Positions 1 to 64,000 of a DNA stretch of 64,000 nucleotides are shown here, in pieces (the stretch's first letter is position 1; every line of letters starts with the position of its first letter). The stretch is from positions 30,549 to 94,548 of the forward strand of contig MKUJ01000007.1 of the NCBI GenBank assembly GCA_001897755.1, in the 5' to 3' direction. The notes beneath the pieces are model-generated. The model saw only the letters and a list, made by a program, of their open reading frames with translations. It had not been told where the DNA came from and made no database searches. A program made the position numbers and the translations under genes. The DNA comes from Afipia sp. 64-13. Lineage in GTDB: Bacteria > Pseudomonadota > Alphaproteobacteria > Rhizobiales > Xanthobacteraceae.

Positions 1-229
1 GACCCGCCACTTACAATCCCGTCGGAGAACTTCGAGTTCAGGATGCGCCCCCCGCTACCCCACGCAGCGGAGAAGATAACCAGTTGTAAACATGCTCGGT
101 TAACGGGAATTTACCCCCGTTTTCCGATCACGCAATTGCGAGCTAACGCGCCGAGTATGGCAAAAAAGCGCCCGGTGGAAGGTCGTCCGGGGTGACATGG
201 TTAATGCGGCAGGGGCCGCACCCGCCTGC
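1..229. other. No supported gene at left edge
   Basis: This stretch lies downstream of the minus-strand L,D-transpeptidase gene. The ORFs listed here have biased low-complexity translations typical of shadow frames. I see no RNA gene or convincing promoter in it. Confidence 0.5.
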
Positions 230-258
230 AAAAAGGGCCCCGCACGGTGCGGAGCCCT
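230..258 (-). terminator. Intrinsic terminator of the L,D-transpeptidase gene
   Basis: On the minus strand the sequence forms an 11-position GC-rich stem (one mismatch) closed by a 3-nt loop and followed directly by five T. It lies about 77 bp past the stop codon of the L,D-transpeptidase gene, as expected for its rho-independent terminator. Confidence 0.75.
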
Positions 259-334
259 GATTTTGCAGCCGGAATCGAGATGGAGGCCGGGGGCCGGACG
301 TCCGATCCGGCGCTTGGGCCGTCCCCTGTCTTTA

Positions 335-2515
335 TTAGTGCTGGGCGCGGCGGCGGGTCCGGGCCGGCGGTTCCGGCGGGGCCGAGGGGCCGCCGCCGAA
401 CAGCAACTGGAAGAAGTTCGGGCCGCTGTCGGCGTAGCGCTCCTCGCCCGGAATGCTGACATTGGTCGGGCGCGAATAGCTCGGCTGCGAGTGCGCGATC
501 ACCGCCTCGAGGTTCTTGCCCTCGGCGCCCTTGAGCAGGGAGATGATGCGCGCGTCGCGGCCGTAGATGTCCTTGCGGAATTCCAGCACGCCGGCATTGT
601 CCACGAACGCGGTCTGATAGGTGATGTTGACCGGGATCGGGGTCGGGAAGTTGATGTTGATCTCGCTGTGGCCGTACATGCCGCGGATCTTCTCCGGCGT
701 GTAGTGATCCTTCGGCAGCGCGATGCTGAGCAGGTTCGCGGCATACTGATCGGGATTCTGCACCCGCATGCAGCCGTGGCTGAAGGCGCGCTCGTCCTTG
801 GCGAACAGATGCTTGTCCGGCGTGTCGTGCTGATAGACCAGGAACTTGTTCGGGAAGTTGAAGCGGATGCGGCCGAGCGCGTTGCGTTCGCCCGGGGGCT
901 GCGAGATGTGCACCGAGCCGTCGCGGTTGCGCTCGAGCTTGAGGCCCATGCGTTGCAGCACGGTCGGGTCCTGCTGCAGCGCCGGCAGGTACTCGTTGTA
1001 GATGATCGACGGCGGCACGTTCCAGGTCGGATTGACCGTGATGTACTTCATCGTCTCGGTCAGTTCGGGCGTCGCATGCTTGCCCGGCTTGCCGACCACG
1101 ACGCGGGTCTTCCAGACCTGCTGGCCGTTATGCATCAGCTTCAGCGTGTAATCGGGGATGTTGAGCATCACATAGGCGTCGCCCAATTCCTTGGCGCCGA
1201 GCTGGCGCGGCAGCCACCGCCAGCGCTCCATGTTGGCGCGCACGATGTCGATCTTGCGCTCGCTCTTCTGTCCGTTGAGCGCCTGCACCGTGCGGGTATC
1301 GAGAATGCCGTTCGCCTTCAGGCCGCTCTCCGCCTGGAATTTGCGCACAGCGGCTGCAACGGCAGCGTCGTAATGGGTGTCGCTCGCATTCTCGGTGACA
1401 TGGAGCCGGGCGCGCAGCGCCGGGACGCGCTCGTCCTCGGCGATCGTCGGGTTCGGATTCTTCTTGGTCGGCTTGACGAATTTCAGCGCCTCGCCTTCGG
1501 CGATCTTCTTGGGGCCTTCATCGGTCACGCCGCGCAGCTCGGCGAGCTTGGCGCGGAGCGCCTGATAGCCCTGGTGCGGCGGGTTGTAGCCGTCGAGCGC
1601 CGCGGAGGCGTCCTTGGCGGTGGAGAGGTTGATCAGCACCTCGGTCGGATCGGTCGGGTGCTCCGGATATTTGATGTCGGCGCTGACCTGCGACCAGTGC
1701 ATGCGGCCGCTCTGGGCGTGGCGGGCGTAGTCGAGCAGGCTTTCGGTCAGTTTCAGTTCGGCGTCGGCCTGCGCTTCGGGCGTGGTGGCGGCGGCGAAAT
1801 TCGGCACCGGATAGTCGGCGGGATCGAGACCCTCGGCGGCGGCATCCTTCAGGCGCGCGGCCACGCTCTTGCCCCGCTCGCTGGCGGCGGCGCCGTTGGT
1901 CCATAGCGGCGCGTAGCTGCGGTCCTTGTAGAACGACTCGACCGCGGCGCGCTCGTTCTTGCGGTCGAAATAGCGGGCCGCCTTGGTCGCGATGAGGTCG
2001 CGCAGCTTCTCGCCGAACGGATCGGCAATGGTGACCGTGCCGGTGGCTTGCGCGGGCTCGGCGGCCGGCGCGGAAGCGGTCGCGGGCGTCTCGGATGCAG
2101 CGGCGGGAGCGGCGGCAGCCTTCGCCGCATCCGGCGCGGGCGTTTCGCTCTTGGCCGTGTCGCTCTTGATCGTCTCGTTCTTGATCGTTTCGTTGTTGGC
2201 GCTGCCGGTCTTCGGAGTCTCGGGGGCGGTCTCGGCCTTGGCGGCTTCCGGCTTCGCAGCGTCAGGCTTCGCGGCTTCGGGCTTGGCCGCTTCAGCGGCC
2301 TTCGGCGCGTCAGTCTTGACGTCGGCGGCGGTGGGTGGCGGCACGAGGGCGGTGTTGGGCATCGGCACGGCGGCGTCGATCGCGGCATCGGCCTGCGTCT
2401 TTGCCGATTCGGCATGAACCGAGGTGGCGACGCCCGCGATCAGGAAAGTCGCCACGATGGCGGCGAGGGCGCGGTCGTAACCGGAACGGCCAGTCGAAGA
2501 GTTGTGCATTCTCAA
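335..2515 (-). CDS. Periplasmic L,D-transpeptidase, YcbB/LdtD-like
   Basis: Predicted murein L,D-transpeptidase that makes 3-3 cross-links between peptide stems in the periplasm. The 726-aa product starts with a signal peptide (hydrophobic AAIVATFLIAGVATSV, cleavage near VHA-ES). A long Ala/Lys/Glu/Pro low-complexity linker follows (residues about 45-155), with tandem AAKPEAAKPD-like and NETIK repeats. Next come a YcbB-type scaffold, a peptidoglycan-binding motif (about 365-410) and the YkuD catalytic domain with the signature SHGCMRV; the nucleophile Cys is near residue 580. This is the LdtD/YcbB layout, not the short YkuD type. The C-terminus is Pro/Arg-rich. Two Met codons lie at the start (MRM); either is possible. 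It is monocistronic with its own terminator. Family assignment is strong; the biological role is inferred. Confidence 0.9.
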   Translation of the reverse strand: MRMHNSSTGRSGYDRALAAIVATFLIAGVATSVHAESAKTQADAAIDAAVPMPNTALVPPPTAADVKTDAPKAAEAAKPEAAKPDAAKPEAAKAETAPETPKTGSANNETIKNETIKSDTAKSETPAPDAAKAAAAPAAASETPATASAPAAEPAQATGTVTIADPFGEKLRDLIATKAARYFDRKNERAAVESFYKDRSYAPLWTNGAAASERGKSVAARLKDAAAEGLDPADYPVPNFAAATTPEAQADAELKLTESLLDYARHAQSGRMHWSQVSADIKYPEHPTDPTEVLINLSTAKDASAALDGYNPPHQGYQALRAKLAELRGVTDEGPKKIAEGEALKFVKPTKKNPNPTIAEDERVPALRARLHVTENASDTHYDAAVAAAVRKFQAESGLKANGILDTRTVQALNGQKSERKIDIVRANMERWRWLPRQLGAKELGDAYVMLNIPDYTLKLMHNGQQVWKTRVVVGKPGKHATPELTETMKYITVNPTWNVPPSIIYNEYLPALQQDPTVLQRMGLKLERNRDGSVHISQPPGERNALGRIRFNFPNKFLVYQHDTPDKHLFAKDERAFSHGCMRVQNPDQYAANLLSIALPKDHYTPEKIRGMYGHSEININFPTPIPVNITYQTAFVDNAGVLEFRKDIYGRDARIISLLKGAEGKNLEAVIAHSQPSYSRPTNVSIPGEERYADSGPNFFQLLFGGGPSAPPEPPARTRRRAQH

Positions 2516-2994
2516 CCTCTTGGGGCGAGCCGTCCGTGCGAGGGCCGGCAGGTGTCAATCTTGTCGGAACCTGTTGCGGGAGAACCGGCAAAGCGCCGTC
2601 CGGCGTCTTCGCCACGCATCCACGTTCGGCCGATTCAGCGCCGAAACGATACACGCGTCGGAAGGCTGCGCCTAGCAACGCTGTTTCAAGTCACGTGAAA
2701 CTGACCGCAATTCAGGGCGTGTTGCAATCATTCGCGCTGATCCGCCGCACGCTTTCTTGTGGTCTGTCACCAGCCCGCAACGGTTCAATGGCCGAGTGAG
2801 TTTTTTGAACGCACGCGCTGCGCATGAGTTCCGCCCGTCATCCTGGCCGACAGCGGAGGCGCCTCCGAAGCGTCGTGCAGGCGCAGGCCGGGGACTCATC
2901 ACCCGGTCGATGCTTTGTGAAGTAGCGAACTTGGAGTCTTTCTTGAGAATTCGGTGGTGAGGGTTCCGGTTTGCGCCGGGGACGATTCAACCCG
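2516..2994. other. Intergenic region, promoter of the L,D-transpeptidase presumed
   Basis: This 479-bp gap separates the divergent 5' end of the L,D-transpeptidase gene from the 3' end of the response regulator gene. The short ORFs here (for example 2672..2902 minus and 2757..2960 plus) resemble no known family and lack clear ribosome sites. No RNA gene or strong hairpin was found. Confidence 0.5.
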
Positions 2995-4491
2995 TCATGT
3001 GCCAGCGGTATCATCGGAGGGCACGGCGTCCTCCAGCTTGCGATACAGCGTCGAGCGGCCGATTTTCAGCCGCCGCGCCACTTCCGACATCTGGCCGCGA
3101 TAATGCGCGATGGCGAAGCGGATCGCTTCGGCCTCCAGTTCTTCCAGCGGCCGCATCTCGCCGGCCTCATCGAGCATCCGCAGCGAGCCATGCGCCGGCT
3201 CGGCATGCATCGCGGGCACGATCGGCGTCTCGGTCTGCATCACGGCCTCGGTCGCGGCCATCGGCGGCGAGGCGATCAGCGTCAGCGGTTCGCCCGGCGC
3301 GGCGATGCTCGACGTCGCGGTGATCTGGGCGAAGTCCTGCGGCCGCAATTCGTCGCTCTCGCTCATCACCACGGCGCGATACACCGCGTTTTCGAGCTGG
3401 CGGACATTGCCCGGCCAGTCGGCATGGGTGAGATAGCTCACCGCCTCGCCGCTGATGCGGGTGATCGGGCGGTTCTCCTCGGCGCAGAAGCGGGCGAGGA
3501 AGTGGCGGAGCAGATGCGGGATGTCCTCGCGGCGCGCGCGCAGCGGCGGAATGGTCAGCGGCAGCACGTGCAGGCGATAGAACAGGTCTTCGCGGAAATG
3601 CCCGGCCTTCACATGGTTGAGTAGGTTGCGGTTGGTCGCCGAGATGATGCGGACATCGACCTTGACCGGTTTGCGGCCGCCGACGGCTTCCACTTCGCCC
3701 TGTTGCAGGGCGCGCAGCAGCTTGACCTGCGCGGCGAGCGGCAATTCGCTGATCTCGTCGAGGAACAGCGTGCCGCCATTGGCTTCGACGAACTTGCCGG
3801 CATGACGCTCGGTGGCGCCGGTGAACGCGCCCTTCTCGTGGCCGAACAGGATCGATTCCACCAGATTGTCCGGGATCGCGCCGCAATTGACGGTGACGAA
3901 CGGCTTGGCGGCGCGCTCGGAGGTGCCGTGGATGGCGCGCGCGATCAGTTCCTTGCCGACGCCGGATTCGCCCTCGATCAGCACCGGGATCGCGGAACTC
4001 GCGGCCTTGCGGCCCATCGCGATCACGCTGCCCATCGTCTCGGAACGGGTGACGATGTCCTTGAAGGTCAGCTTGCCCTCGCGCGAGTGGCGGATGCGCT
4101 GCAATTCGCCTTTCAGCGCGCTGGCGTCGAGCGCGTTGCGCAAGGAGACCTGCAACCGCTCGATGCCGACCGGCTTGACCACGAAATCCTGCGCGCCGGC
4201 CCGCATCGCCGACACCACGTTGTCGATGCCGCCATGCGCGGTCTGCACGATCACCGGAGCGGTGAGATCGAGTTCGCGCATCCGGGCGAGCACGCCGAGG
4301 CCGTCGAGGCCGGGCATTACGAGGTCGAGCACCACGGCGTCGATCGCCGGACCCTCGTCGCCGGTCAGCGCGGCGATCGCGGCATCGCCGCTATCCACCA
4401 CCACGGTCTTGTAGCCGCAGCGTTGCACCATATTCTCGACCAGACGCCGCTGGATTGCGTCGTCGTCAGCAATGAGAATGGTGGCGGGCAT
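2995..4491 (-). CDS. Sigma-54-dependent response regulator (NtrC family)
   Basis: A 498-aa NtrC-type transcription activator. Residues 1-120 are a receiver with the acidic pocket DDD (9-11), phosphoacceptor Asp56 (VVLDLVMPG) and Lys near 107. The AAA+ domain (about 150-380) has Walker A GESGVGKE, the sigma-54-contacting GAFTGA loop ([11 protein letters not shown]) and an arginine-finger region. The C-terminus carries a Fis-type HTH ([25 protein letters not shown]). It should activate sigma-54 promoters when phosphorylated. No histidine kinase gene is adjacent, so it is an orphan regulator and its targets cannot be read from context. The gene is divergent from the oligoendopeptidase gene. Confidence 0.92.
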
Positions 4492-4634
4492 GGTATTCCT
4501 CGATCATCGCGGCTATCTGTCTCGAATCGGGGCACTCTCGCCGATGCTGATTAACGGCCTCTTAAGAGTTGACGCCGGGATGGCGTAAGCGTCCCGTCGC
4601 CGGATCAGAAGCGCATAACACTGGGTTGGAAAAC

Positions 4635-6539
4635 ATGGCTGCACGTTCGTCCTCCGCTCTCCGCAAACCGTCCGCGACATCGAAGGCTGCGAAGCGGGCC
4701 AAGTCCAAGCCCGCCGCCAAATCCAGATCGGCCGTCAAGTCGAGGCCCGCCGCGAAGGCGAAAGCGCCGAAGCTGCCGGAATGGAATCTGACCGATCTTT
4801 ATGCCTCGATCGACGCGCCGGAGATCGCGCGCGACCTCGACAGGCTCGACGCCGACTGCGCGGCGTTCGAAAAAGAATATAGAGGCAGGCTTGCGGAAGA
4901 GACCGCCAAGCCCGAGGGCGGCGCCTGGCTTGCCGAAGCGGTGAGGGCCTATGAGGCGATCGACGATCTGATCGGCCGGCTGATTTCCTATGCCGGCCTC
5001 GTCCATGCCGGCGACACCGTCGATCCCAAGATCTCGAAATTTTACGGCGACGTCTCCGAGCGCATCACCAATGCCTCGACGCATCTGCTGTTCTTCGCCC
5101 TCGAACTCAACCGTATCGACGACGATGTGATCGAGCGCGCGATGCAGGCGCCGGCGCTCGGCCATTACCGGCCGTGGATCGAGGACAGCCGCAAGGACAA
5201 GCCCTATCAGCTCGAAGACCGCGTCGAGCAGCTCTTCCACGAGAAGTCCTCGACCAGCTACGGCGCCTGGAACCGGCAGTTCGACCAGACCATCGCCGGT
5301 CTGCGCTTCAAGGTCGGGGGCAAAGAGCTCGCCATCGAGCCGACGCTGAACCTGTTGCAGGACCGTGCGCCCGAGAAGCGCAAGGCGGCGGCGCAGGCAC
5401 TGGCGAAAACCTTCAAGGACAACGAGCGCACCTTCGCGCTGATCACCAACACACTGGCGAAAGACAAGGAAATCTCCGACCGCTGGCGCGGCTTCCAGGA
5501 TGTCGCGGACTCGCGTCATCTCGCCAACCGCGTCGAGCGCGAGGTGGTGGACGCGCTGGTGGCGTCGGTGCGCGCGGCCTATCCGCGGATTTCGCACCGC
5601 TATTATGCGCTGAAGGCCTCGTGGTTCAAAAAGAAGAGACTGGCGCATTGGGATCGCAACGCGCCGCTGCCCTTCGCCGCCACCGGCAGCATCGCATGGA
5701 ACGACGCCAAGGCTACCATCCTCAAAGCCTATGGCGATTTCTCGCCGCAGATGGCCGACATCGCCAGGCGCTTCTTCGACGATCGCTGGATCGATGCGCC
5801 GGTGCGGCCGGGCAAGGCGCCCGGCGCGTTCTCGCATCCGACCACGCCCTCGGCGCATCCGTATGTCTTGATGAACTATCAGGGCAAGCCGCGCGACGTG
5901 ATGACGCTCGCCCATGAACTCGGTCACGGCGTGCATCAGGTGCTGGCGGCCAAGCAGGGCGCGCTGATGGCGCCGACGCCGCTGACGCTGGCGGAGACCG
6001 CGAGCGTGTTCGGCGAGATGCTGACCTTCAAGCGCCTCCTCGCGCAGACCCAGAATGCGAAACAGCGTCAGGCGCTGCTCGCCGGCAAGGTCGAGGACAT
6101 GATCAACACGGTGGTGCGCCAGATCGCGTTCTATTCGTTCGAGCGCGCGATCCACACCGAGCGGCGCGCGGGCGAACTCACCGCGCAGCGCATCGGCGAG
6201 ATCTGGCTGTCGGTGCAGGGTGAGAGCCTTGGGCCGGCGATCGAGATCAAGCCCGGCTACGAGACGTTCTGGATGTACATCCCGCACTTCATCCATTCGC
6301 CGTTCTACGTCTACGCCTACGCCTTCGGCGATTGTCTGGTGAACTCGCTCTACGCGGTCTACGAGAACGCAAACGAGGGCTTCGCCGGGCGTTATCTCGA
6401 CATGCTCTCGGCCGGCGGCACCAAGCATTATTCCGAACTGCTGGCGCCGTTCGGGCTCGACGCCAAGAACCCGACCTTCTGGGACGGCGGCCTCGGCGTG
6501 ATCGAGAGCATGATCGGCGAGCTGGAGGCGATGGGCTAG
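4635..6539 (+). CDS. pepF: M3-family oligoendopeptidase F-like with AK-rich N-terminal tail
   Basis: Zinc metallopeptidase of family M3 that cleaves short peptides, expected in the cytoplasm. The zinc site HELGHGVHQ is present with a downstream glutamate region (TLAETASVFGEM) and the C-terminal M3 motif MYIPHFIHSPFYVYAYAFG. The ORF opens at 4569, but I place the start at the ATG at 4635 because the residues before it look unlike the family. The mature fold begins near WNLTDLYASID. Between them lies a tail of about 45 residues, almost only Ala/Lys/Ser/Pro/Arg (SKPAAKSRSAVKSRPAAKAK), resembling histone-H1-like tails. That tail is not part of the M3 domain and is its odd feature. Catalytic residues look intact. 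Confidence 0.9.
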   Translation: MAARSSSALRKPSATSKAAKRAKSKPAAKSRSAVKSRPAAKAKAPKLPEWNLTDLYASIDAPEIARDLDRLDADCAAFEKEYRGRLAEETAKPEGGAWLAEAVRAYEAIDDLIGRLISYAGLVHAGDTVDPKISKFYGDVSERITNASTHLLFFALELNRIDDDVIERAMQAPALGHYRPWIEDSRKDKPYQLEDRVEQLFHEKSSTSYGAWNRQFDQTIAGLRFKVGGKELAIEPTLNLLQDRAPEKRKAAAQALAKTFKDNERTFALITNTLAKDKEISDRWRGFQDVADSRHLANRVEREVVDALVASVRAAYPRISHRYYALKASWFKKKRLAHWDRNAPLPFAATGSIAWNDAKATILKAYGDFSPQMADIARRFFDDRWIDAPVRPGKAPGAFSHPTTPSAHPYVLMNYQGKPRDVMTLAHELGHGVHQVLAAKQGALMAPTPLTLAETASVFGEMLTFKRLLAQTQNAKQRQALLAGKVEDMINTVVRQIAFYSFERAIHTERRAGELTAQRIGEIWLSVQGESLGPAIEIKPGYETFWMYIPHFIHSPFYVYAYAFGDCLVNSLYAVYENANEGFAGRYLDMLSAGGTKHYSELLAPFGLDAKNPTFWDGGLGVIESMIGELEAMG

Positions 6540-6597
6540 GCGCCGACCGGTGGGGTAGGGCATCGACGGCCCGTAAAACATTTGTTGAACGGAACCG

Positions 6598-6632
6598 CTG
6601 TCTCCGTTATACATTCCGTATAACGGAGACAG
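6598..6632. promoter_or_regulatory. Perfect 15-bp-arm palindrome, probable toxin-antitoxin operator
   Basis: Arms CTGTCTCCGTTATAC and GTATAACGGAGACAG are exact reverse complements around the 5-bp spacer ATTCC. The element ends 3 bp before the antitoxin ATG, so it overlaps the Shine-Dalgarno position. It is probably the autoregulatory binding site of the AbrB-like antitoxin. As RNA it would also fold into a strong hairpin over the ribosome site. Confidence 0.75.
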
Positions 6633-6635
6633 GCC

Positions 6636-6896
6636 ATGAATGAGCATTCCCGAGACCCCAAGGCCGGCGACCAGGCGCTCCAGATTCGGAAGATTGGCAA
6701 TTCCGTTGGGCTGATCCTGCCCAAGGAGTTGCTCGCGCGCCTCAATCTCAAGGAAGGCGACAAGGTTTATCCGCTGGAGCAGCCGGACGGCAGCCTGCGG
6801 CTGTCCCCCTTCGACCCCAAGCACGCCAAGGCGATGGAAATCGCGCGTCAGGTGATGCACGAGTACCGCGACACGCTTGCCGCTCTGGCAAAATGA
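6636..6896 (+). CDS. AbrB/MazE-like antitoxin
   Basis: 86-aa DNA-binding antitoxin. The N-terminal half is a swapped-hairpin AbrB/SpoVT domain (LQIRKIGNSVGLILPKELLARLNLKEGDKVY), which dimerises on palindromic operators. The C-terminal helix (HAKAMEIARQVMHEYRDTLAALAK) is the expected toxin-neutralising segment. Its stop overlaps the toxin start (ATGA), showing translational coupling. It should repress its own operon at the palindrome immediately upstream and mask the downstream Doc-type toxin. Confidence 0.88.
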   Translation: MNEHSRDPKAGDQALQIRKIGNSVGLILPKELLARLNLKEGDKVYPLEQPDGSLRLSPFDPKHAKAMEIARQVMHEYRDTLAALAK

Positions 6897-7291
6897 GCGA
6901 GCCTGTCTGGCTGGATAGCCGGGACGTGATCGACATTCATGCCGAGCAATTGGCGATGTTCGGCGGGCCGGAAGGTGTTCGCGATCACGGGCTATTGGAA
7001 TCGGCCATCCTGCGTCCGGTCAACCAATGGCACTATGGACAGAGCGATCTGGCGGTTCTCGCGGCAGCCTATGCCTTCGGGCTTGCGCGCAATCATCCGT
7101 TCATCGACGGAAACAAACGCATGGCGTTTCAGGCGATGATGGTGTTCCTGCGGATCAATGACGTGCCCTTCGCGCCGAAGCCGGCGGATGCGACCGCCAT
7201 CATCCTCGCGCTTGCCGCGGGCGAAGTCAGTGAGGAAAGCCTCGCCCGCTGGATCAGGGACAACTGGCCGCGAACGGATGCGTCATCCTGA
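6893..7291 (+). CDS. doc: Death-on-curing (Doc/Fic-fold) toxin
   Basis: 132-aa toxin of the Fic/Doc superfamily. The active-site loop HPFIDGNKR (residues 68-76) is the Doc variant, with Lys where AMPylating Fic proteins have Gly. This favours Doc-like kinase activity; phage P1 Doc phosphorylates EF-Tu. The N-terminal segment (DVIDIHAEQLAMFGGPEGVRDHGLLESAI) is the standard Doc helix with the conserved RDxGLLESA motif. It is translationally coupled to the AbrB-type antitoxin. All motif residues are intact, so the toxin is probably functional. The target is inferred from the family only. Confidence 0.9.
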   Translation: MSEPVWLDSRDVIDIHAEQLAMFGGPEGVRDHGLLESAILRPVNQWHYGQSDLAVLAAAYAFGLARNHPFIDGNKRMAFQAMMVFLRINDVPFAPKPADATAIILALAAGEVSEESLARWIRDNWPRTDASS

Positions 7292-7664
7292 GCGGCGGTC
7301 GCGACCGCCTCGCTCGCGCAACTTCTTCCGCTTCGTCCGCGTGGGCCGAGGCGACCATCCCTGTCGATGCTTTTGAAGCGCAAACGCCGGCGGTGCCCTG
7401 AAAAGCTTGCCGGAACAGCCTGCCGGCCACGGGTTCCGGTCTGCGCCGGAACGGCTTACCGGAAACAGGCCACCGGAGGCCTGCAAGAAAATTCGCGAAA
7501 ATGCGGTGCAGGTGACCGTTTTATCCAAAAAACCGCGCTTTTGCCGATAGGAACGTGGCAATTGAGGCTCTCTACAACTTTTTGCCTAGTTGCGGGCCTT
7601 CCTGCCGTTGCTCTGCTGCCACAATTGCGGTATTGCGCCTCAAATACCAGCGCTGGAGGAACAG
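7292..7664. other. Intergenic region upstream of the COX4-like/pnt cluster
   Basis: No gene is supported in these 373 bp. Overlapping ORFs such as 7367..7711 have improbable Arg/Cys/Gly-rich products. The 3' part contains an AT-richer stretch (around 7540-7590) that may hold the promoter of the downstream cluster, but I cannot fix -35/-10 boxes with confidence. Confidence 0.5.
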
Positions 7665-7817
7665 ATGGCTCATCACGGGGAGGTCGCCTACACGACCGCG
7701 GACGGCAATGATTACGCTGCCCATGAACAGACCTATGAAGGTTTTCTGGCGCTTGTGAAATACGGCAGCATCGCCGTTATCGTGGTCCTCGTTCTGATGG
7801 CCTTTTTCCTTCTCTGA
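7665..7817 (+). CDS. aa3-type cytochrome c oxidase subunit IV-like peptide
   Basis: A 50-aa single-span membrane peptide: a polar N-terminus (AHHGEVAYTTADGNDYAAHEQTYEGF) and one transmembrane helix (VKYGSIAVIVVLVLMAFFLL). This is the bacterial aa3 oxidase subunit IV family, in which the EQTY-F-x5-K motif precedes the helix. The ATG at 7665 follows GGAGGAACAG, a good ribosome site. The gene is not next to oxidase genes here but sits directly upstream of pntAA. That arrangement is, to my knowledge, recurrent in alphaproteobacteria. The ORF track's longer version starts upstream of the ribosome site and is rejected. Confidence 0.85.
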   Translation: MAHHGEVAYTTADGNDYAAHEQTYEGFLALVKYGSIAVIVVLVLMAFFLL

Positions 7818-7967
7818 GCTTGCGATGCATGATCGTCCGCCCGTCGTTTCGGGCGTGGGTCTGCCATCTTGGGCTTTTCTGAACATCAATGGGCCATGTC
7901 GCCGCGAAGCGGTCTTTCCGTGCGGGATGGTCCAGTCATACGCGAGCGTGAGGTCGCGGGAGGCTTT

Positions 7968-9095
7968 ATGAAAATTGCGATTGCCAAGGAAGTTGACGCG
8001 GCTGAACCGCGCGTCGCGGCGACGCCCGACACGGTGAAGAAATTCAAGTCGCTGGGGATCGACGTTGCGATCGAGCCGGGTGCGGGCATCAAGTCCGGCC
8101 TGCGGGATGCCGACTACGAGGCCATGGGCGCCGTGGTCAGCGCCGACGCGGTGAAGGACGCCGACATCGTCATCAAGGTGAAGCGTCCTGAAGCAAGCGA
8201 GCTTGCGGCCTACAAGAAAGGCGCAGCCGTCATCGCCATCATGGACCCTTACGGTAACGATGCCGCGCTCAAGGCGCTGGCGTCGGCGGGCGTGTCCGCG
8301 TTCGCGATGGAGCTGATGCCGCGCATCACCCGCGCGCAGGTCATGGACGTGCTGTCGTCGCAGGCCAACCTCGCTGGCTATCGCGCCGTGGTCGAGGCCG
8401 CCGAAGCGTTCGGCCGCGCCTTCCCGATGATGATGACCGCCGCCGGCACCGTGCCCGCCGCCAAGGTGTTCGTGATGGGCGTCGGCGTTGCCGGTCTGCA
8501 GGCGATCGCGACCGCGCGCCGTCTCGGCGCCGTGGTCACCGCGACCGACGTACGTCCGGCGACCAAGGAGCAGGTCGAGTCGCTCGGCGCCAAGTTCCTC
8601 GCCGTCGAGGACGAGGAATTCAAGAACGCGCAGACCGCCGGCGGCTACGCCAAGGAAATGTCCAAGGAATATCAGGCCAAGCAGGCGGCGCTCACCGCCG
8701 AGCACCTCAAGAAGCAGGACATCGTCATCACCACCGCGCTGATCCCGGGCCGTCCGGCGCCGAAGCTGATCAGCCTCGACATGGTGAAGTCGATGAAGCC
8801 GGGTTCGGTGCTGGTCGATCTCGCGGTCGAGCGTGGCGGCAACGTCGAAGGCGTGAAGGCGGGCGAGATCGCGGAAGTCGATGGCGTCAAGATCGTCGGT
8901 TTCCCGAACCTGGCCAGCAAGGTCGCCGCATCGGCCTCGAGCCTTTACGCCCGCAACCTGCAGGCCTTCATCGAAACGCTTTACGACAAGGAGAGCAAGT
9001 CGCTCGCCGTGAAGTGGGACGATGAACTCGTCAAAGCCACCGCGCTGACCAAGGACGGCGCGGTCATCCATCCGAACTTCCAGCCGAAAGCATAG
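7968..9095 (+). CDS. pntAA: NAD(P) transhydrogenase subunit alpha part 1
   Basis: NAD(H)-binding subunit (domain I) of the membrane proton-translocating transhydrogenase, which uses proton-motive force to drive NADH + NADP+ to NAD+ + NADPH. At 375 aa it matches the separate Rhodospirillum-type alpha-1 chain. Visible features are the N-terminal [21 protein letters not shown] segment and the Rossmann site [20 protein letters not shown]. Start taken at 7968, preceded by GCGGGAGG; the longer ORF start at 7869 lacks family residues. Eleven bp separate it from pntAB, which indicates an operon. Confidence 0.96.
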
Positions 9096-9106
9096 GGAGC
9101 ACAGCC

Positions 9107-9427
9107 ATGCATGGTCTTGAGGCCGTCGATCCGTTTGTTTTCCGGTTATCGATTTTCGTTCTCGCCGTTTTCGTCGGCTATTTCGTGGTGTGGTCGGTGA
9201 CGCCCGCGCTGCATACGCCGCTGATGTCGGTCACCAACGCGATTTCCTCCGTCATCGTGGTCGGCGCGCTGCTCGCCGTCGGCGTGGCGCTGGTCGGCAA
9301 TGACGATGGCCCGCTGTGGGCGCGCGCGTTCGGTTTCATCGCGCTGGTCTTTGCCTGCGTGAATATTTTTGGCGGCTTCCTTGTGACCCAGCGCATGCTG
9401 GCGATGTACAAGAAGAAGCAGAAGTAA
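9107..9427 (+). CDS. pntAB: NAD(P) transhydrogenase subunit alpha part 2
   Basis: A 106-aa integral membrane subunit forming the small part of domain II, the proton channel. It shows three to four hydrophobic helices ([68 protein letters not shown]) and ends in a basic tail. The motif [19 protein letters not shown] is typical of PntAB. It is preceded by GGGAGC at suitable spacing and followed 15 bp later by pntB. This splitting of PntA into two chains is the alphaproteobacterial form. Confidence 0.96.
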
Positions 9428-9442
9428 AGCGGGGCCGGGCCT

Positions 9443-10843
<1,401 letters not shown>

Positions 10844-10870
10844 TCCGGCTCTCCCGGTTTGCTTTGAATG

Positions 10871-10902
10871 AGCCCGGCTCGCTTCGCGCGGCCGGGCTTT
10901 TT
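10871..10902 (+). terminator. Intrinsic terminator of the pnt operon
   Basis: Stem AGCCCGGC/GCCGGGCT with a 12-nt loop, ending in a run of five T. It begins 27 bp after the pntB stop codon. Confidence 0.85.
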
Positions 10903-10927
10903 CATGTCCGCGGGCCGGGGCAGGCGA

Positions 10928-10980
10928 ATATTACAGGTAATATAGTGGTAATACTGAATTCATGAACGCCGATTGGCGTT
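10928..10980. promoter_or_regulatory. Two palindromes upstream of the Ca2+/H+ antiporter gene
   Basis: ATATTACAGGTAATAT is a perfect palindrome (7-bp arms, 2-bp spacer), followed by a third half-site GGTAATAC. AACGCC-GATT-GGCGTT (10965-10980) is a second perfect inverted repeat. The first looks like a repressor operator; the second could be a hairpin in the leader. The regulator is unknown. Confidence 0.5.
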
Positions 10981-11015
10981 TTACAGCGCCGCCCCGGCTG
11001 ATCTAGTCTGATCCA

Positions 11016-12116
11016 ATGGGTGCCCCCACGCATATGCCGCGATCGGCCTGGATCTTTCCGGCGCTCGCCAGTGCGTTTTTTGTTGTGACCGCCATTCCAT
11101 CGCTCGGCATCGGCTTCACGCCGTCCATCGGCGGACTGGTGTTTGCGGCGATCCTGCTGGTGATCCTGTTCGGCACGGTGTTCGCCGCCGTCCATCACGC
11201 CGAGGTCATCGCCGAGCGTGTCGGCGAGCCCTACGGCACGCTGCTGCTGACGCTGGCGGTGACTGTCATCGAGGTCGCGCTGATCGCCACCATCATGCTC
11301 GGCGAGAAGTCGGCGCCGACCCTGGCGCGCGATACCGTGTTCGCCGTGGTGATGATCGTCTGCAACGGTCTTGTCGGCATCTGCATTCTGGTCGGCGGTT
11401 TGCGCTATCGCGAGCAGGATTTCCAGGTCACCGGCGCGAACCTCTATCTCAGCGTGCTGATCGTGTTCGCGACCATCACGCTGATCATGCCGAACTATAC
11501 GCTGACGACGCCGGGGCCGGTCTATTCCGCAACCCAACTCGGGTTCGTCAGCGTCGTCACCATCATCCTGTATGGCGTTTTTCTCTATACCCAGACCGTT
11601 CGCCATCGTGATTATTTCATCTTCGGCGAGAGGGACGACGACGCTCACGCCGTGACCTCGCCCGGCGTGTTGATCGCGAGCGCGGTGTTGCTGCTGGTTT
11701 CGCTGGTCGCCGTGGTGTTGCTGGCCAAGGTGTTTTCGCAGGTGGTCGATGCCGGTGCGGCGGCGATCAACGCGCCGCCGGCCTTTGCCGGCATTGTCGT
11801 TGCCGCATTGGTGCTGTTGCCGGAGAGCATTGCTGCGCTGGGCGCGGCGCGCAAGAACGACCTGCAGAAGAGCATCAACCTCGCGCTCGGCTCCTCGCTC
11901 GCCACCATCGGCCTGACCATTCCGGCGGTCTCGGCGACGGCGTATGTTCTCGATAAACCACTGGTTCTCGGCCTCGGCCCGCAGGAAATGGTGCTGCTGG
12001 TCATCACCATCTTGCTCAGCCTGCTCACCTTCGGGACCGGCCGCAGCAACATCCTGTTCGGCATGGTTCACACGCTTGTGTTCGCGATGTTTCTCTTCCT
12101 GGTGTTCGCGCCTTAA
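11016..12116 (+). CDS. chaA: Ca2+/H+ antiporter (ChaA/CAX family)
   Basis: 366-aa inner-membrane cation/proton exchanger with about 11 hydrophobic helices and the two internal repeats of the CaCA superfamily. Repeat 1 is around LAVTVIEVALIATIM. Repeat 2 is around VLLPESIAALGAARKNDLQKSINLALGSSLA, where the acidic residues (E in IEVAL and PESIAAL) are the ion-binding positions. Length equals that of Escherichia coli ChaA. It should export Ca2+, and possibly Na+ or K+, using the proton gradient. No clear Shine-Dalgarno precedes the ATG at 11016, so an internal Met (11034) is possible. Palindromic sites upstream suggest specific regulation. Confidence 0.88.
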   Translation: MGAPTHMPRSAWIFPALASAFFVVTAIPSLGIGFTPSIGGLVFAAILLVILFGTVFAAVHHAEVIAERVGEPYGTLLLTLAVTVIEVALIATIMLGEKSAPTLARDTVFAVVMIVCNGLVGICILVGGLRYREQDFQVTGANLYLSVLIVFATITLIMPNYTLTTPGPVYSATQLGFVSVVTIILYGVFLYTQTVRHRDYFIFGERDDDAHAVTSPGVLIASAVLLLVSLVAVVLLAKVFSQVVDAGAAAINAPPAFAGIVVAALVLLPESIAALGAARKNDLQKSINLALGSSLATIGLTIPAVSATAYVLDKPLVLGLGPQEMVLLVITILLSLLTFGTGRSNILFGMVHTLVFAMFLFLVFAP

Positions 12117-12229
12117 CCGTCCGAAAAGTTTTCAAACCTACACCGCCTCCGATTGCCACCGATCGGTCGCAGTTGATCCCTTAATCGGCCCCAAAGTTCC
12201 GGCATGCAGACGGCGCGCGGGGAAGTGGT

Positions 12230-13063
12230 TTGATGATGATCAGGAAATTGCTGTCGAAATATTTCATGGAAGTGATCCCTTCCATCGTCGCGACCGTGGT
12301 CGGCGCTTACATCGTCACGCATTACATCAACGCCAGGCCCGCCGCCGACAACAAGCCGCCCGCCGCGGCTGCCGCTCCCGCCGTGCCTGCCAAATCCGAG
12401 GCCGCCAAGTCCGAGCTATCCAAGCCTGAGCTCGCCCGGAGCGAGCCTGTGCGTTCGGAGGCTCGCAAGCCTGAGCCGGCGAAGTCGGAAACCGCGAAGG
12501 CCGACGAAACCGATACGCCGAACGAGAAGGCCGCGTCCCGCAATCCGCGCCATCACCCGCTCGCCGCGAAGGAGAAGGCCGCTGCCAAGTCCGCCGCGCC
12601 GGCGGAAGCCGCTTCCGCCGAGGATCGGCGTGACGCCAATGACATCGCGCGGGCCGCCATCGAGCGCCTGCGCGCCGAGCAGCCGCGCGCGGCGGAGGCA
12701 ACCAGATCGCTTGATAGCAAGACCGCAGACAAGATGCCCGAGCGCGCCAGGGTCAATGCGGTCGTCTATACGCCTCCTCCGGCGGTGGTCGCGCCGGCGA
12801 CTGTCGTGGCGCCCGTGCAGTCACTACCGCCCGCCGCCGCCACGGCGCAGCCTCCGGTGCGGGAGATCGCGATCCCGGCGGCTCCGATGCCGGTCGCGAC
12901 GCCATCGCCGGTCCGGACGATGGATGATGAACGTGCGGGCCTCACGCCGCCCGCCGACATTCCCGAGCGTCCGCTGGATCTGCGCGCCAAGGATAATAAA
13001 TCGGTCGCCGAAGACGTGGTGTCCGCCGCGCGCTCGGTGTTGCAGTCGGTGGTGCCGCACTAG
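12230..13063 (+). CDS. Unknown membrane-anchored Ala/Pro/Lys-rich protein
   Basis: 277 aa. I do not recognise a family. The N-terminus has one predicted membrane anchor (VIPSIVATVVGAYIVTHYI), so the remainder is periplasmic or cytoplasmic tethered. Residues about 40-95 are a charged low-complexity stretch of KSE/KPE/RSE triplets. Then come an Ala-rich segment with a short helical motif (DANDIARAAIERLRAEQ), a Pro/Val/Ala-rich region and a conserved-looking tail (DNKSVAEDVVSAARSVLQSVVPH) that could form an amphipathic helix. Its stop codon shares CTAG with the convergent regulator gene. It has the properties of an intrinsically disordered scaffold; function is not inferred. Confidence 0.75.
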   Translation: MMMIRKLLSKYFMEVIPSIVATVVGAYIVTHYINARPAADNKPPAAAAAPAVPAKSEAAKSELSKPELARSEPVRSEARKPEPAKSETAKADETDTPNEKAASRNPRHHPLAAKEKAAAKSAAPAEAASAEDRRDANDIARAAIERLRAEQPRAAEATRSLDSKTADKMPERARVNAVVYTPPPAVVAPATVVAPVQSLPPAAATAQPPVREIAIPAAPMPVATPSPVRTMDDERAGLTPPADIPERPLDLRAKDNKSVAEDVVSAARSVLQSVVPH

Positions 13064-14220
13064 GCTTTGGCAGCCGCCTTGCGAACGGTCTTCTTCGGCT
13101 TCTTCGCGGGCGGTTTTTTCGAGGGGGCGGGCTGCTGCTGCGGGACCGCGACCTGTTCGAGAAACTCCTTCACCGTGCTGACATGGCCGGCATTGCTTGC
13201 CAGATAGCCGGGAAGCGTGGCGACGGCGTCGTGAAATTCACTACCCTTCATGATCTCGATGATGCGTTGCATCGGTTCGGTCTCGAGGAATGAGCGGCGT
13301 CCGACGAAAAAATAATCCTCGGTCAGCAGGCGAATGAAATCGAGCCCGAACTGGCGTGCGGCGGCTTCCACGCCGAAACAGGCGTCGGCCATGTCGCTGG
13401 CGACATAGGCCGCAACCGCTGCGTGGGTGAATTCCATCTGCTGCGCGTCGTTGATCCTGGACGGTTTGATCTTGCTGAGGTCGAGCAACTGGTCGAACAG
13501 CAGGCGCGTTCCTGAATCGTGATCGCGGTTGACGAAACGGGCTTTCCGCTCGATGAGATCGTTCAGCGAGTTGATCTTCAGCGGATTGCCGCGCCGGACC
13601 ATCAGTCCCATCTCGCGCGTCACGAAACTGATGACGCGGTCTTCCCGCGGGTCGAGCCATTCGGCGAGAGTTGCGATGTTGCGCGGACGCAGTTCGCCGC
13701 GCGGCAGATGCACGCCCGACAGATCGCATGCGCCCTGTGCCAGCGACACCAGCGAGTTCTGGTTGCTGACATAACGCAGGTCGACGCCGATGCCGGGTAC
13801 GCGATCGAAAAGTTCGCGCAGCTTGGACACCGCAAAGCCGTGGCTGGCGTGTACGCGGATCACCGATGGCTGCTGATGCAGGAACGGCTTGATCTCGGTA
13901 GCGAGCTCCTGCGCGAGGTTTTCAAGCTGCAGGCCGAGGCGCGCCTCGAGCCGCTGGCCGGCCCACACCAGCCTTTCGCCGAACGGCGTCAGCGTGGTGC
14001 CTTTGCCCCGTTGCCGTTCCACCAGCGGCACGCCGAAGAAGTCGGACCATTGCTCGATCAGATTCCACACATGCCGATACGACAGGCGCGCATGTGCCGC
14101 CGCGCTGGTGAGTTTCCCGGTTTGCCGGATCTCATTGAGGATTCCGAGCATCACCACTGCGGTCTGCGGGCTACCCTCCTTGTGAAACCGCCAGATGGTT
14201 TCGATCTCGATGTTCAGCAC
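13060..14220 (-). CDS. LysR/ModE-type HTH regulator with binding-protein-like domain and AK-rich tail
   Basis: 386-aa transcriptional regulator. Residues 20-110 form a winged HTH of the ModE/LysR type (GILNEIRQTGKLTSAAAHARLSYRHVWNLIEQW). Residues about 115-350 resemble a periplasmic-binding-protein fold used as a ligand sensor (the PBP_like domain seen in molybdate- or oxyanion-sensing regulators). The last ~25 residues are KKPPAKKPKKTVRKAAAKA, a histone-H1-like basic tail. The gene is divergent from the aldehyde dehydrogenase gene, with two TGAT-N-ATCA dyads between, so it probably controls that gene. The ligand is unknown. The 3' end shares a stop-codon tetranucleotide with the preceding convergent gene. 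Confidence 0.85.
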   Translation of the reverse strand: MLNIEIETIWRFHKEGSPQTAVVMLGILNEIRQTGKLTSAAAHARLSYRHVWNLIEQWSDFFGVPLVERQRGKGTTLTPFGERLVWAGQRLEARLGLQLENLAQELATEIKPFLHQQPSVIRVHASHGFAVSKLRELFDRVPGIGVDLRYVSNQNSLVSLAQGACDLSGVHLPRGELRPRNIATLAEWLDPREDRVISFVTREMGLMVRRGNPLKINSLNDLIERKARFVNRDHDSGTRLLFDQLLDLSKIKPSRINDAQQMEFTHAAVAAYVASDMADACFGVEAAARQFGLDFIRLLTEDYFFVGRRSFLETEPMQRIIEIMKGSEFHDAVATLPGYLASNAGHVSTVKEFLEQVAVPQQQPAPSKKPPAKKPKKTVRKAAAKA

Positions 14221-14242
14221 GGTGCCTCTCTATATGAATTTT

Positions 14243-14279
14243 TGATCATATCAGCCAAGGACATCGGCGTGATTTATCA
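14243..14279. promoter_or_regulatory. Paired TGAT-n-ATCA dyads between regulator and ALDH genes
   Basis: TGATCATATCA (14243-14253) and TGATTTATCA (14270-14279) share inverted TGAT/ATCA half-sites, centred about 26 bp apart in the divergent promoter region. These are candidate operators for the adjacent HTH regulator. This is a sequence observation only; binding is inferred. Confidence 0.5.
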
Positions 14280-14331
14280 TATTTACCAAAGGATATTTCC
14301 TTCCCATGCTGGATGCAACAACGGAGGAAAT

Positions 14332-15822
14332 ATGATGTCATTAGCATATAAGCTGGACCATGCCGAAACGCGCGCCGACGCACACATCCCGAGCAAGCTG
14401 CTCCTGATCGACGGTCGTCACGTCGCATCGGCATCCGGCCGGACCTTCAAGTCGATCAATCCGGCGACGGAAGAGGTGATCGCAACGGTCGCGGAGGCCG
14501 GCGAGGCCGACGTCAATCGCGCGGTCGCCGCCGCGCGCCGCGCCTTCGAGGGGCGGTGGCGCACCATGCGCGCGGCCGAGCGCGGTCACATCCTGCTGCG
14601 GCTTGCGGACCTGATGACGCGGCACGCCGACGAGATCGCCCGGCTGGAAAGCCTCGATGCCGGCAAGCCAATCGCCGGCGTTCTGCGTCAGGATCTTCCC
14701 GCCGCGATCGATACGCTGACCTACTATGCCGGTTGGGCCGACAAGATCCTGGGCGAAGTGGTGCCGACCCGCGACGACGCGCTGACCTACACGATGCGCG
14801 AGCCGGTCGGCGTGGTGGCGGCGATCGTGCCGTGGAATTTCCCGCTGATGATCGGCATGTGGAAGCTCGCGCCGGCGCTCGCATGCGGTTGCACCGTGGT
14901 GATGAAGCCGGCGGAGCTTACCTCGCTGTCGGCGCTTCGGATCGGCGAGCTTGCGCTCGAGGCCGGTCTGCCGACCGGCGTTCTCAACATCGTGCCGGGT
15001 CCGGGGCGCGTCGTGGGCGACGCGCTGGTCAATCATCCGGACGTCGACATGGTGACCTTCACCGGCTCGCCGGGTGTCGGACGCGGAATCATGCGCGGTG
15101 CCGCCGGCAGCTTCAAGCGCGTGTCGCTGGAGCTTGGCGGCAAGTCGGCCAATGTCATTTTCGACGATGCCGACCTCGTGGCCGCGACCCGCGCGGCGGC
15201 GTCCGGAATCTTCTTCAACGCCGGTCAGGTCTGCTCGGCGGGCTCGCGCGTGCTGGTGCAGGAGAAGGTCTATGACGAAGTCGTCGAGCGCCTGACACAA
15301 CGCGCCAGGTCGTTGCGGATGGGCGATCTGTCCGATCGCGCCACCTCGCTTGGGCCGGTGATTTCCGAGAAGCAGATGAACAGCATTCTCGATTACGTCG
15401 ATATCGGCCAGAAGGAGGGCGCTACGCTGGTCACCGGCGGTCAGCGGGTCGGTGAGCGGGGTTATTTCATCAGCCCGGCGGTGTTCGCGAACGTCGAGCA
15501 CGAGATGCGGATTTCGCAGGAGGAGATCTTCGGGCCGGTGGTCAGCGTCATCAAGTTCAAGGATGAGGACGACGCGATCCGCATTGCCAACGGCACCGCG
15601 TTCAGTCTCGCCGCCGGCGCGTGGAGCAAGGATATCGGCCGCCTGCAGCGGTTCGCCAAGCGCGCCAAGGCGGGCACGGTGTGGCTCAACACCTACGGCT
15701 ACACCAATGTGCGTCTGCCGTGGGGCGGGTCGGGCGATTCCGGCCTGGGCCGCGAGCATGGCACCGCCGCGCTCGAACATTTCACCGAACCGAAGGCGGT
15801 GTGGCTCAATCTGAACGGCTAG
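14332..15822 (+). CDS. NAD(P)+-dependent aldehyde dehydrogenase
   Basis: 496-aa ALDH superfamily enzyme oxidising an aldehyde to its acid in the cytosol. Motifs are PWNFPLMIGMWKLAPALACG (cofactor entry), FTGSPGVGRGI (nucleotide loop), general-base Glu in LELGGKS (about residue 267) and nucleophile Cys in GQVCSAGSR (about 300), plus EEIFGPVVSV. It is closest in style to betaine-, phenylacet- or other semi-specific aldehyde dehydrogenases; the substrate cannot be fixed. Start at 14332 is preceded by ACGGAGGAAAT, an excellent ribosome site; the ORF's longer start is a shadow. It is divergent from the HTH/binding-protein-like regulator. Its stop codon touches a 13-bp-arm hairpin. Confidence 0.92.
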   Translation: MMSLAYKLDHAETRADAHIPSKLLLIDGRHVASASGRTFKSINPATEEVIATVAEAGEADVNRAVAAARRAFEGRWRTMRAAERGHILLRLADLMTRHADEIARLESLDAGKPIAGVLRQDLPAAIDTLTYYAGWADKILGEVVPTRDDALTYTMREPVGVVAAIVPWNFPLMIGMWKLAPALACGCTVVMKPAELTSLSALRIGELALEAGLPTGVLNIVPGPGRVVGDALVNHPDVDMVTFTGSPGVGRGIMRGAAGSFKRVSLELGGKSANVIFDDADLVAATRAAASGIFFNAGQVCSAGSRVLVQEKVYDEVVERLTQRARSLRMGDLSDRATSLGPVISEKQMNSILDYVDIGQKEGATLVTGGQRVGERGYFISPAVFANVEHEMRISQEEIFGPVVSVIKFKDEDDAIRIANGTAFSLAAGAWSKDIGRLQRFAKRAKAGTVWLNTYGYTNVRLPWGGSGDSGLGREHGTAALEHFTEPKAVWLNLNG

Positions 15823-15926
15823 AGTCTGTTTCAACTGCGTTGAAACAGACTCGTCGCTTATCTTTTTGTTTGATCGAGCATGATCTTTTTCGAAAACCGG
15901 TTTCCGCTTTTCGGGGGCATGCTCTA
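15822..15926. repeat. Dispersed palindromic element (two adjacent imperfect palindromes)
   Basis: The left part is a perfect inverted repeat GAGTCTGTTTCAA / TTGAAACAGACTC around CTGCG, beginning in the ALDH stop codon. The right part (15875-15926) starts GAGCATGATC and ends GCATGCTC around CGAAAACCGGTTTCCG. This matches my memory of an intergenic repeat common in Bradyrhizobium relatives. Only one copy is in this window, so repetition is from background knowledge. Confidence 0.6.
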
Positions 15927-15981
15927 GCGGCTAGTCGCCGGGCAGGCCTGTCCGGCTTGCGGGCGTCCACCTCTTCAAAGC

Positions 15982-16010
15982 AAAAACGCGGGCTTGTGGC
16001 CCGCGTTTTT
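15982..16010. terminator. Bidirectional intrinsic terminator (rpsU / ALDH)
   Basis: A 12-bp stem AAAAACGCGGGC/GCCCGCGTTTTT with loop TTGTG. T-runs follow on both strands, so it can end both the minus-strand rpsU transcript and the plus-strand ALDH transcript. Confidence 0.85.
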
Positions 16011-16033
16011 GTTTTTGAAAATTGTCGGACGGC

Positions 16034-16327
16034 TTAGCGCGGAGCGCGCGGCCCGGCGCTGCGGCCGGCAGCACCACGATCGCCGCCGGGGCCGGCACCG
16101 AACACCGGCTTCGGCTTCATCGGCAGCAGGCCTTCGCGCTGCAGCTTCTTGCGCGCCAGCTTGCGGGCGCGGCGAACGGCTTCCGCCTTCTCGCGGGCCT
16201 TCTTTTCCGACGGCTTTTCGTAATGACCGCGAAGCTTCATTTCGCGGAAAATGCCCTCGCGCTGCATCTTCTTCTTCAGCGCCTTGAGAGCCTGGTCGAC
16301 ATTGTTATCGCGAACGAGAACCTGCAC
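16034..16327 (-). CDS. rpsU: 30S ribosomal protein S21 with basic C-terminal extension
   Basis: Small-subunit ribosomal protein S21. The core [45 protein letters not shown] is unmistakable. I choose the GTG start at 16327 (protein begins with [11 protein letters not shown]) because AAAGGA lies 6 nt upstream and family members begin there; the ORF track's 118-aa version adds a spurious N-terminus. The resulting 97 aa is longer than the ~71-aa enterobacterial S21. The extra C-terminus ([26 protein letters not shown]) is Gly/Arg-rich, as in relatives of this group. It is monocistronic with its own terminator. Confidence 0.95.
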
Positions 16328-16592
16328 GCGGCATCCTTTACGGTTCAAAAGCTTGAAAATGGGGACGTAAGAAAGGGTCGCCAAAGGCAAAGCCCTTCAC
16401 GTCGAAGCCCGGTTTCTACCAGATCAGGGGGCGGGTGTCCACGTCTGTGGACAGGGTTTTTGGGGGATACGAATGTCGCAAATCCGGGGCAAATTGGGGC
16501 GATCAGGATCTGATTCTCCGGATTTTAGAGAGTTCAAATCCCGGAATCAGGGCTCTGTTCCACAGATCGGTCACCGTTCCGGGAGACGAGAG

Positions 16593-17309
16593 ATGAACGC
16601 GAAAAAATATGCCGCCGAGCTGATCGGCACCTTCTGGCTTACCTTCGCGGGCTGCGGCAGCGCGGTCCTGGCGGCGGCCTTTCCGCAGGTCGGCATCGGA
16701 CTGCTGGGCGTGGCGTTCACCTTCGGCCTCAGCGTCGTCACTATGGCTTTCGCCATCGGCCATATTTCCGGCTGCCATCTCAACCCCGCTGTGACGGTCG
16801 GGCTGGCGGCGGGTGGCCGCTTCCCGAGCAGCCAGATCGTTCCCTACATCATCGCGCAGGTGCTTGGCGCGATCCTCGGTGCGGCGGTGCTTTATGTCAT
16901 CGCCAGCGGCAAAGCGGGCTTCGATCTCGCCGGCGGTTTCGCCTCCAACGGCTATGGCGATCACTCGCCCGGTAAATACGGACTGATGGCCGGTTTCGTC
17001 TGCGAGGTGGTCATGACCGCGATGTTCCTGTTCGTCATCATGGGCGCGACCCATGGCAAGGCCCCGGCAGGCTTCGCGCCGCTCGCCATCGGTTTCGCGC
17101 TTGTCATGATTCATCTCGTCAGCATTCCGGTCACCAATACCTCGGTGAATCCGGCGCGCAGCACCGCTCCCGCTTTGTTCGTCGGCGGCTGGGCGGTGCA
17201 GCAGCTCTGGCTGTTCTGGGTCGCGCCGCTGATCGGCGGCGTCATCGGCGGTGTGGTCTATCGCTGGCTGAGCGACGAGCCGGCCGGCATCGTCGAGGGG
17301 CGGACGTAG
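16593..17309 (+). CDS. aqpZ: Aquaporin Z-type water channel
   Basis: 238-aa major intrinsic protein with six membrane helices and both NPA boxes (HLNPAVTVG and NTSVNPARS). Selectivity-filter residues fit a water-specific channel (Phe in FTFGLSV, His in MIHLVSIPV, Arg in NPARS). The start at 16593 follows CGGGAGACGAGAG; the ORF upstream of it does not match the family. It is monocistronic, facing purK convergently with a dispersed palindromic repeat between. It passively equilibrates water across the inner membrane. Confidence 0.95.
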
Positions 17310-17371
17310 GGGCTTCAGCCTCACCTCCGATATAACGGCTGACGCGTTTCAGTTTTGATGGAAACGGGATT

Positions 17372-17454
17372 CGTCATTGCCGGGCTTGCCCGGCAATCCA
17401 TCCTTCAAAAATTTTTCTTTGCGATGGATGCGCGGGTCAAGCCCGCGCATGACG
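17372..17454. repeat. Dispersed palindromic repeat, copy 1
   Basis: An 83-bp element bounded by CGTCAT and ATGACG and containing two hairpins: ATTGCCGGGC-TT-GCCCGGCAAT and ATGCGCGGG-TCAAG-CCCGCGCAT. A related copy lies at 61142..61232. It sits between convergent aqpZ and purK, where it may also act as a transcript end. Confidence 0.8.
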
Positions 17455-17478
17455 TTCCGAGCAAACTGAAACACGCGA

Positions 17479-18573
17479 TTAGCGCGGCTTCACCTCGGTA
17501 ACATGCCCCATCTTGCGGCCGGGCCGCGGGGTGCCCTTGCCGTAGAGATGGACGGTGGCGCCGGGCCTGGTCAGCCACTGTCCGTAATCCAGAACCTCGT
17601 TCCCGATCAGGTTGGTCATGGTCACCGAACCATGACGCACCGGCTGGGCCAGCGGCCAGCCCGCGATCGCGCGGATGTGCTGCTCGAACTGCGAGACCGA
17701 AGCGCCGTCCAGCGTCCAGTGTCCTGAATTATGGACGCGCGGTGCGATCTCGTTGACCAGCAGGGTCGGTTCCTTGCCGCTGGTCACGACGAACAGCTCC
17801 ACCGCCAGCACGCCGACATAGTCGAGGGCGGTCGCGATCTTGCCGGCGATGTCGCGGGCCTGCGCGGCTAGCGCTTCGGAAATGGCTGCGGGGGCGTGCG
17901 AGGTCTTCAGGATGTGGTCTTTGTGCACGTTCTCGGTGACGTCGAAGCAGACCACCTCGCCATTGGCGCCGCGGGCGGCGATGACCGAAACCTCGCGCTC
18001 GAACGGGACGAAGCCCTCGAGGATGGCCGATTTGGTGGCAAGCCCCTGCCAGATGATCCGCGGATCGTCGCCTTCGCGGACGAGGATTTGGCCCTTGCCG
18101 TCATAGCCGAAACGGCGCGTCTTCAGCACGGCGGGCAAGCCGATTTTGCCGATGGCGTCGATCAGGTCCTGCGCTGAGGCGACGCTGGCGTAGGGCGCGG
18201 TCGGGATGCCGAGCGCGGTGACGAAATCCTTCTCGGCGATCCGGTCCTGCGTGGTCTCCAGCACCTTGGTGTTGGGCAGCACCGGGCGCCGCGCCGACAG
18301 GATCATCGCGGTGGCGGCGGGCACGTTCTCGAATTCGTAGGTGATGACGTCGACGTCGGCGGCGAACAGTTCCAGCGCCTCGACGTCGGCATATTCGGCA
18401 CAGGTCGCGTGTTGCACCACGTCGAAGGCGGGCGAGTCCGGATCGGGAGAAAACACCTGGGCCTTGAGGCCAAGACGGGCCGCGGCCAATGCCAGCATCC
18501 GTCCCAATTGTCCGCCGCCGAGAATTCCGATGGTGTCGCCGGGCTTCAGCGCCACCTGCTTGTTCGATGTCAC
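17479..18573 (-). CDS. purK: N5-carboxyaminoimidazole ribonucleotide synthase
   Basis: 364-aa ATP-grasp enzyme of purine synthesis that carboxylates AIR with bicarbonate and ATP to N5-CAIR. The N-terminal pre-ATP-grasp motif is [21 protein letters not shown]. The ATP-grasp core has [13 protein letters not shown] and [15 protein letters not shown], and the Mg-ligand region is [15 protein letters not shown]. It overlaps purE by 4 bp (ATGA), so the two are translationally coupled and catalyse consecutive steps. Confidence 0.96.
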
Positions 18574-19058
18574 GCGGAATCCTCCGGCCGTTCCTTGACG
18601 GCCTCGGTCTGTTGCTTGCGCCAGGCGGCGAGCCGTGCGGCAAGCTTGGTGTCGGTGAGCGCCAGAACGCTTGCAGCGAGCAGCGCCGCATTGATAGCGC
18701 CGGCCTTGCCGATGGCCAAGGTGCCGACCGGAATGCCGGCGGGCATTTGCACAATTGAATAAAGCGAATCGACGCCCGACAGCGCCTTGGATTCCACCGG
18801 AACGCCGAACACCGGCAGTTCGGTCAGCGCCGCGGTCATGCCGGGCAGATGGGCCGCGCCGCCCGCGCCGGCGACGATGACCTTGAAGCCCGCCGCTTTT
18901 GCCCCCTTGGCGAAGGCATACAGGCGGTCCGGCGTGCGGTGGGCGGAAACGATCAGCCGCTCATGGGCGATCTCAAGCGCGGTCAGCGTGGCGGCGGCAT
19001 GCTGCATGGTCTCCCAGTCGGACTGGCTTCCCATGATGATGGCGACGGGAGGGGACAT
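18570..19058 (-). CDS. purE: N5-carboxyaminoimidazole ribonucleotide mutase
   Basis: 162-aa class I PurE that moves the carboxyl group of N5-CAIR to give CAIR. Signature segments are [26 protein letters not shown] (catalytic His) and [13 protein letters not shown]. It is the first gene of the purEK pair on the minus strand. Length is typical. No riboswitch is visible in the short upstream region. Confidence 0.97.
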
Positions 19059-19250
19059 GGCGGCTGGTCAGAGGAATCCGGAAAAAGAGCAAGGGATTAT
19101 AGAGGCGGGCCGGTGCCGGACAACCGGCGCGGGAGCCTCGCTGCATTCATGGTCAATATCGGTAAGTGCCGGCAAAATCCACCGGGAATGCAGCTTTGCC
19201 GAAGCCACGGCCGGCGCGTGACAAAACGGCCACGCGGCCCGATCCGGGTG

Positions 19251-19457
19251 TCAGGCGATGATGTCGGGGGTAATCTGATCTTCCAGAAAGGCGATGCGGT
19301 CGCGCAACTGCAGCTTTCGTTTCTTCAAGCGCTGCAACCGCAGCAGGTCCGGCGCCGGCGAATGCTGCAGCGCCTCGATCGCAGCGTCGAGGTCGCGATG
19401 TTCCTGCTGCAACCTCGCAAGCTCGAGGCCAAATTCGTGATTGTCCTGCTCTGCCAT
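19251..19457 (-). CDS. YdcH-like (DUF465) small coiled-coil protein
   Basis: A 68-aa protein starting at MAEQDNHEFG (19457); the ORF track adds 18 upstream residues. It is one helical hairpin with the DUF465 pattern: LxxLQQEHRDLDAAIEAL, a short turn (SPAPD) and LxRLKKRKLQLRDRIAFLED. The role of the family is not established. A paralogue is encoded divergently 302 bp away. The Gln/Glu/Arg-rich helices suggest oligomerisation. Confidence 0.85.
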   Translation of the reverse strand: MAEQDNHEFGLELARLQQEHRDLDAAIEALQHSPAPDLLRLQRLKKRKLQLRDRIAFLEDQITPDIIA

Positions 19458-19759
19458 GGCGTATCGACTTAAGTGGCGTCCCGACGTGATCGTTTGCGCA
19501 GTGACGCGCAACAGGTAGCTGCATCGCGGACTCAGCCGAACGGTGCCTTGTCTTCATTGCAGAAAAAGCACCCGAGAGCCAGCCGTCCTCAAATAGTCCT
19601 GATTTGGCTAAAATGTCGCAATAGCATTTCAGTACTTCATTGCGAACACGGAGAAATCCGAGCGGTCGTTTCATCTATCCCCAGTCGACAGTTTGAAACG
19701 ATGATGTAGACTGATTTGTCCAGATTTCCACCGGGGCCCACGAGAGAAGGAGACTTCTT
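19458..19759. promoter_or_regulatory. Divergent promoter region of two DUF465 genes
   Basis: This 302-bp gap holds no gene. It contains one notable inverted repeat, TCGTTTCA (19666-19673) and TGAAACGA (19694-19701), spaced by 20 bp and located 58 bp before the plus-strand gene. It could be a regulator site or part of that promoter. Confidence 0.45.
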
Positions 19760-19945
19760 ATGGCAATTGAGGCGCATCTCGTTGAACTGGAACGCAAGCA
19801 CCGCAGTCTCGAAAACGAGTTGCACGAAGCCCTCCGGCATCTGTCGACCGACGACAGCCGGATCATCGAACTGAAGCGTCGCAAGCTGGTCCTGAAGGAC
19901 GAAATCGAGCGCATCAAACTCGCCAAGGGCGCGACAGTCCACTGA
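19760..19945 (+). CDS. YdcH-like (DUF465) small coiled-coil protein
   Basis: 61 aa: MAIEAHLVELERKHRSLENE, turn HLSTDDS, then IIELKRRKLVLKDEIERIK. This is the classic DUF465 helical hairpin; the family is small, widespread in proteobacteria and of unknown role. The AGAAGGAGA ribosome site just upstream is strong. It is paralogous in pattern to the minus-strand gene at 19251..19457. The C-terminus (LAKGATVH) is short and polar. Confidence 0.88.
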   Translation: MAIEAHLVELERKHRSLENELHEALRHLSTDDSRIIELKRRKLVLKDEIERIKLAKGATVH

Positions 19946-20070
19946 AGCACCGGAATCAAATTCCGCATTCACCTGAAACCGACACTCGCCGGTGATGTCC
20001 CATCATCCGGCGCGTGGTGGATGTACGGAATAATCGGCTTCAGAGCCGGGGCCGGAAATCCGTGCTCCAG

Positions 20071-21174
20071 TCAGGCGTCGAGCAGCGTCATCACATGATC
20101 GGCGATCGCCAGGGATGACGTCAGCCCCGGCGACTCGATGCCGAACAGGTTGATCAATCCGTTGAGCCCGTGAGACTGGCGGTCCTGGATCAGGAAATCC
20201 TGCACCGCGACCGCCGGAGGCACGATCTTGGGCCGGATTCCGGAGTAGGCCGGGATCAGCGCGCCATCCGGCAGATCGGGCCAATAGCGCCGGATCGCCG
20301 GATAGAAGCGCTCCGCGCGTGCCGGATCGACCGCGTAGTCGAGCGTGTCCACCCATTCGACATCCGGACCGAACCGCGCCTGACCGGCCATGTCGAGCGT
20401 CAGATGGACGCCGAGCCCGCCGGGTTCGGGCACCGGATAAATCAGGTGCGAGAACGGGGCCCGCCGGGTGCAACTGAAGTAGTTGCCCTTGGCGAAATAT
20501 GTCGGCGGAATGTGTGCGAGCGGAAGGCTGTCGATCAGGCGCGCCACGGCGGTGGCCTGCAGGCCGGCCGCGTTGACGAGCAGGCGGCATGTCATGGTGA
20601 GAGGCTCTTCACCGCCGGCTTCGACGATGAACCCGCCGGTGTCCGCCTTGACGTGAAGCAACGGGGCGCGGAAGGCGAAAGCCGCCCCGCTATTCTCCGC
20701 ATCGCCGCGTAGCGCCAGCATGTAGGCATGGCTGTCGATGATGCCGGTTGAAGGGGACAGCAGTGCCCCGACACAGGCGAGGGCCGGCTCGCGCGCCTGA
20801 GCCTCGCCGGCGGTGAGCACCTCAAGGTCGGTGACGCCGTTGGCTTCGGCGCGCGCCTTGATCTCCAGCAGTCTGGCGCTTTCCTGCTCCGAGGTGGCGA
20901 CGATCAGCTTGCCGCAGCGGCGATGCGGCACGCCATGAGCGGCGCAGAATTCATACAGGGCCTGTTTGCCGCTGACGCACAGCCGCGCCATCAGGCTGCC
21001 GGCGGGATAATAGATGCCGGCGTGGATCACTTCGCTGTTGCGCGACGAGGTGCCGGTGCCGATGTCTGCCGCCGCCTCCAGCACCACCACCTCTCGGCCG
21101 GCCTGCGCCAGCCGCCGGGCAATCGCCAGACCGACCACTCCCGCTCCGACGACGACGCACTCAATATGATCCAT
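20071..21174 (-). CDS. FAD-dependent L-2-hydroxyglutarate dehydrogenase/oxidase-like
   Basis: 367-aa DAO-fold flavoprotein. The FAD site is [27 protein letters not shown], followed by the family motif [30 protein letters not shown]. That motif is diagnostic for the LhgO/L2HGDH group, which oxidises L-2-hydroxyglutarate to 2-oxoglutarate. The C-terminal FAD-closing motif is YSGIRPKI...[21 protein letters not shown] start at M14 of the listed ORF (21174), where family homology begins. It is monocistronic. Substrate is assigned from motif similarity, not proven. Confidence 0.88.
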
Positions 21175-21384
21175 GCCGCCTCCTGTTGCGGCCGCGGCGG
21201 TGCGGGCGAGCACGCGGTTCAGATTGGGCCGGCATCGGTCAGGGGGACTGTCATTAGGAGGGCGTTAAGCATGCGGGACCAATTGGCTGCGCTTGAGAAA
21301 TAACTGCCCGCTCAGAGGGTACACGTTTACCTGATTCAAACTGCTTCAGCCAGAGACTTCGCATGAAGGTTTCTGCGAGACACA

Positions 21385-24078
21385 ATGTCGATTTGGCAAA
21401 AGCAGGCGGGATCGAAGGCACTCCGCGCGGGCGGGGGCTGCCTCTTTATGCTCCTGTCTTCGCAGGTCGCGCGCGCATGGGCACCGTTCGCATCCGACAA
21501 TCTGACCGTCGAGCACCGTCCTGAAGAGGCCGTGGTGATGATCTGGCAGATGCTCATCACCGGCTTTGTCATTTTCGTTTTTCTGGGCGGCCTCGTGCTC
21601 TGGATCATGGCGGCGCTGCGCAAGGCGAGGCGCGCCAATGCCCGCCGCGAGTTTTTTGTCGCCTCGGCGCTGAACAATCTCAGCCAGGGCATCGTGATGC
21701 TGAACGCGCAGCAGCGCGTGGTTTATTGCAACGATCGGTATCTCGAACTCTACGGACTGACCCGCGCCGATATCCGCAAGGGCATGACCGGGCGCGATCT
21801 GCTGGCCCTGCGTGCGGAGCGCGGCACGTTCGCCGGCAGCATCGATCACTATTCGAGGGACGCCGCGGACAATGAAGGACACGTCTGCAATCTGGTGAAT
21901 GGGCGGTCGATTTCCGTCAAGCGCCATATCCTGCCGAGCGGCGGCGTGGTCTCGACGCACGAGAATTGCACCGAGCAGCGCGCTCTGTCCACGCAACTTG
22001 CGGCGGCCAAGAATTTCCTGGAATCGGTCATCGACAACATCCCGGTCTGCGTGGTCGCCAAGACGATCGAGGATGGCCGCTTTACGCTGGTCAACCGGGC
22101 GTTCGAACAACTGACGCGCCGGCCGAGGGATCAGATCATAGGGCGCACGCCTGCCGAACTGTTCTCCGCCGAGATTGCCGCGGGCTTCAGGCAGCATGAT
22201 CGCGATGCGATCGAATCTCCGACCGGCCAGTGTCGCCACGAATTTTCCGTCGATCATGGCGGAGGCATCAGAGACATCGTCAGCAATCGGATCATCGTCC
22301 GCAACGAGCATGGCGAGCCCGAATATCTGATTGCGATGCTCGAGGACATGACCGGTCGCAAGGCGATGTCCCTCGAAGTGCAAAGCACCAAGAAGTTCCT
22401 CGAGCTCGTGGTCGACAACATTCCCGCCGCGCTGTTGGTCAAGCGTCTTAGCGACGGAAAATTTGTGCTGGCCAACCGCAGCGCCGAAGCCATCCTCAAC
22501 CGCACGCGCGCCGAAGTCATCGACCATACGGTTGAGGACGTGCACCCCGAGGCGGCCGCCAAATTCATCTCGATGCGCGACGACGCGGCCGTGAAGCAGG
22601 GCGGCCTCGTCACCGAGGAACATCCGATCCCGACCGACGCGGGACTCCGCCTGTTCGCGACGCGGCGTGTCACCGTGTTTGATGAGGCCGGCAAGCCGCA
22701 ATATCTGATCAAGACCAGCGAGGATATCACCGACCGCCGCGAGACCGAGTCGCGGATGGCGCATATGGCTTATCATGACGGCCTGACCGGGCTGCCCAAT
22801 CGCGCCGCCTTCCTGCAGGCGCTGGAGCAGTTGATCGATGCCTGCAGCGGCAGCAACGAGGAATTTGCGGTGGTCTCGGTCGACCTCGACCGCTTCAAGG
22901 AAGTCAACGACGTCTTCGGCCATGAGATTGGCGACAAGCTGCTGATCGAGGTTTCCAAGCGGATCGAGCGGGCGGTCGAGGGTGGTGTCGTCGCCCGCCT
23001 CGGCGGCGACGAATATGGCCTGATCATCGACGGCGCGCAGCCGGACGCCGCCAAGACCGTGACCAGCCACCTGTCCCAGATGATCGGCGAAGAATTCGTG
23101 CTCGATGGCAAGATCATTCGTGTCGGTCTGACCATGGGCATTTCGATCTTCCCGCGCAACGGCACCGACGGCGCCTCGCTGCTCGCCAACGCCGATGCCG
23201 CGCTGTTTCGTGCCAAGGCGAAGTCGCGTGGCTCCGTCAGCTTCTACGAAGCGGAGATGGATCAGCAGATTCGCAACCGCCGCGCCCTGCACCAGGATCT
23301 GTCGAAGGCGATCCGCAACGGCGAATTGCTGCTGCACTATCAGCCGCAGGCGCATGCCCGCCATCAGCCCACCGGCGACGATGTGATCGGGTTCGAGGCG
23401 CTGGCGCGCTGGATCCATCCGACCCGCGGCTCCATATCACCCGGCGATTTCATTCCGCTCGCCGAGGAAAGTGGCCTGATTGTCGAGATGGGCGAGTGGA
23501 TTTTGCGCGAGGCTTGCCGCGAGGCGGCTTCATGGCCGCGCCGTCTGCAAATCTCCGTCAACCTGTCGCCAGCGCAATTCATGCACGGAGATCTTGTCAG
23601 CCTGGTGCATTCGATTCTGCTCGAAACGGGCCTCACCCCCGGTCGCCTCGAGCTTGAAATCACCGAAGGCGTGCTGATCGACGATTTCGATCGCGGTCTG
23701 GCGCTGCTGCGCCGCCTGAAAGCGCTTGGCGTGCGTATCGCGATGGACGATTTCGGCAGCGGATACTCGTCGCTGACCTATCTGCAAGCCTTCCCGTTCG
23801 ACAAGATCAAGATCGACCGGACCTTCGTGATGAATCTCGGCCGCAACTCGCAATCCGCCGCGATCATCCGCTCGATGATCGGGCTCGGCCATGGTCTCGA
23901 CATCTCTATCGTTGCTGAAGGCGTCGAGACCCAGGAGCAGTTGAGCTTCCTGGCGGTGGAATCCTGCGATCAGGTGCAGGGCTATTTCCTCGGCAAGCCG
24001 GCGTCGATCGCGCAATACGATGCCTGGGTCGGCCGCACGCCGCGCACGCCGCCGGCGATGGTGCGCAAGACCGGCTGA
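21385..24078 (+). CDS. Membrane-anchored PAS-GGDEF-EAL c-di-GMP protein
   Basis: 897-aa bifunctional cyclic-di-GMP protein. An N-terminal hydrophobic segment and one clear membrane helix (MLITGFVIFVFLGGLVLWIMAAL, about 52-74) precede three PAS-type sensory domains (about 90-200, 210-325 and 330-455). A GGDEF domain follows, whose signature reads RLGGDEYGLI (about 540), then an EAL domain (IGFEALARWIHP, about 670) with the metal/catalytic segments ELEITEGVLI and MDDFGSGYSSL. GGDEY is an accepted variant of GGDEF, so cyclase activity is possible. The EAL active-site residues look complete. It stands alone between an oxidoreductase gene and an ABC operon. Confidence 0.93.
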   Translation: MSIWQKQAGSKALRAGGGCLFMLLSSQVARAWAPFASDNLTVEHRPEEAVVMIWQMLITGFVIFVFLGGLVLWIMAALRKARRANARREFFVASALNNLSQGIVMLNAQQRVVYCNDRYLELYGLTRADIRKGMTGRDLLALRAERGTFAGSIDHYSRDAADNEGHVCNLVNGRSISVKRHILPSGGVVSTHENCTEQRALSTQLAAAKNFLESVIDNIPVCVVAKTIEDGRFTLVNRAFEQLTRRPRDQIIGRTPAELFSAEIAAGFRQHDRDAIESPTGQCRHEFSVDHGGGIRDIVSNRIIVRNEHGEPEYLIAMLEDMTGRKAMSLEVQSTKKFLELVVDNIPAALLVKRLSDGKFVLANRSAEAILNRTRAEVIDHTVEDVHPEAAAKFISMRDDAAVKQGGLVTEEHPIPTDAGLRLFATRRVTVFDEAGKPQYLIKTSEDITDRRETESRMAHMAYHDGLTGLPNRAAFLQALEQLIDACSGSNEEFAVVSVDLDRFKEVNDVFGHEIGDKLLIEVSKRIERAVEGGVVARLGGDEYGLIIDGAQPDAAKTVTSHLSQMIGEEFVLDGKIIRVGLTMGISIFPRNGTDGASLLANADAALFRAKAKSRGSVSFYEAEMDQQIRNRRALHQDLSKAIRNGELLLHYQPQAHARHQPTGDDVIGFEALARWIHPTRGSISPGDFIPLAEESGLIVEMGEWILREACREAASWPRRLQISVNLSPAQFMHGDLVSLVHSILLETGLTPGRLELEITEGVLIDDFDRGLALLRRLKALGVRIAMDDFGSGYSSLTYLQAFPFDKIKIDRTFVMNLGRNSQSAAIIRSMIGLGHGLDISIVAEGVETQEQLSFLAVESCDQVQGYFLGKPASIAQYDAWVGRTPRTPPAMVRKTG

Positions 24079-24204
24079 ATCCGCGGCTTTCACCCATAAT
24101 TCGCCGTTTCGCCGGCGGGCCGATCGCGACCTATTGGCGCGAGGCGTCCCGATGCTTGAACGGGTGCGCGTTATCGTGATAGGGCGCGAGGCGGGGAGGG
24201 GCCG

Positions 24205-25314
24205 ATGACCAGCGATCTGCCGGAACAGCGCCGCGCCGTGTTGTTGCGCGTCAACGATGTCAGCAAGCGCTTTGGCGGCGTGACGGCTGTGGACCGCCTG
24301 TCGCTTGAGATCGGCGCCGGCGAGTTCTTCGCGCTGCTGGGGCCGAGCGGTTGTGGCAAGACCACGCTGCTGCGGATGCTGGCCGGATTCGAAACCCCCG
24401 ACGACGGGCAGATCTATCTCGACGGACAAGATATCGCGCCGGTGCCGCCGCATCTGCGCCCCGTGAACATGATGTTCCAGAGCTACGCGCTGTTCCCGCA
24501 TCTCAGCGTAGAAGCCAATATCGCGTTCGGGTTGAAGCGCGCGGGCTTGCCGAAATCCGATATCACGGCGCGGGTCGCGGAAATGGTCGCGCTCGCGCGG
24601 CTGCAGGGCATGGAAAAGCGCCGCCCCGATCAGCTTTCGGGCGGACAGCGTCAGCGCGTGGCGCTGGCGCGTTCGCTGGCGCGACGGCCGCGCATGTTGT
24701 TGCTGGACGAGCCGCTCGGCGCACTCGACAAGAAGCTGCGCGAAGAGACCCAGGCCGAGCTGCTGCAAGTGCAGCGTCAGCTCGGCATGACCTTCATTGT
24801 CGTGACGCATGATCAGAGCGAGGCGATGACTATGGCCGACCGCATCGGCGTCATGGACGGTGGACGCCTGGTGCAGGTGGCGGCGCCACGTACGCTCTAT
24901 GAAGCGCCGAACTCGCGTTGGATCGCGGGCTTTGTCGGCGACATCAACCTTATCGAGGGACGAGTCGCGCAATTCAGCGACGGCCGCGTGACGGTGGCAT
25001 CCGAAGGCGGCGCCTCGGTGATCGCCGGCGGATCGGCGAAAGTCGGCGCGGCGGTCGCGATCGCGGTGCGTCCGGAGAAAATCATGCTGTCCGCTGACGC
25101 CGCGCCGCAAGGCGCGGTCAACGCCTATGCGGGCCGCATCGCCGAAATCGGCTATCTTGGCGGTGCGTCGGTCTATCGGGTGACACTGGACAACGGTGTT
25201 GCGTTGCGGGTCTCGACCCCAAATGCGACGCGGCGTGCCTCCGAAGCCTTTGTCACGGGACAGCGCGTCATCGCCTCGTTCGCGCCGGATGATTGCGTGG
25301 TGCTCGAGCAATGA
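24205..25314 (+). CDS. ABC transporter ATPase, PotA-like (polyamine/Fe/thiamine class)
   Basis: 369-aa ATPase of the MOI/POPT import class. Walker A is GPSGCGKTT, the Q-loop MMFQSYALFPH, the signature LSGGQRQRVALARSL, Walker B RMLLLDEPLGALD and the switch His in VVTHDQSEAM. A C-terminal TOBE-like domain (about 280-369) is typical of PotA. Its stop overlaps the next gene (ATGA). The two permeases that follow match PotB/PotC style, so the substrate is probably a polyamine or related small organic cation. No binding-protein gene lies in this cluster. Confidence 0.93.
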   Translation: MTSDLPEQRRAVLLRVNDVSKRFGGVTAVDRLSLEIGAGEFFALLGPSGCGKTTLLRMLAGFETPDDGQIYLDGQDIAPVPPHLRPVNMMFQSYALFPHLSVEANIAFGLKRAGLPKSDITARVAEMVALARLQGMEKRRPDQLSGGQRQRVALARSLARRPRMLLLDEPLGALDKKLREETQAELLQVQRQLGMTFIVVTHDQSEAMTMADRIGVMDGGRLVQVAAPRTLYEAPNSRWIAGFVGDINLIEGRVAQFSDGRVTVASEGGASVIAGGSAKVGAAVAIAVRPEKIMLSADAAPQGAVNAYAGRIAEIGYLGGASVYRVTLDNGVALRVSTPNATRRASEAFVTGQRVIASFAPDDCVVLEQ

Positions 25315-26225
25315 GCGCGCGGAACATCTTCACCCGGCCGGCACGATTTGCGGCGATCGCACCCTATGCCTGGATGCTGCTGTTCTTCCTGGTGCCGTTC
25401 GGCTTTGTGCTGAAGATCGCGCTGTCGCAAACCACGATCGCGCAGCCGCCCTATCTGCCGACATTCGACCTCGCTGCCGGCCGGGACGCGGCGGCGTCCG
25501 CGTTCACGATGTTCTCGGCCGAGAATTTCAAGCTGCTGGTGTCGGACGATATCTACATCTTCTCCTATCTCCGCAGTCTTTTCGTCGCCATTGCCTCCAC
25601 CGCCATGCTGCTCGCAATCGGCTATCCGGTCGCGTACGGCATGAGCCGTCTGCCGCCGCGCTGGCAGCCGATCGCGATGACGCTGGTGATCGTGCCGTTC
25701 TGGACCTCGTTCCTGATCCGCATCTACGCCTGGATCAACATTCTGCAGCATGACGGCCTGTTCAATTCGCTGCTGCTTGCTCTCCATGTCATCGACAAGC
25801 CGCTGACATGGCTCGCCACCGACACGGCGATGTATATCGGCATCGTCTATTCGTATTTCCCGTTCATGATCCTGCCGCTCTACGCCACGCTGTCGAAGAT
25901 GGACGGTTCGTTGCTCGAAGCCGCCGCCGATCTTGGCTGCTCGCGGCTGAAGGCATTCTGGCTGGTGACGTTCCCGTTGTCGTTGTCGGGCGTGGGGGCC
26001 GGGGCGCTGCTGTGCTTTATCCCGATCGCGGGTGAGTTCGTGATTCCGGACCTGCTGGCCGGATCGGACCGGATGATGATCGGCCAGATGCTGTGGCTTG
26101 AATTCTTCACCAACAAGGATTGGCCGGTCGCCTCGGCGATTGCCATCGTTCTTCTGGTGCTGCTGCTCGCGCCGCTTCTGGTCTACGAGAAGCTGCAGAG
26201 CCGGCAGCTCGAGCGGGCGCGCTGA
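25311..26225 (+). CDS. ABC transporter permease, PotB-like
   Basis: 304-aa inner-membrane permease with six hydrophobic helices. The EAA loop that docks the ATPase is EAAADLGCSRLKAFWLVTFPLSLSG. The start is the ATG at 25311, overlapping the ATPase stop; the listed 25293 start adds six unlikely residues. The helix layout (MLLFFLVPFGFVLKIALSQ near the N-terminus) matches PotB/PotH. Together with the next gene it forms the membrane channel of the importer. Confidence 0.93.
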   Translation: MSARNIFTRPARFAAIAPYAWMLLFFLVPFGFVLKIALSQTTIAQPPYLPTFDLAAGRDAAASAFTMFSAENFKLLVSDDIYIFSYLRSLFVAIASTAMLLAIGYPVAYGMSRLPPRWQPIAMTLVIVPFWTSFLIRIYAWINILQHDGLFNSLLLALHVIDKPLTWLATDTAMYIGIVYSYFPFMILPLYATLSKMDGSLLEAAADLGCSRLKAFWLVTFPLSLSGVGAGALLCFIPIAGEFVIPDLLAGSDRMMIGQMLWLEFFTNKDWPVASAIAIVLLVLLLAPLLVYEKLQSRQLERAR

Positions 26226-26227
26226 TC

Positions 26228-27046
26228 ATGGCCGTTCGCCCACTGACCAGGCCCTCGTCCTTCAACATCGTCTCGCTGGTGCTGGGCCTTGCGTTTCTGT
26301 ACCTGCCGATCGTCATTCTGGTGATCTATTCCTTCAATGCCTCGCGTCTGGTGACGGTATGGGGCGGCTGGTCGCTGCGTTGGTATCGCGAACTCCTCGA
26401 CAACGAAGCGATGCTGTCGGCGGCGTGGATGAGCCTGCGGGTCGGCGTGATGTCGGCGACGCTGGCGACCCTGCTCGGCACGCTCGCGGCCGTTGCGCTG
26501 TCGCGCGGCGGGCGCTTCGGCGGCCGGACGCTGTTCTCCGGCATGCTGTATGCGCCGCTGGTGATGCCGGAGGTGATCACCGGCCTGTCGCTGCTGCTGT
26601 TGTTCGTCGCGGTCAATGCCGAGCGCGGATTCTGGACCGTCACCATCGCCCACACCACGCTGACGATGTGTTTCGTCACCGTCGTGGTGCAATCGCGGCT
26701 CGGCGGCCTCGACCGCAGTCTTGAGGAAGCGGCGATGGATCTGGGTTGCGGACCGGCTCGGGCTTTCGTCGCAGTCACGCTGCCGCTGATCCTGCCCTCG
26801 ATTGTGGCGGGGTGGATGTTGGCCTTCACGCTGTCGCTCGACGATCTGGTGATCGCGAGCTTCACCACCGGCCCCGGCTCCTCGACACTGCCGATCCGGA
26901 TCTATTCGGAGGTGCGGCTTGGGGTGAAGCCGGAGATCAACGCGATCTGCACGCTGGTGATCGCGGGTGTCGCGGCCGTCATCGTTGCGGCGTCGCTCGC
27001 ATCGAAACTATCGAGCAGGCAGGGCGAAAGCGCCGCGCCGCTTTAA
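26228..27046 (+). CDS. ABC transporter permease, PotC-like
   Basis: 272-aa second permease of the importer. Six membrane helices start at VSLVLGLAFLYLPIVILVIYSFNAS, a PotC/PotI hallmark. The EAA motif is EAAMDLGCGPARAFVAVTLPLILPS, and the pair SLDDLVIASFTTGPGSSTLPIRIYSEVRLG is conserved in this family. Start at 26228 immediately follows the previous stop; the longer ORF start is out of context. Its TAA shares TTAA with the stop of the convergent AsmA gene. Confidence 0.94.
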   Translation: MAVRPLTRPSSFNIVSLVLGLAFLYLPIVILVIYSFNASRLVTVWGGWSLRWYRELLDNEAMLSAAWMSLRVGVMSATLATLLGTLAAVALSRGGRFGGRTLFSGMLYAPLVMPEVITGLSLLLLFVAVNAERGFWTVTIAHTTLTMCFVTVVVQSRLGGLDRSLEEAAMDLGCGPARAFVAVTLPLILPSIVAGWMLAFTLSLDDLVIASFTTGPGSSTLPIRIYSEVRLGVKPEINAICTLVIAGVAAVIVAASLASKLSSRQGESAAPL

Positions 27047-29055
27047 TTGGCGTTGGCGGCGGGAGGCTGTGACGGAGCCGCGGCCGGCGGATTGGCCGTG
27101 CTCGGTGATGGAGGTGTGTGCGCGGCTGATCCGTTAGTGGTGCCGCCGTGCGCGCCGTCAGACTGCGTTTTCTTGTTGCCGGTGAAACGGTCGATGACGG
27201 CCTTGACCGCATCGCGCGCAGAATGGCCCTTGAGCGAATCCAGCAGCGGCGCGGTGGCCGGCGAGCGGCGGATCAGGATGTCGGAATCCGGGAAGATCAG
27301 CGGATCGTCCCACGGGCCTTGCACCACGAACGGCAGTTGAAAGGCTTGTGTGTTGTCGGAGACCGGCACCAGGCTTGCCACGCCTTTCAGATCGTATTCA
27401 CGTGACGGAATGGAAGTCGTGCCGGTGATGGCCACGCGCGTTCCCGGTCCTTCGATCTGGACTTCATCGGCGGTCGCGACGCCATGATCGATGCTGAGCG
27501 CGACCTTCAGCGTGTTGAACGGCGTGGTGCCGCTGCGGTAATTGCCCGCCCCCGACAGTGGACGGCGCTCCAGACGCCGCAGCAATTGTTCGACATTGAA
27601 GCCCGAAATGGCGCCGTCGTGTCCGGTCAGCGTCGCGGCGCCGGTCAAGGATTGCGCGAGGCTGAAGGGATTGGCGCCGGACGCCTCCAGCGACACGCCG
27701 AGGTCGCCGCGCCCGCTCAGTTTGCGTGCGCCGAACATCTCGCTAACGGCGGCTTCGAGGTCGATATCGGTAAAGCGGAATTGGGCCTTGATGTCGGCAT
27801 TGTCATTGGTTCGGGTGAGGCCAAGCGAGCCCTTGACGATGCCGCGATAGATCTGCGCCTCGCCGATGCTCAGCGCCAATGCACCGTTGCGCAGGTTGGC
27901 GCCGACGGCGGTGCGCCCGAGCTTCGACGAGCCGATGGTGACCTTTGCCGCGGACAAGCGCATGTCGAGGTCGGTCGCCGACAGGCCGCGCAGATCGAAG
28001 GCTTGCCGGCTCCAGTCCCGCGCGCCGTTGGCGAGCAGCCGCACCGCGCCGATATAGGGCGTGAGATCGAGCGCGTCGGCGGCCAGCGTTCCCTGCAGCG
28101 TCGGCCGGCCGGTCGTGCTGTTGTAGGTCAGCACGCCTTCGGCGGCGTTGCCGTCGAGATCGACATTGACATTGGTGAGCGCGATGGAGTCGCCGACGAC
28201 ATTGGCGCGTGCTTTCAGATTGAAACGCCCGAATCCGCCGTCGCCGATCGGGCCGTGCCCGGTCCAGCGCAGCAGGTTGCGAAGAGAGGAACTGTCCGCG
28301 GTCAGCGTTCCCTCGAGCAGCAGGCTGCTGCGGTTGGCGATGATGCCGTCGAAGGCGAGTTTCAACGGGGCGCCGACCAGTCGTGCTTTCAGCCCGGTGC
28401 GCTCGCCGGAAATCGCCGCGGCGAAGTCGGTCACGCTCAGGCTGCTTTCGAGGCGCTCGCCGTGCCAGTCGAAATGGCCGGTCGCGGCGAAGGAACGCGC
28501 GATCGAGGGCCACGCCAGCGACAGATCGATGCCGCTCAGTTTTTCCGAAATCTGCCGTGCGTCGTCGCGATAATCGATGGCGCCCTGCATGATGCGGATT
28601 TCGGAGAACGAGATCGCAGGCTTGCCGCCCGGCTTCATGGAGCGGGCGAGGGCGTCGAGGATCGGCGTCCAGTTGCTGCCGCCCTCGGCGGTGCGGACGA
28701 TGTTGATCCTGGGATTGAGCAGGGAAAGATCGGTGATCTCGAAATGCCCGGCCAGGATAGGCAGCAGACCAAGATTGGCGGTCAGGGCTTCGGCGGTGAG
28801 CATGTCGGCGCCATCGCCGCTGTGTTTGAACCCGACCTGATACAGCGTCACATAGCTGGCCGGAAATACCGAAACTTCGGTCTTGCCGCCGATCACGAGG
28901 TCGAGACCGGTGGCCGCGCGGATCTGGGTTTCCACGGCCCGGCGCACCTGGTCGCGATCGATCAGCCAGGATGCCGCCATCAGCCCGACCAGCAAAAGGC
29001 CGAGAGCCGCCGCAGCAAGCGTCCCGAGGCGCTTCATCCCGTGGGCCATGGTCAA
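27043..29055 (-). CDS. AsmA-family inner-membrane protein
   Basis: 670-aa AsmA-like protein. One N-terminal anchor (LGTLAAAALGLLLVGLMAASWLI) precedes a long beta-rich periplasmic region. The AsmA N-terminal motif (VRRAVETQIRAATGLDLVIGGKTEVSVFP) and C-terminal motif (FNTLKVALSIDHGVATADEVQIEGPGTRVAITGT) are both present. These proteins are thought to take part in outer-membrane or lipid homeostasis. The C-terminal 60 residues are Pro/Ala/Ser-rich. It is single-gene, with 3' overlap of 4 bp with the convergent permease gene. Confidence 0.9.
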   Translation of the reverse strand: MTMAHGMKRLGTLAAAALGLLLVGLMAASWLIDRDQVRRAVETQIRAATGLDLVIGGKTEVSVFPASYVTLYQVGFKHSGDGADMLTAEALTANLGLLPILAGHFEITDLSLLNPRINIVRTAEGGSNWTPILDALARSMKPGGKPAISFSEIRIMQGAIDYRDDARQISEKLSGIDLSLAWPSIARSFAATGHFDWHGERLESSLSVTDFAAAISGERTGLKARLVGAPLKLAFDGIIANRSSLLLEGTLTADSSSLRNLLRWTGHGPIGDGGFGRFNLKARANVVGDSIALTNVNVDLDGNAAEGVLTYNSTTGRPTLQGTLAADALDLTPYIGAVRLLANGARDWSRQAFDLRGLSATDLDMRLSAAKVTIGSSKLGRTAVGANLRNGALALSIGEAQIYRGIVKGSLGLTRTNDNADIKAQFRFTDIDLEAAVSEMFGARKLSGRGDLGVSLEASGANPFSLAQSLTGAATLTGHDGAISGFNVEQLLRRLERRPLSGAGNYRSGTTPFNTLKVALSIDHGVATADEVQIEGPGTRVAITGTTSIPSREYDLKGVASLVPVSDNTQAFQLPFVVQGPWDDPLIFPDSDILIRRSPATAPLLDSLKGHSARDAVKAVIDRFTGNKKTQSDGAHGGTTNGSAAHTPPSPSTANPPAAAPSQPPAANAN

Positions 29056-29319
29056 GTGGGCGATCCGATCAGGGTCTGGCTAAACCGGCCGCCGGCGGCC
29101 AGCATTCAATGGCGCGCAACTTGATCGGTTTTCTTGACGCTTTCAAGGCCGTAAGTGCTTCGTTCCACCTGTCAAATCGCCGTTTTGGCGCAGCTGTCAA
29201 TGAAAGCGCGGTGAGCGGCGCGTCTCACCGTTGAGTCCGATTGACGAGTTTTCGCGATTGAGCCTAATAGAGACCACCGGCCGCGCTCGCCATTTCTCTT
29301 TCCCCCGGGTTTGCAGCAC

Positions 29320-30021
29320 ATGAACAAGGTTTTTCCCGACGCAAAATCGGCGCTTGAGGGCGTCATCAAGGATGGCATGACGATCATGTCAGGCGGCTTC
29401 GGCCTCTGCGGGATCGCGGAGACCCTGGCGAACGCCATCGGCGAGCTTGGCGTGAAGAATCTCACGGTGATCTCGAACAATGCCGCGGTCGATGGCATCG
29501 GTCTGGGACAACTGCTCGCCAACAAGCAGATCAAAAAGATGATCTCGTCCTATGTCGGCGAGAACAAGACCTTCGCGCAGATGTATCTCGCCGGCGAGCT
29601 CGAACTCGAATTCAATCCGCAGGGCACGCTGGCGGAGCGCATTCGCGCCGGTGGCGCGGGCATTCCGGCGTTCTTCACCAAGACTGGCGTCGGCACGGTG
29701 ATCGCGGAAGGTAAGGAGATTCGCGAATTCGACGGTGAGAAATACGTTATGGAACGCTCGCTGTTCGCCGATCTGTCGATCGTCCATGCCTGGAAGGGCG
29801 ATACCGCCGGCAATCTCGTCTATCGCAAGACCGCGCGGAACTTCAACCCGATGATGGCGACCGCCTCGCGCATGACCATCGCCGAGGTCGAGCATCTGGT
29901 GCCGGCGGGCGAGATCGATCCGGATCAGATCCATACCCCCGGTATTTTCGTCAAGCGCATCGTTCAGGCCGATCCGGCGCTGAAGCATATCGAGCAGCGC
30001 ACCGTGCGCCAGCGCGCGTAA
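29320..30021 (+). CDS. scoA: CoA transferase subunit A (3-oxoacid type)
   Basis: 233-aa alpha subunit of a family I CoA transferase, most like succinyl-CoA:3-ketoacid CoA transferase. The opening motif [12 protein letters not shown] and the oxyanion-region sequence [16 protein letters not shown] are typical. The start at 29320 is an ATG following the TTG that the ORF track used. It is separated from subunit B by 20 bp holding AGAGGAGA, so the two are cotranscribed. It would let the cell use acetoacetate released from polyhydroxybutyrate. Confidence 0.92.
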
Positions 30022-30041
30022 GATTCTCAGAGGAGATTGCA

Positions 30042-30686
30042 ATGGCCTGGACCCGCGAACAGATGGCGGCCCGCGCAGCGAAGGAATTGCGCGACGGGTA
30101 TTACGTCAATTTGGGCATCGGCATTCCGACCCTGGTGTCGAACTACATTCCGGACGGCATGGATGTGCAGTTGCAGAGTGAGAACGGCATGCTCGGCACC
30201 GGGCCGTTTCCTTATGAGGGCGAGGAAGATCCCGATCTCATCAATGCCGGCAAGCAGACGGTGACCGAACTGCCGACCACCAGCTATTTCTCCAGCGCCG
30301 ATTCCTTCGCGATGGTGCGTGGCGGGCATATCGACCTGTCGATCCTCGGCGCGATGCAGGTGGCCGAGAACGGCGATCTGGCCAACTGGATGATCCCCGG
30401 CAAGATGGTCAAGGGCATGGGCGGCGCGATGGACCTCGTCGCCGGCGTCAAGCGCGTCGTGGTGGTGATGGAGCACAGCGCCAAGGACGGTGCGAAGCTG
30501 TTGCATCGCTGCACGTTGCCGCTGACCGGGCAGGGCGTGGTCGATCTGGTGATCACCGATCTTGCGGTGTTCACCATCGACAAGCATGGCCCCGGCGGCA
30601 TGCAGTTGATCGAACTGGCCGATAGCGTGACGCTCGACGAGGTCAAGGCCAAGACCGAAGCCAATTACACCGTGGCGCTGGGGTAG
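30042..30686 (+). CDS. scoB: CoA transferase subunit B (3-oxoacid type)
   Basis: 214-aa beta subunit. The catalytic glutamate lies in [10 protein letters not shown] (Glu47), which forms the covalent glutamyl-CoA intermediate. Other conserved parts are [29 protein letters not shown] and [15 protein letters not shown]. Length is standard. With ScoA it moves CoA from succinyl-CoA to a 3-oxoacid. It ends 5 bp before the 3' end of the convergent iron-permease gene. Confidence 0.94.
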
Positions 30687-30691
30687 CCTGC

Positions 30692-32347
30692 TTACGCCGG
30701 CCCGGTCGGCACGTCGGCAAACCGCGTCAGCCACGCCACCGGACCAATGCTCGCGGCCACGATCAGCAGCGCCGCGAGCGCGCCGTCCTCGAAGCTGCCG
30801 CGGCTCGCATATTGATAGATCGAGGTGGCGAGCGTCTCGACATTGAGCGGCCGCAGCAGCAGGGTGGCCGGCAGTTCTTTCAGACAATCGACGAACACGA
30901 TGATCGCGCCGCCGAGCAACGCGGGCGTGAGCAGCGGCAGATGGATTTTCCGCAAGATGGTCGCCTGCGGCGCGCCGGCAATCCGCGCGCTGTCGTCATA
31001 GTCGCGCGGGATGCGGGCAAAGCCGGCCTGAATGAAGCCGGCCGGCACCGCCAGAAAGCGGATCACATAGGCGATCACCACGGCTGCGCCGGATCCGATG
31101 ATGACGAGGCCTGGCGAAGCGAAGCCGAGCGTCTTGAGAAGTGCGCTAAGGCCATTGTCGAGCGCGAGCAGCGGCGTCAGCAGGCCGAGCGCGAGCACCA
31201 ATCCCGGCAATGCATAGCCGGCGCGGGCAAGGCCGGTGAGGACCTCACGCCAATAGGTCGGCGACCAGCGATGGGCCAGCACGCTCGCGAGTCCCAGCAC
31301 CAGTGCGATCAGCGTTGCGATGGTGGCGAAGGCGAGCGAACTGAGCGCATCTTGCCACAGCGCGATGGAACTGTGCGAGACGAGGCCGCGCCGCAGGCTC
31401 TCGCGCGCCAGAAACAGCAGCGGGACGACAAAGCCGAGCAGCACCGGCAGGGCGCAGGCGAGGGTCGCCAGCCAGCGCCGCGCGCCGGTCAGCGCGGTGC
31501 AACGCGCGATCTGCGGATGATCCGAGTCGGCATAGAGACGATGGCGTCGGCCCTGCCGCTCCAGCATGACAATCAGCGCGACCACGATCAGCGCGAATGC
31601 GGAAATCTGCGCGGCGCCCGCAAGGCTGCTGCGGTTGAGCCAGGTCGCGAAGATCGAGACCGTCAGCGTGCGCACGCCGAGATATTCGCTGGCGCCGATG
31701 TCGTTGAGCGTCTCCAGCGCCACCAGCGCGAGGCCGACAGCAAGCGCCGGGCGAGCCATCGGCAGCGAGACGCGCCAGAAGATGGTCAGCGGCCGCGCGC
31801 CCAAAGTCTTCGCCGCTTCGATGGCGTCGGTGCCCTGGGTCTGGAACATCGCTCGCGTCGAAAGATAGACGTAAGGGTAGAGCACGAGGCCGATGATCAG
31901 GATGGCGCCGGGCAGCGAGCGCATGCTCGGCAGCCACGCGGCCGCGGTCGCTGGCATCAGCACCGTGCCGAGGGCTTGATGGGCGAGGCCGAGCGGCTCG
32001 AACAGATCGACATAGACATAGGCGCCGATATAGGTCGGGATCGCCAGCGGCATCGGCATCAGCCAGACGAAAAAGCGGCGGCCCGGAAAATCGTGCGACG
32101 ACATCAGCCATGCCGTGCCGGCGCCAATCACGAGCGTAACCACGCCGACGCCGGCCAGCAGCAGCGCGGTGTCGCTGATGGTGCCCGGCAGTACATAGGC
32201 GAGCAGATGCGACCACAGATCGGCCGTCGGCTGCAGCGCCAGCACGGCGATGCTGATCACCGGGGTCGCCACCAGCGCCGCGGCAAGGCCGGCGGCTAGC
32301 AGAACAATCGCTTCCGTGGAGCGTGCCGGTGTCATCGGGACGGGCAA
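30692..32347 (-). CDS. Fused two-domain ABC permease, ferric-iron (FbpB/ThiP) type
   Basis: 551-aa inner-membrane permease with about 12 helices in two homologous halves, as in FbpB/SfuB/FutB. Each half carries an EAA loop: EAAKTLGARPLTIFWRVSLPMARP in half 1 and a degenerate copy (DDSARIAGAPQATILRKIHLPLLTP) in half 2. It lies downstream of the periplasmic iron-binding-protein gene, behind an intercistronic hairpin. No ATPase gene follows, so the energising subunit must be encoded elsewhere. Two start Met codons (32347, 32335) are possible. Confidence 0.9.
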   Translation of the reverse strand: MPVPMTPARSTEAIVLLAAGLAAALVATPVISIAVLALQPTADLWSHLLAYVLPGTISDTALLLAGVGVVTLVIGAGTAWLMSSHDFPGRRFFVWLMPMPLAIPTYIGAYVYVDLFEPLGLAHQALGTVLMPATAAAWLPSMRSLPGAILIIGLVLYPYVYLSTRAMFQTQGTDAIEAAKTLGARPLTIFWRVSLPMARPALAVGLALVALETLNDIGASEYLGVRTLTVSIFATWLNRSSLAGAAQISAFALIVVALIVMLERQGRRHRLYADSDHPQIARCTALTGARRWLATLACALPVLLGFVVPLLFLARESLRRGLVSHSSIALWQDALSSLAFATIATLIALVLGLASVLAHRWSPTYWREVLTGLARAGYALPGLVLALGLLTPLLALDNGLSALLKTLGFASPGLVIIGSGAAVVIAYVIRFLAVPAGFIQAGFARIPRDYDDSARIAGAPQATILRKIHLPLLTPALLGGAIIVFVDCLKELPATLLLRPLNVETLATSIYQYASRGSFEDGALAALLIVAASIGPVAWLTRFADVPTGPA

Positions 32348-32438
32348 TTCCGGAAAATATATGGGCCGCGCATCGTCATGATCGTGGTGGTCGCCTTCGA
32401 GGTATTTGTCTTTTCACGCGTGCGACCGACAAGACAAG

Positions 32439-32462
32439 GATGCCCGGTATAAGCCGGGCATC
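32439..32462 (-). promoter_or_regulatory. Intercistronic hairpin between binding protein and permease genes
   Basis: GATGCCCGG-TATAAG-CCGGGCATC forms a perfect 9-bp stem with a 6-nt loop, starting 32 bp past the binding-protein stop. Only weak T follows. It probably stabilises the upstream mRNA or partly terminates, giving more binding protein than permease. Confidence 0.65.
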
Positions 32463-32493
32463 TTCCGATCGTCAGACGGACACGCCGCTCGGG

Positions 32494-33519
32494 TCACTGA
32501 TCGAAGCCGACCTTGTCCACCAGGGTCGACGCGGTCTTGCGATTCTCCGCGATCTTGGAGACCGGCAGCTTGTCGGCGTTGAGCGTTCCGTAGCCGGCGA
32601 TTGTCGGATTGACCGCAACGCCGGCGCGAATGGGATATTCGTAATTCGCATCGGCGTACATTTTCTGCGCGGTCTCCCCCGCCAGCCACTCGATCAGTTT
32701 CACGCCGTTGGCCTTGTTCGGCGCGTTCTTCATCAGCAGTACGCCGGACAAGTTCACATGGGTGCCGCCGCCCGCGAAGGTCGGCAGGATCACCTTGGTG
32801 GCTTCCGCCCACGGCTTCTTGTCCGGGTCGTTGTTCATCATCAGCGCCCAGTAATAGGTGTTGCCGATGCCGAGGTCGCATTTGCCGGCCGCGACATCGC
32901 GCGCGGTCTCGCGGTCGCCGCCGGAGGGCTTCTGCGCCAGATTGGCCTTCACGCCGCGCAGCCATTCCTCGGCCTTGGCCTCGCCGTGATGGGCGACATA
33001 GGCGGCGAACAGCGCGTTGTTGTAGATGTGCTGGCCGGAGCGGATGCAGATCTTGCCCTTCCACTTCGGGTCCGCGAGCTCCTCATAGGTGATCGCATCC
33101 TGCTTCACCCGATCCTTCGATGCGTAGATCACGCGCGCGCGCATCGAGATCCCGGCCCAGTGGCCATCCGGATCGCGATACTGCGCCGGCACGGTCTTGT
33201 CGATGATTTCGGACTTGATCGGCTGGGTAATCTCGGCTTTCACCGCGCCGTCGATGCGGCCGATATCGACCGTCAGCATCACGTCCGCCGGGCTGTTGGC
33301 GCCCTCGGCCTTGATGCGCTGCTCGAGGCCGGAGCTTGCCGACACCACGTTGACCTTGATGCCGGTGTCCTTGGTGAAGGCATCGAACAGCGGCTGCATC
33401 AGTTTGGTTTCGCGGTAGCTGTAGACGTTGACCTCGCCCGATTGGGCCGAGGCGGGCGCTGCGCTCCAGACAAACGCGCACGCCAGGATCGCTGCACCGG
33501 TGGGACGAAAATGCGACAT
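32494..33519 (-). CDS. Ferric-iron ABC transporter periplasmic binding protein
   Basis: 341-aa binding protein of the FutA/FbpA family. The signal peptide is AAILACAFVWSAAPASA-Q (cleavage near 25). The mature sequence starts GEVNVYSYRETKLMQPL, typical for Fe3+-binding FutA. The iron-ligating Tyr pair is in GNTYYWALM, with further conserved positions at SGDRETARDVAAGKCDLGIG. It is the first gene of the pair with the fused permease. It is expected to carry Fe3+ to that permease. Confidence 0.92.
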   Translation of the reverse strand: MSHFRPTGAAILACAFVWSAAPASAQSGEVNVYSYRETKLMQPLFDAFTKDTGIKVNVVSASSGLEQRIKAEGANSPADVMLTVDIGRIDGAVKAEITQPIKSEIIDKTVPAQYRDPDGHWAGISMRARVIYASKDRVKQDAITYEELADPKWKGKICIRSGQHIYNNALFAAYVAHHGEAKAEEWLRGVKANLAQKPSGGDRETARDVAAGKCDLGIGNTYYWALMMNNDPDKKPWAEATKVILPTFAGGGTHVNLSGVLLMKNAPNKANGVKLIEWLAGETAQKMYADANYEYPIRAGVAVNPTIAGYGTLNADKLPVSKIAENRKTASTLVDKVGFDQ

Positions 33520-33700
33520 GGGAAGCTCCGCCGAATATGAAAACAGTCTCGCTGCGGCGCGGGCTTGCTGACGCGGCGCGCGAGGCCTGTCCTTATCTAG
33601 CGTGCGGATGAAAAGGTGATGCGCGACGCAGTGTCGCGCAATGCTCTGTTTATAGGAATTCCAGAGCGCGGTCGGTGTTTGTGGTCAAAGTGCGGGCCGC

Positions 33701-36700
33701 TCAGATGGCTTGCGCTGTCGTATGCGCGAAAACCACCTCGATCAGCGTGCCGATTTGCGGCGCGCTCTTGATGTGGAACTGGCCGCCATTGGCTTCAACC
33801 AGGGCCTTGGTCAGCGGCAGGCTGACGCTGTTGTTCGACAGCAGGTGATCGGATGCCGCCGGCGTGTGGAACGGCGCCATGGCTGCGGCAATTTCGCTCT
33901 CGTTCAGCCCGTGGCCGGTGTCGCGCACCCGCAGCACCACGTCGCCGCGATCGGTCAGCGCGGTGGAGACGATCACCTGGCCGCCGGCATTGGCGAGGTG
34001 GATCGAGTTGCCGATCAGGTTGAGCGCGATCTGCCGCAGGGCGCGGGTATCGGCCCGCACGGTCGGGAGCGCATGCGCGAGCGAGGTCCGGATGATGATG
34101 CGTTCGCGATTGGCTTGGGGCTGCATCACCGCGACGCACTGTTCGATCAGTGGATTGATGTCCTGATCGACCAAGGCAAGATCGAGCTTGCCGGATTCGA
34201 TCCGGGACAGGTTGAGCATGTCCTCGATGATGGCGATGACGCGCTCGCCCGAGGCGCGGATGTCCTTCATGTAGTCGACATAGCGCTCATTGCCGAGCGG
34301 CCCGAACCGTTCGTCGATCATCACCTCGGAAAATCCGATGATGGCGTTGACCGGCGCGCGGATCTCGTGGCTGAGGCGCGTCAGCATTTCCGCTTTTGCA
34401 TTGGCGAGTTGATCGTTGCTGCGGCGGGCCGATTGGGGTTCGCCTGTCCGGACCGGCGATGTGTCGCGGAAGATCGCAAAATAGCGGCCGGTTTCGGCGC
34501 CGGTGCGGCCGACCGTCATCGACAGCGGCACGGTGCTGCCGCTCGGCGTGCGGCCGAGCACCTCGCGTCCCTGATCGAGCAGGCTCGCCACGCCCGAAGC
34601 CTTGATGCCGTCGATATAATCGAGGATGGCGCGCTGGCTTTCCGGCGCGAACAGCTCGGTCAGCGGGCGGCCTTTGACGTCGCCGCTGCGCACGTTGAAC
34701 AGCGCCTCCGCGCTGCGGTTGCAGGAACTGATATGACCGGCTGCGTCGAAGATCAGGATGCCCTCGGCCGTGGTCTCCAGGATGGCCGCCATCTCATCCG
34801 CTCCGATCTGGTCGGCGGATGCCGCAGCAGCGGTTGGCGCGAGATCGCGCTGGGGGTGGACATTCTGCGCGGGCGCGAAAATCAGCGCATGCGCGCTTTC
34901 ACCGTCCCATGTCACGGCATGCAGGCGCGCGGGCGCGGCCGCCGTGCCTGACGTTGAAATCAGCACCGGCGTGCCGCCTTGCGTCGTTTCGTCGGAATTG
35001 CCCGGCTCGACGTACAAGGCATCAAGGCCACCCGCCTCGTCGAGCGCGGCGAGGCTCGCAAAGCCGGTGTGCTCGAGGAAGGCGCGGTTGGCGTGGATCA
35101 GCCGGTCGATCTGATAGATCAGCATGCCGACCGGAATGTGATCGAGCAATTGCCCGTCTTGCGTTGCGTACGCATGCAGCGGGAGATCGGGCTGCTCCAC
35201 CATCGGTGAGGACGGAGAGTGCCCGGCCGGAGAAGTCGGTGCGCTTGCATCGGCCGCCACTGCGTCGTCCGTTTTGGCGTCCTGCTGCGGGATATCGGAT
35301 GCGCGGTTGCTGTCGGCTTCGAGCCGTGCGGACAACTGCCGGGCGATTTCGTGAAAGGCGCTGTTCTCGGTCGCCGTCAGCGACGGCGCGCGGGTGTCCT
35401 GAGCCGAGGGAAACAGCACGACATTGGCGGGTGTATCCTCGGCAGATGTATCCACGGTGTGGTCCGTTTCAGTAGGTGAAGGCGGGGTTTCGATCACGGC
35501 GGGCGGTTCGCTGCCCGGGGCGGGATCCGGTGCGAACGTCGCATGCTGGCTCGCGGTTGTCTGCGCCGGCGACGATGGAACCTGTGGTGATGCTGTGGAT
35601 GGCGGATTGCCGAACAGCGCATCGTGTCGGCGCTGCGCGGCGAGGCGCGTCAATCCTTCCAGATCGCGGCAGATGCCGAATCCGCGATAGCCGGCGAATT
35701 GCCGGTCGCGATCGTAGACCGGCAGGCCCGACAGCTCGACCGGCAGGCGCGCACCCAGACCGTCAACGGGCCAGTTGACGGCGATGCCGCTCCAGGTCGC
35801 GCGGGGTGCGATCGCAGCGGCCACGCGGCCTTCCGGATCGAGGTCGAGCGCTTCGGCGAGCTCGTTCCACAGCCGGCCGAACGCAGCGGCGGTGCGCCAG
35901 CCGATCAGGCGCGTGAATTCATCCGAACCGAGCGAGAAGCGGCCATCGGCATCCATCTGCCACATGAAACGCAGCGGGTGACGTCGCCGCGGAGACCATG
36001 ACTCGTCATCGAAGGGAGCGCTGGCTGTAGTTTGCCCCCCAGATGGGCGATGTTCCGACGGAGGAGGCGTTGTCGTTGGAGAAGGCGACACGTCGGTCTC
36101 CGTGGGGTGTGCTTCGATGGCGTCGGATAAGACGTGATTGGGGTCGTTGTCGTTCCATTCCGCCTCCGATGTGTCCGCAGGCGTATCCATCGGCGATTCG
36201 GGGGCGACAAACGAATCCAGAGCGGATGGCGACGCTTCCACTGCGGCGGAAGTCGTTTCCAAGGCGCCCTCGCACGTCCGTTCACCGGGTTGAACGGGTG
36301 GCGGAGATGCGGTCTCCGCGATCGTGTTTTCGATACCGGACGGCGCGATCAGTCCGACGATGCCGGACTCTGCATCGAGACCGACACGATACAGGGTGAT
36401 CGGGCCGAACGATGTGGAAACGGTGACCGGATCGCGGCTCGCGCCTTGCGGCGGCAGCCGCATCTCCGGTGCATCGGCCGCAAAGTCCGGCAGCGATCCG
36501 GCGGCGCGATTGCCGCCGACCAGTCTGCCGTCGCGTGTGAAGGCGAGTGCGGGGTTATCCAGTCCCTCGATCAGGGCGGTCAGCCGTTCCTCCAGCGGAA
36601 GCACGCGGCCGGCGGGCTGCGCCGCTGCGACAAGAATGCCAACGCCGTTGCCGAAAGCGAGACGGGCGCATGCGCAGGTCATCAGGTTGCCCGGTGCTGC

Positions 36701-36976
36701 GCCAAATCCGCGCAGGCGTTCGAGGCGCAATGCGCCGGTTGGCGACAGGCGCCCGGCGAGCTGCGTCACCTGGCGGCGGTGCGGATCGGCGGGCCCGATC
36801 GCTTTGTCCGCCAGCGCGCGCTGGTCGGGAACGCCGAGAAATTTCAACCCGGCGGCATTGGCCCACAGAATCCGCGCGCCATCGCTCGACCAGATCAACG
36901 CCGGGGCGCTGCTGAGGGCGTGAGCCGCGAGTTTTGGGTCGCGGATGGTCTGCAATGACAGATCGACCGGGTTCAT
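33701..36976 (-). CDS. Large cytoplasmic PAS histidine kinase, PdhS/PleC-like
   Basis: 1091-aa sensor kinase without membrane helices. The N-terminal half holds PAS-like modules (about 20-110 and 330-450) separated by Pro/Ser/Thr/Asp-rich linkers (about 210-330 and 460-590). Two further PAS units (about 600-700 and 735-855) precede the HisKA domain with LTRLSHEIRAPVNAIIGFSEVM (His near 868) and the HATPase domain (NLIGNSIHLA, RDTGHGLNE). The sequence after the H-box (ERFGPLGNERYVDYMKDIRASGERVI) is the form found in PdhS/DivJ/PleC kinases that control DivK and CtrA. So a cell-cycle or polarity role is plausible. No response regulator is adjacent. Confidence 0.88.
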   Translation of the reverse strand: MNPVDLSLQTIRDPKLAAHALSSAPALIWSSDGARILWANAAGLKFLGVPDQRALADKAIGPADPHRRQVTQLAGRLSPTGALRLERLRGFGAAPGNLMTCACARLAFGNGVGILVAAAQPAGRVLPLEERLTALIEGLDNPALAFTRDGRLVGGNRAAGSLPDFAADAPEMRLPPQGASRDPVTVSTSFGPITLYRVGLDAESGIVGLIAPSGIENTIAETASPPPVQPGERTCEGALETTSAAVEASPSALDSFVAPESPMDTPADTSEAEWNDNDPNHVLSDAIEAHPTETDVSPSPTTTPPPSEHRPSGGQTTASAPFDDESWSPRRRHPLRFMWQMDADGRFSLGSDEFTRLIGWRTAAAFGRLWNELAEALDLDPEGRVAAAIAPRATWSGIAVNWPVDGLGARLPVELSGLPVYDRDRQFAGYRGFGICRDLEGLTRLAAQRRHDALFGNPPSTASPQVPSSPAQTTASQHATFAPDPAPGSEPPAVIETPPSPTETDHTVDTSAEDTPANVVLFPSAQDTRAPSLTATENSAFHEIARQLSARLEADSNRASDIPQQDAKTDDAVAADASAPTSPAGHSPSSPMVEQPDLPLHAYATQDGQLLDHIPVGMLIYQIDRLIHANRAFLEHTGFASLAALDEAGGLDALYVEPGNSDETTQGGTPVLISTSGTAAAPARLHAVTWDGESAHALIFAPAQNVHPQRDLAPTAAAASADQIGADEMAAILETTAEGILIFDAAGHISSCNRSAEALFNVRSGDVKGRPLTELFAPESQRAILDYIDGIKASGVASLLDQGREVLGRTPSGSTVPLSMTVGRTGAETGRYFAIFRDTSPVRTGEPQSARRSNDQLANAKAEMLTRLSHEIRAPVNAIIGFSEVMIDERFGPLGNERYVDYMKDIRASGERVIAIIEDMLNLSRIESGKLDLALVDQDINPLIEQCVAVMQPQANRERIIIRTSLAHALPTVRADTRALRQIALNLIGNSIHLANAGGQVIVSTALTDRGDVVLRVRDTGHGLNESEIAAAMAPFHTPAASDHLLSNNSVSLPLTKALVEANGGQFHIKSAPQIGTLIEVVFAHTTAQAI

Positions 36977-37322
36977 GCTGTCTCGTCGGGCGTCTTTCGC
37001 AAGGGAGGATGTGCCGGCCTCGGGCCGTGCGTAGTCTTAACAAATGATTATCAGGAGCAGGGGAGCCTAATCCACGGCAACGGGCCGCTCCTGCCTGCGA
37101 AACCGCCGATAACCTTAATTCGTGGCTCGGGGGAGTGAACCTTGGGGCGAGCCAAACCGTTGCAAAAAATATTCAAAGGTTCACGATGCGTGCCTGAAGG
37201 TTGTCATGGCGGCCGCGCATGCTGCGGTGGCGATTTGCGATCTGGACCTCCGAATCCAAGCGAGGCCACCGCCCGGCGCGGCGCAGGACGCGGACGGAAG
37301 CGATTCAACAGGAGCGATTCAC
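36977..37322. other. Intergenic region upstream of the first phasin
   Basis: No gene is supported in these 346 bp. The listed ORF at 37122 reads into the phasin frame but its product is not phasin-like before 37323. The divergent kinase promoter must lie near its left end. No strong hairpin was seen. Confidence 0.5.
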
Positions 37323-37700
37323 ATGGCTGACGGCAACGAACGGTTCGAAATCCCAAAAGAGATGCGCTCCATGGCGGAAGCCAGCTTCGATCAGGCCCGC
37401 AAGGCGTTCGAGGCCTTCATGGGGACCGCGCAGCAAACGGCGACCACGTTTAACGGCACCGGCGAGGCCGCCAGGGCGAATGCCAAGGAGATCAGCGCCA
37501 AGGCCATCACCTTCGCGGAAAAGAACGTGCAGGCCTCTCTGGCCTATGCGCAGCAGTTGATCCATGCCACCGACCTCGCCGAGGTCATGCGGCTGCATGC
37601 CGAGTATGTCCAGACCCAGATGCGCACGCTGGCCGATCAGGCGTCGGAAATCGGGCAGGCGGTGACCAGGGCCGCGCTCGACGCCACCAAGCCGAAATAG
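37323..37700 (+). CDS. Phasin, polyhydroxyalkanoate granule-associated protein
   Basis: 125-aa phasin that coats PHB granules. Pattern: FEIPKEMRSMAEASFDQARKAFEAFMG, then AEKNVQASLAYAQQLIHATDLAEVMRLHAEYVQTQMRTLADQASEIGQAVTRAA. This is an almost all-helical amphipathic protein with the phasin_2 signature. Start at the ATG at 37323, preceded by CAGGAG. The next gene is a second phasin. Granule binding is inferred from the family. Confidence 0.92.
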   Translation: MADGNERFEIPKEMRSMAEASFDQARKAFEAFMGTAQQTATTFNGTGEAARANAKEISAKAITFAEKNVQASLAYAQQLIHATDLAEVMRLHAEYVQTQMRTLADQASEIGQAVTRAALDATKPK

Positions 37701-37729
37701 CGGGGCGGATTTCGGGTACTCAATATGTA

Positions 37730-37745
37730 AGGTATTTAAATACCT
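37730..37745. promoter_or_regulatory. 16-bp perfect palindrome between the phasin genes
   Basis: AGGTATTTAAATACCT is an exact palindrome with no spacer, 30 bp after the first phasin stop. It precedes the TGC-N3-GCA hairpin. Role unknown. Confidence 0.45.
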
Positions 37746-37748
37746 GAA

Positions 37749-37778
37749 GTGCATTGCAATATTTTTATTGCAATGCAC
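37749..37778. promoter_or_regulatory. TGC-N3-GCA double dyad, candidate PhaR operator
   Basis: GTGCATTGCAAT and ATTGCAATGCAC are exact inverse arms around ATTTTT. Each arm contains a TGC-N3-GCA dyad (TGCATTGCA and TGCAATGCA), the core I recall for the PHB-sensing repressor PhaR. It lies 110 bp before the second phasin. The same DNA is a perfect 12-bp hairpin. Confidence 0.55.
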
Positions 37779-37888
37779 AATAATGCTTCTATATTCATCA
37801 CTGAGAAGCTGTTGGCGAGGGTCGCCACGGTGGCTGCGCCATTGCCTTCAGACCAGGCAGCTTGAAACCCAATCAAAGGATGTCTGCC

Positions 37889-38314
37889 ATGAGCTCCGAT
37901 CCGTTCTCCACTGTCGTTCCGTTCCAGGTCCCTGAGCAGGTCCGCGCTTTCGCTGAAACCGGCGTGAGCCACGCGCGCGAGGGCTACCAGAAGTTCAAGG
38001 CTGTCGCCGAGACCAACAACGAAGCCATTGAGGCGGCCTGCGCGTCGGCTACCAAGGGCGTTGGCGACTTCACCGCCAAGCTGGTGGATATTGCCAAGGC
38101 CAACACCACTTCGGCCTTCGACTTCGCCCAGGCGCTGCTTGCGGTGAAAACCTTCCCGGAGGCGTTCGAGCTGCTGAACGAGCATGCCCGCAAGCAATTC
38201 GAGGCTGTCACCGCCCAGTCCAAGGATCTCACCGAACTCGGCCAGAAGCTGGCGACCGAAACCGTCGAGCCGTTCAAGGCCGGCGCGGCGAAAGCGTTCA
38301 AGGCGGTCGGCTGA
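37889..38314 (+). CDS. Second phasin
   Basis: 141-aa phasin. The start at 37889 (MSSDPFSTVVPFQVPEQV) is preferred because AAAGGA sits 8 nt before it; an in-frame ATG at 37880 overlaps that ribosome site. The sequence is amphipathic helical (VRAFAETGVSHAREGYQKFKAVAETNNEAIEAACASATKG, then FAQALLAVKTFPEAFELLNEHARKQFEAVTAQSKDLTELGQKLA). It has its own terminator. It probably acts with the first phasin on PHB granules and is likely controlled by PhaR through the upstream dyads. Confidence 0.92.
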   Translation: MSSDPFSTVVPFQVPEQVRAFAETGVSHAREGYQKFKAVAETNNEAIEAACASATKGVGDFTAKLVDIAKANTTSAFDFAQALLAVKTFPEAFELLNEHARKQFEAVTAQSKDLTELGQKLATETVEPFKAGAAKAFKAVG

Positions 38315-38352
38315 TTTCGCCTGTCGCTGATTTCGTCTTTAAAAATTGAGAG

Positions 38353-38381
38353 AAGTCCGGGTCTTTGGCCCGGACTTTTTT
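38353..38381 (+). terminator. Intrinsic terminator of the second phasin
   Basis: Stem AAGTCCGGG/CCCGGACTT with a 7-nt loop, then a T-run. It begins 39 bp after the phasin stop. Confidence 0.85.
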
Positions 38382-38554
38382 GTCCAGCCTGCTTTTGTCG
38401 GGTCCGAACTTCTTGCCTCTGCCGTGACATCCACAATATGTCTGAAATCGGCGGAGCGGGGCCGGCCGAACAGCGACTCGGTCTTGCCAAAGTGCGGCGT
38501 TGCACCTAGTTTCCGCGCGTTCGCGCTCCTCCCCTGAGAGGTGGCCCGACGGAT

Positions 38555-38631
38555 GCAGTTGTAGCTCAGCTGGTTAGAGCGCCGGATTGTGGATCCGGAG
38601 GTCGGTGGTTCGATCCCACCCAACTGTACCA
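38555..38631 (+). tRNA. tRNA-His(GTG), alphaproteobacterial type
   Basis: A full cloverleaf. Acceptor is GCAGTTG/CAACTGT, with G1 opposite U72; D-arm GCTC...GAGC; anticodon stem CCGGA/TCCGG with loop TTGTGGA (anticodon GTG, histidine); T-stem GGTGG/CCACC with loop TTCGATC; discriminator A73; encoded CCA. The base before G1 is T, so the usual extra G-1 is not encoded. The G1-U72 and A73 combination is the divergent alphaproteobacterial tRNA-His type, read by a matching HisRS. Confidence 0.96.
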
Positions 38632-38656
38632 TCCCCGTTCAGGTGGATTTTCAGTC

Positions 38657-41077
38657 TCAGCCAGCCTTTGCGATCGGCGGTCGTGTCGCCGCCCCGCCAT
38701 GAGTCAGCTCGCGGAACTGACGGATCGATGCCGGCCGGCCGATCAGAAAACCTTGAATCCCGTCGCAGTTCTGATCCCGCAGGAATTGCAATTCGGCGGC
38801 GGTCTCCACGCCCTCGGCGAGGACCGGCAACCCCAGCCCGCGTCCCAGCGCAAGCACGGTGCGAACGATCGTCGCCGCCTGATCATTATGGTCGACAGAT
38901 TTGATGAACGAGCCGTCGATCTTGATCTTGTCGAAGGGAAAGGCACGCAGGTTGGAGAGCGACGAATAGCCGGTCCCGAAATCGTCCATCGCGATCTGCA
39001 CGCCAAGCGCCTTGATCTGCCGGAGGGAGAGCAGGGCACGGTTCAGTTCACGGATGAGAGCCGTTTCGGTGATTTCGAGCTCGAGCCGGCGCGGCTCCAG
39101 ACCGGTCTCCAGCAGAACGGTGTGAACCGTCTGCGCGAAATTGGGATCATAAATCTGCATTGGCGAGACGTTCACTGCGACCATGAGCGGCTGCGTCCAT
39201 GAGGCGGCCTCACGGCAGGCCTGGCGCAGCACCCATTCGCCGATCGTTGTGATCGCACCGGCTTCTTCCGCAATCGGAATGAAGACGGCGGGTGAGACGC
39301 TGCCGCGTTCGGGATGATGCCAGCGCAGGAGCGCCTCGAAGCCGGTCACCTGGCCGGTCTGAACGTCCAGTTGCGGTTGATAGACCAGTTGCAGTTCGTT
39401 GCGCGCGATGGCTTGGCGCAGATCGTGCTCGATCCGGCGGCGCTCGCGCATCTCATGACCCATATCGGTCTCGAAGAAGCGGTACCCGCTGCGGCCTTCG
39501 GTCTTGACCCGGTAGAGCGCAGTGTCGGCATGAGTGAACAGCGTTTCCCGATCGGTTGCGTCGTCGGGATAGGTGGCGATGCCGATGCTGCATGAAATGC
39601 TGCCGGTTTCCGGGGTGTCGCCCTTGACCCGCAATGCGCTGAGAATCTGTTCGACGAACGAGCGCGCGGTATCGGCCTCCGACAGCTCCGTCAGCATGAT
39701 GGCGAATTCATCGCCGCCAAGGCGCGCCATCATGTGATTATCGTCCAGCAATCTCCCGACACGGCGGGCCACGGTCTGTAGTACCTTGTCGCCGGTGGCA
39801 TGGCCGAACAGATCGTTGATCTCCTTGAAGCGGTCGAGGTCGAGACAGAGCACCGCGATCATCTTGTCCTGCGGACAGCGGGCGATTTCCTCTTCGAGCC
39901 GGCTGTTGAAATAAGTCCGGTTCGGCAGCGACGTCAGCGCATCGTGATGCGCGAGATAACGGATGTGCTGTTCGCTCTTGCGTCGAGCCCGCAGGTCGCG
40001 CACCGCGAGAACCTGCGCGGGGCGTCCGGCATAGTCGATTTGCCGGCGCATGATTTCGGCAGGAATCATCGAGCCGTCGTGACGACGCAGATTGGTTTCC
40101 AGCGCCTGATTTGATTTTGCGAAAAGGCTGGTGCGCGCCGCATCGTCCGTGAGCCAGGACTCGACACTGGAGCCGGCAAGTCTCGCGGCCGGCTGACCGA
40201 TCAGAGTGGCGAAGCTGTCGTTGACCGTCACGATGACGTTGCCGTCGCAAACGACAAGACCTTCCACTGCTGCATTGGCGAGACCGTGCATGCGGTCCGC
40301 TTCGCGCTCGGCGCGATGGCGCTCCCGTACATCAAGCGCAACGGCTCCGAGGGCCAGCAGGATGATGATGAAGCTTGCCACGCAGACCAGAATAGCCAGC
40401 GGCGTCGTCGGCAGGGCGGTGGATGACACCGATTGAGTGGGGTCCGGAAGGATCGAGACGGCCGCCATGCCGGTAAAGTGATGGCTGCAGACCGCCAGCG
40501 TCAGGAGGATGGCGCCGGCAGCCCGCCATCGGCTGGATTCGCTATGAAGCACAACAGCGAGCGCGGCAGCGCCGAGCACGGCGCCAAGCGCGATCGATAC
40601 CGCGACCAGGTCCATATCCCAGATCAGCGTGCCTGCGATCTCGAATGCGGCCATGCCTGTGTAGTGCATCGCGGCAATGCCGCCTGCGACGAATGCGCCG
40701 CCGACCCACGGTCCATGACGCCAATCGGCAATGGCGATTCCGAATCCGATGCCTGTCAGCAGGATTGCTGCGACCAGAGAGGTGAAGGTCAGCGCGATAT
40801 TGTAGCCGCTCGGAACGCCCGGCGTAAAAGCCAGCATGGCGATGAAATGCGTTGCCCAGATTCCGAAGCCGATGGCGATGGCGGCAACGCCGAGCCACAA
40901 CATTCGCATCCGGTTATGGCTGCCGATGGCGTGGTGCAACAGGCGCGTCGCGGCAAACGACGAAAGCGTACAGATGAATGCGGCGAGGACAACCAGTCTC
41001 AGGTCATGCGCCGTCGCGATGCAGTTGTAGACTTTCAGCATGATGTCGGGTGCCCAGGTAAAATGGTCCGGCACCAT
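38657..41077 (-). CDS. MHYT-PAS-GGDEF-EAL c-di-GMP protein
   Basis: 806-aa integral-membrane bifunctional c-di-GMP protein. The N-terminal ~235 residues are an MHYT sensor of seven helices with the repeated motif variants THFIAM, MHYTGM and HHFTGM, thought to sense a diatomic gas through bound metal. A PAS domain (about 255-370) follows, then GGDEF with the intact site RLGGDEFAIML (about 454), then EAL with TGFEALLRWHHP (about 580), ELEITETALI and MDDFGTGYSSL. Both enzyme sites look complete, so it may make or destroy c-di-GMP. It is convergent with tRNA-His 25 bp away. No signal peptide. Confidence 0.93.
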   Translation of the reverse strand: MVPDHFTWAPDIMLKVYNCIATAHDLRLVVLAAFICTLSSFAATRLLHHAIGSHNRMRMLWLGVAAIAIGFGIWATHFIAMLAFTPGVPSGYNIALTFTSLVAAILLTGIGFGIAIADWRHGPWVGGAFVAGGIAAMHYTGMAAFEIAGTLIWDMDLVAVSIALGAVLGAAALAVVLHSESSRWRAAGAILLTLAVCSHHFTGMAAVSILPDPTQSVSSTALPTTPLAILVCVASFIIILLALGAVALDVRERHRAEREADRMHGLANAAVEGLVVCDGNVIVTVNDSFATLIGQPAARLAGSSVESWLTDDAARTSLFAKSNQALETNLRRHDGSMIPAEIMRRQIDYAGRPAQVLAVRDLRARRKSEQHIRYLAHHDALTSLPNRTYFNSRLEEEIARCPQDKMIAVLCLDLDRFKEINDLFGHATGDKVLQTVARRVGRLLDDNHMMARLGGDEFAIMLTELSEADTARSFVEQILSALRVKGDTPETGSISCSIGIATYPDDATDRETLFTHADTALYRVKTEGRSGYRFFETDMGHEMRERRRIEHDLRQAIARNELQLVYQPQLDVQTGQVTGFEALLRWHHPERGSVSPAVFIPIAEEAGAITTIGEWVLRQACREAASWTQPLMVAVNVSPMQIYDPNFAQTVHTVLLETGLEPRRLELEITETALIRELNRALLSLRQIKALGVQIAMDDFGTGYSSLSNLRAFPFDKIKIDGSFIKSVDHNDQAATIVRTVLALGRGLGLPVLAEGVETAAELQFLRDQNCDGIQGFLIGRPASIRQFRELTHGGAATRPPIAKAG

Positions 41078-41171
41078 AGGAAGGGATTACGTAACAACTC
41101 GTGAATCGACGGGTAACCGTACGTAAACCATCACGCTTTCAGCGAAAATGAACGCTCGGCATCTCGAATTT

Positions 41172-41447
41172 TTAGCGGTCGGCGCGGCTCACGACATCCA
41201 TCAGTTCGGCGATCTTGCGGCGCTGATCGGCCTTGTTTCCCGATCTGATCGCATGTTCGACGCAGTGGGCGACGTGATCGCGCAGAATCTCTTCTTCCAC
41301 GCGGCGCAAAGCGGCGCGCGCTGCGGCAATCTGCGTCACCACATCGATGCAGTAGCGGTCGGCGGCGATCATCTCGCTCAGTCCGCGAACCTGGCCCTCG
41401 ATCCGTTTCAACCGTTTTTGACAGGATGTCTTGATCTCGTCGCGCAT
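41172..41447 (-). CDS. csoR: CsoR-family copper-sensing repressor
   Basis: 91-aa all-helical metal-sensing repressor. The Cys-His-Cys copper triad C33-x24-H58-x3-C62 is present (DRYC...RDHVAHC), which is the CsoR pattern, not the FrmR or RcnR sets. The DNA-binding face is around [12 protein letters not shown]. It is divergent from copA with a shared palindrome in the 40-bp gap. It should repress both genes until Cu(I) is bound. Its ATG lies 8 bp from the palindrome. Confidence 0.93.
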
Positions 41448-41455
41448 GTCGCTAA

Positions 41456-41473
41456 TATACCCCCATGGGGTAT
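41456..41473. promoter_or_regulatory. CsoR operator between csoR and copA
   Basis: ATACCCC-C-ATGGGGTAT is a near-perfect inverted repeat in the only 40 bp between the two genes, matching GC-tract CsoR operators (ATACCC...GGGTAT). It is close enough to both start codons that repression would block both transcripts. Confidence 0.8.
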
Positions 41474-41487
41474 CAAGATCAAGAGCG

Positions 41488-43911
41488 ATGGATGCGATGA
41501 ATCAACCGGCGAAAGACACCGCGACCCCCAGTTGCTGCGCGCACAAGCAGGCTGCGCAGCATCAGGGGCATGACCATGGCGGCCATCATCACCATGATGG
41601 AACGGTTGCCGCCGAGGCGCCGGATGACGGGCGGGTGATCGATCCCGTCTGCGGCATGCGGGTCGATCCCAAAAAATCGGACCGCAAATTTTCCTATCGC
41701 GGGCAGGATTATTTCTTCTGCTGCGATCGTTGCCGTACCCGCTTCGAAGCCGATCCGGAGAAGTATCTGGCGCCGAAACAGGAACCGGAGCCGGTCATTC
41801 CCGGCGCGGTCTATACCTGTCCGATGCATCCCGAAGTGCGGCAGATCGGGCCGGGCAGTTGTCCGAAATGCGGCATGGCGCTGGAGCCGGAAACGGTTTC
41901 GCTCGACGACAAGCCCGACCCCGAACTGATCGATATGACACGCCGGTTCTGGATCGGTCTTGTGCTGACCCTGCCGGTGTTCGTGCTCGAGATGGGCGCG
42001 CACGTCTTCGGACTTCATTTTCTGCCGATGGCCTGGGTCAACTGGCTGTCGTTTGCGCTGGCGACTCCGGTGGTGCTGTGGGCCGGCGCGCCGTTCTTCG
42101 AGCGCGGCTGGCGTTCGGTCGTCACCGGTCATCTCAACATGTTCACGCTGATCGCGATGGGCGTCGGCATCGCCTATCTCTACAGCGTGGTCGCGACCGT
42201 CGCGCCGCAGCTTTTCCCGGATGCCTTCCGCGACGCCCATGGCGCGGTCGCGGTCTATTTCGAATCGGCAATGGTCATCACCGTTCTGGTGCTGCTCGGG
42301 CAGGTGCTGGAGCTGCGCGCGCGCGAACGAACCTCGGGCGCGATCCGCGCGCTGCTCGGTCTTGCGCCAAAGACGGCCCGGCGCATCGGCCCGCATGGCG
42401 AGGAAGACGTCGCGATCGATCTGATTGCGGTCGGCGACATGCTGCGCGTGCGGCCCGGAGAGGCGATCCCGATCGACGGCGTGGTGAACGATGGCCACTC
42501 TTATGTCGACGAATCGATGGTCACGGGTGAATCGATGCCGGTGGCGAAGGCCGTCGGAGCGCAGGTCATCGGCGGAACGCTGAACCAGAGCGGCGCGCTG
42601 GTGATCCGCACCGAGAAGGTCGGACGCGACACCATGCTGGCTCGCATCGTCGACCTCGTGGCAAAGGCGCAGCGCTCGCGTGCGCCGGTCCAGCGTCTGG
42701 CCGACTACGTCTCGGGATGGTTCGTGCCGGCGGTGATCGCTTCCGCCGTGCTGGCGTTCGCGGCCTGGGCGATCTTCGGGCCTGAGCCGCGTTTCTCGTT
42801 CGCGCTGGTTGCCGCGGTCACGGTTCTCATCATCGCCTGCCCCTGCGCGCTGGGACTCGCCACGCCGATGTCGATCATGGTCGGCGTCGGTCGGGGCGCG
42901 CGTGCCGGCGTGCTGGTGCGCGACGCCGAGGCGCTGGAGCGCATGGAGCGCGTCGACACGCTGGTGATCGACAAGACCGGCACCCTCACCGAGGGCAAGC
43001 CGAAAGTGGTCGCCATCATGGCGGCGCAGGGCTTCGACGAGAACGAGGTGCTGCGGCTCGCCGCAAGTGTCGAGCGCGCCAGCGAGCATCCTCTTGCCTC
43101 CGCCATTTTCAATGCGGCCAAGGATCGCAAACTGGCGCTGGAGGAGGTACGGGACTTCGATTCTCCGTCCGGCAAGGGCGCGATCGGTATGGTCGGCGGA
43201 AAGAAGATCGCGCTCGGCAATGCCGTGCTGATGCAGCAACTGCGGATCGAGACAAAGGAGATGGACGCCGCCGCCGAGACCCAGCGCGGGTCGGGCGCCA
43301 CCGCGATCTATGTCGCGGTCGATGGCCGCGTCGCGGGCGTCATCGCGATCGCCGACCCGATCAAGGACGGGGCGAAACGGGCGCTCGATCTGCTTCGGCA
43401 GGAAGGTTTGCGCATCGTGATGCTGACCGGAGACAATGTGACGACGGCGCGGGCCGTCGCGGCGCAACTCGGCATCGAGGACGTCGAAGCCGATGTGCTG
43501 CCGGATCGCAAGAGCGCGGTGGTGCAGCATTTGCAGAAGCAGGGTCGCCGTGTCGCCATGGCGGGCGACGGCATCAACGACGCGCCGGCGCTGGCGGCCG
43601 CCGATGTCGGCATTGCGATGGGCGGCGGCACCGATGCGGCGATCGAGAGCGCGGGCATCACGTTGCTGCGCGGCGATCTGATCGGCCTGGTCCATGCCCG
43701 TGAGCTGTCGCTCGCGACCATGAGCAACATCCGCCAGAATCTGGCCTTTGCGTTTATCTATAATGCGGCGGGTGTTCCGATCGCGGCCGGCGTGCTCTAT
43801 CCGGTGTTCGGATTGCTGTTGTCGCCGATGGTTGGCGCCGCGGCGATGGCGATGTCGTCGATCAGCGTGATCAGCAACGCCTTGCGGTTGTCGAGGGTTA
43901 AGCTGAGCTAG
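41488..43911 (+). CDS. copA: Copper-exporting P1B-type ATPase with YHS and metal-binding N-terminus
   Basis: 807-aa P1B-ATPase. The N-terminus carries a His-rich stretch ([14 protein letters not shown]), then a YHS domain (about 45-95: [12 protein letters not shown]..., CCDRC), then a Cys/Met heavy-metal-binding motif (YTCPMHPEV...[10 protein letters not shown]). It has no classical GMxCxxC domain. The catalytic core has the CPC transport motif ([13 protein letters not shown]), DKTGTLTEG (phosphorylation Asp near 494), the HP motif (SEHPLA) and [10 protein letters not shown]. Residues at helices 7-8 (YNAAGVP and [13 protein letters not shown]) fit Cu(I) export, P1B-1. The ORF track's longer start is replaced by the ATG at 41488. 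Confidence 0.95.
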
Positions 43912-43931
43912 TCTGGAACCGCTCTGCCAAG

Positions 43932-43961
43932 AAAAAAGCCGGGCTATGCGCCCGGCTTTTT
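43932..43961. terminator. Intrinsic terminator of copA
   Basis: A-run, stem AGCCGGG/CCCGGCT with loop CTATGCG, then a T-run. It starts 20 bp after the copA stop and is usable on either strand. Confidence 0.85.
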
Positions 43962-44004
43962 AGTTTCGACCCTGATCGGTCAACACAATCACCTTCCAGG
44001 AAGG

Positions 44005-44060
44005 GGTGCTGAGCGGCTCCGCCCTGGAGGAGGGGGACAGTTCGGCGAAGCCTCAGCACC
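44005..44060. other. Unexplained stem-loop-rich stretch
   Basis: GGTGCTGAG (44005-44013) and CTCAGCACC (44052-44060) pair perfectly and enclose 38 nt with inner short complementarities (CTCC/GGAG, CGCC/GGCG). A preceding CCTTCCAGGAAGG hairpin adds to this. I compared it with SRP RNA and the cobalamin element and found neither. It could be the transcript end of the LysR gene or a small RNA. Confidence 0.35.
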
Positions 44061-44139
44061 GGGAAAGTATCGGCCGCGCGCAGGAGTACAGGCAAGCGCC
44101 GGTTGGGCATGTCAGTCATGCGGACACGGCGGTCGTGCC

Positions 44140-45063
44140 TTACGAGGGCCAGCGCTGCGCCTTGCTCACGATAAAGTCACGGAACACCTGAACGCGGGCG
44201 ACCGTCTTCAATTCTTCCGGATAGACGAAATACGTATCGAGCTGGATCGAGTCGGCCTCGCCGAAAAGCTGGATCAGGCGATTGGTGTCCTCGACCAGAT
44301 AGTCGGGCAGGGCTGCAATGCCGAGACCCTGCTGGCAGGCGCGCACCAGACCCAGCACATTGTTGACCTTGAAAAACGGCTCGCGCGGGCCGGCGCCGTT
44401 GCGGCCGGCTTCGATCAGCCAGGTTCGGTTTTGCAGATGCTGCGGCGCGTTGATGTCGGTCAGGATGATCAGACGGTGATCGTCGAGCTCGTCGAGCGTA
44501 CGCGGCGTGCCGAAACGCTTGGCGTATTCCGGCGAGCAATAGGCGTGGAAGCCGAGCGAGAACAGCTTGCGCTGGATCAGATCGGGCTGCGTCGGCTTGC
44601 GGGTGCGGATAGCGACGTCCGCCTCGCGCATCGACAGATCGAGTTCCTCGTCCGTCACCATCATCGAGATCCGGATTTCCGGATAGAGCGTGGTGAATTC
44701 GCCGAGGCGGGGGATCAGCCAGTTGATGCCGAGGCCGGGCGTTGTCGTGACCTTGAGGTCGCCGCTCGGGCGCTCCCGGCTGTCGGTCAGTTTCGCTCGC
44801 GCCGCCTGCAACTGCATGAAGACGTCGTGCGCCGTGCGGAACAGCAGGTCGCCCTGCTCGGTGAGGATCAAGCCGCGGGCGTGGCGATGAAACAGCGACA
44901 CCGACAATTCCTGTTCGAGCGCGCTGACCTGCCGCGACACCGCCGATTGCGACAGCCCAAGCTGCTCGCCGGCATGCGTGAAGCTTCCCGCTTCCGCCGC
45001 GGCGTGGAAAACCTTCAGCTTGTCCCAATCCATGTCGGCCATTCCGTCCCGCGTCCGTCCCAT
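44140..45063 (-). CDS. LysR-family transcriptional regulator
   Basis: 307 aa if started at 45063; the Met at 45033 (MDWDKLKVF) is a better family start. HTH: WDKLKVFHAAAEAGSFTHAGEQLGLSQSAVSRQVSALEQEL. The rest is the LysR substrate domain (DLKVTTTPGLGINWLIPRLGEF... SMREADVAIRTRKPTQPDL). It lies 2 bp after trxB on the same strand, so it is translationally linked to trxB. The inducer is unknown. A structured stretch follows its stop. Confidence 0.9.
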   Translation of the reverse strand: MGRTRDGMADMDWDKLKVFHAAAEAGSFTHAGEQLGLSQSAVSRQVSALEQELSVSLFHRHARGLILTEQGDLLFRTAHDVFMQLQAARAKLTDSRERPSGDLKVTTTPGLGINWLIPRLGEFTTLYPEIRISMMVTDEELDLSMREADVAIRTRKPTQPDLIQRKLFSLGFHAYCSPEYAKRFGTPRTLDELDDHRLIILTDINAPQHLQNRTWLIEAGRNGAGPREPFFKVNNVLGLVRACQQGLGIAALPDYLVEDTNRLIQLFGEADSIQLDTYFVYPEELKTVARVQVFRDFIVSKAQRWPS

Positions 45064-45065
45064 GA

Positions 45066-46031
45066 TTACTCAGCCGCCGCGCGATCGCTCGCGTGTGCGG
45101 CGATGAACCGCTCCGCTTCCAAGGCGGCCATGCAGCCGAGGCCGGCCGCCGTCACCGCCTGTCGATAGGTCTCGTCCGCGACATCGCCGGCCGCGAACAC
45201 GCCGGGCACCGAGGTCGCGGTCGAATGCGGCGCGACCTGGACGTAGCCCGATGGCTTCAGCGCAAGCTGGTCGGCGACGAGTTCGGTTGCCGGTGCATGT
45301 CCGATCGCGATGAACACCCCATCGGTGGTTTGCTCGGTGATCGCGCCGGTCTTGAGATTCTTCAGACGGACATGCGTGACTTTCGCCGGGTCCGCGCTGC
45401 CGCAGATTTCCTCGATCTCGCTGTCCCACACCACCTTGATCTTGGGATGGTTGAACAGCCGGTCTTGCAGGATGCGTTCGGAGCGCAAGCTGTCGCGGCG
45501 ATGCACCAGCGTCACCGACGAGGCATGGTTGGTGAGATAGAGCGCTTCCTCGACCGCGGTGTTGCCGCCGCCGACCACGATGACGTTCTTGTTGCGATAG
45601 AAGAAGCCGTCGCAGGTGGCGCAGGCCGAGACGCCGAAGCCCTTGAACTTTTCTTCGGACGGCAGGCCGAGCCAGCGCGCCTGGGCGCCGGTGGCGAGAA
45701 TGACCACTTCGGCGAGATAGACGTCGCCGGAATCGCAGGTGATGCGGAAGGGGCGCTGCCCGAGTTCAAGCTTGTTGACGTGATCGGTCACGATCCGCGT
45801 GCCGACATGGGTCGCCTGCTTCTCCATCTGTTCCATCAGCCAGGGACCCTGGATGACATCGGCGAAGCCCGGGTAGTTCTCCACATCCGTGGTGATGGTG
45901 AGCTGTCCGCCGGGCTGGATGCCCTGGATCAGGATCGGCTCCAGCATCGCGCGCGCGGCGTAAATGCCGGCGGTGTAGCCAGCCGGACCGGAGCCGATGA
46001 TGACAACCTTGGCGTGAGTAGGCGCGGCCAT
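45066..46031 (-). CDS. trxB: Thioredoxin-disulfide reductase
   Basis: 321-aa FAD enzyme using NADPH to reduce thioredoxin. FAD motif IIGSGPAGYTAGIYAARA. The redox-active Cys pair is in SACATCDGFF (about residues 138 and 141). NADPH-binding motif VVGGGNTAVEEALYL. C-terminal FAD motif GVFAAGDVADETYRQAVTAAGLG. All key residues are present. It precedes a lysR gene 2 bp downstream, an operon-like layout. Confidence 0.97.
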   Translation of the reverse strand: MAAPTHAKVVIIGSGPAGYTAGIYAARAMLEPILIQGIQPGGQLTITTDVENYPGFADVIQGPWLMEQMEKQATHVGTRIVTDHVNKLELGQRPFRITCDSGDVYLAEVVILATGAQARWLGLPSEEKFKGFGVSACATCDGFFYRNKNVIVVGGGNTAVEEALYLTNHASSVTLVHRRDSLRSERILQDRLFNHPKIKVVWDSEIEEICGSADPAKVTHVRLKNLKTGAITEQTTDGVFIAIGHAPATELVADQLALKPSGYVQVAPHSTATSVPGVFAAGDVADETYRQAVTAAGLGCMAALEAERFIAAHASDRAAAE

Positions 46032-46280
46032 AATCGACCCTTTGATTTAATTGAGAGAATTCTTTAGCGCAGGGAGCGGGGTCGCCTGAGAAACGGCGCC
46101 GCCGCGTCGAGAACTGTCCCAGCACCCAATCTAGGGTATCTTTGCAGCCATGCAAGATTTGCAACCCGCTTGAAACAATTTTCCCCAGCGAACACGGACG
46201 GTTACAAACTCGCGCAATAAAATTGCGCAACCTGTCACTGGTGGCTAAAACGACCGGACCAAGGCTGCGGATTCGGGATA

Positions 46281-46772
46281 GTGGGCGGACTGGTGAAAGA
46301 GCTTGATGAAATCGATCTGAAGATTCTCCATGAGATCCAGGAGGATGGCCGCATCACCAATGTGGAGCTGGCCAAGCGGGTCGGCATTTCGCCGCCGCCC
46401 TGCCTGCGCCGGGTCCGGGCGCTGGAGGAGGAAGGGTATATCCAGGGCTATCGTGGATTGCTCGATCCGGGCACGCTCGGCTTCGATGTCACCGTGTTCG
46501 CCGCGGTTCATTTGTCGAGCCAGGCAGACGCCGATCTGCGGGCGTTCGAGGATTTCGTGCGCGGCCAGCCTTTGGTGCGCGAATGCTGGATGCTGTCGGG
46601 CGAGGTGGATTTCATCCTCAAATGCGTCGCGCCGGACATGGCGACGTTTCAGGATTTCGTCTCGCATCTGACGGCCGCGCCGCATGTGCAGAACGTCCGC
46701 ACCTCGCTGGTGCTGCATAATTCGAAATATGCGCCGGCGGTGCCGCTCGAACTGAAGATGCCGCAAGGCTGA
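46281..46772 (+). CDS. Lrp/AsnC-family regulator
   Basis: 163-aa feast/famine regulator. HTH ILHEIQEDGRITNVELAKRVGISPPPCLRRVRALEEEGYI, linker, then RAM domain with ligand-binding loop (WMLSGEVDFILKC). The length and MGGLVKELDEIDLKIL start are typical. It is divergent from trxB across 249 bp. The effector amino acid cannot be told. A hairpin terminator follows. Confidence 0.92.
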   Translation: MGGLVKELDEIDLKILHEIQEDGRITNVELAKRVGISPPPCLRRVRALEEEGYIQGYRGLLDPGTLGFDVTVFAAVHLSSQADADLRAFEDFVRGQPLVRECWMLSGEVDFILKCVAPDMATFQDFVSHLTAAPHVQNVRTSLVLHNSKYAPAVPLELKMPQG

Positions 46773-46796
46773 TTGGCACCTCGGCTTGCATCATGA

Positions 46797-46828
46797 AAAA
46801 CCGCGCCGTGGCGAGGCCAACGGCGCGG
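46797..46828 (-). terminator. Intrinsic terminator between lrp and doxX genes
   Basis: Stem CCGCGCCGT/ACGGCGCGG with a 10-nt loop. A five-T run follows on the minus strand, ending the doxX transcript; GTTT on the plus strand could weakly end the lrp transcript. Confidence 0.8.
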
Positions 46829-46857
46829 GTTTGAGAGTGAGATTCTTCGGGTGACGA

Positions 46858-47259
46858 TCAGGTCCGCCCCCGTGCAGCGTCGACGCTCCACGGTCCCGGT
46901 CCGGAAAACACGAAATAAAGAAAAACGAAGCAGTAGAGCACGGCGAGTTCGCCGCCGTTCAGGATCGGATAGAAGCTCTTCGGCGCATGTGCCATGAAGT
47001 AGGCTGCGGCCATCAGACCCGAGCACAAAAATGCGACCGGCCGCGTAAACAGGCCGACAACGAGCAGGGCGCCGCCGATCAGTTCGATAATGCCGGCAAA
47101 TCCGCTCGGTGTGGTGGGGGAGACATTGGCGAACTGCTGTACCGCCGGGATGCCGACATATTTGGCCATGCCGTGCTGCAAGAACAGCAGTCCCGACACA
47201 ATGCGCAGCACGCTGAGCATGCGCGGCGCCCACGAATTCAAGGTCGTTTCAATAGCCAT
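46858..47259 (-). CDS. DoxX-family membrane protein
   Basis: 133 aa with four hydrophobic helices and the DoxX pattern (LRIVSGLLFLQHGMAKYVGIPAVQQFAN, then GIIELIGGALLVVGLFTRPVAFLCSGLMAAAYFMAHAP, then LAVLYCFVFLYFVFSGPGPWSVDA). The family is linked to terminal oxidase assembly or small-redox functions in different bacteria, but the role of this member is unknown. It is monocistronic with its own terminator. Confidence 0.88.
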   Translation of the reverse strand: MAIETTLNSWAPRMLSVLRIVSGLLFLQHGMAKYVGIPAVQQFANVSPTTPSGFAGIIELIGGALLVVGLFTRPVAFLCSGLMAAAYFMAHAPKSFYPILNGGELAVLYCFVFLYFVFSGPGPWSVDAARGRT

Positions 47260-47437
47260 ATGAGCCCTCTGCTGAGAAAATCGTGGTCTCTCGCTAGCAA
47301 TAAATCGGCGGCGGTTGGATCACGATACGTTGAAACACCGGACAAGCACGTTTTATTCAAAAACAGACATCAGCTTATGGATCGGGAATCGCGGCGCGAG
47401 CGGAATGTGCAGGCCGGGTGATGCCCTGACATTGGAA

Positions 47438-47740
47438 TCACTTGAGTTGCGGTTGCTCCTGCGCGGGTGCGTCCGCGAGACAGCGAATCTTTTTGGGCTG
47501 GCAGGCCATGCCGATGTTGGAGCAGACCGGCACGCCGTCGGCGCTGTCCCGCGTACAATTGACGCACTCGTCGGTCCATCGCGCGCAACGAGGTTGATCG
47601 GCCTGAACGGGACGATCCGTCGATGCCGGCTGCGGCGATGACGATGAATCCTCCGCCATGGTGGGCGGAAGTCCCAGGCTGATCATGGCAGCAGTCGCGA
47701 TCAGGATGATCCGGGGCGCTCGCATGGATTTCTCGCGCAT
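47438..47740 (-). CDS. Small exported Cys-rich protein of unknown function
   Basis: 100 aa from the ATG at 47740 (MREKSMRAPRI); an alternative start is at 47725. A signal peptide (RIILIATAAMISLGLPPTMA-ED) is followed by a Ser/Pro/Gln-rich stretch, then a C-terminal part with six Cys (CARWTDECVNCTRD, VCSNIGMACQPKKIRCLAD). This looks like a compact disulfide-bonded or metal-binding module. I do not recognise the family. It lies between doxX and greA on the minus strand. Confidence 0.7.
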   Translation of the reverse strand: MREKSMRAPRIILIATAAMISLGLPPTMAEDSSSSPQPASTDRPVQADQPRCARWTDECVNCTRDSADGVPVCSNIGMACQPKKIRCLADAPAQEQPQLK

Positions 47741-47769
47741 AGGGCTTGCGTATCGACCGCCATAAAAAT

Positions 47770-47790
47770 GGCCGGGGCGAGACCCCGGCC
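47770..47790 (-). terminator. Intrinsic terminator of greA
   Basis: Stem GGCCGGGG/CCCCGGCC with loop CGAGA, followed by five T (interrupted by one A) on the minus strand, 27 bp past the greA stop. Confidence 0.8.
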
Positions 47791-47816
47791 GTTCGTCAAA
47801 ATCCGGTCGGACGATC

Positions 47817-48293
47817 TTACTTCCAGTCCACCTTGGCGATCTCATACGCCTTGGCGCCGCCGGGCGCGACGACCTCGACGGAAGCGCCTTTCTTCTTGCC
47901 GATCAGCGCGCGCGCGAGCGGAGAGGAGATCGAGATGCGGCCTTTCTTGGCGTCGGCCTCGGTGTCGCCGACGATCTGCCAGATCGCCTTCTTGTCGGTG
48001 TCCTCGTCGATCAGCGTGACGGTCGCGCCGAATTTGATGGTGTCGCCCGACAGCTTGGAGACATCGATGATGTCTGCGCGCGCGAGCTTGTCCTCGAGCT
48101 CGGCGATGCGGCCCTCGTTGTGGGACTGAGCTTCCTTCGCGGCATGATATTCGGCGTTTTCCGACAGGTCGCCATGTGATCGCGCTTCGGAGATCGCCTC
48201 CACGATCCGCGGGCGCTCGATCGACTGGCGCTGCTTCAATTCCTCTTCCAGGGCGGCATGTCCCGCCACCGTCATCGGCACTTTTTCAACCAT
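47817..48293 (-). CDS. greA: Transcription elongation factor GreA
   Basis: 158 aa. The N-terminal antiparallel coiled coil runs from [56 protein letters not shown], with the two acidic tip residues in DLSENAEY. The C-terminal domain ends [23 protein letters not shown]. It rescues backtracked RNA polymerase by stimulating transcript cleavage. It is located downstream of carB, with small hairpins between them. Confidence 0.96.
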
Positions 48294-48445
48294 TCTTCCT
48301 CGTCCTTGCCCTTGTGGCGCCGGAGCGGCGGCGCCATCGGCACGAAAAAATTCTCATCCGCCCGAATGCCTGGGGGCATCGAGCTGATGAGCAACAAGCT
48401 CTCGAGCGGCCGGTTCCTTCGCTGGCCTGCGAGCCAGGATCGCCG

Positions 48446-48467
48446 GTCCCTTCGGGACTGACGTTCG

Positions 48468-48471
<4 letters not shown>
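48446..48471 (-). other. Tandem tight hairpins at the 3' end of carB
   Basis: Two adjacent perfect hairpins, CTGACG-AA-CGTCAG and GTCCC-GAA-GGGAC (minus strand), share one base and flank or include the carB TGA stop. They probably mark the 3' end of the carB message, but no T-run follows, so it is not a canonical terminator. Confidence 0.5.
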
Positions 48472-51932
<3,461 letters not shown>

Positions 51933-51967
51933 GCAGTCACTTGGGCAGGAAGCGTCGGAAACGGCAT

Positions 51968-51997
51968 AAAAAAAGGACGCGCAACCGCGCGTCCTTT
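51968..51997 (-). terminator. Intrinsic terminator directly upstream of carB
   Basis: On the minus strand the stem AAAGGACGCGC/GCGCGTCCTTT with a 4-nt loop is followed by a seven-T run, which ends 35 bp before the carB ATG. It may close the tRNA-Cys-like transcript, or act as an attenuator of carB. Confidence 0.8.
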
Positions 51998-52259
51998 GAA
52001 CCGTGCGCGAGGTTTTCCCCGGCGCGCGGGGTGTCTTTAGACCAGATTCCGAAACGTTGGAAGGCTTGCGGCTTCAATTAACCGCAGATTTCGGAGTATT
52101 TCCGAGCTTTTGTTTCGCTTCACGAGGCGGTGGCGAATGTCGTGGCTGGCGACCAGTCGCCGCAAAACGTCCGGGCCAACCTCATGACGCCGACGACCCG
52201 GTGCCGGTGGGTGCGGACGAAGGCAGTGCCCAGATCTGTCTGGGTAACAAAGGGGAAGT
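51998..52259. other. Leader-like region between the tRNA-Cys-like element and the carB terminator
   Basis: No gene is supported. It holds a CCCAGA/TCTGGG hairpin 11 nt past the tRNA-like 3' end (52229-52247 region) and a CCCCG/CGGGG hairpin at 52017-52031. ORFs through it carry tRNA-derived residues and are likely not coding. Confidence 0.45.
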
Positions 52260-52335
52260 TGGAGGCCCGGCCTGGATTTGAACCAGGATAAAAAGCTTTG
52301 CACAGCTCCCGCGTAGACGTTTCCGCCACCGGGCC
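52260..52335 (-). tRNA. tRNA-Cys(GCA)-like gene with degraded D-loop and 6-nt anticodon loop
   Basis: A 76-nt cloverleaf: acceptor GGCCCGG/CCGGGCC perfect; D-stem GCG/CGC; anticodon stem GAGCT/AGCTT with loop GUGCAA; variable TTTAT; T-stem CCTGG/CCAGG with a standard TTCAAAT loop; discriminator T73; encoded CCA. U73 and anticodon GCA fit cysteine. The anticodon loop is one base short and the D-loop lacks the G18-G19 pair needed for normal tertiary folding. Either it is a pseudogene or a non-translational tRNA-like element. It is transcribed towards carB. Confidence 0.55.
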
Positions 52336-52542
52336 AAGATCAGGCTACTGCGAGATGTGGCGGTTCGCCACACCTGCCGCGGTATAAGGTTAAGGAACCG
52401 GGAACGGCATGTCTTTGGTTTAACCATCGGCCTTGTGAGGCTCCCGGGATCAGGGAGGGCGCGGGCGCCCGTGCTACACTTTTGCTCGAATCAGCATGGA
52501 TCCGTGTGCGTAGCCGCACCTGCATCATCAAGGGAGAACCCC

Positions 52543-52983
52543 ATGTCCTTGTCATCCGCTCTGCGCGCCGGGCTGATTGCTTTGTTTGCGCTTGCCGGCC
52601 TCGGCCTGTCGTCCGCCGCCCATGCCGATAGCGGCACGGTGTCGTTAACCATCTATAAAGCCGGCTGGTTCATCGGCGGCTCCGGCGGCAGCGGTACGCT
52701 CAATTTCCGTGGCCGGCGCTACGCGCTGTCCACCGGCGGGCTGGATTACGGTCTGGTGTTCGGCGGATCGAAGACCGTGCTGCGCGGCCGGGTTCGCAAT
52801 ATCAACCGTCCTTCCGACGTTGCCGGCGTTTACGGCGCGGCCGGCGCGGGCCTCGCCATCGGCGGCGGTGCGCGCGCGATCGTCCTGACCAATCAGAAGG
52901 GGGCGGTGCTCGAATTGTCCGGGCGGCAGACCGGCCTGATGGCCAACGCCGACCTGAGCGGACTTGCGATTACGATGAGGTAA
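52543..52983 (+). CDS. Exported protein of unknown function, Ysc84/DUF1134-like style
   Basis: 146 aa. Signal peptide ALRAGLIALFALAGLGLSSAAHA-DS. The mature part is Gly-rich and beta-like (SGTVSLTIYKAGWFIGGSGGSGTLNFRGRRYALSTGGLDYGLVFGGSKTVLRGRVRNINRPSDVAGVYGAAGAGLAIGGG). This resembles small Ysc84/DUF1134-type periplasmic proteins, but I cannot be certain. The start at 52543 has AGGGAG upstream. The next gene, 18 bp away, is also an exported unknown. Confidence 0.7.
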   Translation: MSLSSALRAGLIALFALAGLGLSSAAHADSGTVSLTIYKAGWFIGGSGGSGTLNFRGRRYALSTGGLDYGLVFGGSKTVLRGRVRNINRPSDVAGVYGAAGAGLAIGGGARAIVLTNQKGAVLELSGRQTGLMANADLSGLAITMR

Positions 52984-53001
52984 AGGAAGGAGGCGGGCAG
53001 G

Positions 53002-53544
53002 ATGTTCTCCTTGCGCCGCTGCCTTGTTCTGATCGCTTGCGTGATGTCGGCGCCCCTGCTGGCGCAGACATCGGATTCGCAGAATGCGCTGCTGGCAAAG
53101 TATCGCTGCCAGTTGTCGGATATGCTGCGGCAGGTCTACGAAGCGCCGAGTGCCTATAAGCAACTCAATCGATTTCTGGTGCTGTCAGGCCCCTCTCGCT
53201 CGTCCGATTATGTGCAGTGCATGTTCGGGGAGAACCGCACCAAGCTCTACTGCGAAGCATCCACGGGCTACTACGATGTGGCCGAGGACAAGCCGCGCAG
53301 ACGCTATCCGTCCGACACCGTCAATGAGGCATTCCGGCGACTCGGATTTGCAGTCGGTAGCGGCGAGAAGAATTATCCGTACGAGCGGGACTTCACCGGA
53401 ACGCCGGATTTCGACGAGATCGCAAAATTGATGTTGCTGACCATGCACGACGGATACGGCGCGCGCGCACAGACCACATTGAAGGTCCATGCACCTTTCG
53501 CGAGGAAGCCACCCGCGGGCTGTGGCGCTCAGCCCACGAGATGA
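53002..53544 (+). CDS. Exported protein of unknown function
   Basis: 180 aa. Signal peptide LRRCLVLIACVMSAPLLA-QT. The mature protein has three to four Cys (KYRCQLSD, YVQCMFGENRTKLYCEAS) and charged loops, with a Tyr-rich turn (STGYYDVAEDKPRRRYPSD). No family recognised. It lies 18 bp after the preceding exported-protein gene, so they are probably one transcript. Confidence 0.7.
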   Translation: MFSLRRCLVLIACVMSAPLLAQTSDSQNALLAKYRCQLSDMLRQVYEAPSAYKQLNRFLVLSGPSRSSDYVQCMFGENRTKLYCEASTGYYDVAEDKPRRRYPSDTVNEAFRRLGFAVGSGEKNYPYERDFTGTPDFDEIAKLMLLTMHDGYGARAQTTLKVHAPFARKPPAGCGAQPTR

Positions 53545-53616
53545 TGGTCAGGTTCGCGATTGCACGGCGATAGGAGATCAATTCCTTCCCGCGTTCATGT
53601 TTCCGCCCACAAACGG

Positions 53617-53659
53617 ATGCCCGGGGCATCCCCGATCAGGTCGGGGATGCCCCGGGCAT
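53617..53659. repeat. 19-bp-arm perfect palindrome
   Basis: ATGCCCGGGGCATCCCCGA and its exact reverse complement are separated by TCAGG, in the convergent gap between an exported-protein gene and thiC. No T-run. It is a member of the same GC-palindrome style as the other dispersed repeats here, and may act as a transcript end. Confidence 0.7.
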
Positions 53660-53682
53660 GATGTGCATCAGCAAACGCTTCC

Positions 53683-55656
<1,974 letters not shown>

Positions 55657-55702
55657 CTAAACTCTTGTTCGGTGCGGCCCGATGGGCCGGCCGCATGCAA
55701 TC

Positions 55703-56329
55703 TCAGGCGGCTTGCGAGTATTGGCCGAGCCAGGCGCGCACCCGCGCGTCCGGATCGGCATTCATGGTGACGTCGCTGACGACGGCGATGGAATTGGCGC
55801 CGGCGGCGAAGATCGCCTCGGCCTGTTCGAGCTTGATGCCGCCGATCGCCACCAGCGGCATGTCGCCGATCCGCAGTTTCCAGGCGGTGATGCGCTCGAG
55901 GCCCTGCGGCGCGAACCGCATTTTCTTCAGCGTGGTCTCATAGATCGGCCCAAGCGCGACATAGTCCGGCTTGTATTGCAGGGCGTTGTCGAGTTCGGCT
56001 TCGTCATGCGTGGACAGCCCGAGCGTCAGACCGGCGCGGCGGATCGCCGGAATGTCGGCGGTGGCAAGGTCCTCCTGGCCGAGATGCAGATGCTGCGCGC
56101 CGCAATCGATCGCCGCCTGCCAGTAGTCGTTGACCACAAGCTTCGTCGGCGTGCCGGCTACGGCGGCGAGCGCGTCGCGCACGAGTTGGTTGGCCTCAGC
56201 CGCGCCGAGGTTCTTGGTGCGAAGCTGCACGGTACCGGCGCCGAGTTTTGCAAGCCGGGCGACCCACGCGACGCTATCGACGACAGGATAAAAGCGATCA
56301 GGATACGGCATGCCAGAACGGTGTCCCAA
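55703..56329 (-). CDS. thiE: Thiamine-phosphate synthase
   Basis: 208 aa (202 if started at 56311, which is the better family start). It joins HMP-PP and thiazole phosphate. Motifs: [67 protein letters not shown], and the C-terminal VAIGGI phosphate site. It overlaps the 3' end of thiG. Key residues are present. Confidence 0.95.
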
Positions 56330-57098
56330 CGACAGGGGTGGATGGGGAGGCGAAATCGCGCGCGTCCATCAGGCCGGCCTCGAAGCCTGAGCGGCCGGCA
56401 TCGACCGCGAGACGGAACGCCTTCGCCATCGCCACCGGATCGGCGGCCTTGGCGACGGCGGTGTTGAGCAGTACGGCGTCGAAGCCGAGCTCGAGCGCCT
56501 GCGCGGCGTGGCTCGGCGCGCCGATCCCGGCGTCGACCACCAGCGTGATGTCGGGCAGGCGGGTGCGCAGCAGCCTGAGCGCATCGCGATTGACGATGCC
56601 GCGCGCGCTGCCGATCGGAGAGGCCCATGGCATCACTACGCGGCAGCCGGCATCGACGAGACGCTGCGCGACCGACAGATCCTCGGTGCAATACGGAAAC
56701 ACCTCGAAGCCGTCCTTGATCAGGATGCCGGCCGCTTCGACCAGCCCCACCACGTCGGGCTGCAGCGTTTCGTTGTCGGCGATCACCTCGAGCTTGACCC
56801 ACGAGGTGCCGAACAATTCGCGTGCAAGCTGCGCCGTGGTGACGGCCTCGCGCACGCTTTTGCAGCCGGCGGTGTTGGGCAGCACGGTGACGTGCAACTC
56901 GCGGATCAGCGACCAGAAGGCATCGCCGGTCTTGCCGCCGGCGGTCTCGCGGCGCACCGAGACGGTGACGATCTCGCTGCCGGCGGCGCGGATCGAATCC
57001 TGCATGATCTTCGGCGACGGATAGAGCGCGGTGCCGATCAGCAGGCGCGAGGAGAATTCCTTGTCGTAGAACTTCACAGTGCTTTGCGTCATCATCAT
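56298..57098 (-). CDS. thiG: Thiazole synthase
   Basis: 266 aa (264 if started at the third Met, [11 protein letters not shown]). It forms thiazole phosphate using ThiS-COSH. Conserved parts are [29 protein letters not shown], the catalytic-Lys segment [16 protein letters not shown] and [14 protein letters not shown]. Overlaps thiS by 4 bp and thiE by about 14-32 bp, so tightly coupled. Confidence 0.96.
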
Positions 57099-57292
57099 CC
57101 CCCCTGCCGGGGCGTCAGGATTTCAACCGCGTCGTCGTCCTTGAGCGGCGTCTCCGCCCAGCGCGCGCGCGGCACCACGTCATAGTTCAAGGCCACCGCG
57201 AGATGAGTGCCATGATAGTCGAGCTCGGCCAGCAGCGCGTCAATGCGCGTGGCGCTGACCTTGCGGCGTTCGCCGTTGACGGTCACGAACAT
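57095..57292 (-). CDS. thiS: Sulfur-carrier protein ThiS
   Basis: 65-aa ubiquitin-like carrier, [12 protein letters not shown]..., ending in PRQGG, the Gly-Gly that becomes thiocarboxylated. It overlaps thiO by 10 bp and thiG by 4 bp. The ORF track shows only the longer frame; the real start is the ATG at 57292. It carries the sulfur used by ThiG. Confidence 0.95.
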
Positions 57293-58308
57293 TGCATTAC
57301 CTCGTTGTCGATCTCGCCGCGCTGCACGTAGTTCAGCGTCAGCTCCGCCAGTGCCGGCGCCAGCAGGAAGCCGTGGCGATAAAGCCCGTTGACGGAAATT
57401 TTCGATTTCTCGATCGCGATGCGCGGCAGATTGTCGGGCAGGGCGGGGCGCAGGCCTGCGCCGATCTCGACGATGCGCGCTTCGCCGAACGCAGGATGCA
57501 CCGCATAGGCGGCCGACAGCAATTCCAGCGCCGAGCGCACGCTGACGCGATCGTCCTCGCTTTCGATCGAGGTCGCGCCGATCATGAAATGATGGTCGTC
57601 GCGCGGAATGACATAAAGCGGCCAGCGCGGATGCATCAGCCGCACCGGGCGCGACAGCGCGACCTCGTCGGTATGGACGATGATCATCTCGCCCTTGACG
57701 CCGCGCAGTTCGGGAAACCTGTCGCGCGCGGCAAGGCCGCGGCAATCGATCACCAGGTTCGACTGCTGCGCCAGTTCGTCGGGGTCGCACTCGGTCTGGA
57801 ATTTGATGGTGCCGCCGGCGGCGGTGAGCCTGGCATGCAGTTTCGGCAGCACATGGCGCGGCTCGACATGGCCTTCCCTGGCGAAGAACAGCGCGTCATG
57901 GAAGCGCCCTTCGAGCGAGGGTTCCAGCGCGGCGATGGCGGCGGCATCGAGGCGGTCATGTTCGCCGGTGAGACGGGCGAAGCGGTCGAAATCGGCGCGG
58001 TCGCGCGCATGCGCGATAACCAGAGAGCCGTTGAACGGCGTTTCGGGAAGCTCCGCGCGCCACAGATCGAGCGAGCGGGCGCCGAGGCGGGTGATGACAG
58101 GCTCGGAGGCTTCGGCTTCGCACCATGGCGCCAGCATCCCGCCGGCGAAATGGCTGGTGGCGCGCGTCATGCTGGCGTCATCGCGATCGAAGAGAGTGAC
58201 CGCGAAGCCGGCTTTTGCGAACGACAGCGCGTGCCATGCACCCGCGATGCCTGCGCCGATAATACTGACGGATTGATGTGCGTGCGATGACGCCGAATTC
58301 TGATGCAT
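57283..58308 (-). CDS. thiO: Glycine oxidase, thiamine branch
   Basis: 341-aa DAO-fold flavoenzyme that oxidises glycine to the dehydroglycine used by ThiG. FAD motif SIIGAGIAGAWHALSFAKAGFAVTLFDR, substrate and FAD contacts MLAPWCEAEAS and the C-terminal IVEIGAGLRPALPDNLPRI...LYRHGFLLAPALAE. It is the first gene after the TPP riboswitch. Use of ThiO, rather than ThiH, means aerobic thiazole formation. Confidence 0.94.
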   Translation of the reverse strand: MHQNSASSHAHQSVSIIGAGIAGAWHALSFAKAGFAVTLFDRDDASMTRATSHFAGGMLAPWCEAEASEPVITRLGARSLDLWRAELPETPFNGSLVIAHARDRADFDRFARLTGEHDRLDAAAIAALEPSLEGRFHDALFFAREGHVEPRHVLPKLHARLTAAGGTIKFQTECDPDELAQQSNLVIDCRGLAARDRFPELRGVKGEMIIVHTDEVALSRPVRLMHPRWPLYVIPRDDHHFMIGATSIESEDDRVSVRSALELLSAAYAVHPAFGEARIVEIGAGLRPALPDNLPRIAIEKSKISVNGLYRHGFLLAPALAELTLNYVQRGEIDNEVMQCS

Positions 58309-58312
58309 CCCT

Positions 58313-58405
58313 GTCCCTTCGCCGGCATGACCCGGATCAGGTTCAAAGGGTCACCGCACCCACTGCGGTATCTCAGCTCCACACCGGAGCCCCCCTCGGA
58401 ACTGC
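58313..58405 (-). promoter_or_regulatory. TPP riboswitch of the thi operon
   Basis: The minus strand carries the THI signature: CTGAGATACCGC, then ACCCTTTGAACCTGATC and CATGCCGGCGAAGGGA, followed by thiO's ATG 4-9 nt later. P1 to P5 elements are all visible. Because the AGGGA at the 3' end of the element doubles as the thiO ribosome site, ligand binding should sequester translation rather than only transcription. Confidence 0.95.
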
Positions 58406-58767
58406 TCTCTATAATATGGCGGAGAATTTTAGAGTCAATCTCATGTTCCCGGTTTGTGCGGAGTAATAATTACCGGGTGGGAAGACATCTGTCGTCGTCA
58501 CGGCGATTCACATCGCGCGCGCGAGTCGCGAAACGGAACCGCGATGCTTGCGTAAGAGCTTTCGCCGATTCAGGGATTCGCGTCGAAGTGTGTTTTCTCA
58601 AAACGCAATAGTTTCGCCTTTTGATGCGCGGCATGCGTTTTATTCTCCGGCATACAGCGCTGGCATATGCGGGTTGCTCTTTTTCCATATGCGTCAATTC
58701 GGCGGTCGCATACGCGGCGCAAATCAGTTATAAGATTCTTCGTACGACGCAGCGGAGAGGCAAAGCC
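58406..58767. other. Intergenic region upstream of the riboswitch operon
   Basis: The thi promoter must lie at the left end. No gene is supported; ORFs such as 58470..58697 are unlikely. An alternating purine-pyrimidine run CGCGCGCGCG (around 58516) is visible. Confidence 0.45.
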
Positions 58768-58863
58768 ATGATGCCTTCGAAGATGATCGAACAGATCTCA
58801 CGCCACATCGTTTCGCGCACATCTCAAGCCTGTATGGCCGCCGGCGTACAACGCGCCGGTTGA
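58768..58863 (+). CDS. Possible 31-aa small protein
   Basis: MMPSKMIEQISRHIVSRTSQACMAAGVQRAG. A good GGAGAGG ribosome site sits 6 nt upstream. The codons look regular, but there is no family evidence. It lies before a second small ORF. It could be a noncoding stretch. Confidence 0.35.
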   Translation: MMPSKMIEQISRHIVSRTSQACMAAGVQRAG

Positions 58864-58930
58864 TGGAACTTTTCCCGATCTTTCGTGTTTATCGGCAAGA
58901 GGAACCGGATCGTTTCCGGATTGAGATGCC

Positions 58931-59125
58931 ATGTCGGATACCTACATCATCGAAGTGAAATCAGAAGCAGCGGGCATCGTCGTCCGCGACAAAGCGGGTT
59001 TTCGTTTTTTCGCGGCGAACGAACGCTTCCGCCAGCTTGAAGGCAAGCTGTTCCGCAGCGCGCGCGAAGCGGAACGTATGGCCAAGCAGCTTCTTGCGAC
59101 ACGGTCGGAGCCCGTGATCGCCTGA
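58931..59125 (+). CDS. Small conserved-looking protein
   Basis: 64 aa: MSDTYIIEVKSEAAGIVVRDKAGFRFFAANERFRQLEGKLFRSAREAERMAKQLLATRSEPVIA. It appears to have a short beta N-terminal part and a basic helical C-terminal half. No domain recognised. An intrinsic terminator 95 bp downstream supports a real transcript. Confidence 0.65.
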   Translation: MSDTYIIEVKSEAAGIVVRDKAGFRFFAANERFRQLEGKLFRSAREAERMAKQLLATRSEPVIA

Positions 59126-59219
59126 CGCTGGTTGCCGACGCGGTCGCGTGGCCTCGCATCGACGGCGAGCCTCAATCGACGAACGTGAGCGAGGTTTCGC
59201 TGGGCAGCATAGCGATAAG

Positions 59220-59243
59220 GGCCGGGAGCGATCCCGGCCTTTT
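59220..59243 (+). terminator. Intrinsic terminator of the small ORF unit
   Basis: Stem GGCCGGGA/TCCCGGCC with loop GCGA, then TTTT. It lies between the plus-strand 64-aa gene and the convergent DUF1993 gene. Confidence 0.8.
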
Positions 59244-59275
59244 GTCGTGAATCGGTGGACTGTCGCGAAGTTCGG

Positions 59276-59782
59276 TTACGGCCTGACGCCGAGGAAATCG
59301 AATTTGCCGAGTTCGACATTGTTGTGCCGCAGGATGTCGTAGGCGGTGGTGCAGTGAAAAAAGAAATTCGGCAAAGCGACGTGATTGAAGAATTGCTGAC
59401 CGGGCAGCGTCTTGGATTTGTCCTTGCCGGTGGGGAAGGTCACATCGCGGGTATCCGCGCCTTCATATTTGCCGGCCGGAATCGCCTGAATGTTGGCGAT
59501 CACTTTCTCGATCCGCGCCTGCAACTGCTCGAACGTGGTTTCGTCGTCCGGCATCATAGGCACTTCGGTGCCGGCGAGGCGGGCGCAGGCCTTGCCTGAA
59601 AAATCGCAAGCCAGCTGCACCTGGCGGGTCAGCGTGAACATGGTCGGATGCAGCCGCGCATTGAGCAGCACGGATGGCTCGATCTTGTTGGCCTCGGCAT
59701 AGGCTTGGCCTTTGGCCAGCACGCCCGAGAGCGCGTTAAGCATGTGGACGAAGACCGGCGCAGAGCCGTCGTAAAACGACAT
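59276..59782 (-). CDS. DUF1993-family protein
   Basis: 168 aa. The sequence MSFYDGSAPVFVHMLNALSGVLAKGQAYAEANKIEPSVLLNARLHPTMFTLTRQVQLACDFSGKACARLAG and FFNHVALPNFFFHCTTAYDILRHNNVELGKFDFLG are typical of DUF1993, a helical-bundle family related to DinB-like folds. No enzymatic role is known. It is monocistronic. Confidence 0.88.
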   Translation of the reverse strand: MSFYDGSAPVFVHMLNALSGVLAKGQAYAEANKIEPSVLLNARLHPTMFTLTRQVQLACDFSGKACARLAGTEVPMMPDDETTFEQLQARIEKVIANIQAIPAGKYEGADTRDVTFPTGKDKSKTLPGQQFFNHVALPNFFFHCTTAYDILRHNNVELGKFDFLGVRP

Positions 59783-59883
59783 GGCAAAACCTTTCAGGGT
59801 TGAAGGCGTAGCGGGATGGTTCCGACCAGCTAGTGGGTTTCAACGCCCCTGCAAGATGCGGCGAGGCAGAAAATCCCGGTTGT

Positions 59884-61098
59884 TCAACGGCCGCGCATTC
59901 GCGCCAGCAGTTCGGCGGTCGGCCATGAATCGGCGGGCAAACCGTATTTCTTCTGCACGGTCTTGATCGCGATCCGGCTTTGCTGGCCCAGAATGCCGTC
60001 GATCTTGCCGACATTGAATCCCTGCCGCGCCAGCAATTGCTGCAATTCCTTGATCTCGTTGAACGGCAGTTGCGTCACCGGCGCTGTCGGCTTGCGCATC
60101 GGCGCCGCGCCGCCGATGCGGGTGGCGAGGTAGGCGGCCGTGGTCGAATAGATCAGCGAGTTGTTCCATTCGGTGTAGGCCGCGAAATTCGGATAAGCGA
60201 GGAAGGCCGGGCCGTGGCGTCCCATCGGCAGCAGCACGGAAGCGGGGAGGTTGTCGTTCGGCAGCGGCCGGCCGTCGGCGTAAGTCACGCCCCACGCGGC
60301 CCATTGCGAGCGCGGATGCTTGATGGTGAGGTCGGCCTGATCCCACGGAAGACTGGCGGGCACGCGAACTTCCTGCAGCCACGGTTCACCGCGCCGCCAT
60401 TTCAGCGCGGTGGCGATGTAGTTGGCGGTCGAGCCGATCACATCCGGCGCGCTGCGCAGCATATTGCGATGGCCATCGCCGTCATAGTCCACGGCGTAAT
60501 TGTAGTAATGCGTCGGCAGGAATTGCGTCTGCCCGAGCTCGCCCGCCCATGAGCCGATCATTTCCGAGGGCGCCAGATCGCCGCGATCGATGATTTTCAA
60601 TGCGGCGATGGTCTCGTCGTGAAACATCTGAGCGCGGCGGCAGTCGTAGGCCAGCGACACCAGCGAGCGCAGCGTCGGCAGCTTGCCCATGTTGGCGCCG
60701 AAATCGCTTTCCAGGCCCCAGAACGCGGCGATCACCTCCGGCGGCACGCCATATTCCTTCTCGGCGCGTGCGAAGGCATGGGCATAGGTTTTGATTTTCG
60801 CGCGACCCTGCTCCATCCGGTAGTTCGCCGCCATGCGCCCGGCGAATTCGGTGAACACCTGACCGAACACGCGCTGACCGCGGTCGCGATTGACGATGCT
60901 CTGGTCGTACACCAATCTAGGGGATGCAGCGGCAATCGCGCGCTGCGAAACGCCGGCGGCGGCCGCGTCCTGCTTCAATTGCGTCAGGAATTGCTCGAAG
61001 CTCTTGCCGCCGTGACAGGCTGCGCCGCGCTGGGCGAGCGCGGGAGAGGCCAACGCCAGCGCGATTGCCAGAACAGATGCTGCAATGAATTTCGTCAT
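59884..61098 (-). CDS. MltB-type lytic murein transglycosylase with peptidoglycan-binding domain
   Basis: 404 aa. Signal peptide FIAASVLAIALALASPALA-QR. The SLT-2/MltB catalytic domain has the active Glu in FWGLESDFGANMGKLPTL and the signature GELGQTQFLPTHYYNYAVDYDGDGHRN. A PG-binding-1 domain occupies the last ~60 residues (LQQLLARQGFNVGKIDGILGQQSRIAIKTVQKKYGLP). It cleaves glycan strands in the periplasm to 1,6-anhydro ends. A dispersed palindromic repeat lies upstream. Confidence 0.93.
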   Translation of the reverse strand: MTKFIAASVLAIALALASPALAQRGAACHGGKSFEQFLTQLKQDAAAAGVSQRAIAAASPRLVYDQSIVNRDRGQRVFGQVFTEFAGRMAANYRMEQGRAKIKTYAHAFARAEKEYGVPPEVIAAFWGLESDFGANMGKLPTLRSLVSLAYDCRRAQMFHDETIAALKIIDRGDLAPSEMIGSWAGELGQTQFLPTHYYNYAVDYDGDGHRNMLRSAPDVIGSTANYIATALKWRRGEPWLQEVRVPASLPWDQADLTIKHPRSQWAAWGVTYADGRPLPNDNLPASVLLPMGRHGPAFLAYPNFAAYTEWNNSLIYSTTAAYLATRIGGAAPMRKPTAPVTQLPFNEIKELQQLLARQGFNVGKIDGILGQQSRIAIKTVQKKYGLPADSWPTAELLARMRGR

Positions 61099-61141
61099 GA
61101 TATCGCCGTTTCAATTTGTTGGGTGATCATAGTCGCCGCTT

Positions 61142-61232
61142 CGTCATCACGCCCGGCCTCGTGCCGGGCATCCACGCCTTTCTTTGATGCATGAGTGAGA
61201 TGTGGATGGCCGGGTCAAGCCCGGCCATGACG
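61142..61232. repeat. Dispersed palindromic repeat, copy 2
   Basis: 91 bp bounded by CGTCAT and ATGACG. It contains GCCCGGC/GCCGGGC and ATGGCCGGG-TCAAG-CCCGGCCAT. Its right hairpin differs from copy 1 at two stem positions by compensatory changes. It sits between the transglycosylase and ScfR genes. Confidence 0.8.
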
Positions 61233-61267
61233 CTTAGAACCCTGCAAAGAAGTAGGAGCGCGTGTCG

Positions 61268-62719
61268 TCACAACTCCCGCGCGCTGGAGAACGAGAACGA
61301 CGACACCCGCCGCGTATTCTCGTCGAGGATCAGGCTGCGGGTGAGCGGCGGCTCGGCGCGCTGGCTGCAATTCTCGCGCTCGCACAGCCGGCAATTGACG
61401 CCGATCGGCGTGCCTTCGACTTTGTCGAGATCCATGCCGCTGGTGTAGACCAGTTTCGAGGCATGGCGGATTTCGCAGCCAAGCCCGATGGCGAAGCGGG
61501 GGCGCGGATGCGGCCACGGCGTTGCCGGTCGCCGCAGCGTCTGCGCCACCGAGAAATAGCGGCTGCCGTCCGGCAGTTCGACCACCTGCTGCAATAGCCG
61601 GTCGGGCGTGTCGAACGTCGAGTGCACGTTCCACAGCGGGCAGGTGCCGCCGAATTTCGAGAACGGGAAGGTGCCGGACGAAAACCGTTTCGAGACGTTG
61701 CCGGCATTGTCCACGCGCAGCAGGAAGAACGGCACGCCGCGCGCGTTCGGTCGCTGCAGCGTGGTGAGACGGTGGCAGACCTGCTCGAAGCCGGCACTGA
61801 AGCGGCGCGCCAGCACCTGCAGATCGTAGCCAAGCTGCTCGGCGGCGGCGAGGAACGGCTGATACGGCATCATCACCGCCGCGGCATAGTAGTTGGCGAG
61901 GGTGATGCGATAGAGCCGCCGCGCGGTGTCGTCGAGCGGCCCCGCGCGGTTGCAGATCGAATCGAACAGCGTGCCGCATTCGGCAAGGCCGAGCTGGATC
62001 GCAAGCTGGAAGACCCGGCCTGCCGGATCGACCATCTCCGAGAGCAGCACCTGGCGGCGATGGCGATCCCAGCGTCGCAATGTCTCGCGCATCACGTCCA
62101 CCGGCATGATCCGCACCGTGGTCGAATGGCGTTCGCGCAGCCGCTCGATCAGCGCGGCGAACAGGTCCTGCGCGGGAACATTGATTTCGTCGCGCAGCGT
62201 CTCGGCGGCGGTCTCCAGTTCGGGGAAATAGTTGCGGTTGGCCTCGATCAGGTCGCGCACGCGTTCAATCGGGTTGGCCTCGAACCGCGTGCTCGGTGTC
62301 TCGTTGCGGTCGGCGAACTGCGCCGCCACCATGGTTTCGCCGCGCCTCGCCTCGGTGTAGGCAGCGTAGAGGCGCTGCAGAGCGTGGGTGACGCCGGGGC
62401 AAAGCTCGGCGAGATCGCGCAATTCCTGTTTCGGCAGATCGATCTGGCGAAACAGCGGATCGGAGAAAATCTCGTTGAGCTCGGCGAAGAATCGGTCCTC
62501 ATCGGAAGTCGCAAGATCGCGCAGATCGAGGTCATAGGTCTCGGCGAGGCGCAGCAGAATCTGCGCCGTCACCGGACGCTGGTTGCGCTCGATCAGGTTG
62601 ATGTAGCTCGGCGACAGTCCCAGCCCTTCGGCGATCTGGGTCTGTGACAGCCCGAGCTGCTGGCGGATGCGTCGGAAGCGTGGTCCGACGAAGAGTTTTC
62701 TGCCCGATTCCGAGGCCAT
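61268..62719 (-). CDS. ScfR/RamB-type XRE regulator of short-chain acyl metabolism
   Basis: 483 aa from the ATG at 62719 (MASESGRKLFVGPRFRRIRQQLGLS); the longer ORF adds residues outside the family. An XRE HTH (RIRQQLGLSQTQIAEGLGLSPSYINLIERNQRPVTAQILLRLAETYDL) precedes a large ImmA/IrrE-like domain and the C-terminal ScfR region with a Cys cluster (CRLCERENC). Members of this family (RamB, PrpC2-regulator, MsrR-like) control glyoxylate-cycle and propionate genes. It is divergent from aceA. Confidence 0.9.
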   Translation of the reverse strand: MASESGRKLFVGPRFRRIRQQLGLSQTQIAEGLGLSPSYINLIERNQRPVTAQILLRLAETYDLDLRDLATSDEDRFFAELNEIFSDPLFRQIDLPKQELRDLAELCPGVTHALQRLYAAYTEARRGETMVAAQFADRNETPSTRFEANPIERVRDLIEANRNYFPELETAAETLRDEINVPAQDLFAALIERLRERHSTTVRIMPVDVMRETLRRWDRHRRQVLLSEMVDPAGRVFQLAIQLGLAECGTLFDSICNRAGPLDDTARRLYRITLANYYAAAVMMPYQPFLAAAEQLGYDLQVLARRFSAGFEQVCHRLTTLQRPNARGVPFFLLRVDNAGNVSKRFSSGTFPFSKFGGTCPLWNVHSTFDTPDRLLQQVVELPDGSRYFSVAQTLRRPATPWPHPRPRFAIGLGCEIRHASKLVYTSGMDLDKVEGTPIGVNCRLCERENCSQRAEPPLTRSLILDENTRRVSSFSFSSAREL

Positions 62720-62763
62720 GACGTTCCCGATATTTACAAGAGTTACATTTCGACTGCTTGCAT

Positions 62764-62793
62764 AGATCGTATTCTTACAAGCTGGCACGATCT
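62764..62793. promoter_or_regulatory. Candidate operator of the aceA-regulator region
   Basis: AGATCGT and ACGATCT form a perfect inverted repeat with 16-bp spacer. The motif TTACAAG occurs at 62734-62740 and 62775-62781 as a direct repeat. These may be binding sites of the divergent ScfR/RamB-type regulator. Confidence 0.45.
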
Positions 62794-62886
62794 ATTTCCA
62801 GTCTGTCTGGACGATATTCAGGGAAATCGGTTGTATTCAAGTAGCGGTTTTTGCGCCGCCATGTAACAAATGTGATGGGATTTGAT

Positions 62887-64000
62887 ATGCCACAGACATT
62901 CGAGCAGCTGACCCCCGCCCCCAAAGGTCGTTTCGATGGCATCGAGCGTCCTTATTCTCCTGCTGAAGTGGAGCGTCTGCGCGGCTCGGTGACGGTCGCC
63001 TATACGCTGGCCGAAAAGGGCGCCAACCGGCTCTGGCAGTCGCTGAAGACCGAGCCGTTCGTGCATTCGCTCGGCGCCGTCACCGGCAACCAGGCGATGC
63101 AGCAGGCTCGCGCCGGCCTGCAGGCGATCTATCTGTCCGGCTGGCAGGTGGCGGCCGACGCCAACACGGCGAGCGCGATGTATCCCGACCAGAGTCTCTA
63201 CCCGGCGAATGCCGGCCCGGAGCTGGCGCGTCGCATCAACCGCACCTTCCAGCGTGCCGACCAGATCGAGCACGCCGAGGGCGGCGCCAAGATCGACTGG
63301 TTCGTGCCGATCGTCGCCGACGCCGAAGCCGGTTTCGGCGGGCCGCTGAACGCATTCGAGATCATGAAGGCCTATATCGAGGCGGGCGCGGCCGGCGTTC
63401 ATTTCGAGGACCAACTCGCGTCCGAGAAGAAGTGCGGCCACATGGGCGGCAAGGTGCTGATCCCGACCGCCGCGCATGAACGCAATCTGATCGCGGCGCG
63501 TCTTGCGGCCGACGTCTGCGGCGTGCCCTCGCTGGTGATGGCGCGGACCGACGCGGAAAGCGCCAAGCTCATCACCTCGGATGTCGACGAGCGCGACCGC
63601 GAGTTCCTGACCGGCGAGCGCACGGCGGAAGGCTTCTATCGCCTCAAGCCGGGCACCGGCCTTGCGCATTGCATCAAGCGCGGCATCAGCTTCGCGAAAT
63701 ACGCGGATCTGCTGTGGTGGGAGACCTCGACGCCGAACCTCAAGGAAGCGAAGGAATTCGCCGAGGCGGTGCGCAAGGTCTATCCGGACAAGATGCTCGC
63801 CTACAACTGTTCGCCGTCCTTCAACTGGGAAGCGAACATCGACAAGGCGACCATCGCCAAGTTCCAGCGCGAGATTGGCGCGATGGGCTACAAGTTCCAG
63901 TTCGTGACGCTGGCGGGCTTCCACTCGCTCAACCACGGCATGTTCGAGCTGGCGCGCGGCTATCGCACCGAGGGCATGGCGGCCTACTCACGCCTGCAGC
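62887..64000 (+). CDS. aceA: Isocitrate lyase (partial, runs off the right edge)
   Basis: At least 371 aa. Begins [34 protein letters not shown]. The active-site motif is [35 protein letters not shown] and [20 protein letters not shown] are conserved metal/substrate-binding parts. It cleaves isocitrate into glyoxylate and succinate, bypassing decarboxylation. The ORF track omitted it because no stop is in the window. Divergent from an ScfR/RamB-type regulator likely to control it. Confidence 0.95.

Follow-up and report, generated by a model that had tools for sequence, protein, structure and literature searches.

A perfect palindrome lies between a pepF-like peptidase gene and a putative antitoxin gene in the 64,000-nucleotide stretch of DNA from Afipia sp. 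64-13 that was analyzed here (the window), and it covers the ribosome site of the antitoxin gene. Such a position raises the question of whether the element works as DNA, as RNA, or as both. The first-pass annotation of this DNA had proposed both roles, namely an operator and, once transcribed in the operon's own RNA, a hairpin that hides the ribosome site and thereby adds a second level of control to the toxin-antitoxin (TA) operon. Here, we address this question by comparison of homologous loci and by RNA folding.

The palindrome and its operon

The geometry of the palindrome was confirmed by the repeat search and by the sequence. The arms (6598–6612 and 6618–6632) are 15 nt long, 100% complementary, and separated by the loop ATTCC, and the antitoxin ATG (6636) lies 3 bp past the right arm, as had been annotated. 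Among the inverted repeats of the window with loops of 3–20 nt, longer perfect arms were found in a single case; this longest perfect inverted repeat, at 53617–53659, is very G+C-rich, with 19-bp arms and a loop of 5. Other perfect inverted repeats were noted at 15822–15852 and 15981–16011 (14 and 13 bp), the latter being followed by a T-run and having the look of an intrinsic terminator, and at 37749–37778 (13-bp arms, A+T-rich, of the TGCATTGCAATA...TATTGCAATGCA type). The palindrome in front of the antitoxin gene is composite: variable outer arms, which in the window measure 8 bp each, flank a conserved 19-bp core (Table 1).

The annotation of the downstream gene as the antitoxin of a TA operon was supported by the profile matches of both the antitoxin and the Doc/Fic toxin. 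The antitoxin scored 34.7 bits against PF04014 and 74.2 bits against TIGR02609, both above the cut-off. Its gene is located directly 5' of the toxin gene, with an overlap of 4 bp (6893–6896), and the Fic motif of the toxin is intact (HPFIDGNKR). Judged by its gene content and order, the operon is a chromosomal TA of the composite mazE-doc (TasAB) type. The pepF-like gene has the same strand as the operon and ends 58 bp upstream of the palindrome.

Table 1. Coordinates of the palindrome, the predicted control elements, and the genes around them in the window
Feature	Position	Strand	Remarks
pepF-like M3 peptidase gene	4569..6539	+	PF01432, PF08439; start codon uncertain
Upstream element GTAAAAC-ATTT-GTTGAAC	6573..6590	.	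pair of half-sites resembling the operator, over the -35 box
-35 box TTGAAC (predicted)	6585..6590	+	fixed offset kept in homologues
Perfect palindrome	6598..6632	+	15-bp arms, 5-nt loop
Left outer arm CTGTCTCC	6598..6605	+	complementary to the right outer arm with the Shine-Dalgarno; covaries between loci
Operator core GTTATAC-ATTCC-GTATAAC	6606..6624	.	conserved in homologous loci; predicted binding site
-10 box TATACA (predicted)	6608..6613	+	within left arm, 17-bp spacer to the -35 box; conservation and left/right asymmetry
Predicted transcription start, ~6620	6618..6622	+	start of right arm; placed from the -10 position
Right outer arm GGAGACAG	6625..6632	+	read from the sequence
GGAG, likely Shine-Dalgarno	6625..6628	+	within right arm, 7 nt before ATG
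MazE/AbrB-fold antitoxin gene, 86 aa	6636..6896	+	PF04014, TIGR02609 doc_partner
Doc/Fic toxin gene, 132 aa	6893..7291	+	PF02661, TIGR01550; solved Doc structures match

Probable operator core and promoter in homologous loci

A set of 171 homologous loci was assembled from species genomes; the toxin was present in 170 of them, and pepF was detected upstream in 140. Removal of near-copies left 112 representative loci. The inner dyad GTTATAC-N4/5-GTATAAC was found upstream of the antitoxin with at least 12 of 14 matching positions in 166/171 loci, and the score maxima in the controls were 10/14 for coding sequence and 11/14 for shuffles. The 19-bp inner dyad occurs as a single copy in the 3.6-Mb genome, with no occurrence of the reversed-pattern control. 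The idea of a regulon was dropped, since the operator core was found only at its own locus in the genome.

Comparison of the homologues demonstrated that the conserved dyad overlaps the -35 and -10 promoter boxes. Besides the core, the sole strong signal in the 112 representatives was TTGAAC at positions -21 to -16 relative to the core, and within TTGAAC-N17-TATACA both boxes were conserved and the spacer was not. Among the loci without the upstream half-site GTAAAAC, TTGA at the same offset was still the top signal, but in fewer of them (13/64). In addition, one-sided changes at core position 4 were much rarer in the left half (4) than in the right half (33; p = 1e-6; 4 vs. 26 in the representatives, p = 6e-5). 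This position belongs to the -10 box on the left and not on the right; thus, the asymmetry is an independent sign of the promoter. The boxes fit the pattern TTG-N16-18-TATA of promoters mapped in B. japonicum (PMC4842269), and TATACA fits the alphaproteobacterial -10 boxes without a final T known from M. extorquens (PMC9320726). A simple scan with E. coli rules, which found no promoter between pepF and the palindrome because these rules require the -10 box to end in T, was replaced by the comparison of homologues.

The operator part of the annotation was strongly supported by this comparison, and the palindrome is very probably an autoregulatory operator that overlaps the -10 box. With high confidence, we expect the 19-bp core to be bound by the antitoxin or by the antitoxin-toxin complex. 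The bound complex would likely block RNA polymerase, given the location of the -10 box within the left arm, a reading for which the comparative evidence is strong. By the same position of the -10 box, the operon's own transcript is expected to start in the right arm and would therefore lack the left arm and the hairpin, with a leader of 14–18 nt and an open Shine-Dalgarno. This prediction contradicts the hairpin that had been annotated in the operon's own transcript. The first-pass annotation had itself regarded a start inside or after the palindrome as incompatible with an RNA role, and the predicted start falls inside it.

Measured from the core, the two half-sites of the upstream element begin at distances of 33 and 22 bp upstream, close to helical phasing, and the half-site GTAAAAC was detected in 48/112 representative loci. 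This element may well be a second, cooperative operator. Its half-sites have an inverted orientation relative to the core, and a normal orientation was observed in L064, L109, and L131. Three further loci or records deserve a remark. L116 carries a perfect palindrome with 15-bp arms, CGGACCCTGTATAAC-ATTT-GTTATACAGGGTCCG, in which the order of the half-sites is opposite to that of all other loci. In L006, which belongs to the same genus (G008), promoter and operator are almost identical to those of the window, yet the antitoxin identity is only 51–52%; either the control and coding regions have had different histories or the operator is strongly constrained. L061 is recorded as Frankia sp. RB7, and its locus falls within Bradyrhizobium on the toxin tree; the record is probably mislabelled or contaminated.

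Outer arms and possible RNA entering from pepF

Beyond the 7-bp arms of the core, the flanks showed little sequence conservation. Their pairing was nevertheless far more frequent than in the controls: runs of at least six extra pairs were found in 23/146 loci, vs. a mean of 0.4 (maximum 4) with partners shuffled, and in 19 of the representatives (n = 112) vs. 0.3 with shuffling. Partner shuffling leaves relatedness in, and kinship was accounted for with the toxin tree, on which extended arms were defined as at least six pairs with G.U allowed (35 loci). The extended-arm state changed at least 14 times on this tree (22 by parsimony); thus, extended arms were gained or lost many times. Double compensating changes affecting four pairs were observed between the sisters L158 and L159, and the sisters L155 and L173 likewise differ by four compensated pairs, with CTCC/GGAG retained. 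Most close relatives, such as the Bradyrhizobium group L017–L040, have no extended arms, which indicates that the hairpin is dispensable.

Extended arms were also linked to T-runs. TTTT occurred within 18 nt after the stem in 12/35 extended loci vs. 2/111 others (p = 4e-7), and T-runs were commoner at start-codon distances above 16 nt (p = 0.008). For the mirror AAAA to the left of the stem, no link with extended arms was detected in the same loci, and the mean counts of T and A near the stem ends did not differ significantly; on these grounds, a bidirectional terminator with a symmetric A-run and T-run was rejected. In the window, no T-run follows the stem, where GCCATGAA stands instead, and no terminator was found at this palindrome; an intrinsic terminator in the window itself was rejected accordingly. 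Some relatives thus have a terminator-like hairpin on the sense strand, and others, like the window, have a hairpin that swallows the Shine-Dalgarno.

Two further comparisons concerned the upstream gene and the type of pairing. Extended arms were commoner with pepF upstream (39/123 vs. 2/23, p = 0.024, uncorrected for relatedness), and this association is weak. A test of G.U vs. A.C mismatches for selection on RNA gave a G.U share of 0.54 vs. 0.38 in composition-matched shuffles, mostly from position 1; the G.U excess does not go beyond composition and was set aside as support.

Folding separated the two possible RNAs clearly. RNA starting at 6540 folds to the full 15-bp stem (z = -4.1), and in RNA starting at 6620 most of the leader is unpaired; the Shine-Dalgarno was modelled to be free of pairing with a probability of 0.0002 for the read-through RNA vs. 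0.66 for the own-start RNA. We slightly favor the reading that the outer arms act only in RNA entering from pepF, where the whole hairpin would hide the antitoxin ribosome site or, in the relatives with T-runs, would cause termination, so that the operon is insulated from unscheduled expression. Both hairpin types would stop expression of the RNA that enters from pepF and spare the RNA of the operon's own promoter.

Other explanations of the outer arms were considered. If the palindrome were an operator only, the outer arms would be extra DNA contacts or functionless, and the RNA structure would be irrelevant. The core and the promoter do explain all of the sequence conservation, and the extension is missing in many relatives; however, the pairing of the outer arms persists despite the variation of their sequence, which sequence-specific contacts do not predict, and the T-runs go together with extended arms and are specific to the sense strand. 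We consider this explanation unlikely. The pairing could also have arisen without selection. Quasipalindrome correction is a known class of mutation, in which one arm of an imperfect palindrome is rewritten from the other by template switching, and arms that are often perfect, change state many times, and differ in sequence are consistent with it. Such a bias predicts neither T-runs on the sense side only, nor their link with distant start codons, nor a link with an upstream pepF, and it appears improbable.

The least probable alternative, which we regard as very doubtful, is the one annotated originally, with the hairpin in the operon's own transcript hiding the ribosome site as a second level of control. 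An RNA with both arms does fold to the full stem with GGAG hidden, but the -10 box conserved in the left arm implies own transcripts without the hairpin, and the simple scan offered no other promoter between pepF and the palindrome. What can be retained of the RNA role is a modified form, which applies to read-through RNA from pepF and to which the covarying outer arms and the strand-specific T-runs of the relatives point. The whole model, combining an operator, a promoter in the left arm, and a read-through hairpin, is in our judgment reasonably probable. The arguments are evenly balanced for its extension to the family, according to which TA operators repeatedly evolve outer arms, so that one DNA element would be an operator, a promoter, and a hairpin formed only in read-through RNA, with the location of the start codon setting whether translation is blocked or transcription terminated.

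Significance and comparison with known systems

Chromosomal TA operons are often located downstream of other genes, and the question of what protects them from unscheduled read-through expression has rarely been raised. Should selection have shaped the outer arms as a device against read-through, a single element would account for both autoregulation and insulation and would add a layer of insulation to chromosomal TA operons that lie behind a co-directional gene. The many independent state changes of the outer arms provide a natural series of variants. The results also correct an error of reading: a palindrome over a ribosome site is not necessarily part of the gene's own mRNA.

In a literature search that covered only a minority of subscription papers, no title or abstract fitting TA control by a hairpin plus an operator was found. 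The nearest match in gene order is TasA-TasB, the composite mazE-doc system of Bacillus thuringiensis pGI1, in which a MazE-like antitoxin gene is followed by a Doc toxin gene, as here; stop and start codons often overlap in systems of this type, as they do at 6893–6896, and homologues from Rhodopseudomonas palustris were listed in the same work (PMC1626090). As a difference from TasA-TasB, the locus in the window is chromosomal and lies behind pepF. The terms "palindrome" and "inverted repeat" are absent from the text of that paper, and an operator palindrome thus seems to be undescribed there.

Taken alone, the operator core is of a kind usual among type II TA operons. It is comparable to the operators of RelBE, Kis-Kid, and MazEF, in which repeats overlap the promoter, covering the -10 box in RelBE and Kis-Kid as here, and are bound by the antitoxin and with greater strength by its complex with the toxin (PMC3920265). 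The predicted operator described here differs from these in that covarying outer arms lengthen the core as far as the Shine-Dalgarno. These repeatedly evolved outer arms are the unusual part and are best read as a block to read-through; the anti-read-through hairpin is plausibly a new variant. Phd-Doc of phage P1 resembles the operon in its Doc/Fic toxin and its autoregulating antitoxin, but the antitoxin there is Phd, and that of the window is MazE/AbrB-like.

The closest parallel to the RNA part of the model may come from transposons. In the transposase genes of IS10 and IS50, the ribosome site is hidden in transcripts that enter from outside, which contain both arms of an inverted repeat, and the own promoter starts transcription after the first arm. 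The hairpin of these elements arises at a transposon end, whereas that of the window would be a TA operator, and we do not claim common descent; by analogy, the logic of protection against read-through would nevertheless be shared by both.
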